Origin: Bacillota bacterium
GTDB lineage: Bacteria; Bacillota; Dethiobacteria; DTU022; UBA8154
Reading direction: 5' to 3'
DNA: 40,583 nt
NCBI GenBank assembly: GCA_030656575.1
Contig: JAUSPO010000016.1
Location: 1 to 40,583, forward strand
Of this stretch, positions 1 to 40,583 are shown in pieces. The position numbers and the translations under genes were made by a program. The notes beneath the pieces were generated by a model that was given only the letters and a program-made list of their open reading frames with translations, was not told where the DNA came from and ran no database searches. Numbering within the stretch: position 1 is the stretch's first letter; each line of letters opens with the position of its first letter.

Positions 1-2
1 TA

Positions 3-98
3 AAAGTAAAACCTGATCCAGGCAACGTAGCATGCAATGCTGTTGACCGGGTTAAGCAGTTCGAGGGTAAACGTTCCATGACACAGATCGGTGGATAG
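3..98 (+). CDS. 3' end of a probable GTP 3',8-cyclase (MoaA), truncated by window edge
   Basis: An open frame enters from the left edge and ends at TAG 96-98. Only about 31 residues are visible, finishing RSMTQIGG. A terminal Ile-Gly-Gly after an R-x-M segment is the usual C-terminus of MoaA, the radical-SAM enzyme that starts molybdopterin synthesis, and its GG tail is functionally important in that family. The next gene encodes a MOSC-domain protein, a common neighbour of molybdenum-cofactor genes. The identification rests on this short tail and the context, so it is tentative; another protein ending in GG cannot be excluded. Confidence 0.45.
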   Translation, partial: KVKPDPGNVACNAVDRVKQFEGKRSMTQIGG

Positions 99-126
99 TA
101 TAATATCTTGTAAGGGGGCCACTTGA

Positions 127-582
127 TTGGAAAAAGAGCAAAAAGGAGTTATTGTTGCTGTTTGCAGGAGTGATAATAAGGGAGAGCGTAAAAAGAATGT
201 GGGAGAAGCTCTGCTTGTCAAAGAGCATGGTATCGAAAACGATGCTCATGCAGGGGACTGGCACCGTCAGGTGAGCCTGCTAGCCTTGGAAAGTATTGAG
301 AAGATGCGTGCCAAAGGACTGGATGTTAATCCTGGTGATTTTGCTGAAAATCTTACCACGGAAAACATTGCCCTTGTTTCGCTGCCTGTGGGAACCCGTT
401 TAAAGGTAGACGGGGGCGCGTCTTTGGAAGTAACACAGATCGGCAAGGAATGTCATAACCGCTGTGCTATCTATTACCAGGCTGGCGATTGTGTCATGCC
501 TAAGGAAGGTATTTTTGTAAGAGTACTGCAGGGCGGCAGTATTAAAGTTGGAGATACTATTACAACGGTAACGAACGGATAG
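127..582 (+). CDS. MOSC domain-containing protein
   Basis: A 151-aa protein that is essentially one MOSC domain, the beta-barrel fold also found at the C-terminus of molybdenum-cofactor sulfurases. The expected conserved cysteine lies in the GKECHNRCAIYY segment near residues 102-113, and the domain closes with a V-x-x-GG-x-I-x-x-GD pattern (about residues 131-143). Stand-alone MOSC proteins of this size often accompany moaA, moaC or mogA and are thought to help load or sulfurate the cofactor; the exact substrate is unknown. The start is TTG 127, eight bases after an AAGGGGG-type ribosome site at 111-118. It is probably co-transcribed with the gene ending at 98. A TATAAT-like hexamer at 99-104 has no convincing -35 partner. 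Confidence 0.85.
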   Translation: MEKEQKGVIVAVCRSDNKGERKKNVGEALLVKEHGIENDAHAGDWHRQVSLLALESIEKMRAKGLDVNPGDFAENLTTENIALVSLPVGTRLKVDGGASLEVTQIGKECHNRCAIYYQAGDCVMPKEGIFVRVLQGGSIKVGDTITTVTNG

Positions 583-593
583 AGGTGATTTAA

Positions 594-1346
594 GTGGCAG
601 GTCATTCTAAGTGGGCAAATGTGAAGCATAAAAAAGCACGTGTAGATGCGCAAAAAGGCAAGGCTTTCACTAAGATCGCCAGGGAAATCATGGTAGCGGC
701 CAGGGAAGGCGGAGCAGATATAAATGCAAACTTCCGCCTGCGCCTTGCAGTTCAGAAGGCGCGGGAGGCCAATATGCCCGGTGATAATGTTAATCGGGCG
801 ATCCAAAAGGGCGCCGGTGAAGGAGAAGGTTCTTCTCTTGAGCAGTTGACTTACGAAGGATACGGGCAGGCGGGAGTGGCAGTTTTAGTGGATATCATGA
901 CTGACAACCGCAATAGGACTGCAGCCGATATCAGGCATATATTTTCCCGCCGCGGCGGGAATATGGGCGAAGCAGGATGTGTTTCCTGGATGTTCAGCCG
1001 AAAAGGATATTTAACTATTGAAAAGATCAAGGGTTTACCCTCAGAAGATGATTTAATGATGCTTGCACTGGAGTCCGGAGCTGAAGACTTCAAAGATGAA
1101 GATAATATTTTTGTGATTACCACTTCTCCTGAAGATTTTGAAAGAGTGAAAGATAGCTTTACGGAAAAAAACATTGAATTTTCCTCAGCCGAAATTACTA
1201 TGCTTCCTTCCAATGCTGTGCGGATCGAAGATCCCGAAGAAGCTGCCAAGGTGCTTCGCCTTCTGGAAGCGTTGGAAGATCACGATGATGTGCAAAATGT
1301 CTATGCAAACTTTGACATTCCGGATGAAATAATGCAATCTCTTTAA
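594..1346 (+). CDS. yebC: YebC/PmpR family transcriptional/translational regulator
   Basis: A 250-aa protein with the family signature at the N-terminus (MAGHSKWANVKHKK, then GKAFTKIAREI) and the expected full length. YebC/TACO1 proteins are cytoplasmic. They were described as DNA-binding regulators, and more recent work links them to translation of proline-rich stretches. The gene starts at GTG 594 after GAGGTGA at 583-589. It lies just upstream of ruvC and ruvA, the usual place for yebC in Firmicutes and many Proteobacteria, with a bofC-like gene between. Confidence 0.95.
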   Translation: MAGHSKWANVKHKKARVDAQKGKAFTKIAREIMVAAREGGADINANFRLRLAVQKAREANMPGDNVNRAIQKGAGEGEGSSLEQLTYEGYGQAGVAVLVDIMTDNRNRTAADIRHIFSRRGGNMGEAGCVSWMFSRKGYLTIEKIKGLPSEDDLMMLALESGAEDFKDEDNIFVITTSPEDFERVKDSFTEKNIEFSSAEITMLPSNAVRIEDPEEAAKVLRLLEALEDHDDVQNVYANFDIPDEIMQSL

Positions 1347-1409
1347 GTAATGTTTAAAATCGACCTTTCCGGGAAAAGATATAATAACTCTTTTCCGGGA
1401 GGGCTATTA

Positions 1410-1802
1410 GTGAAAGAAAAAACTGGAAATTACCTTCGTTACGGGACCTATGTACTGATGGTCTTTCTTTTTTTTATGATGCTCTTTTATCCTCCTGAAA
1501 CGCAGGAAAAAGACAATCAAGAGCCTTTGGAAAACAACATCATATATGAAAATGCACACGATGATGAGGATCTTGAAAAAGCGGAAGAAAAAAGTCAGGT
1601 TATTGAAAGAAAGGAACAGTACTATATGGGGGTTTTCAATGACCAGATAGCGATTTATGTGAAAGACACTTCAGGTACATATATCCTTATAGAGGTTCTG
1701 CCTTATCCTGTAAAAAAAGTTTATTACGATGAATTAATTCAGAAGGTGCCCTTTTCAGATGAAAATGAAAAACGTCTTTTTCTGGAATACTTCACCTCTT
1801 GA
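1410..1802 (+). CDS. BofC C-terminal domain-like membrane-anchored protein
   Basis: A 130-aa protein with one N-terminal membrane segment (about residues 8-27), then an acidic, low-complexity linker, then a roughly 60-residue C-terminal domain beginning YYMGVFNDQIAIYVKD. That domain resembles the C-terminal domain of BofC, which restrains the SpoIVB protease in the forespore intermembrane space during Bacillus sporulation. The open frame extends upstream to 1350, but GTG 1410 is preferred: it has GGGAGGG at 1397-1403 in front and places the hydrophobic segment at the N-terminus. A bofC-like gene between yebC and ruvC is a recurring arrangement in Clostridia. The family match is by pattern only, and the sporulation role is inferred. 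Confidence 0.6.
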   Translation: MKEKTGNYLRYGTYVLMVFLFFMMLFYPPETQEKDNQEPLENNIIYENAHDDEDLEKAEEKSQVIERKEQYYMGVFNDQIAIYVKDTSGTYILIEVLPYPVKKVYYDELIQKVPFSDENEKRLFLEYFTS

Positions 1803-1888
1803 GGAAATTTTTTAAAAATACGGGCAGGTAAACAGCAGATCTTTGTAGAAATAAGGTTTAAAATTACCTGAACCGGGGTATCAAAAAT

Positions 1889-2392
1889 ATGAGAATTCTG
1901 GGCATTGATCCAGGCCTGGCAACTGTAGGTTATGGAATAGTAGAAAAAAAAGGTGATCTTTTTGAGGCAATAGATTTTGGATATATCAGTACTTCTGCCG
2001 ATTCTCAGGTATCCCCGCGTTTGTTTTCAATCTATACAAACATTAAGCTCTTAATTTCCAGGTTCTCACCTGATGAGATGGCAGTGGAAAAGCTCTTTTT
2101 TTGTAAAAATATCCGGACGGCCCTGCAGGTGGGGGAAGCAAGGGGGGCAATTCTAACTGCTGCAGCTGAGAGTACGCTTCCTGTTTTTGAGTACACTCCC
2201 CTGCAGGTGAAACAGGCAGTAGCCAGCTATGGACGGGCAGACAAAAAGCAGGTCCAGGAAATGGTTCGCCTTCTCCTAAAACTTCAGGAGATACCAAAAC
2301 CTGATGACACTGCAGATGCTCTGGCAATAGCCCTCTGTCACATGCAGTTTTCCAGGTGGGAGAGGATGGTCCGTAAAAAAGAAGGGATATAA
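1889..2392 (+). CDS. ruvC: Crossover junction endodeoxyribonuclease RuvC
   Basis: A 167-aa Holliday-junction resolvase of normal length. The four acidic residues that bind the catalytic metal are visible: D7 (in ILGIDPGLATVGYGI), E67 (AVEKLFF), D140 and D143 (in the KPDDTADALAIA segment), with the same spacing as in E. coli RuvC. RuvC cuts four-way junctions after RuvAB branch migration. The start is ATG 1889. It heads the ruvC-ruvA-ruvB series; ruvA begins 20 bp downstream. Confidence 0.97.
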   Translation: MRILGIDPGLATVGYGIVEKKGDLFEAIDFGYISTSADSQVSPRLFSIYTNIKLLISRFSPDEMAVEKLFFCKNIRTALQVGEARGAILTAAAESTLPVFEYTPLQVKQAVASYGRADKKQVQEMVRLLLKLQEIPKPDDTADALAIALCHMQFSRWERMVRKKEGI

Positions 2393-2412
2393 CCGGGAAA
2401 GGGGGAGCGCAG

Positions 2413-3015
2413 GTGCTGTCTTACTTACAGGGAACACTAAAAGAGTGTCATCCACAGTATGTTGTCGTTGACGCTATGGGCTTGGGATTTCATGTCTTAA
2501 TCCCTGCCTCTTTTTATTTTCAGATGCCCCATCCTGGCCAGAGTGTAATAGTATATACTTATTTGCAGATCAAAGACGATGGATTGACCCTATATGGTTT
2601 CAGGAGTTATAAAGAAAGGGATTTTTTTAAAATGCTGCTCGGAGTTTCTGGCATTGGCCCAAAAGTTGCTCTTTCACTTCTAGGCCACCTTTCAATGCTT
2701 CAGATATCCGATGCCATTATGCAGGAAGATATTCTATCTTTAACTTCCATTCCCGGAATTGGCAGCAAAACTGCAAAGCGCGTTGTTTATGAGCTGAAAG
2801 ATAAGGTATCCGCTCAGTATGAGAACGAGGCAGATTTCGGCTTCAAAGAGCAGGGGGGAAGCAATAATTACTGGCAGGACGTTCAGCAGGCATTGATTGC
2901 GTTGGGGTATTCGCCGCAGGAGACAAACAAAGCAAGAAAAGTTCTCAGCAGAGATGGGGATTTAAGCGTTGAAGACCTTTTTAAAGAGGCGCTCGATTTC
3001 CTGGCAAAACAGTGA
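2413..3015 (+). CDS. ruvA: Holliday junction branch migration protein RuvA
   Basis: A 200-aa protein with the three RuvA domains. The N-terminal OB-fold domain spans about residues 1-62. Two helix-hairpin-helix motifs follow (GVSGIGPKVALSLL near 77-90 and IPGIGSKTAKRVVYEL near 112-127). The C-terminal RuvB-contacting domain, about residues 152-200, includes ALIALGYSPQE. A RuvA tetramer binds the four-way junction and loads RuvB. The start is GTG 2413, with GGGGGAG at 2400-2406 as ribosome site. Unlike most RuvAB pairs, ruvA is separated from ruvB by about 170 bp filled with strong hairpins. Confidence 0.96.
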   Translation: MLSYLQGTLKECHPQYVVVDAMGLGFHVLIPASFYFQMPHPGQSVIVYTYLQIKDDGLTLYGFRSYKERDFFKMLLGVSGIGPKVALSLLGHLSMLQISDAIMQEDILSLTSIPGIGSKTAKRVVYELKDKVSAQYENEADFGFKEQGGSNNYWQDVQQALIALGYSPQETNKARKVLSRDGDLSVEDLFKEALDFLAKQ

Positions 3016-3019
3016 ATTC

Positions 3020-3110
3020 GTTTCAGCAAAGCTGAAACATCAGGGAATCAGGTGGAGAGTCTACTCCACCTGATTGAAAAGTCCCACCTACGCTACGCTT
3101 AGAGGTGGGA
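3020..3110 (+). repeat. Cluster of three hairpins between ruvA and ruvB, possible IS200/IS605-derived remnant
   Basis: Three perfect stem-loops follow one another. GTTTCAGC/GCTGAAAC at 3020-3038 has an 8-bp stem and AAA loop. AATCAGGTGGAG/CTCCACCTGATT at 3046-3075 has a 12-bp stem and 6-nt loop. TCCCACCT/AGGTGGGA at 3082-3110 has an 8-bp stem. None is followed by a T-run, so they are not simple terminators. The third hairpin, with its CTACGCTACGCTTAG loop, looks like the palindromic end of IS200/IS605-type elements, but no transposase is present. A related, more degenerate copy lies at 23822-23895. The hairpins are certain; the origin is a guess. Confidence 0.6.
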
Positions 3111-3184
3111 GTCTTAAACCCAAAAGAAAAACCAAGATAAATCAATGCAGAAACAATTGCCATAGGAGCAGGGGGAATACTTTC

Positions 3185-4189
3185 ATGGAAGACAGAATAG
3201 TTTCGTCCCGCCTAAAAGGGGATGATCTCCCGCACGAGAACAGCCTTCGCCCTTCAAAACTGGATGAATTTATCGGGCAGGAGAGTCTCAAGGAGAAGCT
3301 CTGTATCTATATCGAGGCTGCCAGGGAACGAGAAGAGACCCTGGATCATGTCCTTTTGCACGGGCCACCCGGGTTAGGCAAAACAACCCTCGCTTTTATC
3401 ATTTCCAGGGAGATGGGAGTAAATATAAGAGTTACTTCCGGCCCCGCCGTGGAAAGAGCAGGTGATCTGGCAGCTCTTTTGACGAATCTTTCCTCCGGCG
3501 ATATTCTATTTATTGACGAAATCCATCGGCTTAACCGCAGTGTGGAAGAGATCCTCTATCCTGCCATGGAGGACTGCGCCCTGGATATTATTATCGGCAA
3601 AGGCCCCAGCGCCCGCTCCCTGAGGCTGGATCTTTCCCCATTCACCCTTATCGGAGCCACTACCCGTGCCGGGCTTATTTCATCCCCCTTAAGGGATCGC
3701 TTCGGTATTTTGGAGAGGTTGGAATTCTATACTCCTGATGCCCTTTATGAGATACTTGCCCGTTCGGCAAGATTATTAGGTGTTGAATTAGACCGTCAGG
3801 GTGCAGAGGCAATTGCTATGGCCTCCAGAGGTACTCCCCGTATTGCCAACAGGCTTTTAAGAAGAGTGAGGGATTACTCCCAGGTGAGAGCAGACGGGGT
3901 TATTACCAAAGATGTTGCCTTTGAAGCCCTTTGTATTCTTGATGTGGATGAAATGGGACTGGACCGTACTGACTATCTTCTGCTGGATACGATTATCGAT
4001 AAATTTGAGGGGGGACCGGTAGGACTTGAAACCATAGCGGCATCAATAAATGAAGAGGCTGCAACTATTGAAGAAATCTATGAGCCTTACCTCATGAAAA
4101 TTGGATTTCTGAAACGTACTTCCAGGGGAAGGATAGTGACAGAAAAAGGATATGAGTATTTTAGGTTAAGATCAGGTGGTGAAAAATAG
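3185..4189 (+). CDS. ruvB: Holliday junction branch migration DNA helicase RuvB
   Basis: A 334-aa AAA+ motor. Visible are the N-terminal [13 protein letters not shown] segment, Walker A ([12 protein letters not shown]), Walker B ([10 protein letters not shown]), sensor 1 ([10 protein letters not shown]), the arginine-finger region (SPLRDRFGI), and the C-terminal winged helix ending with a TSRGR motif. RuvB hexamers pump DNA through the RuvA-junction complex. The open frame extends back to 3074 across the hairpin cluster, but ATG 3185 gives the family's usual N-terminus and follows a purine-rich ribosome site at 3166-3176. It overlaps or abuts queH. Confidence 0.97.
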
Positions 4190-4721
4190 AAAGATGGAGA
4201 TCCTTTTACATATCTGTTGTGCCCCATGCAGCCTTTACAGTTGGCAGGCCCTGGAGGAAAAAGGGCATCATATTCAAGGCTTTTTTTATAACCCGAATAT
4301 TCATCCCTATCGTGAGTTTAAGAAACGAAAAGAAGCGCTCCACTCCCTGGCTGAAGAGGAAAAGAGGTCAATTTTCATCGATCAACGTTACCTCCTTAAT
4401 GATTATCTGCGCAAGGTAGTGAACCGTGAAGAGATGCGCTGTGAATTATGTTATGCCATGCGTCTGGAAGAGACTGCGTGCCGGGCCAAAGAAAAAGGGA
4501 TAGAGGGCATCTCCACCACTTTGCTGATTAGCCCTTATCAGCAGCATGAATTGCTGAGAGAAACAGGGGGTAAAATAGCAGAAGAATACGGCCTGAAATT
4601 TGTCTACGAAGATCTGCGCCCAGGTTTCCGGGAGAGTATGGGGTTGGCCCGGGAAAAAGGACTATATTTGCAGGGATACTGCGGCTGTATTTACAGCGAG
4701 AGGGACCGCTATCAAAAATAA
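4176..4721 (+). CDS. queH: Epoxyqueuosine reductase QueH
   Basis: About 180 aa, DUF208/QueH family. QueH is the non-homologous replacement for QueG and reduces epoxyqueuosine to queuosine in tRNA. The cysteine ligands of its iron-sulfur and metal sites are visible: CC-x2-C in [12 protein letters not shown] near the start, C-x2-C in [10 protein letters not shown], and C-x-C in [10 protein letters not shown] at the C-terminus. The pathway fits the neighbours queA and tgt. The start could be GTG 4176, GTG 4179 or ATG 4194; AGGTGGTG at 4174-4181 would serve ATG 4194, which yields the tighter N-terminus [12 protein letters not shown]. The 4176 start overlaps ruvB by 14 bp. Confidence 0.93.
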
Positions 4722-4743
4722 GTATCCTGGCGAGGTGATCTGT

Positions 4744-4965
4744 TTGTTTGGTCCGGAAAATATGGGGAGAATTTTACTTACCATTGGTGGAGTAATTGTC
4801 CTCACGGGGCTTATATTTCTGTTCCTGGGACGTTTCGGGCTTGGGCGTCTGCCCGGAGATATTTTAATAAAAAGAGAAAACCTGACCATCTTTTTTCCCA
4901 TAACTACCATGATCCTGATCAGTGTCATCCTCAGCCTGATCTTCAACTTTTTCAGGAGATTCTAA
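4744..4965 (+). CDS. DUF2905 family small membrane protein
   Basis: A 73-aa protein with two membrane helices and, between them, the family's LGRLPGDILIKREN motif followed by the FPITTMIL segment. DUF2905 proteins are widespread in Firmicutes and often lie next to ruvB, queH or queA; their function is unknown. TTG 4744 is chosen because GAGGTGATC (4732-4740) precedes it by a good distance. The longer open frame starting at 4600 only reads queH out of frame. ATG 4762 is a fallback start. Confidence 0.85.
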   Translation: MFGPENMGRILLTIGGVIVLTGLIFLFLGRFGLGRLPGDILIKRENLTIFFPITTMILISVILSLIFNFFRRF

Positions 4966-4982
4966 AGAGAGGAGGTAATATT

Positions 4983-6392
4983 ATGGGGTTCCTGTCTGCC
5001 TTTAAAAAGAAAAACATTACAATTTTTATTTTTATTCTTATTGTCTTTTTGCTGTTTACACTTGCTTACCAGGCAACTGTTTATTCGGCCGAGCCCCCAC
5101 AGATGAGGGTGGGGATAAGCATCTCGGGTAGTCATTTAGAGTTATCCTTCGACAGCGGCTACACAGTCATCAATATGGCTAATGGCGCGCCCCTGCAGCT
5201 CCCTGCGGGAAGGTATAAGCTGGTCAACACAGGTGGCGGCATCCAGGTATTGAATATACTTAATGTCAGCCAGGGTGTCTTTAGCGGCCCCTTATATCTA
5301 AAGCCTTTATCATCGCATCCGTCGGGACAAGCTTTTCAAGTTCACAATGCCATTTATGGCAGTGAATATCGCGGGGCACTGGAGATTTTAACGGAAGGGA
5401 GCGGCATACGCGGGGTTAACATTGTCGATCTGGAATCATACCTCCGGGGAGTTTTACCGAGAGAGATGCCCCCGTCCTGGGGAAATTACGGAGGCATGGA
5501 GGCTCTAAAAGCACAGGCTGTAGCGGCCAGGAGCTATGCGCTCTACAATCAGAGCCTGCAGCGGCATAGCGGCTATTATGTCTGCGACTCACAGCACTGC
5601 CAGGTCTACGGTGGGAAAAGCTGCGAAACAACCAACACTGACACTGCCTTAAGTCAGACCCGCGGGGAGATATTAAACTTTAACGGCGTACTTATACAGC
5701 CCTTTTATCACGCGACCAATGGAGGCCATACAGAACTCACTCAAAACGTCTGGAGCGGTTCTCTGCCATATTTCAGCAGTGTTCCGGACCCTTACGATGA
5801 CCCATCCAATCCCCTTGGGCTGAATAATTTTATTGTGCACAATCATGCCTTATGGCAAGCAGATATTCCCATTAATTCTCTTCAAACATTGCTGGTGAAT
5901 AATGGTTATAATAATCCCGGACAGGTGAAACAGATCAATATTGTATCTTCTTTTCCCAGCGGTAGGGTGAATGAACTTCGTATCCAGGGGACTGCCGGAG
6001 CAGTTGTTTCCCTTTTAAAAGAAAGGTCCAGGACAGTATTGGGTCTGAGAAGCCAGCTTTATTCAGTTCAGGATGACCCCCAACCCCGCGTCTGGATCGT
6101 TTCAGCAGTCAGCGGAGTTGAAAGAAAAGAAAGCTTTTCTGAACTGGAAGGTAAATGGGCCGTCGGTGGGAATACTATGAAAAGAATGCTTATCGGTGAA
6201 TCGTTTACAGCCATGGGAAATGGAACAAGAAGCCAAGTTCCTTATTTGAGTTTTGTCATAGAGGGCCGCGGCTGGGGCCATGGTATCGGTATGAGCCAAA
6301 ACGGCGCCTATAACCGTTCCAGGGCAGGGCAAAATCACAATGAGATCCTTTCTTTTTACTACCCAGGCGCCCAAATTGACGTAGGCTATTAA
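4983..6392 (+). CDS. SpoIID/LytB domain-containing protein
   Basis: A 469-aa protein with an N-terminal membrane or signal segment (about residues 13-34) and a SpoIID/LytB domain. Typical motifs are the NIVDLESYLRGVLPREMPPSW segment read in pieces, LKAQAVAARSYAL, a cysteine-containing DSQHCQVYGG, YHATNGGHTE, and the C-terminal GRGWGHGIGMSQNGA. SpoIID is a lytic transglycosylase that acts on peptidoglycan during engulfment in sporulation; LytB relatives modify autolysin activity. This is a family member rather than clearly the spoIID orthologue, which normally lies elsewhere. The start is ATG 4983 with AGAGGAGGTAAT (4967-4978), a near-perfect ribosome site. It is probably exported and acts outside the membrane. 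Confidence 0.88.
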   Translation: MGFLSAFKKKNITIFIFILIVFLLFTLAYQATVYSAEPPQMRVGISISGSHLELSFDSGYTVINMANGAPLQLPAGRYKLVNTGGGIQVLNILNVSQGVFSGPLYLKPLSSHPSGQAFQVHNAIYGSEYRGALEILTEGSGIRGVNIVDLESYLRGVLPREMPPSWGNYGGMEALKAQAVAARSYALYNQSLQRHSGYYVCDSQHCQVYGGKSCETTNTDTALSQTRGEILNFNGVLIQPFYHATNGGHTELTQNVWSGSLPYFSSVPDPYDDPSNPLGLNNFIVHNHALWQADIPINSLQTLLVNNGYNNPGQVKQINIVSSFPSGRVNELRIQGTAGAVVSLLKERSRTVLGLRSQLYSVQDDPQPRVWIVSAVSGVERKESFSELEGKWAVGGNTMKRMLIGESFTAMGNGTRSQVPYLSFVIEGRGWGHGIGMSQNGAYNRSRAGQNHNEILSFYYPGAQIDVGY

Positions 6393-6413
6393 ACCCCGAA
6401 CCAAAAATAAAAA

Positions 6414-6473
6414 GAGCCAGGGGGACGTTTCGCCTGGCGCAAATAGTGAGCCAAGCGAAACGTCCCCTGGCTC
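6414..6473 (+). repeat. Inverted pair of REP-like units between SpoIID-like gene and queA
   Basis: The left arm 6414-6433 (GAGCCAGGGGGACGTTTCGC) pairs with 6455-6473, which is its reverse complement except for one G. Each half is itself a unit of about 27 bp beginning GAGCCA and ending in a TGGCKC-type sequence. The two units face each other around AAATAGT. The same unit appears once more at 17544-17570. No T-run follows. The arrangement resembles a BIME-type REP pair; it could act as a transcription or mRNA-stability element within the operon. Confidence 0.8.
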
Positions 6474-6515
6474 GGTAGAAAAAAAGCTGATGATATCTGG
6501 TTGACTGGAGGAGAG

Positions 6516-7565
6516 ATGAAAATCGAGGCACGGGATAAAACAAGAACTGATCAATTTGACTATGAACTTCCTCCGGAGTTGATTGCACAGGAGCCGCTGA
6601 TAGAGCGGGACAGCTCCAGGCTTTTGGTGTTGAATCGGAGAGATGGACAGCTGGAACACAGCTCCTTTAAGATACTTCCAGGATACCTTGATGAAGGGGA
6701 TCTGCTCATCTTAAATAACACAAGAGTTTTCCCCGCCCGCTTCATTGGAAAGAGAAGGGATACGGGAGGCCGTATCGAGATCCTGTTACTGCGCAGACTG
6801 GAAGATGCAAGATGGGAAGTTTTGTGTTCGCCCGGCAAAAGGGCGCTCCCCGGCACGGAGCTTATCTTCGGCGATGGAGCCCTATCAGCCCGGGTGTTGG
6901 AGAAAACAGAGCCTGGGGGAAGGGTCATTGTTTTCAGTGCAAAAGAACCGCTGAATGACGTCCTGCATAAACTTGGGCAGGTTCCCCTGCCTCCTTATAT
7001 AAAAAAACAGTTAGATGATCACGAACGCTACCAGACCGTTTATGCCAGCAATGAAGGCTCTGCCGCTGCACCTACGGCAGGACTTCATTTTACCCCGGCT
7101 TTGTTTAAAGAACTGGAGGAGAGGGGAATTAAGACGGCTGCTCTCACTCTGCATATAGGTGTGGGCACGTTTCGTCCTGTAAAAGATGACTATATTGAGG
7201 ACCACATCATGCATAGTGAATGTTACGAGCTTTCTGCTTCTGTAGCACATAAAATCAACAGCACCAAAGAAAAAGGGAAAAGGATTGTTGCTGTAGGAAC
7301 TACCTGCTGCAGGGTACTTGAAACCTTAAGCGATGAGAACGGAGCGATCCGTGAAGGGCAGGGAGAAACGAAACTCTTTATCTATCCAGGTTATAGATTT
7401 AAGACGGTCGATGCTTTAATTACCAATTTTCATCTGCCAAGGTCAACCCTGCTCATGCTAATCAGCGCCTTTGCTGGAAGGGAAGACACGTTAAAGGCTT
7501 ATAACATCGCTGTTGAAGAGCGGTATCGTTTTTTTAGTTTTGGAGATTCTATGCTCATAGTCTAA
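6516..7565 (+). CDS. queA: S-adenosylmethionine:tRNA ribosyltransferase-isomerase QueA
   Basis: A 349-aa enzyme, full length for QueA. It transfers and isomerises the ribosyl part of SAM onto preQ1 in tRNA to give epoxyqueuosine, acting after Tgt and before QueH. Typical segments are FDYELPPELIAQ near the start, LLILNNTRVFPAR, PLPPYIKK, the SAAAPTAGLHFT motif, LHIGVGTFRPV, and FHLPRSTLLMLISAFAG near the end, closing FGDSMLIV. ATG 6516 is preferred over TTG 6501 because GGAGGAG (6507-6513) lies just upstream. It is separated from its usual downstream partner tgt by a 2.3-kb island, and a terminator follows its stop. Confidence 0.96.
   Translation: MKIEARDKTRTDQFDYELPPELIAQEPLIERDSSRLLVLNRRDGQLEHSSFKILPGYLDEGDLLILNNTRVFPARFIGKRRDTGGRIEILLLRRLEDARWEVLCSPGKRALPGTELIFGDGALSARVLEKTEPGGRVIVFSAKEPLNDVLHKLGQVPLPPYIKKQLDDHERYQTVYASNEGSAAAPTAGLHFTPALFKELEERGIKTAALTLHIGVGTFRPVKDDYIEDHIMHSECYELSASVAHKINSTKEKGKRIVAVGTTCCRVLETLSDENGAIREGQGETKLFIYPGYRFKTVDALITNFHLPRSTLLMLISAFAGREDTLKAYNIAVEERYRFFSFGDSMLIV
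7542..7559 (+). repeat. Left copy of att-like direct repeat inside the queA 3' end
   Basis: GGAGATTCTATGCTCATA encodes the QueA C-terminus (GDSMLI). An almost identical 18-mer (17 of 18 bases) occurs at 9877-9894, just before the tgt promoter. The two copies flank the accessory island. Confidence 0.65.
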
Positions 7566-7595
7566 CAGTTTTTTTAAAGAGAATAGAGTAAGATG

Positions 7596-7629
7596 AAAGC
7601 CCTTATACAGTGCGGTATAGGGGCTTTTT
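7596..7629 (+). terminator. Rho-independent terminator after queA
   Basis: A stem of 13 pairs (one G-U) forms between AAAGCCCTTATAC at 7596-7608 and GTATAGGGGCTTT ending at 7627, with a 6-nt loop and the T-run running to 7629. It would stop transcription from the ruvC-queA direction before the island. Confidence 0.85.
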
Positions 7630-7717
7630 GTCATTCCTCGTTTTTATACGAAAATCTGTGCTCCAGACCGTTTTTGAAGCGGATTGATACGATTCGACCC
7701 TTTTTTGTACAAAAGTT

Positions 7718-7903
7718 TTGAATGACAGAATTGAGGAAATCCTTAACTGTTTTAGGGTTGATTTTGCGGACGAACTGCTTATAGTCCATAGTATTGGATA
7801 TGCAGGTTGGGTTGTGGCAAAAGTACAGATGACTCCAAACTGCATGGAGCCTGCGATGCTTTTAGAATTTGAGGAAGTGGATGGGCCGTCCATGATGTTA
7901 TGA
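7718..7903 (+). CDS. Small hypothetical protein or gene remnant
   Basis: An open frame of 61 codons from TTG 7718. The product is acidic and has no recognised motif; the middle reads IVHSIGYAGWVVAKVQMTP. No ribosome site is visible, and the ORF lies between the queA terminator and the DUF4160 promoter in a stretch that otherwise looks like decayed accessory DNA. It may be a fragment of a lost island gene or chance coding potential. No function is assigned. Confidence 0.25.
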   Translation: MNDRIEEILNCFRVDFADELLIVHSIGYAGWVVAKVQMTPNCMEPAMLLEFEEVDGPSMML

Positions 7904-8032
7904 TGTAAGAACTTGTCATTTGCCCCTCACACCGATTTAATACCATCAAATAGCGTTCAGTTATGCATCGACAAAATAACCTATCTGAGAATAGCGGCCG
8001 TTATATGGCTCCTTATTTTCGTTCTCAGACTA

Positions 8033-8062
8033 TTGACAAAACCCTATTTAATAGGGTAGAAT
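8033..8062 (+). promoter_or_regulatory. Sigma-A promoter of the DUF4160-DUF2442-XRE cassette
   Basis: TTGACA at 8033-8038, an 18-bp spacer, and TAGAAT at 8057-8062, about 37 bp before the DUF4160 start codon. Confidence 0.8.
8041..8057. promoter_or_regulatory. Palindromic operator in the promoter spacer
   Basis: ACCCTATTTAATAGGGT is an odd-centred palindrome with perfect 8-bp arms. It fills the space between -35 and -10, touching the -10 box, so a bound protein would block RNA polymerase. The XRE protein encoded at 8642-8965 is the obvious candidate for binding it (autoregulation). The palindrome is directly visible; the regulator is inferred. Confidence 0.65.
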
Positions 8063-8099
8063 AATGATAGAATTGAACGACTGACTGGAGGGAGCGCTA

Positions 8100-8366
8100 A
8101 TGCCGGTACTGTCTACGTTCTTTGGTATTATCGTAAGGATGTATAAGGAGAACAGCGGGAAGCATAAAAAACCGCACATTCACGCAGAGTATTCAGGAGA
8201 TGAAATAGTAGTCTCGCTGGACGGTGAAATCCTTGAGGGCTCGATTCCTAACAATAAGCTGAAGCTTCTCGAAGCCTGGATGGTGATTCACTATGATGAC
8301 CTTGAAGCGAACTGGAAGCTGCTTTCCAACGGGGAACAGTTCTTTAGAATTGACCCGCTGAAATAA
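8100..8366 (+). CDS. DUF4160 domain-containing protein (putative toxin-antitoxin component)
   Basis: An 88-aa protein matching the DUF4160 pattern: it starts MPVLSTFFGIIVRMY, continues with HKKPHIHAEY, and has EGSIPNNKLKLLEAW followed by NWKLL. The PHIHAEY histidines are the family's most conserved part. DUF4160 genes are nearly always paired with DUF2442 genes and are predicted to form a toxin-antitoxin-like module; I know of no settled biochemical role. The start is ATG 8100 with GGAGGGAG (8088-8095). It is first in a three-gene cassette with 13-bp gaps, driven by the promoter at 8033. Confidence 0.88.
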   Translation: MPVLSTFFGIIVRMYKENSGKHKKPHIHAEYSGDEIVVSLDGEILEGSIPNNKLKLLEAWMVIHYDDLEANWKLLSNGEQFFRIDPLK

Positions 8367-8379
8367 GGGAGGTATTGCA

Positions 8380-8628
8380 ATGCTACAGCCAAGAATTTTG
8401 AAAGTGGAGCCTGTGGAAGAATATAAGCTTAAGCTCAATTATGAGACTGGAGAGGTTAGGATATTTGATGTCTTGCCGTATATTGATGGGGATTGGTTCG
8501 GAGAGTTGAGGAATAAAGGCTACTTCCGAACGGTGAGGGTTATTCCCGGTGGTTCCGGTATCGAGTGGAGTAACGGACAGGACATAGCACCTCATGAGCT
8601 CTATGAAATGAGTGAATTGATGCAATAA
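8380..8628 (+). CDS. DUF2442 domain-containing protein
   Basis: An 82-aa protein with the DUF2442 features: a P-x-x-Y-x-L-x-L-x-Y-x-TGE-x-x-x-FDV-x-P stretch in the first half and IEWSNGQDIAPHELYE near the C-terminus. It starts at ATG 8380 after AAGGGAGG (8366-8373), 13 bp downstream of the DUF4160 gene, so the two are co-translated. The family is the standard partner of DUF4160. Which of the two would be toxin and which antitoxin cannot be read from the sequence. Confidence 0.88.
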   Translation: MLQPRILKVEPVEEYKLKLNYETGEVRIFDVLPYIDGDWFGELRNKGYFRTVRVIPGGSGIEWSNGQDIAPHELYEMSELMQ

Positions 8629-8641
8629 TGGAGGCGACCAC

Positions 8642-8965
8642 ATGGGAGAGATATACAAAGGTATTGTGAATGGTTTGAACGAAGCCATTGAACATGCGGA
8701 AGGAAAGCGCGAACTGGGAGTAAACACGGTTTCCATTGAGCCGGTACGTGAATATGAGGCGGCAGAAATTAAGAAGATCAGAAACGAGCTTGGAATGACG
8801 CAAGCCTTCTTTGCCAGCTTCATGGGAGTATCACGGAAGACTGTTGAAGCCTGGGAATCCGGAAGAAATATGCCGGATGGTCCGGCCCGGAGGCTCCTAT
8901 CAATGGTTCAGGCTGACCCGCTCCTTCCTGAACGCTATAACATAGTGATGTCCTCTGGCGACTGA
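8642..8965 (+). CDS. XRE/HigA-type helix-turn-helix protein
   Basis: A 107-aa protein. Residues 1-40 form a variable N-terminal part, and residues about 43-90 form a helix-turn-helix of the XRE class (IRNELGMTQAFFASFMGVS, then RKTVEAWESGRNMPDGPARRLL). This version of the motif is typical of antitoxins of HigA/MqsA-like systems and of autoregulators. It starts at ATG 8642 after GGAGGCGA, 13 bp after the DUF2442 gene. As last gene of the cassette it probably represses the promoter at 8033 through the palindrome at 8041-8057 and may also act as the antitoxin. Confidence 0.88.
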   Translation: MGEIYKGIVNGLNEAIEHAEGKRELGVNTVSIEPVREYEAAEIKKIRNELGMTQAFFASFMGVSRKTVEAWESGRNMPDGPARRLLSMVQADPLLPERYNIVMSSGD

Positions 8966-9041
8966 TAGTGCCACCATAACCATGCGACGCAAGGCCGGAC
9001 TTTCCTTCTCCGGTGCGAATTGATTCTCGAATAGGACTGTC

Positions 9042-9080
9042 ATCCCCTTTGGAGGTTTACGCCACTGGAGGGGATTTTCT
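9042..9080 (+). terminator. Possible terminator after the XRE gene
   Basis: ATCCCCT at 9042-9048 pairs with AGGGGAT at 9069-9075, followed by TTT and further pyrimidines. The loop is long (20 nt), so this is a weak call. The rest of 8966-9105 shows nothing else recognisable. Confidence 0.35.
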
Positions 9081-9105
9081 TGTTTATATCCACAGGTAAG
9101 TACTG

Positions 9106-9822
9106 ATGGCCGTTTCATTCAAATACAACCGCGAGGAACGTGCAAAAGTCCTTGCTGGTATCACCTATCAGGTCAACATTCCTTCATCCATCGCCTTGAA
9201 CTATGAGCAGGACATCGTATTCACGAGCCGCGATGTCGATATAGCTGAGGACGATAGGCTGGTGGTCTCCATTGACGGGGACAAGACCTTCCCGGACGGC
9301 CCCTTCTACCTGCACTGTGATGACGGATCCGATGCATCTAAGCGAATCGAATGCATCATAAACCGCGGATCGTCCTCGGAGCATTTGAGATTGCAGTACA
9401 GAATATCCAGAACGACTTTAGATCCACCACTCGGGAATACATCGATGCAGCACACAATGCAGAAGAGAAAGCCAGACGGGAAAATGAAGAGCTTAAAGAG
9501 CAGATTGCCAGGCTGAAACATGACCTTGACCCAAAGTGCCAACGTCCGAATCCTCCAGAGCAACAATGAACAGTATGAAAAAGAATTAGCTGAGCTCAGA
9601 AGGAACGAGGAAAAGTAGAGGGAAAAAGCATTTTGTGCATCCGGATTCCGGAAAAGCCCGAGTGCTCAGTTCACATTCAGGAGACACTTCAGACACTATA
9701 AAAGCGGTAAGGTCGTATGGGTAGATTCATTCATGAGAGGAACTGAATATCCCATAAGCCAGAAAAACAGGGGTACATTAAAGGCAATCAACAGTTGTAA
9801 AAGAGTAGTATGTTTGCTATAA
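9106..9822 (+). pseudogene. Decayed gene or genes in the queA-tgt island
   Basis: Coding-like sequence passes through several frames. Frame A, from ATG 9106, reads plausibly to about 9350. A second frame (9351-9569) continues with a charged coiled-coil-like stretch (HNAEEKARRENEELKEQI). The coiled-coil pattern then returns to the first frame (about 9521-9618) before a TAG at 9616. After that stop the same frame reads on from 9631 (segment FRRHFRHYKSGKVVWVDSF) to TAA 9820-9822. Frame changes plus an internal stop indicate a gene that has lost function. The original product is not recognised; the tail may belong to a different gene from the head. Confidence 0.5.
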
Positions 9823-9823
9823 T
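9795..9823 (+). promoter_or_regulatory. Candidate upstream promoter for tgt
   Basis: TTGTAA at 9795-9800, a 17-bp spacer, and a perfect TATAAT at 9818-9823. It lies in the right-hand end of the island, about 160 bp before tgt. Confidence 0.5.
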
Positions 9824-9876
9824 ATATTACTTATAGAAGTATATATTAAGTGTCCATCCTGCTTCCCGTGAGCATG

Positions 9877-9894
9877 GGAGATTCTATGCTTATA
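9877..9894 (+). repeat. Right copy of att-like repeat (relic of a queA 3' end)
   Basis: GGAGATTCTATGCTTATA matches queA 7542-7559 at 17 of 18 bases. In the matching frame it reads GDSMLII followed by TGA, that is, a QueA-like C-terminus with a synonymous and a conservative change. It marks the right edge of the island. Confidence 0.65.
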
Positions 9895-9933
9895 ATATGA
9901 TCAATAGGAAAAAGATAGGAAAACAGGTTGGGT

Positions 9934-9962
9934 TTGACAATACAATTCAAATGTTATACATT
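9934..9962 (+). promoter_or_regulatory. Proximal promoter of tgt
   Basis: TTGACA at 9934-9939, a 17-bp spacer, and TACATT at 9957-9962, 22 bp before the tgt start. It gives tgt transcription independent of the queA side. Confidence 0.65.
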
Positions 9963-9969
9963 ATAGTAG

Positions 9970-11100
<1,131 letters not shown>

Positions 11101-11124
11101 ATAATAAAGGAGTTGAGGGAAAGA

Positions 11125-11388
11125 GTGGAGGCTATCAAAGGTTTTTTACCAATTATATTACTGTTTGTGATTTTTTACTTTTTGCTGATCAGGCCTCAGC
11201 AGAACCAGCAGAAAAAGAGGAAAGAGATGCTTGCGAGTTTGCAAAAAGGTGACCGCATTGTAACTGTCGGTGGGATTTATGGAATGCTGAAGGAGATTAC
11301 AGAAGATACAGCGGTTGTTCGCATAGCGGATAACGTAAATATTAAAATGGCTCGCACAGGCATAGACCGTATTATTAAAGACGAATAA
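11125..11388 (+). CDS. yajC: Preprotein translocase subunit YajC
   Basis: About 87 aa with one N-terminal membrane helix ending in FYFLLIRPQQ, the YajC hallmark, then a KRKEMLASLQKGDRIVTVGGIYG segment (read in pieces) and a short cytosolic domain. YajC associates with SecDF-YidC at the translocon. GTG 11125 is chosen with AAGGAG at 11107-11112; the in-frame TTG 11113 lies too close to that site. It follows tgt by 24 bp, the standard tgt-yajC order. Confidence 0.93.
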   Translation: MEAIKGFLPIILLFVIFYFLLIRPQQNQQKKRKEMLASLQKGDRIVTVGGIYGMLKEITEDTAVVRIADNVNIKMARTGIDRIIKDE

Positions 11389-11501
11389 ATAAAATTTCAG
11401 GAGAGAAAAATGAATAGTTGCAGTAAAACGGACATATAAAAGCAGTAGGGTGAAATTATGTTTTAACATAATAGCCATTAAACCCAGATGGAGGTGCGGA
11501 A

Positions 11502-11906
11502 ATGAACAGTAAAGGACGCTCCTCAGGCCAGGTTGGGTTACTGCCTAATTATACACCGTTTTTAATTGCACGGGGATTATTGGTAGCGCTCGTAGTATCC
11601 TTAATCTTTCTGACTTTGAATACATTTATTCTGTATCTTTCTCCCCTTTCTGAAGTTTATGTAACCTACCTGATTTTTGCCGGGACGCTGATCAGTATTT
11701 TGTTAGGATCTCACTATGTGGGCAAACGGACTGAGGAAAAGGGATGGCTGCGGGGTGGGCTTACAGGTCTCTTTTATGTCATTGTCCTGATTATCTTAAG
11801 TTTTATTCTCAGTGTGGATTTTGGGCCTGGAATGCACATTATAACAAAGCTTTTCCTTGGATTTATATTCGGTACCCTCGGGGGTATCCTGGGGATTAAT
11901 TCTTAG
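11502..11906 (+). CDS. TIGR04086 family membrane protein
   Basis: A 134-aa protein with four predicted membrane helices and the family pattern of a GL-x-x-AL segment in the first helix and FIFGTLGGILGIN at the end. The family is found in spore-forming Firmicutes, typically between yajC and the SCIFF peptide gene, exactly as here. The function is unknown. The start is ATG 11502 with ATGGAGGTG (11489-11497). The 113-bp gap after yajC shows nothing recognisable. Confidence 0.8.
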   Translation: MNSKGRSSGQVGLLPNYTPFLIARGLLVALVVSLIFLTLNTFILYLSPLSEVYVTYLIFAGTLISILLGSHYVGKRTEEKGWLRGGLTGLFYVIVLIILSFILSVDFGPGMHIITKLFLGFIFGTLGGILGINS

Positions 11907-11933
11907 AAAAAAAGAATGATTAAGGGGGATGCC

Positions 11934-12212
11934 TTAAAACCTCCCCCAGAGGAGCAGGACGCCGATTACGATAAAGGCTGCGCCAGCTCCTTTTTGTATA
12001 TACGCGGTGGGAATGTAACGGGCAAGCGTTGAGCCAATTAGAACCGCGATAAGGGAAGTCATGATCAGGGCAACTGATGCTCCCAAAAATACTCCCCACA
12101 CCGGCCGGTCCTGAGCAGCTAAAAGAAGAACGGAGAGCTGCGTTTTATCCCCAAGTTCAGCCAGAAAAACAAGCAAAAAAGTTGTAACAAAAGTTTGCCA
12201 AAATGGCATCAC
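11934..12212 (-). CDS. TMEM165/GDT1 family (UPF0016) half-size membrane protein
   Basis: A 92-aa protein with the conserved E-x-GD-K-T motif (FLAELGDKTQLSVLLLAA) in its first of three membrane helices. GDT1-type proteins export Mn2+ or Ca2+; most have two copies of the domain. This one has a single copy, so it would need to pair with itself or with a second half-gene. It is the only minus-strand gene and converges on the TIGR04086 gene. The start may be GTG 12212 or ATG 12209; AAGGGGAAA (reverse strand, about 12217-12226) precedes both. I looked for the manganese-sensing yybP-ykoY riboswitch that often precedes this family and did not find it. Confidence 0.85.
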   Translation of the reverse strand: MMPFWQTFVTTFLLVFLAELGDKTQLSVLLLAAQDRPVWGVFLGASVALIMTSLIAVLIGSTLARYIPTAYIQKGAGAAFIVIGVLLLWGRF

Positions 12213-12376
12213 TAATTTCCCCTTTCATTTCACTTCTTTATTCTTCTTCCATACTAAGCTATAATTCTTACCTGTTTCCCCTTGTTCCTGCTTGTTCCTG
12301 CTTGGTATTATACTTTCCTGCAGATAGCTTATGATAAATTTACTAATACTATTAATGAAAGTAATAATTCGTTGTC

Positions 12377-12405
12377 TTGACGCCAGAAAAGGTTCAGTAT
12401 AGAAT
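12377..12405 (+). promoter_or_regulatory. Sigma-A promoter of scfA
   Basis: TTGACG at 12377-12382, a 17-bp spacer, and TAGAAT at 12400-12405, followed by a small CCTCT/AGAGG hairpin at 12419-12431 in the leader. The rest of 12213-12458 contains two tandem copies of CTTGTTCCTG (12281-12300) and nothing else recognisable. Confidence 0.75.
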
Positions 12406-12458
12406 AATGGTTAAGGATACCTCTTTCAGAGGAAAAGAATAAGGGAGGCAGGATTTAG

Positions 12459-12611
12459 ATGAAGCATATCAGGACGATTAAAAAAGGCAACCTGCAGGAA
12501 GTGGATTCCAAGGGCTGCAGGGAATGCCAGACTTCGTGCCAGTCAGCCTGTAAGACATCCTGTACGGTAGGCAATCAGGATTGCCGTCAGTCGGATGAAA
12601 AAGCAGAGTAG
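12459..12611 (+). CDS. scfA: SCIFF (six-cysteine in forty-five) ranthipeptide precursor
   Basis: A 50-aa peptide with six cysteines (C20, C23, C27, C31, C35, C42) in the canonical SCIFF pattern; the core reads ECQTSCQSACKTSCTVGNQ. The leader is MKHIRTIKKGN-like, the family norm. In SCIFF peptides the maturase makes thioether bridges from cysteine sulfur to side-chain carbons (ranthipeptide or radical non-alpha thioether type). SCIFF is nearly universal in Clostridia and has been linked to quorum sensing and metabolic regulation, but its precise role is not settled. The start is ATG 12459 with AAGGGAGGC (12441-12449), under the promoter at 12377. The maturase gene follows after a terminator-like hairpin. 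Confidence 0.93.
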   Translation: MKHIRTIKKGNLQEVDSKGCRECQTSCQSACKTSCTVGNQDCRQSDEKAE

Positions 12612-12630
12612 TCCCTGGGGCTACTTTTTT
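12607..12630 (+). terminator. Intercistronic terminator between scfA and scfB
   Basis: GTAGTCC (12608-12614) pairs with GGGCTAC (12618-12624), including one G-U and a 3-nt loop, followed by six T. The stem overlaps the scfA stop codon. Partial read-through would make far more precursor than maturase mRNA. Confidence 0.8.
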
Positions 12631-12656
12631 CATTTAAGAATGGATGGTTATAGATA

Positions 12657-14009
12657 ATGAATAATATTCGCTGTGAAGATATACATATGTTTAAATACAA
12701 GGACATGCAGATGGTTTACGATGTAAACAGCAGCTCTCTGCATGAGGTGGACAACCTTGGATGGGATCTTATCGGCCTTATGCAGAATGGCGACGACAGA
12801 GAACAAATAAGCACATTATTAAGCCGTAAATACCATTATGATCAGGTGGAGGAAGCACTCCTTGAAGTGCGGGAGCTCCGGGAAAAGAAACTTCTCTTCA
12901 GCCCTGTCCCCAAGTTAGACAAAGGAAAGCTTTCTTCAGTCGGTATAAAAGCCCTCTGCCTTTTTATTTCCCACAACTGCAACTTGGGATGCAGTTACTG
13001 CTTCACGCGGCGGGAAGAGGAAAAAACTCTATCCCATATGAGCTGGGAAGTGGGGAAAAAGGCTGTGGATTTTCTTCTGGAATATGAGGGAGGTTATTAT
13101 CGTGAAATGGACTTCTTTGGCGGTGAGCCCCTCTTGAACTTTCCGCTCATTCGCCGAATTGTAGAATATGCACGGGAAAAATCCTATCAGAAGAAGAAAG
13201 AATTTAATTTTACCCTCACAACAAATGCTTCTCTTCTTCAGGATGAAATCATAGATTTTCTAAACAGGGAAAATATAAATGTAGTCCTGAGCCTTGACGG
13301 CCGCCCCCAGATCCATGACCTGATGAGAAGCTTTAAAAACGGGAACGGCTCCTATCACAAAACAGTGGAAAATATAAAAAAACTGCTCCATTCCAGGGAG
13401 AATAAAAACTATTATATCCGCGGAACATTTACGAGGAACAATCTTGATTTTTATGAAGATATAGAACATATTCTGGGGCTGGGTTTTGATTCCCTTTCCC
13501 TTGAGCCTGTTGTCACAAATGAGGGGAGCCTTTCACTAAGAGAAGAAGACCTTCATGTCGTGGAGCGGCAGTACGACCGCCTGGTTGATCTCTATCTGGA
13601 GCGAAAGGAAAAGGGGAATCCTTTTCTTTTCTATCATTTCATACTGGATATGGAAAAAGGACCCTGCCTTTATAAGCGCTTGAGCGGATGTGGTGCTGGG
13701 ATGGACTACCTTGCCGTGGCTGCTGACGGATCCCTTTACCCCTGTCACCAGTTTGTGGGGATGGATGAATTTTATATGGGTAATATTACAGATCAGCAGG
13801 TTAGCGTGAAGCGTGAAATAGGAGAAAGAATTGACGGGGCCGCCTGGCAGCGGGAAGAATGTCCGGCCTGCTGGGCCCGTTACCTTTGCGGAAGGGGATG
13901 TGCTGCCAGTTCCTATTTCCAGGGGGGAGATTTGTGCAGTACTTACAAGCTCGGCTGTGACCTGCAAAAGATGAGGTTGGAGCGTGCACTCTACCTGCAG
14001 GCGGTCTAA
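12657..14009 (+). CDS. scfB: SCIFF thioether maturase, radical SAM/SPASM
   Basis: A 450-aa enzyme. Residues 1-85 form an N-terminal peptide-recognition (RRE-like) region. The radical-SAM cluster motif C-x3-C-x2-C is at C108, C112, C115 (CNLGCSYC), and the FFGGEPLLN motif follows. The C-terminal SPASM domain carries the auxiliary-cluster cysteines, visible as SGCGAGMDYLAV, GSLYPCHQF, CPACWARYLCGRGC and CSTYKLGC. It uses SAM-derived radicals to install sulfur-to-carbon crosslinks in the peptide encoded just upstream. The start is ATG 12657; no strong ribosome site is visible, in line with lower expression than scfA. Confidence 0.95.
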   Translation: MNNIRCEDIHMFKYKDMQMVYDVNSSSLHEVDNLGWDLIGLMQNGDDREQISTLLSRKYHYDQVEEALLEVRELREKKLLFSPVPKLDKGKLSSVGIKALCLFISHNCNLGCSYCFTRREEEKTLSHMSWEVGKKAVDFLLEYEGGYYREMDFFGGEPLLNFPLIRRIVEYAREKSYQKKKEFNFTLTTNASLLQDEIIDFLNRENINVVLSLDGRPQIHDLMRSFKNGNGSYHKTVENIKKLLHSRENKNYYIRGTFTRNNLDFYEDIEHILGLGFDSLSLEPVVTNEGSLSLREEDLHVVERQYDRLVDLYLERKEKGNPFLFYHFILDMEKGPCLYKRLSGCGAGMDYLAVAADGSLYPCHQFVGMDEFYMGNITDQQVSVKREIGERIDGAAWQREECPACWARYLCGRGCAASSYFQGGDLCSTYKLGCDLQKMRLERALYLQAV

Positions 14010-14029
14010 CAGAGGGGGACGGTTTTACT

Positions 14030-15388
14030 TTGGATATTTTTTCGCAAAACTGGGATGAAAGGTTTAAGAAGGACAGCCCTTTGGCCAGGCGCATGGCTCC
14101 CCGGTCGCTGGACGAATTTATGGGCCAGGAGCATCTTGTGGGCGAAAATAAACCATTACGCAGGGTTATCGAGGAAGATCTTCTATCTTCCCTGCTCTTC
14201 TACGGCCCGCCCGGGACAGGCAAAACAGCGCTGGCCAGGATCGTGGCTCTAGGCACGAAAGCCCGGTTTATCCGTTTAAATGCTGTTACCGCCGGCGTTA
14301 AAGACGTGCGCGCTGTCATGGATGATGCAAAAAAAACTAAATCCGGCTGGGGAAAAAAAACTGTTCTTTTTATCGACGAAATTCATCGCTTCAATAAGGT
14401 GCAGCAGGATACGCTGCTGCCTGCTGTTGAAGAAGGACTTATTTATCTGATTGGAGCTACTACTGAAAATCCTTTTTTTTCGATCATACCCCCTTTATTA
14501 TCCCGATCACTGCTCTTTACCTTTGAAAGCTTATCTCCTGAAGCAGTTGAAAAACTTCTCATCAGGGCCCTTGAGGATGAAGAAAGGGGGCTCGGTGATT
14601 ACAAAGTATGTATTAACAAAGAGGCGTTGGACTATCTCGTTCAGATTTCTGACGGTGATGCCCGTGCGGCCTTAAATGCTCTTGAGATGGCTGTTAAGCA
14701 TAATCCTGATCTTAAAAAAACCAGTAGTAATGAAAACCATCCCCGTGGTCTTCTAACTTTGGAGCAGGTTAAAGATACTGTCCAGCGAAGAAGTCTGAAG
14801 TACGACCCTGACGGGGATTATCATTATAATATTATTTCTGCATTTATAAAATCTATCAGGGGCTCTGACCCTGATGCTGCTTTGTACTGGCTGGCAAGAA
14901 TGCTGGAGTCGGGAGAGGACCCTCTTTTTATTGCCCGCCGTATCATTATCAGCGCCAGTGAGGATATTGGAAATGCTGATCCTCAGGCTCTTACCGTGGC
15001 TGTGGCCGCCTCCTGGGCTGTTCAGCAGCTCGGTATGCCGGAGGGCCGCATACCTCTTGCTCAGGCTGTTACTTACCTCGCTTCTGCCCCAAAGAGCAAC
15101 GCTGCCTATCTGGGAATCAATGAGGCCATTACCGAAGTAAACGATGCTCCAAATCGAAAAGTACCCTCGCACCTCCTTGATGCGAGCTACAAGGGGGCTT
15201 CCAAGTTGGAACACGGCAAGGGTTACCTCTATCCCCATGATTTTCCCGGACATTTCGTGCCCCAGCATTATCTGCCCGGAGGCATGGAGGGGAAACGTTT
15301 TTATCGTCCCGGAGACCAAGGCTGTGAAAAAGAGATTAAAGAGAGACTGCTGCGCTGGAGGTCTTTAATGGGCAAAGAAGGGGAATAA
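14030..15388 (+). CDS. rarA: Replication-associated recombination protein A (RarA/MgsA, AAA+ ATPase)
   Basis: A 452-aa member of the RarA/WRNIP1 family. It shows LARRMAPRSLDEFMGQEHL at the N-terminus, Walker A (FYGPPGTGKTALA), Walker B ([12 protein letters not shown]), sensor 1 (YLIGATTENP) and the tetramerisation region including IIISASEDIGNADPQAL. RarA acts at stalled replication forks. TTG 14030 is chosen with AGAGGGGGA (14010-14018). Codon 2 onward (DIFSQNWDERF) is unlike a helix typical of AAA+ cores and is probably the flexible N-terminus. It follows scfB closely and is followed 3 bp later by a YigZ gene. Confidence 0.95.
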   Translation: MDIFSQNWDERFKKDSPLARRMAPRSLDEFMGQEHLVGENKPLRRVIEEDLLSSLLFYGPPGTGKTALARIVALGTKARFIRLNAVTAGVKDVRAVMDDAKKTKSGWGKKTVLFIDEIHRFNKVQQDTLLPAVEEGLIYLIGATTENPFFSIIPPLLSRSLLFTFESLSPEAVEKLLIRALEDEERGLGDYKVCINKEALDYLVQISDGDARAALNALEMAVKHNPDLKKTSSNENHPRGLLTLEQVKDTVQRRSLKYDPDGDYHYNIISAFIKSIRGSDPDAALYWLARMLESGEDPLFIARRIIISASEDIGNADPQALTVAVAASWAVQQLGMPEGRIPLAQAVTYLASAPKSNAAYLGINEAITEVNDAPNRKVPSHLLDASYKGASKLEHGKGYLYPHDFPGHFVPQHYLPGGMEGKRFYRPGDQGCEKEIKERLLRWRSLMGKEGE

Positions 15389-15391
15389 TAG

Positions 15392-16015
15392 ATGTACAGC
15401 TACAAAACTATTGCTGCTCCTGTAAGGTCAAAAATCACTGTGGGCGCCTGCAGGTTTTTTGCCTCTCTATCATATTGCGAGAAAGAAGACGAGGCCCGTT
15501 CTTTTCTGGAGCAGGTTAAAGAGGAGCTGACCGGGGCAACTCATCATGCCTGGGCTTTTCGCCTGGGCCTGGGAGAAAAGATGCTGGAACGCTGCGACGA
15601 TGCCGGGGAGCCTGCGGGGACAGCAGGTCCGCCCATGCTAACAGTCCTGGAGAAAGAGGATCTTACAAACCTGATTGTGGTTGGAACACGGTACTTTGGT
15701 GGTGTAAAACTGGGAGTGGGCGGTCTGATTCGTGCTTACCGTTCCTGTGCCGAGGCCGGAGTAAACGCCTCCCGCATCTGCACCAGGGAACTTAAGGAAA
15801 CGGTGCTCTTGGAAGTACCCTATGATTACCTTGGCCCTGTTGTACGGGAAATAGAGGCGGCTGGCGGCGAAACACAGGATTTTCGCTATGGAGACCATGT
15901 AAAAATAGTGGTAACCCTAACACAAAGGAAAATGGACGGGTTTCACGAACGTATTGCTGATGCCAGCCGCGGGAAAGCGGCTATCACTATTGCGAAAATT
16001 AGCAATGAGCAGTGA
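15392..16015 (+). CDS. YigZ family (IMPACT-like) protein
   Basis: A 207-aa protein with the two-domain layout of the YigZ family. The N-terminal UPF0029/IMPACT domain carries the motifs DDAGEPAGTAGPPML and VGTRYFGGVKLGVGGLIRAY. The C-terminal DUF1949 ferredoxin-like domain spans about residues 135-200. Eukaryotic IMPACT modulates the GCN2 kinase; the bacterial role is unknown. The start is ATG 15392, three bases after rarA stops, so the pair is translationally coupled. Confidence 0.93.
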   Translation: MYSYKTIAAPVRSKITVGACRFFASLSYCEKEDEARSFLEQVKEELTGATHHAWAFRLGLGEKMLERCDDAGEPAGTAGPPMLTVLEKEDLTNLIVVGTRYFGGVKLGVGGLIRAYRSCAEAGVNASRICTRELKETVLLEVPYDYLGPVVREIEAAGGETQDFRYGDHVKIVVTLTQRKMDGFHERIADASRGKAAITIAKISNEQ

Positions 16016-16020
16016 GGGAT

Positions 16021-16111
16021 GTGCCACGGGGACGGTTCTCTTGTCACCAAACTGCAGTGAAGGACCAACGAGGAGACGATGGAACCGTCCCCATGCTTCG
16101 CGTCCCGTGCG
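16021..16111. repeat. GGGGACGGTTC-type palindromic repeat before mnmA
   Basis: GGGGACGGTTC at 16028-16038 and its exact reverse complement at 16082-16092 form 11-bp arms 43 bp apart, framed by CCACGG and CCGTGC. Repeats with this core are seen between genes of many Clostridia and Deltaproteobacteria. The related sequences at 17359-17519 in this window show that it is a dispersed family. Confidence 0.75.
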
Positions 16112-16169
16112 TTTAAGAACATGTTGGCCTAAGTAGTTATGTGAAATAAGAATTATTGGAGGAAGAACA

Positions 16170-17312
16170 TTGGATCTGGATAGACCTGGTTTGCAGGCCG
16201 GAGAGAAAATCATGGTGGCAATGAGCGGGGGTGTGGACAGTTCTGCTGCAGCGCTTCTTTTAAAGGAAGAAGGATTTGATCCGGTAGGGGTAACCCTACG
16301 CTTTTGGGTCGACCCCTTAGCCGAAGAACGGGCTGCTGATGACGTAAAAGGATGCTGCTCCCTGGATGCTGTTAATGATGCCAGGAATGTGTGTCAAACC
16401 CTTGGGATTCCTCATTATGTGCTCAATATGAAGGACTATTTCTACGAAAAAGTAGTCACCTACTTTACCCGGGAATACTTTCAGGGCAGGACTCCTAACC
16501 CATGTATTGCCTGCAACCGGCATATAAAATTTTCCCTTTTGGCAGAGAAGGCCCGGGCACTGGGTATTAATTACCTTGCTACCGGCCATTATTCCCGTAT
16601 TTTATACGATTCCGGAGAAAAAATGTACAGGCTTTTCCGGGGTAAGGACAGGGAAAAAGACCAGAGCTATATGCTCTATACTCTCAGCCAGGAACAGCTT
16701 TCCCATGTTATTTTCCCCCTTGGAAATTATACAAAGCCGGAAATACGTGCGTTTGCGCTCAAAGGCGGCCTCAAAGTGGCCGAAAAGGCCGAGAGTCAGG
16801 AGATATGCTTTATTCCCGACAATGATTATCGTGGTTTTTTAGAACGGGAAAACCCCGGAGCAGTCACTTCGGGAGACATTATCTCTCCCAATGGGGAAAA
16901 AATAGGCATGCACCACGGATTAGCCTTTTATACAGTCGGACAGCGCAAGGGGCTTGGTCTTACCTCGCCTGAACCTTTATACGTGATCGAAATTGATGTG
17001 AAAAACAACGTACTTACAGTGGGAAAAGAAGAAGAAACATACAGCGAGACCCTAACCGCGGATGAACTCAGTTTTGTAAGCGATAGGATCCCTGATCATC
17101 CACTACATGTCGAAGTAAAAATTCGCTACCGCGCCCCCCATATTCCGGCTGTTGTACACCCCCCTGACGGTAAGAACGCCAGAATAGTTCTCGCCGAAAA
17201 ACAAAAAGCCGTAACCCCCGGCCAGGCAGTAGTTTTCTACCAGGGCGAAGAAGTCCTCGGCGGCGGCACTATAACGTCTACGAACAACACCAACACCAAC
17301 ACCAACCAATAA
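16170..17312 (+). CDS. mnmA: tRNA 2-thiouridine(34) synthase MnmA
   Basis: A 380-aa PP-loop ATPase that adds sulfur to U34 of Lys, Glu and Gln tRNAs. The PP-loop SGGVDSS is at residues 19-25. The catalytic cysteine pair is C111 (TPNPCIACNRHIKF) and C212 (AESQEICFIPDND), both present. TTG 16170 lies behind GGAGGA (16157-16162); ATG 16212 would cut into the PP-loop. The last ten residues are an Asn/Thr repeat produced by tandem ACCAAC hexamers (17287-17310), not part of the normal family C-terminus. No cysteine desulfurase gene adjoins it. Confidence 0.95.
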   Translation: MDLDRPGLQAGEKIMVAMSGGVDSSAAALLLKEEGFDPVGVTLRFWVDPLAEERAADDVKGCCSLDAVNDARNVCQTLGIPHYVLNMKDYFYEKVVTYFTREYFQGRTPNPCIACNRHIKFSLLAEKARALGINYLATGHYSRILYDSGEKMYRLFRGKDREKDQSYMLYTLSQEQLSHVIFPLGNYTKPEIRAFALKGGLKVAEKAESQEICFIPDNDYRGFLERENPGAVTSGDIISPNGEKIGMHHGLAFYTVGQRKGLGLTSPEPLYVIEIDVKNNVLTVGKEEETYSETLTADELSFVSDRIPDHPLHVEVKIRYRAPHIPAVVHPPDGKNARIVLAEKQKAVTPGQAVVFYQGEEVLGGGTITSTNNTNTNTNQ

Positions 17313-17358
17313 CCTCCGGAGCGCTTGGTAGACGATTCTTTTAGCCATACTACACTAC

Positions 17359-17519
17359 GCCACGGGGACAGTTCCTTCGACTTCCCATTTGCCAGGGTAA
17401 GGGGACACACCTCATTTTTCAAGTGGTATGGGGACACACCCCTGCGGGGAATGTCCCCTATGAATGTCCCCAAGTCTCCGCTTACGCTGCGGTGACGCAC
17501 GAACCGTCCCATGACTCCG
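17359..17519. repeat. Nested REP-like palindromes downstream of mnmA
   Basis: The outer arms are GGGACAGTTC (17365-17374) and GAACCGTCCC (17501-17510), complementary except one base. Inside are two direct copies of GGGGACACACC (17401-17411 and 17430-17440) and a GGGGA-AT-GTCCCC hairpin around 17447-17459. These belong to the same family as 16021-16111. Together with 17519-17606 they fill most of the 395-bp gap 17313-17707; the remainder is AT-rich leader for the next gene, without a clear promoter. Confidence 0.7.
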
Positions 17520-17606
17520 CAGAATTAGCGCTGAGAGCTAAATGAGCCAGGGGGACGTTTCGCTTGGCTCAATTTCATCCTAGCAGAATTAGAGCTGAGA
17601 GCTTTA
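17519..17606. repeat. Single REP-like unit flanked by 21-bp direct repeats
   Basis: A 27-bp unit at 17544-17570 begins GAGCCAGGGGGACGTTTCGC and ends TGGCTC; it is the same unit found as an inverted pair at 6414-6473. It is bracketed by two copies of GCAGAATTAGMGCTGAGAGCT (17519-17539 and 17583-17603, one base different). Confidence 0.75.
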
Positions 17607-17707
17607 GATGGCTTACGAGTGTATTTTTTTTGCCTCTGATGGGAAATATATGATTATAAGCTGGTAAATAGCCATATTTATAGGTAAGGAAGGAGTAAAG
17701 TTTTTCC

Positions 17708-17953
17708 ATGCACTGCCCAGTTTGCAGCAGTATTAATACGGGGAAGGTAGGAAATGATACATATTATTGTTCAAACTGCCTCCTTGAGTTTGATTTCTTA
17801 GGTGGTCAATATCAAATCTATTATATAGATGATGAAGGGGTTTCTTTTGTTTTAAAAGACAAGGGGGAAGCAAAAATGCTCTCAGAGTCATTTCATGAGG
17901 GCAATGAATTGCTTTTTCGGGAGAGGCTGGAAGAGTTGATCAGCAAAAGCTAA
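17708..17953 (+). CDS. Small zinc-ribbon protein
   Basis: An 81-aa protein. An N-terminal zinc ribbon is formed by two C-x2-C pairs (CPVC at residues 3-6 and CSNC near 21-24). A mixed acidic C-terminal half follows, with no known motif. Short ribbons of this kind are common in Clostridia and are mostly uncharacterised; a role in nucleic-acid or protein contact is possible but not shown. The start is ATG 17708 behind AAGGAAGGAG (17686-17695). The permease gene begins 20 bp downstream and is probably co-transcribed. Confidence 0.7.
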   Translation: MHCPVCSSINTGKVGNDTYYCSNCLLEFDFLGGQYQIYYIDDEGVSFVLKDKGEAKMLSESFHEGNELLFRERLEELISKS

Positions 17954-17973
17954 AAGCGGAAAGGGAGATACAT

Positions 17974-18954
17974 TTGGTCGGTATTCGGGGACTCCTTATT
18001 ATCCCTTTGCTGTTAGCTATACTTGTTGCTTATCTCCTGGATCCCTTTGTTAGCTATTTAGAAAAGCAAAGGATCAGCAGGGGAAAAGGCATTGCTATTG
18101 TTTATATCCTGCTAATTACAGTTCTGCTTCTTTTAAGCCTAAACTTTATTCCAAAACTATTGCAGGAGCTTCAAGAACTGGTTCTCGCATTGCCAGAATA
18201 TACTGAAAAGTTAATGCTGTTTGTAGAAAAGATGGGAGAGAATTACCATAGATTTAACCTTCCTGATGTTATTCGTTCTTCCATTGACGAAAGCCTTGTG
18301 GAACTTCAGAGGTCATTAACTATCAACTTGGAAAAGTTTTCCCTTTTTATTCTCCTCTGTTTTAGCCAGGCTTTTGCCCTTTTTCTGGTTCCTCTGTTTT
18401 CTTATTATCTCCTTCGTGATAACGCCAATTTTAAAAAGCGTTTCCTGGGGCTAATTCCTGAACAGTACCGCATTAATATGGAGGAAACACTCCGTGATAT
18501 AAATAAGACGCTGGGTGCGTATCTGCGCGGCGTGTTTGTTAATAGTTTTTCTGTAGGAGCTATGTTATACCTGGGACTGTTGATCCTGGGAGTTAAGTTC
18601 GCCCTCTTTCTTGGAATTATTAACGCTTTGACAAACGTTATTCCCTACTTCGGGCCGATTATCGGTGCGGTGCCCGTCGTATTGATTGCATTATTGCAAT
18701 CACCTGCACTTGCGTGGAAAGTGCTTCTCCTCATTATTATCGTGCAGCAGATTGAAAGCCAGTTCATAGCCCCGCAGGTTTTTGGCAGAAGCATGGGCTT
18801 CCATCCTTTAACAGTTATAATTGCTTTGCTTTTGGGAGGATTATACATGGGTTTTACCGGCCTGATCATAATAATTCCCCTGGCAGCCATTACTCGGGCT
18901 ATCTTTCGATACTTTTCCCCGGTAGTCATCCATGCATTAAAAAGAAGAGAATGA
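17974..18954 (+). CDS. AI-2E family transporter (PerM/YtvI-like permease)
   Basis: A 326-aa polytopic membrane protein of the AI-2E transporter/UPF0118 family. It has paired helices at the N-terminus (with LLDPFVSYLEKQRISRG), a long amphipathic region near residues 60-105, and the conserved C-terminal half containing NVIPYFGPIIGAVPV and QFIAPQVFGRSMGFHPL. Members export small molecules or act in Na+/H+ exchange; the substrate cannot be told from sequence. The start is TTG 17974 behind AAAGGGAG (17960-17967). The N-terminus is slightly shorter than in many relatives (about 340-370 aa). Confidence 0.88.
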   Translation: MVGIRGLLIIPLLLAILVAYLLDPFVSYLEKQRISRGKGIAIVYILLITVLLLLSLNFIPKLLQELQELVLALPEYTEKLMLFVEKMGENYHRFNLPDVIRSSIDESLVELQRSLTINLEKFSLFILLCFSQAFALFLVPLFSYYLLRDNANFKKRFLGLIPEQYRINMEETLRDINKTLGAYLRGVFVNSFSVGAMLYLGLLILGVKFALFLGIINALTNVIPYFGPIIGAVPVVLIALLQSPALAWKVLLLIIIVQQIESQFIAPQVFGRSMGFHPLTVIIALLLGGLYMGFTGLIIIIPLAAITRAIFRYFSPVVIHALKRRE

Positions 18955-18990
18955 AACCAAAAAGAAAACCCTCCTTAAATTTCCTTTTAA

Positions 18991-19019
18991 TTGACATACC
19001 AATAAATTTCCCATATAAT
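18991..19019 (+). promoter_or_regulatory. Consensus sigma-A promoter of alaS
   Basis: A perfect TTGACA at 18991-18996, exactly 17 bp of spacer, and a perfect TATAAT at 19014-19019. The predicted leader is only about 25 nt, so there is no room for a T-box. Confidence 0.92.
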
Positions 19020-19048
19020 TATTTTGATATAAATACAGGAGGCAGTAT

Positions 19049-21691
19049 ATGAAAAGCAGCCAAATTCGTGCAATATTTTTAAATTATTTCCAGGGAAAAG
19101 ATCACCTTGTGCTTCCCAGTTTTTCCCTTGTTCCAAAGAACGACCCTACATTGCTGCTAATCGGCGCAGGAATGGCTCCTTTGAAACCATATTTTACCGG
19201 TGAAAAAACACCTCCGCACCCTCGTATGGCAACCTGTCAGAAGTGTGTCCGGACCCCTGACATTGAAAGGGTGGGAATTACATCCAGGCATGCCACTTTT
19301 TTTGAGATGCTCGGAAACTTTTCTTTTGGCGACTATTTTAAAGAAGAGGCCATTTCCTGGGCATGGGAACTGGTAACTCGCGGTTATCAAATTCCAGAAG
19401 AACGTCTTTATGTGAGTATTTATGAGGAAGATGACGAGGCTTTTGTTATTTGGCGCGACAAGGTTGGGATCCCGGAGTCGAAGATTTACCGTCTTGGGAA
19501 GGAAGATAATTTCTGGGAGATTGGCCCAGGCCCTTGTGGTCCCTGTTCGGAAATATATTATGATATGGGACCCGAGCATGGCTGCGGACGTCCTGGTTGT
19601 GAGGTTGGCTGTGATTGTGACCGCTACCTGGAAGTTTGGAACCTCGTCTTTACACAGTTTAATAAAGAGGCTGACGGCAGCTATACTCCGTTGGAGCAGA
19701 AGAATATTGATACCGGCGCAGGCCTGGAAAGGCTGGCTCTCGTCCTCCAGGGGGTAACCAATCTTTTTGAGATCGACACCGTCCGCCCTCTTCTGGAGCA
19801 TTTTACCGGAAAGGCGGGGATTTCCTACGGCGCGGATCGGGAAAAAGATACATCCCTTCGCGTGATCACAGAGCACTTGCGCGGGGTTACATTCATGGTC
19901 TCAGACGGCATTATGCCATCCAATGAGGGAAGAGGATATGTCCTCAGGAGAATTTTGAGGCGGGCCGTCAGACACGGCAAGCTCCTGGGAATGGAAGCTT
20001 CCTTTCTCTCTGAAGCCATACCACTGCTGACGCAACTGATGGGGGACTCCTATCCTGAAATAGAAAAGAAGCTTGATTTCATTATACGTATCGTAAAACT
20101 TGAAGAAGAACGATTTAAGGAAACGCTGGACCAGGGAATGGAAATACTTGAGGAGCATCTGGCCATTCTGAAAGAGAAAGGGGAAAGCGTTTTACAGGGA
20201 GATCTGGCCTTCAAACTCTATGATACCTTTGGTTTTCCCCTCGACTTAACAAAAGAAATATTAACAGAAAAAGGGTTTTCTTTAGACGAAAAAGCTTTCG
20301 ACCACAGCCTTGAGCAGCAGCGGGAAAGGGCCAGAGCGGCATCCGGCACACACGAACCGGGGCAGAATAATAACGTAAACCTTTCATCTCTGTTGAAAGG
20401 GATTTCTACCGAGTTTGTAGGTTACGATACCTGTAACTCTGAAGGAGAAGTATTGGCCCTGGTGTCGGGATCATCCGGGGAACTGCTCAGTGAGGCAAAT
20501 ACCCGGACTGAAGAGAAAGAGCTTTATCTGATCCTTGACAGGAGCCCTTTTTATTCGGAAAAAGGCGGACAGGTTGGTGATACAGGTTTAATCCACTTCC
20601 CTGGAGGCGCGGCCGTGGTAAGAAATACACTGCCCGGACCAGGCGATCAGATTCTGCATCTTGTAGAGATCAAGGAAGGGAAAATAAGGGTTGGGGACAG
20701 AATCGATTCTCTTGTCGACCAAAAACGCAGGAGCGACATTTCCAGAAATCACACATCCACCCATCTCCTCCACCGTGCTCTGAAAGATTTTCTTGGCGAT
20801 CACGTAAACCAGGCTGGTTCTTATGTGACTCCTGACAGGCTGCGTTTTGATTTTACTCATTTCAACCATCTGGAAGAGGATGAGTTGAAAAATGTAGAGG
20901 AAAAGATAAACAGCGTCCTTCACAATAATTATAAGGTTAACACTACCTATACAAGTTTGGATGAGGCCGTGGCCATGGGCGCAGCAGCCCTTTTCGACGA
21001 AAAATATGAAGGTCGGGTAAGGCTGGTCAGCATCGATGATTATTCCAAGGAACTCTGTGGGGGTACTCACGTGGATTCAATCGGTGAGATTGGGCTATTT
21101 AAGATCGTCTCAGAGGGGGGTGTCGGTGCAGGCGTGCGCCGTATCGAGGCTCTTACAGGGGACGGAGCGTACCGCTACTTCATTAACCATGAAGAAATCC
21201 TTAAAGAAACATCTTCATTATTAAAGGTGTCTCCGGAAAAAATGACAGAAAAAATAAATGAACTACTGGAGTCCTCGAAAATTTTGCAGCGGAAACTGAA
21301 ACAGCTTTCACAGCAATTGGCCGGGCAAAATATTGAAACCATCCTTGAAAAAACCGATAATTCCTTTGGGTTTCCTGTGCTGAGCACACAGATAGAGGTG
21401 GAAAGCATGGAAAACTTAAGGGATTACCTGGATAAATTACGGGATAAAATAAGCAGTGGTATTATCCTGCTTGGCACCATAACTAACGGTAAGGTGCTTC
21501 TTGCTGCTGCTGTAACTCAGGATCTGGTGAAAAAGGGATTTCATGCAGGAAAGCTTATTGGAGAAGTAGCCAAGTTGACAGGCGGAGGAGGAGGAGGGCG
21601 TGCGGATATGGCACAGGCTGGCGGCAAAGATCCGGAAAAACTTCCCCAAGCCCTTTCTCAGGTGCTTTCCCTGGTCAAGGAGCAGCAATAA
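19049..21691 (+). CDS. alaS: Alanine--tRNA ligase
   Basis: An 880-aa enzyme of full length. The N-terminal class II catalytic domain includes the [13 protein letters not shown] and [19 protein letters not shown] segments. The editing domain has its zinc-binding HTSTHLLH and CGGTHV motifs, and the C-Ala domain ends with a glycine-rich run followed by [10 protein letters not shown]. The enzyme charges tRNA-Ala and clears mischarged Ser/Gly. The start is ATG 19049 behind ACAGGAGGC (19036-19044). It heads the conserved clostridial series alaS - ireB - ruvX - DUF1292 - mltG and has its own strong promoter. Confidence 0.98.
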
Positions 21692-21711
21692 CCCCGGAGG
21701 AGGTAGTAACA

Positions 21712-21987
21712 ATGGGAAAAGATAACTTTGATCACACAATGAGGTTTAATGTCAAGGCGGAAGAAGAAACCAATGAAGCAAAACTGGTGCTAAAAGATGT
21801 CTATGAAGCCCTTAGGGAAAAAGGCTACAATCCTATTAACCAGCTTGTGGGTTATCTTCTATCGGGGGATCCTGCCTTTATAACCAGTTACAAGAACGCC
21901 CGCAGCACGGTTCGCAGGTTGGAAAGGGATGAACTCATGGAAGAACTGGTTCGGGTTTATCTTGACGAATTGGAAAAGGAATGGTGA
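21712..21987 (+). CDS. IreB family regulatory phosphoprotein (UPF0297)
   Basis: A 91-aa protein typical of the IreB family: FDHTMRFN at the N-terminus, and [26 protein letters not shown] in pieces through the middle. In Enterococcus faecalis, IreB is phosphorylated on N-terminal threonines by the PASTA kinase IreK and influences cell-envelope stress tolerance; a threonine is present in the matching segment here. The start is ATG 21712 behind CCGGAGGAGG (21694-21703), directly after alaS, its usual position. Confidence 0.92.
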
Positions 21988-21994
21988 GCCGTCC

Positions 21995-22951
21995 TTGGAA
22001 TACCGGCTTCTAGGGAAGACAGGTCTGAATGTTTCCAAGCTCTGTTTCGGTACTTTAACTATGGGGTCTCTTCAGGCCGATCTTCCTCCTGAGGAAGGTG
22101 CGGCGCTTTTACACGAAGCCTACAATCGCGGGATTAATTTCTGGGATACAGCAGAGCTGTACGGAAATTACAAAACCCTGAGGCTTGCTATCAGGAAGAT
22201 TAAGGAATTGCCCGTGATTACCACCAAAACATATGCCTATACCAGAAAGGATGCCAGTGCCTCGCTGGAGAAGGCCAGATTTGAAATGGATATAGATGTT
22301 ATTCCTATTTTTCTATTACATGAACAGGAATCCTCGTTAACTTTACAGGGACATAAAGAAGCCCTGGATTTTTTTTGCGAGGCCAAATCCCGGGGGATGA
22401 TCAGTGCGCTGGGCATTTCCTGCCATACTGTTTCAGCAGTCAGGGCTGCTCTTAATTTCCCGGAAATTGATGTTATACACCCCATCGTAAATTTTAAAGG
22501 GATCGGCATCAAAGATGGCACCTTGGAAGAAATGCTGGAGGCGATTGGGAATGCTTACAGAAGTGGTTTAGGTATATATGGGATGAAAGCTTTAGGCGGT
22601 GGGCACCTTATTCCGGATGCGGAAAAAGCAATACGTTTTGTGAGAAGCCTGGAAAATCTTCACTCTTTCGCGCTGGGCATTTCCAGTTATGAAGAGCTTG
22701 AGACAGACCTGCACTACTTTTACGGAGAGAAACCTGCTGATTCCCTTTTAAAAAAAGTCGCTGCCAGAAAACGACAGCTAAAAATAGAAGATCAGTGTAC
22801 CGGCTGCGGTTCGTGTGTTCAAAACTGTCCCCAGGAAGCACTTTTCTTAGAGGGGAGCCCGGAAAAAAGGGCCGTGGTCGATCATTTACGCTGTATTTTG
22901 TGCGGTTACTGCGGTGCCTATTGTCCTGAGTTTTGCCTGAAGATATTTTGA
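21995..22951 (+). CDS. Aldo/keto reductase with C-terminal 4Fe-4S ferredoxin domain
   Basis: A 318-aa protein. Residues 1-265 form an aldo/keto reductase barrel beginning MEYRLLGKTGLNVSKL. The usual catalytic tetrad is plausible: D and Y in NFWDTAELYG, K in VITTKTYA, H in IFLLHEQE. Residues about 268-318 carry two ferredoxin motifs (CTGCGSCVQNCP and CILCGYCGAYCP), enough for two 4Fe-4S clusters. This type is common in anaerobes; the substrate is unknown. TTG 21995 behind GGTGAG (21983-21988) gives the standard N-terminus; the open frame extends upstream into ireB but out of family. It sits between ireB and ruvX. Confidence 0.9.
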   Translation: MEYRLLGKTGLNVSKLCFGTLTMGSLQADLPPEEGAALLHEAYNRGINFWDTAELYGNYKTLRLAIRKIKELPVITTKTYAYTRKDASASLEKARFEMDIDVIPIFLLHEQESSLTLQGHKEALDFFCEAKSRGMISALGISCHTVSAVRAALNFPEIDVIHPIVNFKGIGIKDGTLEEMLEAIGNAYRSGLGIYGMKALGGGHLIPDAEKAIRFVRSLENLHSFALGISSYEELETDLHYFYGEKPADSLLKKVAARKRQLKIEDQCTGCGSCVQNCPQEALFLEGSPEKRAVVDHLRCILCGYCGAYCPEFCLKIF

Positions 22952-22999
22952 CTTATTTCTTCAATTAGGATATTGAGGTTAGAAAAGATGTGAGTGTTT

Positions 23000-23416
23000 A
23001 TGAGAATTATGAGCCTGGACGTGGGCGAGAAAAATATTGGTGTGGCTGTGAGCGATGAACTTGGTATTACTGCCCAGGGTTTGGGCGTAATAAAAAGGCA
23101 AAATAAGAAAAAAGATCTTTCTGAAATCCGCCGGCTAATAGAAGAACATAATGTTAATGAAGTTGTCCTGGGCTTTCCACGTAATATGGATGGAAGCATC
23201 GGCAGCAAAGCTCAGGAAATTTTGCATTTTCAGGAGCTTTTGTCCAAAAGCGTCAGCGTGCCTGTTTTAACCTGGGATGAACGGCTCACAACCGTAGCAG
23301 CAAATAGGACCTTACTGCAGGCCGATGTGAGTCGCAAAAAAAGAAAAAAAGTGATTGATAAGCTTGCGGCTGTCCTTATCTTGGAAGGTTACCTTCAGAA
23401 AAAGAAACGTGAATAA
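23000..23416 (+). CDS. ruvX: Putative pre-16S rRNA nuclease / Holliday junction resolvase-like RuvX (YqgF)
   Basis: A 138-aa RNase H-fold protein. Visible motifs are SLDVGEKNIGVAVSD at the N-terminus (first acidic residue), VVLGFPRNMDGS, and TWDERLTTVAA (the family's D-E-R-x-T motif), with a lysine-rich segment and a final D-K-x-AA helix. YqgF family members process the 5' end of 16S rRNA in E. coli. The start is ATG 23000, or GTG 22994; no strong ribosome site is visible. It lies in the standard position before DUF1292 and mltG. Confidence 0.92.
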   Translation: MRIMSLDVGEKNIGVAVSDELGITAQGLGVIKRQNKKKDLSEIRRLIEEHNVNEVVLGFPRNMDGSIGSKAQEILHFQELLSKSVSVPVLTWDERLTTVAANRTLLQADVSRKKRKKVIDKLAAVLILEGYLQKKKRE

Positions 23417-23441
23417 TTAAACGATGAAAGGGTGTAAAAAG

Positions 23442-23825
23442 ATGGAAGACCGTGAAGAAATTATTACACTAATAGATGATGATGGAGGCAAAGTGGATTT
23501 TGTCGTTCTGGATTATTTTAAAGTAGGCGAACTGGATTATGCCATCCTGCTCCCTTTCCAAGAAGAGGAATTTGGTAACGATGGAGGAACAGAAGACTAT
23601 TCTTTTAAAGATTTAGATGATGAAGAAGATGACGATGAAGAAGATGACGATGAAATGATGGATATGGATGATCCGAACGGTGATGCTGTTATTTTTCGCG
23701 TCATAAAGGGAAATAACGGTGAGACCATGCTTCATGTCATCGAAGACGATGACGAATGGGACCGGGTTGCAGAAATAGCATACGAAAGGCTTCTGGCTGA
23801 AGAAGGCAGTGAGCTGGAAGAGTGA
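23442..23825 (+). CDS. DUF1292 domain-containing acidic protein
   Basis: A 127-aa protein in which the DUF1292 domain (ITLIDDDGGKVDFVVLDYF, then YAILLPF) is interrupted by a very acidic insert (residues about 62-81, almost all Asp/Glu) before the second half (AVIFRVIKG, then W-x-x-V-x-E-IAYERL). The function is unknown; the gene consistently accompanies ruvX and mltG in Firmicutes. ATG 23442 is preferred over ATG 23424 because AAAGGGTG (23427-23434) serves it and the DUF begins immediately. Confidence 0.88.
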   Translation: MEDREEIITLIDDDGGKVDFVVLDYFKVGELDYAILLPFQEEEFGNDGGTEDYSFKDLDDEEDDDEEDDDEMMDMDDPNGDAVIFRVIKGNNGETMLHVIEDDDEWDRVAEIAYERLLAEEGSELEE

Positions 23826-23895
23826 ATTCTTTCAGTTTAAGCTGAAGATCGGCTTCAGATGAGGGAGTCTTAGGAATCAGATGAAACAATCGTAG
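23822..23895 (+). repeat. Degenerate copy of the 3020-3110 hairpin element
   Basis: Immediately after the DUF1292 stop, this stretch repeats several blocks of the ruvA-ruvB intergenic element: TGAATTC, TTTCAG followed by AAGCTGAA, GGGAGTCTTA, and GGAATCAGRTGRA. The blocks are partly rearranged, and the hairpins are weaker than in the first copy. Confidence 0.5.
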
Positions 23896-23905
23896 GTGAT
23901 GAATA

Positions 23906-24967
23906 TTGTTGCTTAAAAGGTTAAAGGCATCGCTTCTTATCTTCTGCCTCCTGTCAGCGGGTTTATTTATATTGTCATTCCTCGCTCTGCACAGACTTAA
24001 TTCTCTCATAGCCCCTGTATCTACCACCATGGATTCCCAGGTCATAGAAGTTAACATCCCCCTGCGCTCATCCACGGCACAGATTGCCGCCATACTTAAA
24101 GATGAAGGATTGATTAAAAACGAAATGGTCTTTCGCCTTTATTCCCGCTATAAGGGTTATGATCAAAAACTTCAGGCGGGCAGACACCTGCTCTCCCCTG
24201 ATATGGGACTGGAAGAACTATTAACTAATCTGCAGCAGGGCGTAGTTTATAAAGAAGGAATTCGCTTTACCATCCCTGAAGGTTTTAACCTTAAGCAAAT
24301 AGCTGCAAGGTTGGAGAATGAAGGCCTCTTTGAACAGGAAGCATTCCTTCAAGCCTGTCTCGATTACCCCCGGGAAAACACCTTTGATTTTTTAAATAAA
24401 GTGCCTTCTGACGTATACTATACTCTGGAGGGCTATTTGTTCCCGGATACATTTGAAGTCCGCAGGGATATTACTCCAAAGGAAACTATCGAAATAATGC
24501 TGCGCCGTTTTGATAACGTGTTTACAGAGAATTTCCGCAACCGTGCCGAAGAACTGGGGCTTTCCATTCACGAAGTGGTAACGCTTGCCTCCATCGTGGA
24601 GAAAGAATCCAGAGTGGGGGATGAACGGCCTATTATCGCTGCCGTATTTCATAACCGCCTGCGGTCACCGAGTATGCCCTTATTACAATCCTGCGCCACA
24701 GTACAATATGTGTTAGGTGAAGTTAAGCCTGTCCTTACATACCAGGATCTTGAAGTCGACTCCTCATATAACACATATCTCTATCCTAATCTCCCCCCCG
24801 GCCCCATAGCCTCTCCCGGTCGGGAGGCGCTGGAAGCAGTATTATACCCTGCCGATGTGAACTACCTGTATTTTGTCTACAAAGAAGACGGCAGCGGTAC
24901 CCACTACTTCAGCACCACACTTCAGGAGCATAATCACTATAAAAATCTCGCCCAAAGAAATAGATAA
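23906..24967 (+). CDS. mltG: Endolytic transglycosylase MltG
   Basis: A 353-aa protein with one N-terminal membrane helix (about residues 8-28), a LysM-like region with IPEGFNLKQIAARLE, and the YceG catalytic domain. The catalytic glutamate is E232 in LASIVEKES, followed by PIIAAVFHNRL and the PGPIASPG segment near the C-terminus. MltG cuts nascent glycan strands and sets their length. The start is TTG 23906 or TTG 23909, behind TAGGTGAT (23893-23900). It ends the conserved alaS-to-mltG series. Confidence 0.94.
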   Translation: MLLKRLKASLLIFCLLSAGLFILSFLALHRLNSLIAPVSTTMDSQVIEVNIPLRSSTAQIAAILKDEGLIKNEMVFRLYSRYKGYDQKLQAGRHLLSPDMGLEELLTNLQQGVVYKEGIRFTIPEGFNLKQIAARLENEGLFEQEAFLQACLDYPRENTFDFLNKVPSDVYYTLEGYLFPDTFEVRRDITPKETIEIMLRRFDNVFTENFRNRAEELGLSIHEVVTLASIVEKESRVGDERPIIAAVFHNRLRSPSMPLLQSCATVQYVLGEVKPVLTYQDLEVDSSYNTYLYPNLPPGPIASPGREALEAVLYPADVNYLYFVYKEDGSGTHYFSTTLQEHNHYKNLAQRNR

Positions 24968-25144
24968 AAAAACACTTCTCCCCAGACCCATCAGGCGCCA
25001 TAGTGATCATACGTTGACTTAAGTAATATGACGCGATCACGGGGATGTTCCTAGTGATCCCTTCCGTCGGCTTAGGTGTATCACGGGGTATATCCAGAGG
25101 GGGAATGGTGAAGAATACTGCAAAAAAGGAGATTTATCCTTTTT
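24968..25144. repeat. Intergenic region with degenerate ATCACGGGG repeats
   Basis: The 177 bp between mltG and the PBP gene contain ATCACGGGGAT (25035-25045) and TATCACGGGGTAT (25079-25091), each preceded by a GNCTTARG-like block, and two GTGATC sites. They resemble worn members of the GGGGA-type intergenic repeats. A short open frame here is not convincing. An AAGGAG site at 25127-25132 serves the PBP start. Confidence 0.4.
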
Positions 25145-26815
25145 ATGCAGAGATTTATCAGGCAGCAGAGGCTTTTGTATCTGGCATTAATAGTCTTGTT
25201 GATAGGTTTCCTTCTTGTTTGTCGCCTTGGGACGATTCAGCTTATCAGGCATGGCAAATATGCTGCAGAAGCTGTAAGACAGAGAGCACAGGCTGTAACC
25301 CTTGACTACAACCGGGGCGATATCTTGGATCGGCACGGAGTTTCCCTTCTTGGTGGGAAACGGGAAAAAATCCTCGTCGTCTTTCCTGCATTACTTAAAA
25401 AAAGTAAACAGGAGACTGTAGAAATAGTATCCCATTATATACCCCAGGCAGCCCTGCCTGGGAATCCCTTTATCGCTCTGCGCGATGTCAGCTCGCATGA
25501 AGAGGAGCTTTTCAGAAATTTGAGCAGTGGAATTGTGGTAACTGAAGCACAGAGGCGTTACGGGCCCGAGGCACTTGCCACCCACGTGGTCGGCCACATC
25601 GGCCCCGGAGACGGGGAAGGGAAAGTGGGGCTCGAGTTTATCTTTAACAGGGAATTGAAGAGTGACTCTCCAACGGTGCTTGCTGCTGTTGTGGACAGAA
25701 AAGGTAACCTTGTTGAGGGCCTGGGATATCGTCTATGGGAAAGCAGAGCACCTCATCAACCCTGTAACATCGTTCTTACTATCGATTACGATATTCAAAA
25801 AAGAGTCGAGGAGATCATGGATTCCAGGATCGCCAGGGGCTCGGTTGTGGTAATGGACCCGCGTAATGGAGATATATTGGCCATGGCAAGCAGGCCAAAC
25901 TATAAGCAATCACAACTCTCCGTCTACATGAATGACGGTGAGCGTTTCGACAGTTTTCTGAACTCGCAGCCTTTTATCAACCGCAGCATCTTAAGCTACC
26001 ACCCCGGCTCAGTTTTTAAAATCGTTGTTGCTGCTGCTGCCATAGAAAGCGGCCAGGCCTGGCTGGGAACCAGGTTCAACTGCCCGGGCCATATCCAGGT
26101 AGGGGATAAGACATTTAGATGCCAGGGGGGTGCACATGGAGAAATCACGCTGGCGGAGGCTTTTGCCCATTCATGCAACTCTGTTTTTATTGAACTGGCT
26201 CTAAAGTTGGGAAAGGATACTATCTATCATTATGCTTCAGCCATGGGCCTGGGAATTGAGACGGGTATACCTCTTGGCACGCCAGGCCAGGGAGGAGAAT
26301 CAAAAGGAAAGATACCTTTGCCGGATGAGATGCCTTATCTTGGAGATCTGGCACTTGCTGCCATTGGCCAGGGTAGTGTGGAAACCACACCTTTGCAGAT
26401 TGCCCGCCTGACCTCAGTAATAGCCAACGGTGGAATCCTTGTGGAGCCTCGCCTGGTCAAGTCAATTCACTCCAAGCAGGGATTGGTCGTCTCAAGGTTT
26501 GGTACCGGGTCGGCCAAAAGAGTTTTAAGCCCATTTACAGCAAGTAAAATCCGTTATATGATGCTTGGTGTAGTTGAATATGGAACTGGGAGATCGGCAT
26601 TAAGCGACCTGGTTGTCCTGGGGGGAAAAACCGGAACTGCAGAAACAGGCAGGCGCATAAATGACAGACCTTTGCTTTATTCATGGTTTACCGGGACTGT
26701 ACCGCTGGAAGAAAGCAGGGCGGTCATAACAGTTTTTGTGGAGGAACCCTTACGGGGAAATGCTTCCGAGACATTTAAGGATATTGCCCATGCTGTTTAT
26801 CCTTACCTCAATTGA
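25145..26815 (+). CDS. Class B penicillin-binding protein (peptidoglycan D,D-transpeptidase)
   Basis: A 556-aa membrane-anchored transpeptidase. It has an N-terminal helix (about residues 9-28), a short dimerisation or pedestal domain with LDYNRGDILDRHG and GHIGPGDGEGKVGLEF, and a transpeptidase domain with all three motifs: SxxK at S289-K292 (HPGSVFK), SxN at 343-345 (HSCNSVF), and KTG at 495-497 (GGKTGTAET). It crosslinks peptidoglycan outside the membrane. Size and layout are those of FtsI/PbpA/SpoVD relatives without a C-terminal PASTA domain. It follows mltG, so two envelope enzymes adjoin; whether it serves elongation, division or sporulation is not evident. The start is ATG 25145. Confidence 0.92.
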   Translation: MQRFIRQQRLLYLALIVLLIGFLLVCRLGTIQLIRHGKYAAEAVRQRAQAVTLDYNRGDILDRHGVSLLGGKREKILVVFPALLKKSKQETVEIVSHYIPQAALPGNPFIALRDVSSHEEELFRNLSSGIVVTEAQRRYGPEALATHVVGHIGPGDGEGKVGLEFIFNRELKSDSPTVLAAVVDRKGNLVEGLGYRLWESRAPHQPCNIVLTIDYDIQKRVEEIMDSRIARGSVVVMDPRNGDILAMASRPNYKQSQLSVYMNDGERFDSFLNSQPFINRSILSYHPGSVFKIVVAAAAIESGQAWLGTRFNCPGHIQVGDKTFRCQGGAHGEITLAEAFAHSCNSVFIELALKLGKDTIYHYASAMGLGIETGIPLGTPGQGGESKGKIPLPDEMPYLGDLALAAIGQGSVETTPLQIARLTSVIANGGILVEPRLVKSIHSKQGLVVSRFGTGSAKRVLSPFTASKIRYMMLGVVEYGTGRSALSDLVVLGGKTGTAETGRRINDRPLLYSWFTGTVPLEESRAVITVFVEEPLRGNASETFKDIAHAVYPYLN

Positions 26816-26890
26816 TTTCGCCCGAAACAAATGATAGAATTAAAATAAGTGATTCCTATGAAAATCCATTTTTGAGAGGAGGCAGCCGAA

Positions 26891-27655
26891 CTGAGCAGCG
26901 CTGTAATCGAAACCCGAAACCTTAACGTTTGCCTGGACGGGAATCATATCCTTGAGGATATAAATGTCCAGATTGCCTCCGGTGAAATGGTGGGCATTAT
27001 CGGTCCAAACGGCGCAGGAAAAACAACCCTGCTGCGCATCTTTCTGGGCCTGCTAAAACCCGGCTCCGGATACGTTCATCTCTTTGGACGTACTCCTGAA
27101 ACCCTTGGGCAGGAACGGGAAAAAGTGGGTTACATGCCCCAACGTTCAGTGCATAAGCAAAATTTTCCTGTTTCAACTCTCGATGTAGTTTTGATGGGGC
27201 TTGTTACATCCGCTGGCCTGGGCAGGGGTTTTTCAAGAAAGCAGCACGAAAAAGCGCGGCAAAGTCTTGACAAAGTGGGGCTGTTGGAATTACAGGAGAA
27301 ACCGTTTTCCATTCTTTCAGGGGGCCAGCAGCAGCGTGTTTTCCTGGCCAGAGCCATCGCAAAAGAACCCCGGCTGCTGCTCTTGGATGAGCCGAATGCC
27401 GGCCTGGACCTCCCCGCACAGGGACGTTTTTTTAACCTCCTGGCAGAGCTCCAGGAGACGCAGGGCCTTACTGTAGTGATGGTCTCCCACGATTTAACGG
27501 TAATTTCCCGCTACGCTCATAAATTAATCTGCATTAACCGTACCATGCATATACACGGGAGCCCGTCCGAAGTACTTAACAGCCCGCACTTGGAAGAAGC
27601 ATATCGCTGCGAATACGATGTTCTCTTCGGCAGTAAGGCAAGGGGGCAGGCTTAG
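26891..27655 (+). CDS. Metal (Zn/Mn-type) ABC transporter ATP-binding protein
   Basis: A 254-aa ABC ATPase. It shows Walker A (GPNGAGKTTLL), Q-loop (VGYMPQR), the signature LSGGQQQRVFLARA, Walker B (LLLLDEPNAGLD) and the H-switch (VVMVSHD). The RSVHKQNFPVSTLDVVLMGL stretch is typical of the ZnuC/MntB/AdcC branch. The family's N-terminal strand and HILEDINVQIASGEMVGIIG are present upstream of the first ATG (26987), and the only possible initiator between the in-frame TGA at 26873 and that ATG is CTG 26891, eight bases after AGGAGG (26877-26882). A CTG start is therefore proposed. The permease follows at 27660; no substrate-binding protein gene is in the window. Confidence 0.88.
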   Translation: MSSAVIETRNLNVCLDGNHILEDINVQIASGEMVGIIGPNGAGKTTLLRIFLGLLKPGSGYVHLFGRTPETLGQEREKVGYMPQRSVHKQNFPVSTLDVVLMGLVTSAGLGRGFSRKQHEKARQSLDKVGLLELQEKPFSILSGGQQQRVFLARAIAKEPRLLLLDEPNAGLDLPAQGRFFNLLAELQETQGLTVVMVSHDLTVISRYAHKLICINRTMHIHGSPSEVLNSPHLEEAYRCEYDVLFGSKARGQA

Positions 27656-27659
27656 AATT

Positions 27660-28514
27660 ATGGAAATACTCTCCTTTGGTTTTATGCAGAGAGCTTTCCT
27701 GGCTGTATTGATGGTGGGCTTGCTTTGTTCCACCCTTTCATTTTTTGTGGTCCTCAACCGCCTGTCATTTATGGGTGCCGGCCTTTCCCATGCTGTCTTA
27801 GGGGGCATGGCCATAGGTGTCCTATTGGGAATAAACCCTCTTTACACCGGGGGTGCTTTTGCCGTTATCATTGCCTTGTTGATCGGCTATATTAGCAAAT
27901 ATGGCAGGTTGCAGGAGGATACGGTCATAGGTATTTTTTTTGCATCAGGTATGGCGTTGGGTATAGTTCTGATCAGCTTTAAAGATGGCTACTATCCTGA
28001 ACTTTTTAGCCTGCTCTTCGGCAATGTTCTTGCTGTGGCCGTATCGGATCTCTGGTTTCTTGCAGTTGTGATGATATTTGTAATTCTCTTTATCTTTATC
28101 TTTTTTAAAGAACTCTTAACTATTTCTTTCGATGAGGAGTTGGCGCGGGCCAACGGTCTTCCCGTAACACTTCTTTACATGGGTCTGCTTACATCCCTTG
28201 CACTGACAGTAGTGGTATCAGTGCTTGTGGTAGGGGTCGTCCTGGCGGCAGCGCTTCTTGTAATTCCTGCAGCCGCCGGCTTCAAGCTCAGTAACAATTA
28301 CCGTATCATGATGCTGCTGGCGATTGTCGTCGGTATCGTAAGTGGACTTGGCGGCCTGGTCCTTTCCTATAATTATGATGTTCCCTCAGGTGCCACCATA
28401 GTTCTATGTGCCTCCGTAATATTCTTCTTATCACTTTTCCGCGCTTTTCTTGGTAAATTATTTTCTGAGAATATCTTACTGGGCGGGAGAAAAAAGACCC
28501 GCAAAAACTTTTAA
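27660..28514 (+). CDS. Metal ABC transporter permease (ZnuB/MntB-like)
   Basis: A 284-aa ABC-3 family permease with about eight membrane helices. Markers are MQRAFLAVLMVGLLCSTLS near the start, the SFMGAGLSHAVLGGMA segment, and VVGVVLAAALLVIPAAAGFKLS. It would form the channel for Zn2+ or Mn2+ with the ATPase upstream. The start is ATG 27660, four bases after the ATPase stop; the frame runs back to 27618 within the ATPase gene, but the family N-terminus begins at 27660. A terminator follows. No Zur or MntR box is recognisable upstream of the pair. Confidence 0.9.
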   Translation: MEILSFGFMQRAFLAVLMVGLLCSTLSFFVVLNRLSFMGAGLSHAVLGGMAIGVLLGINPLYTGGAFAVIIALLIGYISKYGRLQEDTVIGIFFASGMALGIVLISFKDGYYPELFSLLFGNVLAVAVSDLWFLAVVMIFVILFIFIFFKELLTISFDEELARANGLPVTLLYMGLLTSLALTVVVSVLVVGVVLAAALLVIPAAAGFKLSNNYRIMMLLAIVVGIVSGLGGLVLSYNYDVPSGATIVLCASVIFFLSLFRAFLGKLFSENILLGGRKKTRKNF

Positions 28515-28542
28515 AAGTAAACTCATAAAAGAAGAAAAGCTA

Positions 28543-28682
28543 TCCCAAACTTACTCGAACTACGAATGGGTTCCAGAGAACTTCCAGGAAGCCCATTTTT
28601 TTATGCGCCCGTTCTGTCAATACTACTTTGTGACTATAGTCATTTACTTCTTTTGCCTAATTGCCAATGTCGAAGTTTGGGA
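28543..28682. repeat. 140-bp stretch with 10-bp terminal inverted repeats
   Basis: TCCCAAACTT (28543-28552) and AAGTTTGGGA (28673-28682) are perfect reverse complements at the ends of a 140-bp segment that encodes nothing recognisable. The right end continues into AAGTTTGGGAATAAAAT, repeated with two changes at 28748-28764. A small MITE-like remnant is possible. The rest of 28515-28851 is AT-rich and contains the terminator and promoter listed separately. Confidence 0.4.
28566..28602 (+). terminator. Rho-independent terminator after the metal ABC genes
   Basis: TGGGTTCC (28567-28574) pairs with GGAAGCCCA (28587-28595) with one bulged base, followed by seven T (28596-28602). It separates the transport genes from the signalling cluster. 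Confidence 0.75.
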
Positions 28683-28689
28683 ATAAAAT
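28661..28689 (+). promoter_or_regulatory. Candidate promoter of the signalling cluster
   Basis: TTGCCA at 28661-28666, a 17-bp spacer and TAAAAT at 28684-28689. It is the best of several AT-rich candidates downstream of the terminator and about 160 bp before the first gene. Confidence 0.35.
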
Positions 28690-28851
28690 ATTTGTAATAG
28701 ATATATTCTTTTAAATAAAAATTGGGAAAAAAAAGATTTTTAGGGAGTTTGGGTATAAAATTGAAGGAATTACCACGAAAGTATAGAAACTATAAAATGT
28801 AGAAAAAAAATCCCTACTGATGTAATATGAGGAACAGTGGAGGAGATACCT

Positions 28852-30708
28852 TTGGACAGTAATAGAAAGCTGGACAATCTATACAGGAAGATGGAAGAGC
28901 TTACAGATAGCTTTCAATTTCTTGGTGACAATTGTTCCAAAGAAGCCGAAAAACTAAAAAATTCCGGCATGCCTCCCGATCCTCATTTTATTAAAGAATT
29001 AGAAAACGCAGCAGAGAAATTTAACTATATCAGATCAGAGCTTGAACAGGCAGCCGTGGAATTTTCCTGGAACGGTTTTAATGGACATGCCAATTCCATA
29101 TCCAAGCTGCAGGAATTCTGGAGTGGGCTTAGAGAACACCTCTCGGGTCAGTCAACTGAAGCAGATAGCGCTGGGCTTTATGCTGACGGCTCGCATGAAA
29201 AACCTGAGCTTGACAGCGCTACACTTCCTGTTGTTGCCAAACATAATAAATTTGAATTGACCGGTGGTATTCGTAGTGCCGACAAACCTGAAAAAACAGA
29301 AGCCGACCGCCCCCATATTTTTGCTACTTCTGTCGCCGCTGAATATCCTGCGGACGATGAATATGAAACATTTGGAGTGAGCGGTGATCTGCGGGCCCGG
29401 TATCCAGAGTTATTGTACAACCTTATTGAAGAGGAAAAACTGGGTCCGGCTTTTTGGCTTGCCTGTTATTACGAGCAGAATTTCGGAACAGCACCGGTTC
29501 CTTCCTGGTTGATAAAAGCTGCTGAAATAGCCTCTGCTGTGCAAGGTGAAGGAGGCCCTGCTTCGAAATGGCTTTCCTACCTCTACAAAAACTATAATTT
29601 CCATGCACTCTCCATAGATGAGGAGCTGTCCAGACGGACTGCTTTAAACCTGCTGGCCTATTCTGCTCTGCTTCGTCCGGCTTTTCTTGCCCCGGGCAGC
29701 GGAGCTGCTGCAATTTTAGAGAACCTGGATGATTTACCAGGGACACTGAAAACACTGGCCGCATCAGTGAAAGGTTTTAGCGGCACCGAGACTGAAGGTG
29801 CAGCAAGGCGGGATATAGATATTCTATGCAGTGAGGTAAAAGTTTGGAAAAAACAGAACCGGAAGCTGACCCTGGCATCTCCTGTGGCATCAAAGATATG
29901 GGATAAGATGCAGAATGGGGAAGGATTCCTTTCCAGACTACTTACTCCCATTGAGGAAAATGCCAAAGAAGAGCTGGAGAATATCCGTGAGCTTTTTAAT
30001 TACCTTCGGGAAAAAGAAAATCTTAAAAAGGAAATACGGAAACTCTACCAGGATATGCCCGAACTTCAGGATAATGTGGAGATTTTCCATGTTCCCGGTT
30101 CATGGCAGGTAATAAATCGCATGAAGAGCGCATTGAAGCTGGTAGAGCGGTGGATAAAGCTGCATGAAAATACTGATGGAATGGTGGGAATGGAAGAGAA
30201 TCCCCTTATTAAGCGTCTCTCCGAAAGCCTTGTTTCAGCGGGGAGAGAATTGGACGGACTACCCTGGCAGTACCAGGGAGATGCCTTTGTCAAAGCCGGG
30301 GCAGCCGCATGCACGCGCGCCATTGATTCTCTAAAAAGGCTTCTGGACGAAGAGATGGATACGATCTTTTCTCTAACGACTGATGATGTGGCTTCCCTTG
30401 AAACGGGAAATAATCCTCAACTCCTTCTTAAGCACAATTGGAAGCCTCAAAACAAGACAGTAGAGAAAATGGGGAAAGCTCTGCTTGAACTGCTGGAAGA
30501 AATGCCTTTAAGAAAAATAGAAAAAAAGGAAAGAAAAATAGATTCTTCTGCAGGGGTAATCCCATCGGTAAGCCCATCTTACAACCGATCTCAGGATGAA
30601 GTCCCCCGCCCAATACGGCCGGATCTTGATAAATTGTGCAGAAATGAAATTCTTACGGCACAGGAACGGGAATTTATCAGGGATACTCTAAAAAGCTTAA
30701 ATAGTTAG
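28852..30708 (+). CDS. Uncharacterised 618-aa soluble protein, first gene of the signalling cluster
   Basis: I do not recognise a family. The protein has no signal peptide or membrane helix. Residues 1-110 are helical and charged, likely coiled coil. Residues about 115-180 are a low-complexity acidic linker. A compact central part begins near YPELLYNLIEEEKLGPAFWLACYYEQ and continues with PVPSWLIKAAEIAS, the most conserved-looking stretch. The rest is mainly helical repeats, with a basic segment (KIEKKERK) before a final helix. TTG 28852 is chosen because GGAGGAG (28839-28845) lies in front; GTG 28837 overlaps that site. The next gene starts 18 bp later, so it is probably co-transcribed and may be a scaffold or partner for the SelA-like/GGDEF protein. 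Confidence 0.75.
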   Translation: MDSNRKLDNLYRKMEELTDSFQFLGDNCSKEAEKLKNSGMPPDPHFIKELENAAEKFNYIRSELEQAAVEFSWNGFNGHANSISKLQEFWSGLREHLSGQSTEADSAGLYADGSHEKPELDSATLPVVAKHNKFELTGGIRSADKPEKTEADRPHIFATSVAAEYPADDEYETFGVSGDLRARYPELLYNLIEEEKLGPAFWLACYYEQNFGTAPVPSWLIKAAEIASAVQGEGGPASKWLSYLYKNYNFHALSIDEELSRRTALNLLAYSALLRPAFLAPGSGAAAILENLDDLPGTLKTLAASVKGFSGTETEGAARRDIDILCSEVKVWKKQNRKLTLASPVASKIWDKMQNGEGFLSRLLTPIEENAKEELENIRELFNYLREKENLKKEIRKLYQDMPELQDNVEIFHVPGSWQVINRMKSALKLVERWIKLHENTDGMVGMEENPLIKRLSESLVSAGRELDGLPWQYQGDAFVKAGAAACTRAIDSLKRLLDEEMDTIFSLTTDDVASLETGNNPQLLLKHNWKPQNKTVEKMGKALLELLEEMPLRKIEKKERKIDSSAGVIPSVSPSYNRSQDEVPRPIRPDLDKLCRNEILTAQEREFIRDTLKSLNS

Positions 30709-30726
30709 AGAAAGAAAGGGAATGTT

Positions 30727-33267
30727 TTGAAACCTTTTATTAACGCCTCCGGAATACTATTTCAAGACGGTTTAAAGGAGCCTCCCCTTTCTGAGGAGGC
30801 TGTAAAAGCTTCTAATGCGGCAGCATATCATCACACAGGAATGGATCGTAATCCTGCTTTAGGACTCTCGGGTTACAAGCAGCTAAACGAATTTCTGTGC
30901 ACCTTTACAGAAGCTGAAGATGCTTTCGTTGTTAATAATGTTTTGGCTGCAGCCTTTATTGTTTTTCATACTCTTGCCCGGGGCAGGGAAATTATTGTTT
31001 CCAGGGAAGATATGCTCTCCGGAAAATTTTCCACTTCTCTTCTTGGTGTGATAACGCAGAGCGGAGCAAGGTTGAAAAAAGTGGGAAGGAAAGAAGGAGC
31101 CAGGCTGCAGGACTACAGCAACGCAGTGAATGACAATACTGCCTGTATTTTAAAGATAAGCGGGAACAACGGAAGGAGTTCTCTTGACGAGAGCGCCCTG
31201 GTATCCCTGGGAGAGAAACATCAGCTTGCGGTTGTCAAGGTTCTCGATCTTGCCACACTTTTAGACCTTACTCCATACGGGCTGCCCGAAGATTGGCAGG
31301 TTCAAAAGAACGTATCAGACAACTTCGACATTATTATTTTCTCAGGCGATAAGCTCCTGGGGGGGCCTTCACTGGGGATCATCACCGGTCAGGACAAGTA
31401 CCTGTCTCCCATAAAAAAAGATCCCCTCAACAAGGCATTACTAGCCGACAGGATGAATATGGCCGCCCTGGAGGCAACTCTGGAACTTTACCTTAATGAG
31501 GAAGCAGCCCTTCAAAAGATCCCCCTTTTGCGAATGATCACTGCTTCGCCGGGCAGGCTCGAGGAACGGGCACAGCAGCTTGCAGGGGAACTAAAAAATA
31601 CTTTCGGCAGCAGGTTTGAATTAGGATTCACCGGTGAAAAAGCTTCCATCGTGGGTAAATGCAGTGGTCCAGGCATACTGTCCAGCTGCCAGGTTTCCAT
31701 TGCATCAGCGGATCATTCCACCAGGGATATATGCGAGCTCTTGTATAAAGGCGATCCCCCTGTTATCCCAAGGGTAAAAAGAGGGAAAGTGCTGCTGGAC
31801 ATGAGGTCCGTGCCTGAAGAGGAAGATAAAGTATTATTGAAATCACTCCTTGACTCACTGATGGAAAAGGAGAAGCATGAAAACCTTGTGCTCGATACGG
31901 TTCCCAGTCTTATCTGGGTTGTTGATACGGAGAACAGTTTCCTTTTTGCCAACAAAGCATGTGGAATATTCTGGGGGATGGACCCTGAGAGCTTTATTGG
32001 TGTCAAAATGGGAGAAATTCTCAAAATGCAGGACAAGGAACTGCTCTTAGAAGCGAAAGAAAAAGTTTTCGCTCAGAAAGAAAATATGAAGATGGAAGTT
32101 AAACTTGAAAATTCTGAAGGAACGTATAGATGGCTCGATATCATCCTTACCCCTGTTTTTGATGGCAGAAACGGTATTTCCGCAGTTACCTATACGGCAA
32201 GTGATGTTACAGACCGCAAAGATAACGAAGAAGAGCTTAAATATATCGGCATGCATGATTCCCTTACGGGTCTCTATAACCGCCTATATTTCGAAGAGGA
32301 GATTCGCCGGCTGGATACGGACCGTAGTTACCCCATCAGCATTGTAGTCTGTGATGTGGACGGCCTTAAATTGATTAACGATATTTTGGGCCACAGCAAA
32401 GGCGATGAGCTTTTACAGGTTGCGGCCGGGATCATCAGGAAGCCTTTCCGAGCATCCGATGTGGTAGCACGTACAGGAGGAGACGAATTTGCCGTAATTC
32501 TTCCCACCACTGACGAAAATGTTGTCAAAGAGATTGCCGGGCGCATTAACAAAGCTGTAGAAGATTATAACATGGATAAAAAAAGAACCCCCTTTAGTCT
32601 TTCCGTGGGTTTTGCCACGGGAACCCGTGCCGTCGGGATTAGGGAGATATTAAAACAGGCCGACAGCAGCATGTATAAAAATAAATTTGAGCGAAGCGAC
32701 CTGGTAAAACGGACTTTTATCGATTCCCTCATGGGCTTTGTGGCTGAGAAAGATTTCAGAAATGAAGGGCAGGAAGAGCGTCTCCGGTGCCTTGTGCTTC
32801 TCTTGGGACAGGCTGTAGGTATGTCATTCGAGGAGATCAGGGATATTCTCCTTCTTTCCCGGGTGCTTGACATTGGCAAGGTAGGGATCGAAGAATCCAT
32901 ACTCTTTAAAAAAGAGCCACTAAATGATCAGGAATGGAATGAAATAAAATCTCACCCGGAGATTGGCTGCCGTATCGCCCGTTTTTCTCCGGAAATGTCA
33001 TCCATAGCAGATTTTATCCTGCAGCATCACGAAAGCTGGGATGGCAGCGGTTACCCCCGGGGTTTAAAAGGAAACAATATCCATATCTATTCCCGTATCA
33101 TATCAATTATAGATGCCTATGAAGCTATGACCAGCCCAAGGCCTTACAGGGATCCCCTTACCCACGATGAAGCTGTCGAAGAACTGAAAAAGAACAGCGG
33201 TATCCAGTTTGACCCAAGGTTGGTGGATATTTTTATAAACTTGATTGACCAGGAGTACCTGATTTAG
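30727..33267 (+). CDS. SelA-like PLP domain fused to PAS-GGDEF-HD-GYP (c-di-GMP signalling protein)
   Basis: An 846-aa fusion. Residues 1 to about 375 align along their length with the catalytic part of L-seryl-tRNA(Sec) selenium transferase: PLSEEAV, FVVNN, ILARGREIIVSRED-like text, QSGARL, FSGDKLLGGP (K209, the PLP lysine), AALEATLELYL, and DPPVIPRV. SelA's N-terminal tRNA-binding domain is absent, and several active-site elements (the RxxH and TTNRT-type motifs) are lost. A PAS domain (about 385-498) follows. The GGDEF domain has intact GGDEF at 584-588 and an RxxD inhibitory site at R575-D578. The HD-GYP domain keeps H743, HH 767-768 and GYP 775-777, but the HD histidine is L714 and the first His is missing. 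Predicted role: a cytoplasmic diguanylate cyclase with an unusual ligand-sensing head and a weakened phosphodiesterase. The start is TTG 30727 behind GAAAGGGAA (30714-30722). Confidence 0.9.
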   Translation: MKPFINASGILFQDGLKEPPLSEEAVKASNAAAYHHTGMDRNPALGLSGYKQLNEFLCTFTEAEDAFVVNNVLAAAFIVFHTLARGREIIVSREDMLSGKFSTSLLGVITQSGARLKKVGRKEGARLQDYSNAVNDNTACILKISGNNGRSSLDESALVSLGEKHQLAVVKVLDLATLLDLTPYGLPEDWQVQKNVSDNFDIIIFSGDKLLGGPSLGIITGQDKYLSPIKKDPLNKALLADRMNMAALEATLELYLNEEAALQKIPLLRMITASPGRLEERAQQLAGELKNTFGSRFELGFTGEKASIVGKCSGPGILSSCQVSIASADHSTRDICELLYKGDPPVIPRVKRGKVLLDMRSVPEEEDKVLLKSLLDSLMEKEKHENLVLDTVPSLIWVVDTENSFLFANKACGIFWGMDPESFIGVKMGEILKMQDKELLLEAKEKVFAQKENMKMEVKLENSEGTYRWLDIILTPVFDGRNGISAVTYTASDVTDRKDNEEELKYIGMHDSLTGLYNRLYFEEEIRRLDTDRSYPISIVVCDVDGLKLINDILGHSKGDELLQVAAGIIRKPFRASDVVARTGGDEFAVILPTTDENVVKEIAGRINKAVEDYNMDKKRTPFSLSVGFATGTRAVGIREILKQADSSMYKNKFERSDLVKRTFIDSLMGFVAEKDFRNEGQEERLRCLVLLLGQAVGMSFEEIRDILLLSRVLDIGKVGIEESILFKKEPLNDQEWNEIKSHPEIGCRIARFSPEMSSIADFILQHHESWDGSGYPRGLKGNNIHIYSRIISIIDAYEAMTSPRPYRDPLTHDEAVEELKKNSGIQFDPRLVDIFINLIDQEYLI

Positions 33268-33285
33268 CGACAGGGGTGTATATTA

Positions 33286-34086
33286 ATGGAGAGAAATTTT
33301 AAAAAGAGTTTCTGGCAGTTGTATGCCCGGGTTTATGATAATGTGATGCTCTGCTTTTTGCCTTATCATCAGCTTCTTTATACAGTTACGGAAAAGCTTA
33401 ATCCTCAGGCCGGTTGGCATGTCTTGGATGCAGGCTGCGGCACGGGAAACTTCCTTCATCATCTCCTTCATTACCGCCCGGGTGTAACGGCTGTGGGGAT
33501 CGATTATGCTGATGCCATGCTGCACCGGGCGGCTGTTAAGATCAACAATAACAAGGACGTGGGGAAAGATGTTGTCCTGCAGGAAACCAATCTTAATTAT
33601 TCTATCCCCTTTAAAGAAGAGGAATTCCAGGGGGTAATTTGTGTTAACGTCCTCTATGCAGTGGATAATCCTGTATTCTTGCTGAAAGAGCTTTCCAGGG
33701 TTTTACAACGTGGAGGGAGGCTTGTTCTTGTTACACCGCCATTTCAACCCAGGATAGGCCCGGTTTTTAGAGAACATGTTTTACTGCTGAAAGAGAGGAA
33801 GCCTTTTTTATGGCCTTTTTCCCTGGCCGGCCGGATTTTATGCCTGGCGCCGTGGCTTTTCATTTTTTTAATTTTAAATATCTTTATTAAAAAACAACAG
33901 TCCTTCCATTTTTTCAAAAGAGAAGAACTCTTATCCCTGGTAAAAAATTGTGGTTTTGAACTTGTTTCCCTGGAAAAAGTCTATGGAGGCCAGGACTGGT
34001 TTTTGGAAGCTGTAAAACCCGCTGCTAAGGTAGAAACCGTGGAATCAGTATACAGCCCGGAGGGGGGAGTCGCTTGCCTGAGGTAG
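33286..34086 (+). CDS. Class I SAM-dependent methyltransferase
   Basis: A 266-aa protein. A Rossmann methyltransferase domain spans residues 35-150: motif I is VLDAGCGTGNFL, the acidic residue after strand 2 is in GIDYADAML, and motif IV is VICVNVLYAVDNP. Residues about 175-206 are strongly hydrophobic (LAPWLFIFLILNIFI), suggesting membrane contact or a lipid substrate, which is unusual for a generic UbiE-like enzyme. The C-terminal tail contains FFKREELLSLVKNCGFELV. The start is ATG 33286, 18 bp after the SelA-like fusion gene; its 3' end overlaps the ketosynthase gene by 13 bp, so the two are translationally coupled and probably act on the same product. Confidence 0.85.
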   Translation: MERNFKKSFWQLYARVYDNVMLCFLPYHQLLYTVTEKLNPQAGWHVLDAGCGTGNFLHHLLHYRPGVTAVGIDYADAMLHRAAVKINNNKDVGKDVVLQETNLNYSIPFKEEEFQGVICVNVLYAVDNPVFLLKELSRVLQRGGRLVLVTPPFQPRIGPVFREHVLLLKERKPFLWPFSLAGRILCLAPWLFIFLILNIFIKKQQSFHFFKREELLSLVKNCGFELVSLEKVYGGQDWFLEAVKPAAKVETVESVYSPEGGVACLR

Positions 34087-35288
34087 TTATTACCGGATTG
34101 GGGCCTGTGGCATCCAATGGTGTAGGGAAAGAAAACTTTTGGAACGCCCTTAAAGAAGGTCGGTCCGGAGTTCGCCGAATCAGCCGCTTTGATCCTTCAG
34201 GATATCCTTCACAGATAGCGGGCGAAATTCCTATGGAATGGATCCAGGAAGTGAAGCCTTACCACAAAAACGGCAGGGGGTGGAGCACCCATCTTGTTCT
34301 TACTGCCGCACACCTGGCTCTGCAGGATGCTGGAGTTTCCCAAAATGAATTTTCCTCGTTACGGTCAGGTATCTGGGTGGGTATCAGTTCTTCTGATATG
34401 GGGGTTTTGGAAAGTGAATACGAGATTTTTCTAGAAAGTGGTTTCACAAAGTCAACAAATCTTTTCGCGTCCTTTCCCCATGCGGCTGCAAGTGAACTCG
34501 CTGTTGAGCTTAAATGTTCGGGAGAGGTGGTTACTGTATCAGCAGGCTGCCCCTCTGGAGTATTCAGTATTATTTACGCTGTGAAGTCTATCCTTCAGGG
34601 AAATACAACGATGGCTTTGGCTGGCGGGGGAGATGCTCCTTTAACTCCTTCAGCTTATGCTTCTTTTTGTTCTGCCGGACTTCTTTCCTCATTATTTAAC
34701 CATGACCCTCAGGCTGCAAGCAGGCCCTTTGATGCCATGAGGGATGGAGGTGTTTTGGCTGAGGGAGCCGGTATGGTTTTACTTGAGGATGCCGAACAGG
34801 CTGCTTCCCGTGGTGCAAAAGTCTATGCCAGGATTGCCGGTTGGAGTACTTCCAATGCTGCTTCACCGAAGCAATTAAAAGCTTCGATTGTTTCCTCGCT
34901 GACCGGAGCCCTGCAGGTAGAGGGCCTTACTCCTGCCATGATAGATTATATTAGCGCTCATGCTCCAGGGGACAAGTTTATAGATAAAATGGAAACTAAG
35001 GCAATTAAAGAAGTTTTTGGAAGCCATACTTATAATTTACCGGTTAGTTCTATTAAATCAATGATCGGCAATCCGTTGGCCGCAGCAGGTCCTTTGCAGG
35101 TGATTGCAACTGCACAGGTTATTCAAGACAGGTTCATTCCACCTACTATAAATTACCATTTTCCTGATCCGTCTTGTGATCTGGATTGTGTGCCAAACAA
35201 AGGGCGTGTGGCCAGGGTTAATCGGGCAATTATAAATTTACATGGCATGGGGGGGGCTAATGCTTCCCTGGTCCTAACCAGGGAGTAA
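34074..35288 (+). CDS. Beta-ketoacyl synthase family protein (FabF-like) with Cys-His-Asn triad
   Basis: A 404-aa thiolase-fold condensing enzyme of KAS II type, beginning VVITGLGPVASNGVGK. The nucleophile C159 lies in SAGCPSG, and the first histidine H296 in ISAHAPGD (usually AHGTST). The second histidine, normally in KSMIGHxxGAAG, is N333 (KSMIGNPLAAAG). The gatekeeper FGFGGTN motif reads LHGMGGANA, with Met in place of the second Phe. Cys-His-Asn is the FabH triad, so condensation using an acyl-CoA starter, or a decarboxylase role, is possible. No ACP, malonyl transferase or other fatty-acid gene is nearby, which argues against bulk fatty acid synthesis. The start is TTG 34074 behind GGAGGGGGGAG (34059-34069). 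Confidence 0.88.
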   Translation: MPEVVITGLGPVASNGVGKENFWNALKEGRSGVRRISRFDPSGYPSQIAGEIPMEWIQEVKPYHKNGRGWSTHLVLTAAHLALQDAGVSQNEFSSLRSGIWVGISSSDMGVLESEYEIFLESGFTKSTNLFASFPHAAASELAVELKCSGEVVTVSAGCPSGVFSIIYAVKSILQGNTTMALAGGGDAPLTPSAYASFCSAGLLSSLFNHDPQAASRPFDAMRDGGVLAEGAGMVLLEDAEQAASRGAKVYARIAGWSTSNAASPKQLKASIVSSLTGALQVEGLTPAMIDYISAHAPGDKFIDKMETKAIKEVFGSHTYNLPVSSIKSMIGNPLAAAGPLQVIATAQVIQDRFIPPTINYHFPDPSCDLDCVPNKGRVARVNRAIINLHGMGGANASLVLTRE

Positions 35289-35291
35289 AGG

Positions 35292-37781
35292 GTGAGCAGC
35301 GAAATGAACCTTTCATTTTTAATTATATGGCTTTTGGGCTTAACTGCCGTGGTAAACGTGGTTATAGGGGTTGTTGTTTTTCGAAAGGCTCCTCATACAC
35401 TTCTTAACCGCCTCTTTCTAGGCTCAAGCCTGAATGTTTCGGCTTGGACACTGACGGTAATGGTTATTTTTATTAAGGTTGATTATGATAGTTTGCTTTT
35501 CTGGATCAGGGCTTCCCATGCCGTTTCGGCGATAATTCCCTGGTTCGTTTATGCCCTTGTCGATGTTTTCAATGATGAAAAAGCTTATCCTAATAAAAAA
35601 GTTATCATTATGTTTATATTTAGTCTGATCTTGGCTGTATTGAGCTTTACACCTGCAATAATTCCCGGGATAGCGGAACCTCTGGTTAATAAGGAAACGC
35701 TTTACGGCCCATTATTCCCAGCGTATGCCATATATTTTGGTGGGGCAATGATTTACACAATCTACATACTTTTCCGGCAGTTGCGTGTTTCACGGGGCCT
35801 TTCCCGTTATCAAATTCGTTATTTTATCGGTGGCATTCTTGTTTCTTATCTTTTAGGAAATCTTTCTAATCTTTTCCTCCCTTTGTTGGGGATAACGGCC
35901 ATTGACCTTCGTCCATTCGGACCTGTCTTTACCTTAATTATGCTAATATCTATTTCGTACGCCATTGTGAAGTACAGGCTTATGGATATACGTTTGGCTA
36001 TACGTAAGGTCTTGGCCTATATCATAACCATCGTTATCCTTGCAGGAATCTATGTTTTAATATTGCTGGGCATGGAAAAATATTTTAGAATTTATCTTGA
36101 AGCCAACATTCTTCCATTTATATTGTTCCAGATCATTCTTATAGCACTAGCTTTTCAGCCGGTAAAAGATAAAATCCAGTCTGTTGTTGACCGCTATCTG
36201 TACCGGGGAGCTTATCATTATTATGATACTCTCATCGAAGCCAATAAAGCTATGCTGTCAATTTTGCACATGGACAAGCTGCTAAATTTTCTTGTGGAAA
36301 AGGTAGTTGATACAATCTATATCGAAGGAGCAGTTATTTTTCAAAAAGATAAGTATGGCTTCTTTACTGTTGCCGCAGAAAAATTACAGTTTATTTCTTC
36401 TCAGGTTACTTCCAGGTTGCTGGAACCTGGGAACGCACTTTTGGATTATCTGGAAAAAAATGCAGAGGTACTGCTGCAGACAGATTTAAAACATATGGCT
36501 GTTGCCGCCCAGCGGACGTTATTAGTGGGAGAAATGCGTAAACTGAAGGCGGAAGCAGCTGTGCCTATCCTTATGGAAGGAAAGCTGGAGGCCATTTTGT
36601 TTCTGGGATTCAAGATATCCGGCGAGCCGTATTCCAGAGAAGATGTCAATTTACTTTCAGCCCTTAGTTACCAGGTGGCTGTATCATTAAAAAATGCCCG
36701 CTTGTATAAAGAGGTTTTGGAGATCAAGCAGTACCTGGAGAATGTCCTGGAAAACATGGACAACGGGCTGATCGCCGTAGATGCTGAGGGAAAAATTACC
36801 ACCTTTAACAGTACTGCAGAGAAGCTTACAGGCATACTTTCCGGTGATGCGATGGGCAAAAAAGCAGATGAAGTATTGGATGCAAACTTGTATCCTTTCA
36901 TCATGCAGGCACTTCGAAATGGGCAGCAAAGTAGCGAAGTGGAGGTGGAAGTGAATTCAAAAACGAATACAATTTATCTGTGCTGCAGCACTGCGCTGGT
37001 TGAATCCCTGGAGACGGGTGAGCGGGGGGCAATCATGGTTTTAAGCGATATAACCCGTATCAAAGAACTGGAGAGAGAAAAGAGCCAGGTACAAAGGTTA
37101 GTTTCCCTGGGCGAACTGGCCGCAGGGATGGCTCACGAGATAAAAAACCCTCTTGTTTCTATCAAGACATTTGCAGAACTTCTCCCGGATAAATATGACG
37201 ACTATGAGTTCCGGTATACCTTTTCCAAAATTGTTAAAGGAGAAATTGAGAGAATTAACAAGTTGATTACGGAACTACTTAACCTTTCCAGGGCTCATGT
37301 GCCCTGTTTTGAAGAAGTGGATACGGGAGTGATTATGGATGAAATACTTCTCCTGCTCTACCCACAGCTTGGCTCCCAAAAGATACGGTTAATGAAGACC
37401 TTTGAAAAGAATATGCCGGCTGTAAGGGCAGACCGGGACCAGATCAAGCAGGCCCTTTTAAATATCTGCTTAAATGGTATTCAGGCCATGCCCGGGGGAG
37501 GGGAACTCAGGGTTGAGATTGCATCCCTGCACTCACCTCAAAAGAATAGTCATGATTCAGCTCGACGGATGGTTAAAATCGGCATTCAAGATACGGGGAT
37601 GGGGATTAGCCCAAAACAGAAAGAGAAGATATTTGACCCATTTTTTACCACGAAGGCTGAAGGTGTGGGAATCGGCCTGAGCATAAGTCATCGAATTATA
37701 GCAGACCATGGTGGGACCGTGCAGTTTCGCAGTGACGAAAATGGGACAGTTTTTGAAATTGCCCTCCCGGCAGTAAGCTAA
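35292..37781 (+). CDS. Membrane sensor histidine kinase (7TM-GAF-PAS-HisKA-HATPase)
   Basis: An 829-aa protein. The N-terminal 290 residues have about nine membrane helices; the first seven resemble the histidine-kinase 7TM sensor domain. A GAF-like domain follows (about 315-470), then PAS (about 485-590). HisKA has H615 in GMAHEIKNPL. The ATPase domain has N724/N728 (NICLNGIQAM), G1 box DTGMGIS (767-773) and G2 box GVGIGLSIS (791-799), all intact, so it should be active. The start is GTG 35292 or ATG 35304; AAAGGGTGAG (35287-35296) could serve the latter. It begins three bases after the ketosynthase gene. The natural reading is that it senses a membrane-soluble ligand, possibly made by the two enzymes upstream; that link is inferred. 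Confidence 0.93.
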   Translation: MSSEMNLSFLIIWLLGLTAVVNVVIGVVVFRKAPHTLLNRLFLGSSLNVSAWTLTVMVIFIKVDYDSLLFWIRASHAVSAIIPWFVYALVDVFNDEKAYPNKKVIIMFIFSLILAVLSFTPAIIPGIAEPLVNKETLYGPLFPAYAIYFGGAMIYTIYILFRQLRVSRGLSRYQIRYFIGGILVSYLLGNLSNLFLPLLGITAIDLRPFGPVFTLIMLISISYAIVKYRLMDIRLAIRKVLAYIITIVILAGIYVLILLGMEKYFRIYLEANILPFILFQIILIALAFQPVKDKIQSVVDRYLYRGAYHYYDTLIEANKAMLSILHMDKLLNFLVEKVVDTIYIEGAVIFQKDKYGFFTVAAEKLQFISSQVTSRLLEPGNALLDYLEKNAEVLLQTDLKHMAVAAQRTLLVGEMRKLKAEAAVPILMEGKLEAILFLGFKISGEPYSREDVNLLSALSYQVAVSLKNARLYKEVLEIKQYLENVLENMDNGLIAVDAEGKITTFNSTAEKLTGILSGDAMGKKADEVLDANLYPFIMQALRNGQQSSEVEVEVNSKTNTIYLCCSTALVESLETGERGAIMVLSDITRIKELEREKSQVQRLVSLGELAAGMAHEIKNPLVSIKTFAELLPDKYDDYEFRYTFSKIVKGEIERINKLITELLNLSRAHVPCFEEVDTGVIMDEILLLLYPQLGSQKIRLMKTFEKNMPAVRADRDQIKQALLNICLNGIQAMPGGGELRVEIASLHSPQKNSHDSARRMVKIGIQDTGMGISPKQKEKIFDPFFTTKAEGVGIGLSISHRIIADHGGTVQFRSDENGTVFEIALPAVS

Positions 37782-37834
37782 AGCTGCCGCTTTACCGGTG
37801 ACGGGGGAATTTCAGTTAAGGGAGGAAGTGCAGG

Positions 37835-39826
37835 TTGAAGCTCGTTATTCTTGTAAGCAATGAAGAGAGTACTCTCAGGGCAATTAAAGATTATATACCG
37901 GATGAATATACCCTCATGGAGTGTAATATGGGCTCTAAAGGGTTACAGATGCTGAAAAACATCGTTTCAGCCGTGGTCCTGGTGGATACGACGGTCCATG
38001 GCGCCCTCTCCTGGATAAAGGATGCATCTGCAAAGAGGCCTGACTTAACCTATCTCTGTATTTCCAACGAAAAAGAAAAAGACTTGGACAATTCTCTCTA
38101 CAAATACTTTTACGATTTTATCTATCTGCCGTTTCTCTCCAAACAGGTGAGCGTTACCCTGGAAAGGGCCTGGGAAAGGGTGCAGCTTCGTTTTGAAGTG
38201 CAGGACCTCAAAAAAATGGGGTCCGGCTTGGAGAAGACAAGGCAGGCCAACTTTGAACATCCATCGAAACTGCCGCGAAAAGAGCGGATCCTCTGTGACT
38301 TTTCCCGGGCGTTGAGCAGCAACTTTAATGCAAAACGTCTTATGGAGCTGTTCATGAATTCGGTAACGGAGCTAGTCCCTGTTGGAAAGCTGTCCATACT
38401 TCTGTATGACGAAACCCTTGAAGAGTACAAGGTTGCGGCACAAAACGGTTTGGACCCGTGTTTTTACGCAGGCCTGCTCTTTCGTTCTTCCTCGGGATTG
38501 ATGTCCTGGCTCCTTGAAGAGGGGCGTATCCTTCGTACGGATGAACCGGCCTGCAGCCCGGCTTTTAAAAACGAAGCTCTTCAGGAGCTGAAACTGCTTC
38601 ATGCGGTCGTCTGTATACCGCTTTTGGCCCACGGTCAGCTGGTCGGGGCTCTCAATCTCGGACCGAAGGTGACCGGTTCTCCTTTTCACGACGAGGAGCT
38701 GGAAATCCTTTATATTCTCTGTGGAAATGTTGCCATGGCCCTGCGCGATATTGGGCTCCATCATCAGATCCTAAATCAGAAAATATATATTGAAAATATC
38801 CTTCAGCGTATGAACAGCGGGGCCGCAGCAATAAACAGGGAAGAACGTATTATTACATTTAACAGCCGGGCGGGGGAGCTTTTGTCATTGTCCCCGCAGG
38901 AAGTTATGGGTGAAGACCTGCGGAAACTTCCCAGCCCTCTGGGGGATTTACTCTATGAAACAATGACTACGGGGAAAGCTTATTTAAAAGAAGAAGTGAA
39001 TCTTGCTGAGGCCCGCATTCCCCTTGAGGTTAACACATACCAGTTATCGAATGTGGACGGAGAAGTCCTGGGAAGTGTCATGATTTTTGACGATATATCG
39101 GCCAGGAAGCAGCTCGAGGCGGAACGCCGGCAGGCCGACCAGCTTGATGTCCTCAACAAATTTGTTGGCCAGCTTGCCCATGAGATTAAAAATCCCATGG
39201 TTGCCATTCAGACCTTTTCTGAGCTTTTAACTGAGAAGTATGAAGACAGCTCTTTCCGTGAATTTTTTACCTATACAGTGCGGCAGGAAGTTAAAAGGTT
39301 AAACGAGCTTGTTGAACAGCTTATTGCTTTCTCCACTTCACTTTCTTATAAGTACATCCCTGTTGATGTTCATGAAATCCTGGATATGGGGCTCTTACTT
39401 CTGCAGGAACAGGGGATGGGGCAGGAGACTACAGTTGAAACATCCTATAACGGTGGCAGTTTAAACCTCAGGGCGGATAAGACAATTATGGCGAGGGCTT
39501 TTTCATATCTTTTGCGTAATTCTTTCAAGTCAGTGGAGAAAGGGGGAATGATCCATATTGATACATCCTATATAGATAACATGTTTCCTTCAGGTGGGGG
39601 TGTCAGTATTCGTTTCTGGGATATAGAAACGAAAGTGGGGAAGGAAGATGTGGAAAAAATGTTTGATCCCCTCTCTTCGGGAAACAATGGTTATATTTCC
39701 CTGGCCCTGCCTGTAAGCAGGAAAATCATTGAGGATCACGGTGGATTCATCAAGGCGTCTGTTACAAAGGATAAATCTCTTGAATTTGAGGTTTCCTTGC
39801 CGATATTTTTAGGTGAAGGGGGATGA
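37835..39826 (+). CDS. Soluble histidine kinase paralogue with degenerate receiver and ATP-binding domains
   Basis: A 663-aa protein without membrane helices. Residues 1-115 resemble a receiver but lack the acidic pair (SNEE instead of DD) and the conserved Lys; D51 remains (VVLVDTT). A GAF domain (about 155-310) and PAS domain (about 318-425) follow. HisKA has H449 in QLAHEIKNPM. In the ATPase domain N562 remains (LLRNSFKSV), but the G1 box reads WDIETKVG (D596, no glycines of D-x-G-x-G) and the G2 glycines are missing (SSGNNGYISLALPV). Its HisKA region is closely similar to that of the upstream kinase, so it looks like a duplicate that has lost kinase chemistry and may serve as a dimer partner or phosphotransfer relay. 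The start is TTG 37835 behind GGGAGGAAG (37820-37828). Confidence 0.88.
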   Translation: MKLVILVSNEESTLRAIKDYIPDEYTLMECNMGSKGLQMLKNIVSAVVLVDTTVHGALSWIKDASAKRPDLTYLCISNEKEKDLDNSLYKYFYDFIYLPFLSKQVSVTLERAWERVQLRFEVQDLKKMGSGLEKTRQANFEHPSKLPRKERILCDFSRALSSNFNAKRLMELFMNSVTELVPVGKLSILLYDETLEEYKVAAQNGLDPCFYAGLLFRSSSGLMSWLLEEGRILRTDEPACSPAFKNEALQELKLLHAVVCIPLLAHGQLVGALNLGPKVTGSPFHDEELEILYILCGNVAMALRDIGLHHQILNQKIYIENILQRMNSGAAAINREERIITFNSRAGELLSLSPQEVMGEDLRKLPSPLGDLLYETMTTGKAYLKEEVNLAEARIPLEVNTYQLSNVDGEVLGSVMIFDDISARKQLEAERRQADQLDVLNKFVGQLAHEIKNPMVAIQTFSELLTEKYEDSSFREFFTYTVRQEVKRLNELVEQLIAFSTSLSYKYIPVDVHEILDMGLLLLQEQGMGQETTVETSYNGGSLNLRADKTIMARAFSYLLRNSFKSVEKGGMIHIDTSYIDNMFPSGGGVSIRFWDIETKVGKEDVEKMFDPLSSGNNGYISLALPVSRKIIEDHGGFIKASVTKDKSLEFEVSLPIFLGEGG

Positions 39827-39830
39827 GGTT

Positions 39831-40583
39831 TTGACACATGTTCCGAAGATACTTGTGGTCGATGACGAACTGGGCCCCAGAGAGGCACTGAGGATGATTT
39901 TGCGGGACGATTATGACGTTGTTACTGCCGATAACGGTTACCAGGCCATGGATTATCTCGGCGATTCTGATTATGATCTTGTCATACTGGATATCCGCAT
40001 GCCCGATATCAATGGCATTGAACTTCTCGCAGAGGTAAAAAAGAAATCTCCTGAAACAGAGGTGGTCATGATCACTGCCTATGCTTCCGTGGATACAGCC
40101 ACCAATGCCCTGCGTAACGGTGCTTTTGATTATCTGATCAAGCCTTTTGATATCAGCGCCGTGAGGGAAGTTGTAGAAAAAGGACTCTCCAAGCGAACTT
40201 CATCTACAGCAATCAAAAACAGGCTCAGTGAACTTCAGGTAGTGAACGATTCGCTGAAGGATAAAATAGAGCTTGCTTACAACAATATACAGAAGCATTA
40301 CCTGGAGACTGTGCGCTCACTGACAGCGGCCATTGATGCCAAGGATTCCTATACAAAGGGTCACCAGGAAAGGGTAGCGGTGTTTACGATGATCCTGGGG
40401 AAGGAAATGGGGCTTTCCAGCATGGAGATGGATCTGCTTAAGCAGGCGGCCATACTGCATGATATTGGTAAAATCGGAGTTCCCGAGCATATCTTGAGAA
40501 AACCCGCCTCCCTTACTAATGAGGAATTTGAAGCGATCAAACAGCACCCTGTTATCGGTGCGCAAATTATCTCCCCCGTTGAA
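39831..40583 (+). CDS. Response regulator with HD-GYP domain, truncated by window edge
   Basis: At least 251 aa, continuing past the window. A canonical receiver domain spans residues 1-120: DD in ILVVDDELGPRE, phospho-acceptor Asp in LVILDIRMPD, the ITAYAS segment and Lys in YLIKPFD. A coiled-coil linker (about 130-155) follows. The HD-GYP domain has GHQERVAVF, ILHDIGKIGVPEHIL and QHPVIGA, so the metal-binding residues seen so far are intact. Proteins of this type hydrolyse c-di-GMP when phosphorylated (RpfG type). TTG 39831 follows GGGGGATGAGG (39818-39828), four bases after the kinase paralogue stops. It is the likely output of the two kinases. Confidence 0.93.
   Translation, partial: MTHVPKILVVDDELGPREALRMILRDDYDVVTADNGYQAMDYLGDSDYDLVILDIRMPDINGIELLAEVKKKSPETEVVMITAYASVDTATNALRNGAFDYLIKPFDISAVREVVEKGLSKRTSSTAIKNRLSELQVVNDSLKDKIELAYNNIQKHYLETVRSLTAAIDAKDSYTKGHQERVAVFTMILGKEMGLSSMEMDLLKQAAILHDIGKIGVPEHILRKPASLTNEEFEAIKQHPVIGAQIISPVE

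Follow-up and report, generated by a model that had tools for sequence, protein, structure and literature searches.

A SelA-derived N-terminal domain fused to a PAS-GGDEF-HD-GYP protein in Bacillota: a candidate input module for c-di-GMP signalling

Here we describe a gene of a Bacillota bacterium that joins, in one protein, a domain derived from selenocysteine synthase (SelA) to PAS, GGDEF and HD-GYP domains. The gene lies in a window of 40,583 nucleotides (the whole stretch of DNA that was analysed), and its counterparts occur in ten further genomes. In our preferred reading, to which we give a probability of roughly 0.6 on the sequence evidence, the SelA-derived part (hereafter the head) is probably non-catalytic and would gate a diguanylate cyclase by way of a ligand or a partner. 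No published account of a SelA-GGDEF fusion was found in the open-licence literature searched, and no paper there treats SelA, GGDEF and pyridoxal together, which is weak evidence of novelty.

The fusion gene is a single unbroken open reading frame that starts at a TTG codon and encodes 846 amino acids (Table 1). Its product matches, in Pfam, SelA over residues 5-362 (E 1.7e-72), PAS_4 over 389-498, GGDEF over 509-654 (E 4.8e-35) and HD_5 over 672-832 (E 2.5e-30). Upstream of the TTG the frame can be extended by only six codons before a stop is reached (852 versus 846 residues), so the tRNA-binding N-terminal domain of SelA is truly absent from the head. A preliminary description, made from the letters of the sequence, had proposed both the SelA match and the loss of this domain, and both proposals hold. 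In the AlphaFold model the head has pLDDT values mostly of 80-95; the whole-chain pTM is 0.49, and the overall arrangement of the domains in the model is correspondingly weak.

Table 1. Features of the fusion locus in the window, numbered from its first nucleotide
Feature	Position	Strand	Basis
Helical 623-aa protein, upstream of fusion, no known family	28837..30708	+	Pfam, fold search, co-occurrence
AGAAAGG, ribosome-binding-site-like, before TTG start	30714..30720	+	Direct sequence reading
Fusion gene, SelA-like head + PAS + GGDEF + HD-GYP	30727..33267	+	ORF translation, Pfam
SelA-like head, residues 1-378, without tRNA-binding domain	30727..31860	+	Pfam SelA E 1.7e-72; Z 42 to SelA
K209, counterpart of A. 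aeolicus SelA PLP lysine K285	31351..31353	+	Alignment
PAS domain, about residues 383-498	31873..32220	+	Pfam PAS_4
GGDEF domain, residues 509-654; motif 584-588; I-site 575-578	32251..32688	+	Pfam, alignment
Degenerate HD-GYP domain, residues 672-832; HD pair = LD	32740..33222	+	Pfam, alignment
SAM methyltransferase, fusion operon	33286..34086	+	Pfam, orthologues
FabF-like ketosynthase, fusion operon	34074..35288	+	Pfam, orthologues
Histidine kinase 1 (7TM, GAF, PAS, HisKA, HATPase)	35292..37781	+	Pfam, orthologues
Histidine kinase 2 (GAF, PAS, HisKA, degenerate HATPase)	37835..39826	+	Pfam, orthologues

That the head belongs with SelA and not with another PLP-enzyme family, as had also been proposed, was borne out at several levels. 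It scores 264.6 bits against the NCBIfam selA model, just below the equivalog cut-off of 267.9, and 51 bits against the DgaE ammonia lyase family (TIGR01437), for which the cut-off is 385. SelA structures were the best matches in a sequence search of the PDB, and the head model superimposes on SelA over 367 residues with Z 42, an rmsd of 2.1 and 30% identity, versus Z 29 for DgaE and Z 28 for Cap15. These two also belong to the SelA superfamily and also have no tRNA role, but both are structurally far from the head, and DgaE is far from it in sequence too. With L-seryl-tRNA(Sec) selenium transferase itself (SelA; TIGR00474; PDB 3w1h, 8uzw) the head has in common the whole fold of the catalytic core and, in the window protein, the PLP-lysine motif GDKLLGGP, in which K209 is embedded as FSGDKLLGGP. 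In phylogenetic trees the heads group together, separate from genuine SelA: one branch sets all of them off, with support of 99/99 in a tree without G140, and of 100/100 after G140 and the SelAs of further families were added, although the heads of G014 and G067 sit on very long branches and their exact placement is unsure.

In the Aquifex aeolicus enzyme, K285 binds PLP, R86, R312 and R315 bind selenophosphate, the selenophosphate-site residues are positioned by R119 and D284, and the loop 218-224 is crucial for joining one dimer to another (PMC4607533). Across 43 aligned genuine SelAs the functional residues are kept, the sole exception being R86, which lies past the cut end of the SelA of the window genome. 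The heads differ throughout. At the positions of R86, R312 and R315 the window protein has E, K and L; R86 is E, S or K across the heads (Q beside a gap in G140), R312 and R315 are changed in every one, and G007 is the only head with R119 unchanged. The earlier claim of altered selenophosphate-handling residues is thereby supported. The DxGSG motif is likewise lost from every head, and with it D247 (A. aeolicus numbering), which the 43 genuine SelAs retain and which we take, from fold-type I enzymes generally, to be the partner of the PLP ring nitrogen. The dimer-dimer loop is mostly deleted (positions 221-224 in the window protein), though its length is preserved in G067. The PLP lysine is retained in the window protein, G021, G018/G022, G019, G007 and G006, and is replaced by Arg in G140 and G067 and by Gly in G014.

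With the tRNA-binding domain, the selenophosphate arginines, the decamer loop and the DxGSG motif gone, the head is not expected to synthesise selenocysteine. SelAs truncated at the N-terminus, HP1513 of Helicobacter pylori for example, likewise have neither the tRNA-binding domain nor the dimer-dimer region, but they keep R86, R312, R315, R119 and D284 and stand alone (PMC4607533). A tRNA-linked ligand for the head is less likely, since the head no longer has the tRNA domain and has lost most of the dimer-dimer loop. Sensing through bound PLP, as put forward in the preliminary description, is not supported in that form, D247 being absent from all heads and the lysine from three of them (G140, G067 and G014); binding of PLP by the window protein itself is possible. 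Of 87 columns that are near-invariant in SelA, 21 are kept by all six main-clade heads, including most of GDKLLGGP, and 32 are lost by all. The main-clade heads have also gained invariant residues, among them R86E, T192K and N193E, which argues for a new constrained role of the head. Identity between the window protein and the rest of the main clade is 48-54% in the head and 68-78% in the GGDEF output domain, the head thus evolving faster. The head of G006 (L064:10911-12215) carries a low-complexity insertion rich in Asp and Thr.

In the output half, the GGDEF motif is intact in all eleven members and the RxxD I-site in all but G140 (CISD); in the window protein the I-site is R575-x-x-D578 (RASD). 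The tail had been described as PAS, intact GGDEF with an RxxD site, and HD-GYP, and the GGDEF part of that description stands. The HD-GYP domain, however, is degenerate: in the window protein L714-D715 stands in place of the HD pair and there is no upstream His, with HHE and GYP retained. That His is missing in every member, and the HD pair is lost in most (LD, YD or YN) and retained in G021, G018/G022 and G006. The HD-GYP part probably has no phosphodiesterase activity, and because of this degeneracy the expected output of the fusion is that of a diguanylate cyclase. The fusion shares its output half, including the intact GGDEF and I-site, with PAS-GGDEF-HD-GYP proteins of c-di-GMP signalling, and differs from them in the SelA-derived head and the degenerate HD-GYP.

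A survey of genomes for proteins carrying both SelA and GGDEF, which had been suggested as a check, covered one phylum systematically and returned the fusion in 11 genomes, as 10 distinct sequences from six genera, one of them from another class. At the family level (23 genomes) the carriers are G000, G006, G007, G013 (partial), G014, G018, G019, G021 and G022. Among these, G018 (L060:3621-6185) and G022 (L061:11973-14537) are listed as separate species yet have identical DNA across the fusion gene, and they were counted once. The order (71 genomes) added one fusion from another family (G067), the remainder of the class, which brings the total to 98 genomes, none, and a phylum sample of 398 genomes one more, in G140. 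Since G140 is isolated in its own class, with the fusion in no other of its 113 genomes, horizontal transfer of the operon is suggested; the G+C content of this operon (0.56) is near that of its flanks (0.57 and 0.59). Long open frames overlying SelA in G189, G105 and G151 proved to be frame artefacts of GC-rich DNA. In a scan of genome contigs, which reaches close relatives only, all of the 23 loci inspected, out of 26, held SelAs without GGDEF. Directly upstream of a genuine selA in G004 lies a PAS-GAF-GGDEF-HD gene (L101:808-3516); it was rejected as a source of the fusion, G003 and G005 of the same genus having no GGDEF-HD match beside selA.

The window genome retains a SelA proper, truncated where its contig stops, together with SelB (both on contig 146), and has a SelD match (L077) with one in-frame TGA, SelD being itself a likely selenoprotein; selenocysteine use in this organism therefore looks live. 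Nearly all relatives have SelA, with or without the fusion, so that co-occurrence of the two is uninformative.

The gene order 623-aa protein, fusion, methyltransferase, ketosynthase, kinase, kinase and REC-HD-GYP recurs in G021, G022, G007 and G140, and in G019 with the methyltransferase missing. G014 has neither the methyltransferase nor the ketosynthase beside its fusion, and the G067 contig, which is short, has neither of them; G006 encodes the 623-aa protein and the fusion on different contigs. The window contig ends before the expected position of the REC-HD-GYP gene; in the relatives' operons this protein has intact HD, HHE and GYP motifs. No sel gene was found in the fusion operon. Several of the neighbours are unusual in their own right. 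In the active site of the ketosynthase the Cys and the first His are retained, but Asn replaces the second catalytic His (KSMxGH) in six of six orthologues (KSMIGNP), giving a Cys-His-Asn set. In the second kinase the G1 box for ATP binding is degenerate, with WDIETK in place of the usual DxGxG, again in six of six orthologues, and the N-terminal stretch of this kinase looks REC-like by eye. Sporulation-type genes, SpoIID among them, are also present in the window and fit the phylum Bacillota.

For the all-helical 623-aa protein, Pfam gave nothing above the cut-off and a fold search nothing at E 0.001. Within the order this protein marks the fusion locus; 12 of the 71 genomes encode it, and it is nearly restricted to genomes with the fusion or with a version of it that has no head. 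Its carriers are all fusion genomes of the order except G013, whose contig starts inside the fusion gene, plus G020, G012 and, with a weak match, G039. In G020 and G012 the 623-aa gene, which holds one stop codon in G020, is followed by a PAS protein that matches the second half of the fusion and has no head; both headless genes are cut by contig ends, and about their first 150 residues are visible. The G012 protein retains IILIDLKSALEKREEPILNILLSSLEG, a match to the last residues of the head, and this remnant suggests that the G012 lineage has deleted the head. With two headless versions at the same locus, one of them bearing a remnant, the head is a removable module.

We therefore propose a working model on the strength of these comparisons. 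The protein would be a diguanylate cyclase with an N-terminal regulatory module recruited from SelA, the fold having been kept and selenocysteine synthesis lost. The head would probably form a SelA-type dimer and not a decamer, and would bind a partner or a small ligand within the former active-site cleft, PLP being just one candidate. The signal would then pass from the head through the helix 364-378 to the PAS domain and on to the GGDEF dimer, setting c-di-GMP output; in other sensors, coiled-coil rearrangement activates GGDEF dimers (PMC12805367). At the level of the operon, the kinases would drive a phosphodiesterase, for which the REC-HD-GYP protein of the relatives is the likely candidate, and the fusion would be the opposing cyclase, gated by head and PAS. 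The closest parallel we see is with the MocR/GabR regulators, in which a fold-type I PLP-enzyme domain is the input: aminotransferase activity of GabR is dispensable for regulation and PLP-bound ligand drives an open-to-closed change (PMC6522883). Those regulators belong to the aminotransferase branch and have a DNA-binding output, whereas the fusion combines the SelA branch with GGDEF, and its PLP binding is only putative. The Pfam scan found neither a wHTH nor an aminotransferase domain in the fusion protein, which is thus GabR-like in logic and not a member of that family.

The gating model has to be weighed against readings in which the head either does more or does less. The invariance of K209, D208 and the whole of GDKLLGGP in the six main-clade heads would also fit retained PLP chemistry, and the head could still be an enzyme acting on a small substrate, in a bifunctional protein whose turnover or external aldimine drives the cyclase; H. 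pylori SelA, which keeps its catalytic residues without the tRNA domain, hints at such small-substrate activity (PMC4607533). We regard this as unlikely, given that every head has lost D247 with the rest of DxGSG as well as the three selenophosphate arginines, that the lysine has become Arg or Gly in three heads, and that two orthologues have no head at all. The same headless orthologues, along with the very long branches of the G014 and G067 heads, can be read in the opposite direction, with sensing left to the PAS domain alone and the head serving only as a dimerisation scaffold or persisting as a decaying remnant. That too is improbable in our estimate: the main-clade heads hold their 21 SelA-invariant columns without exception and have gained new invariants of their own, and no member has an interrupted frame, although the sequences have diverged by about 50%.

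Direct descent from the SelA fold, in a genome that has SelA, SelB and SelD, raises the further idea of a selenium-status switch, in which the head would report selenocysteine synthesis to c-di-GMP by pairing with SelA or by binding one of its substrates. We consider it very unlikely: the parts that would serve it (tRNA domain, selenophosphate residues, most of the dimer-dimer loop) are lost, SelA is near-universal in the relatives regardless of the fusion, and the operon is devoid of sel genes. As for a false joining of two genes, a concern raised at the outset and understandable in a draft genome of 195 contigs, the recurrence of the same junction across six genera, in 10 distinct sequences and thus in independent genomes, refutes it for all practical purposes.

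If the gating model holds, the logic of GabR, in which a PLP enzyme has become a sensor, would extend to second-messenger signalling. The head appears to be an undescribed c-di-GMP input domain, derived from a translation-machinery enzyme, and its natural headless and lysine-less versions are a ready comparison set for its function.
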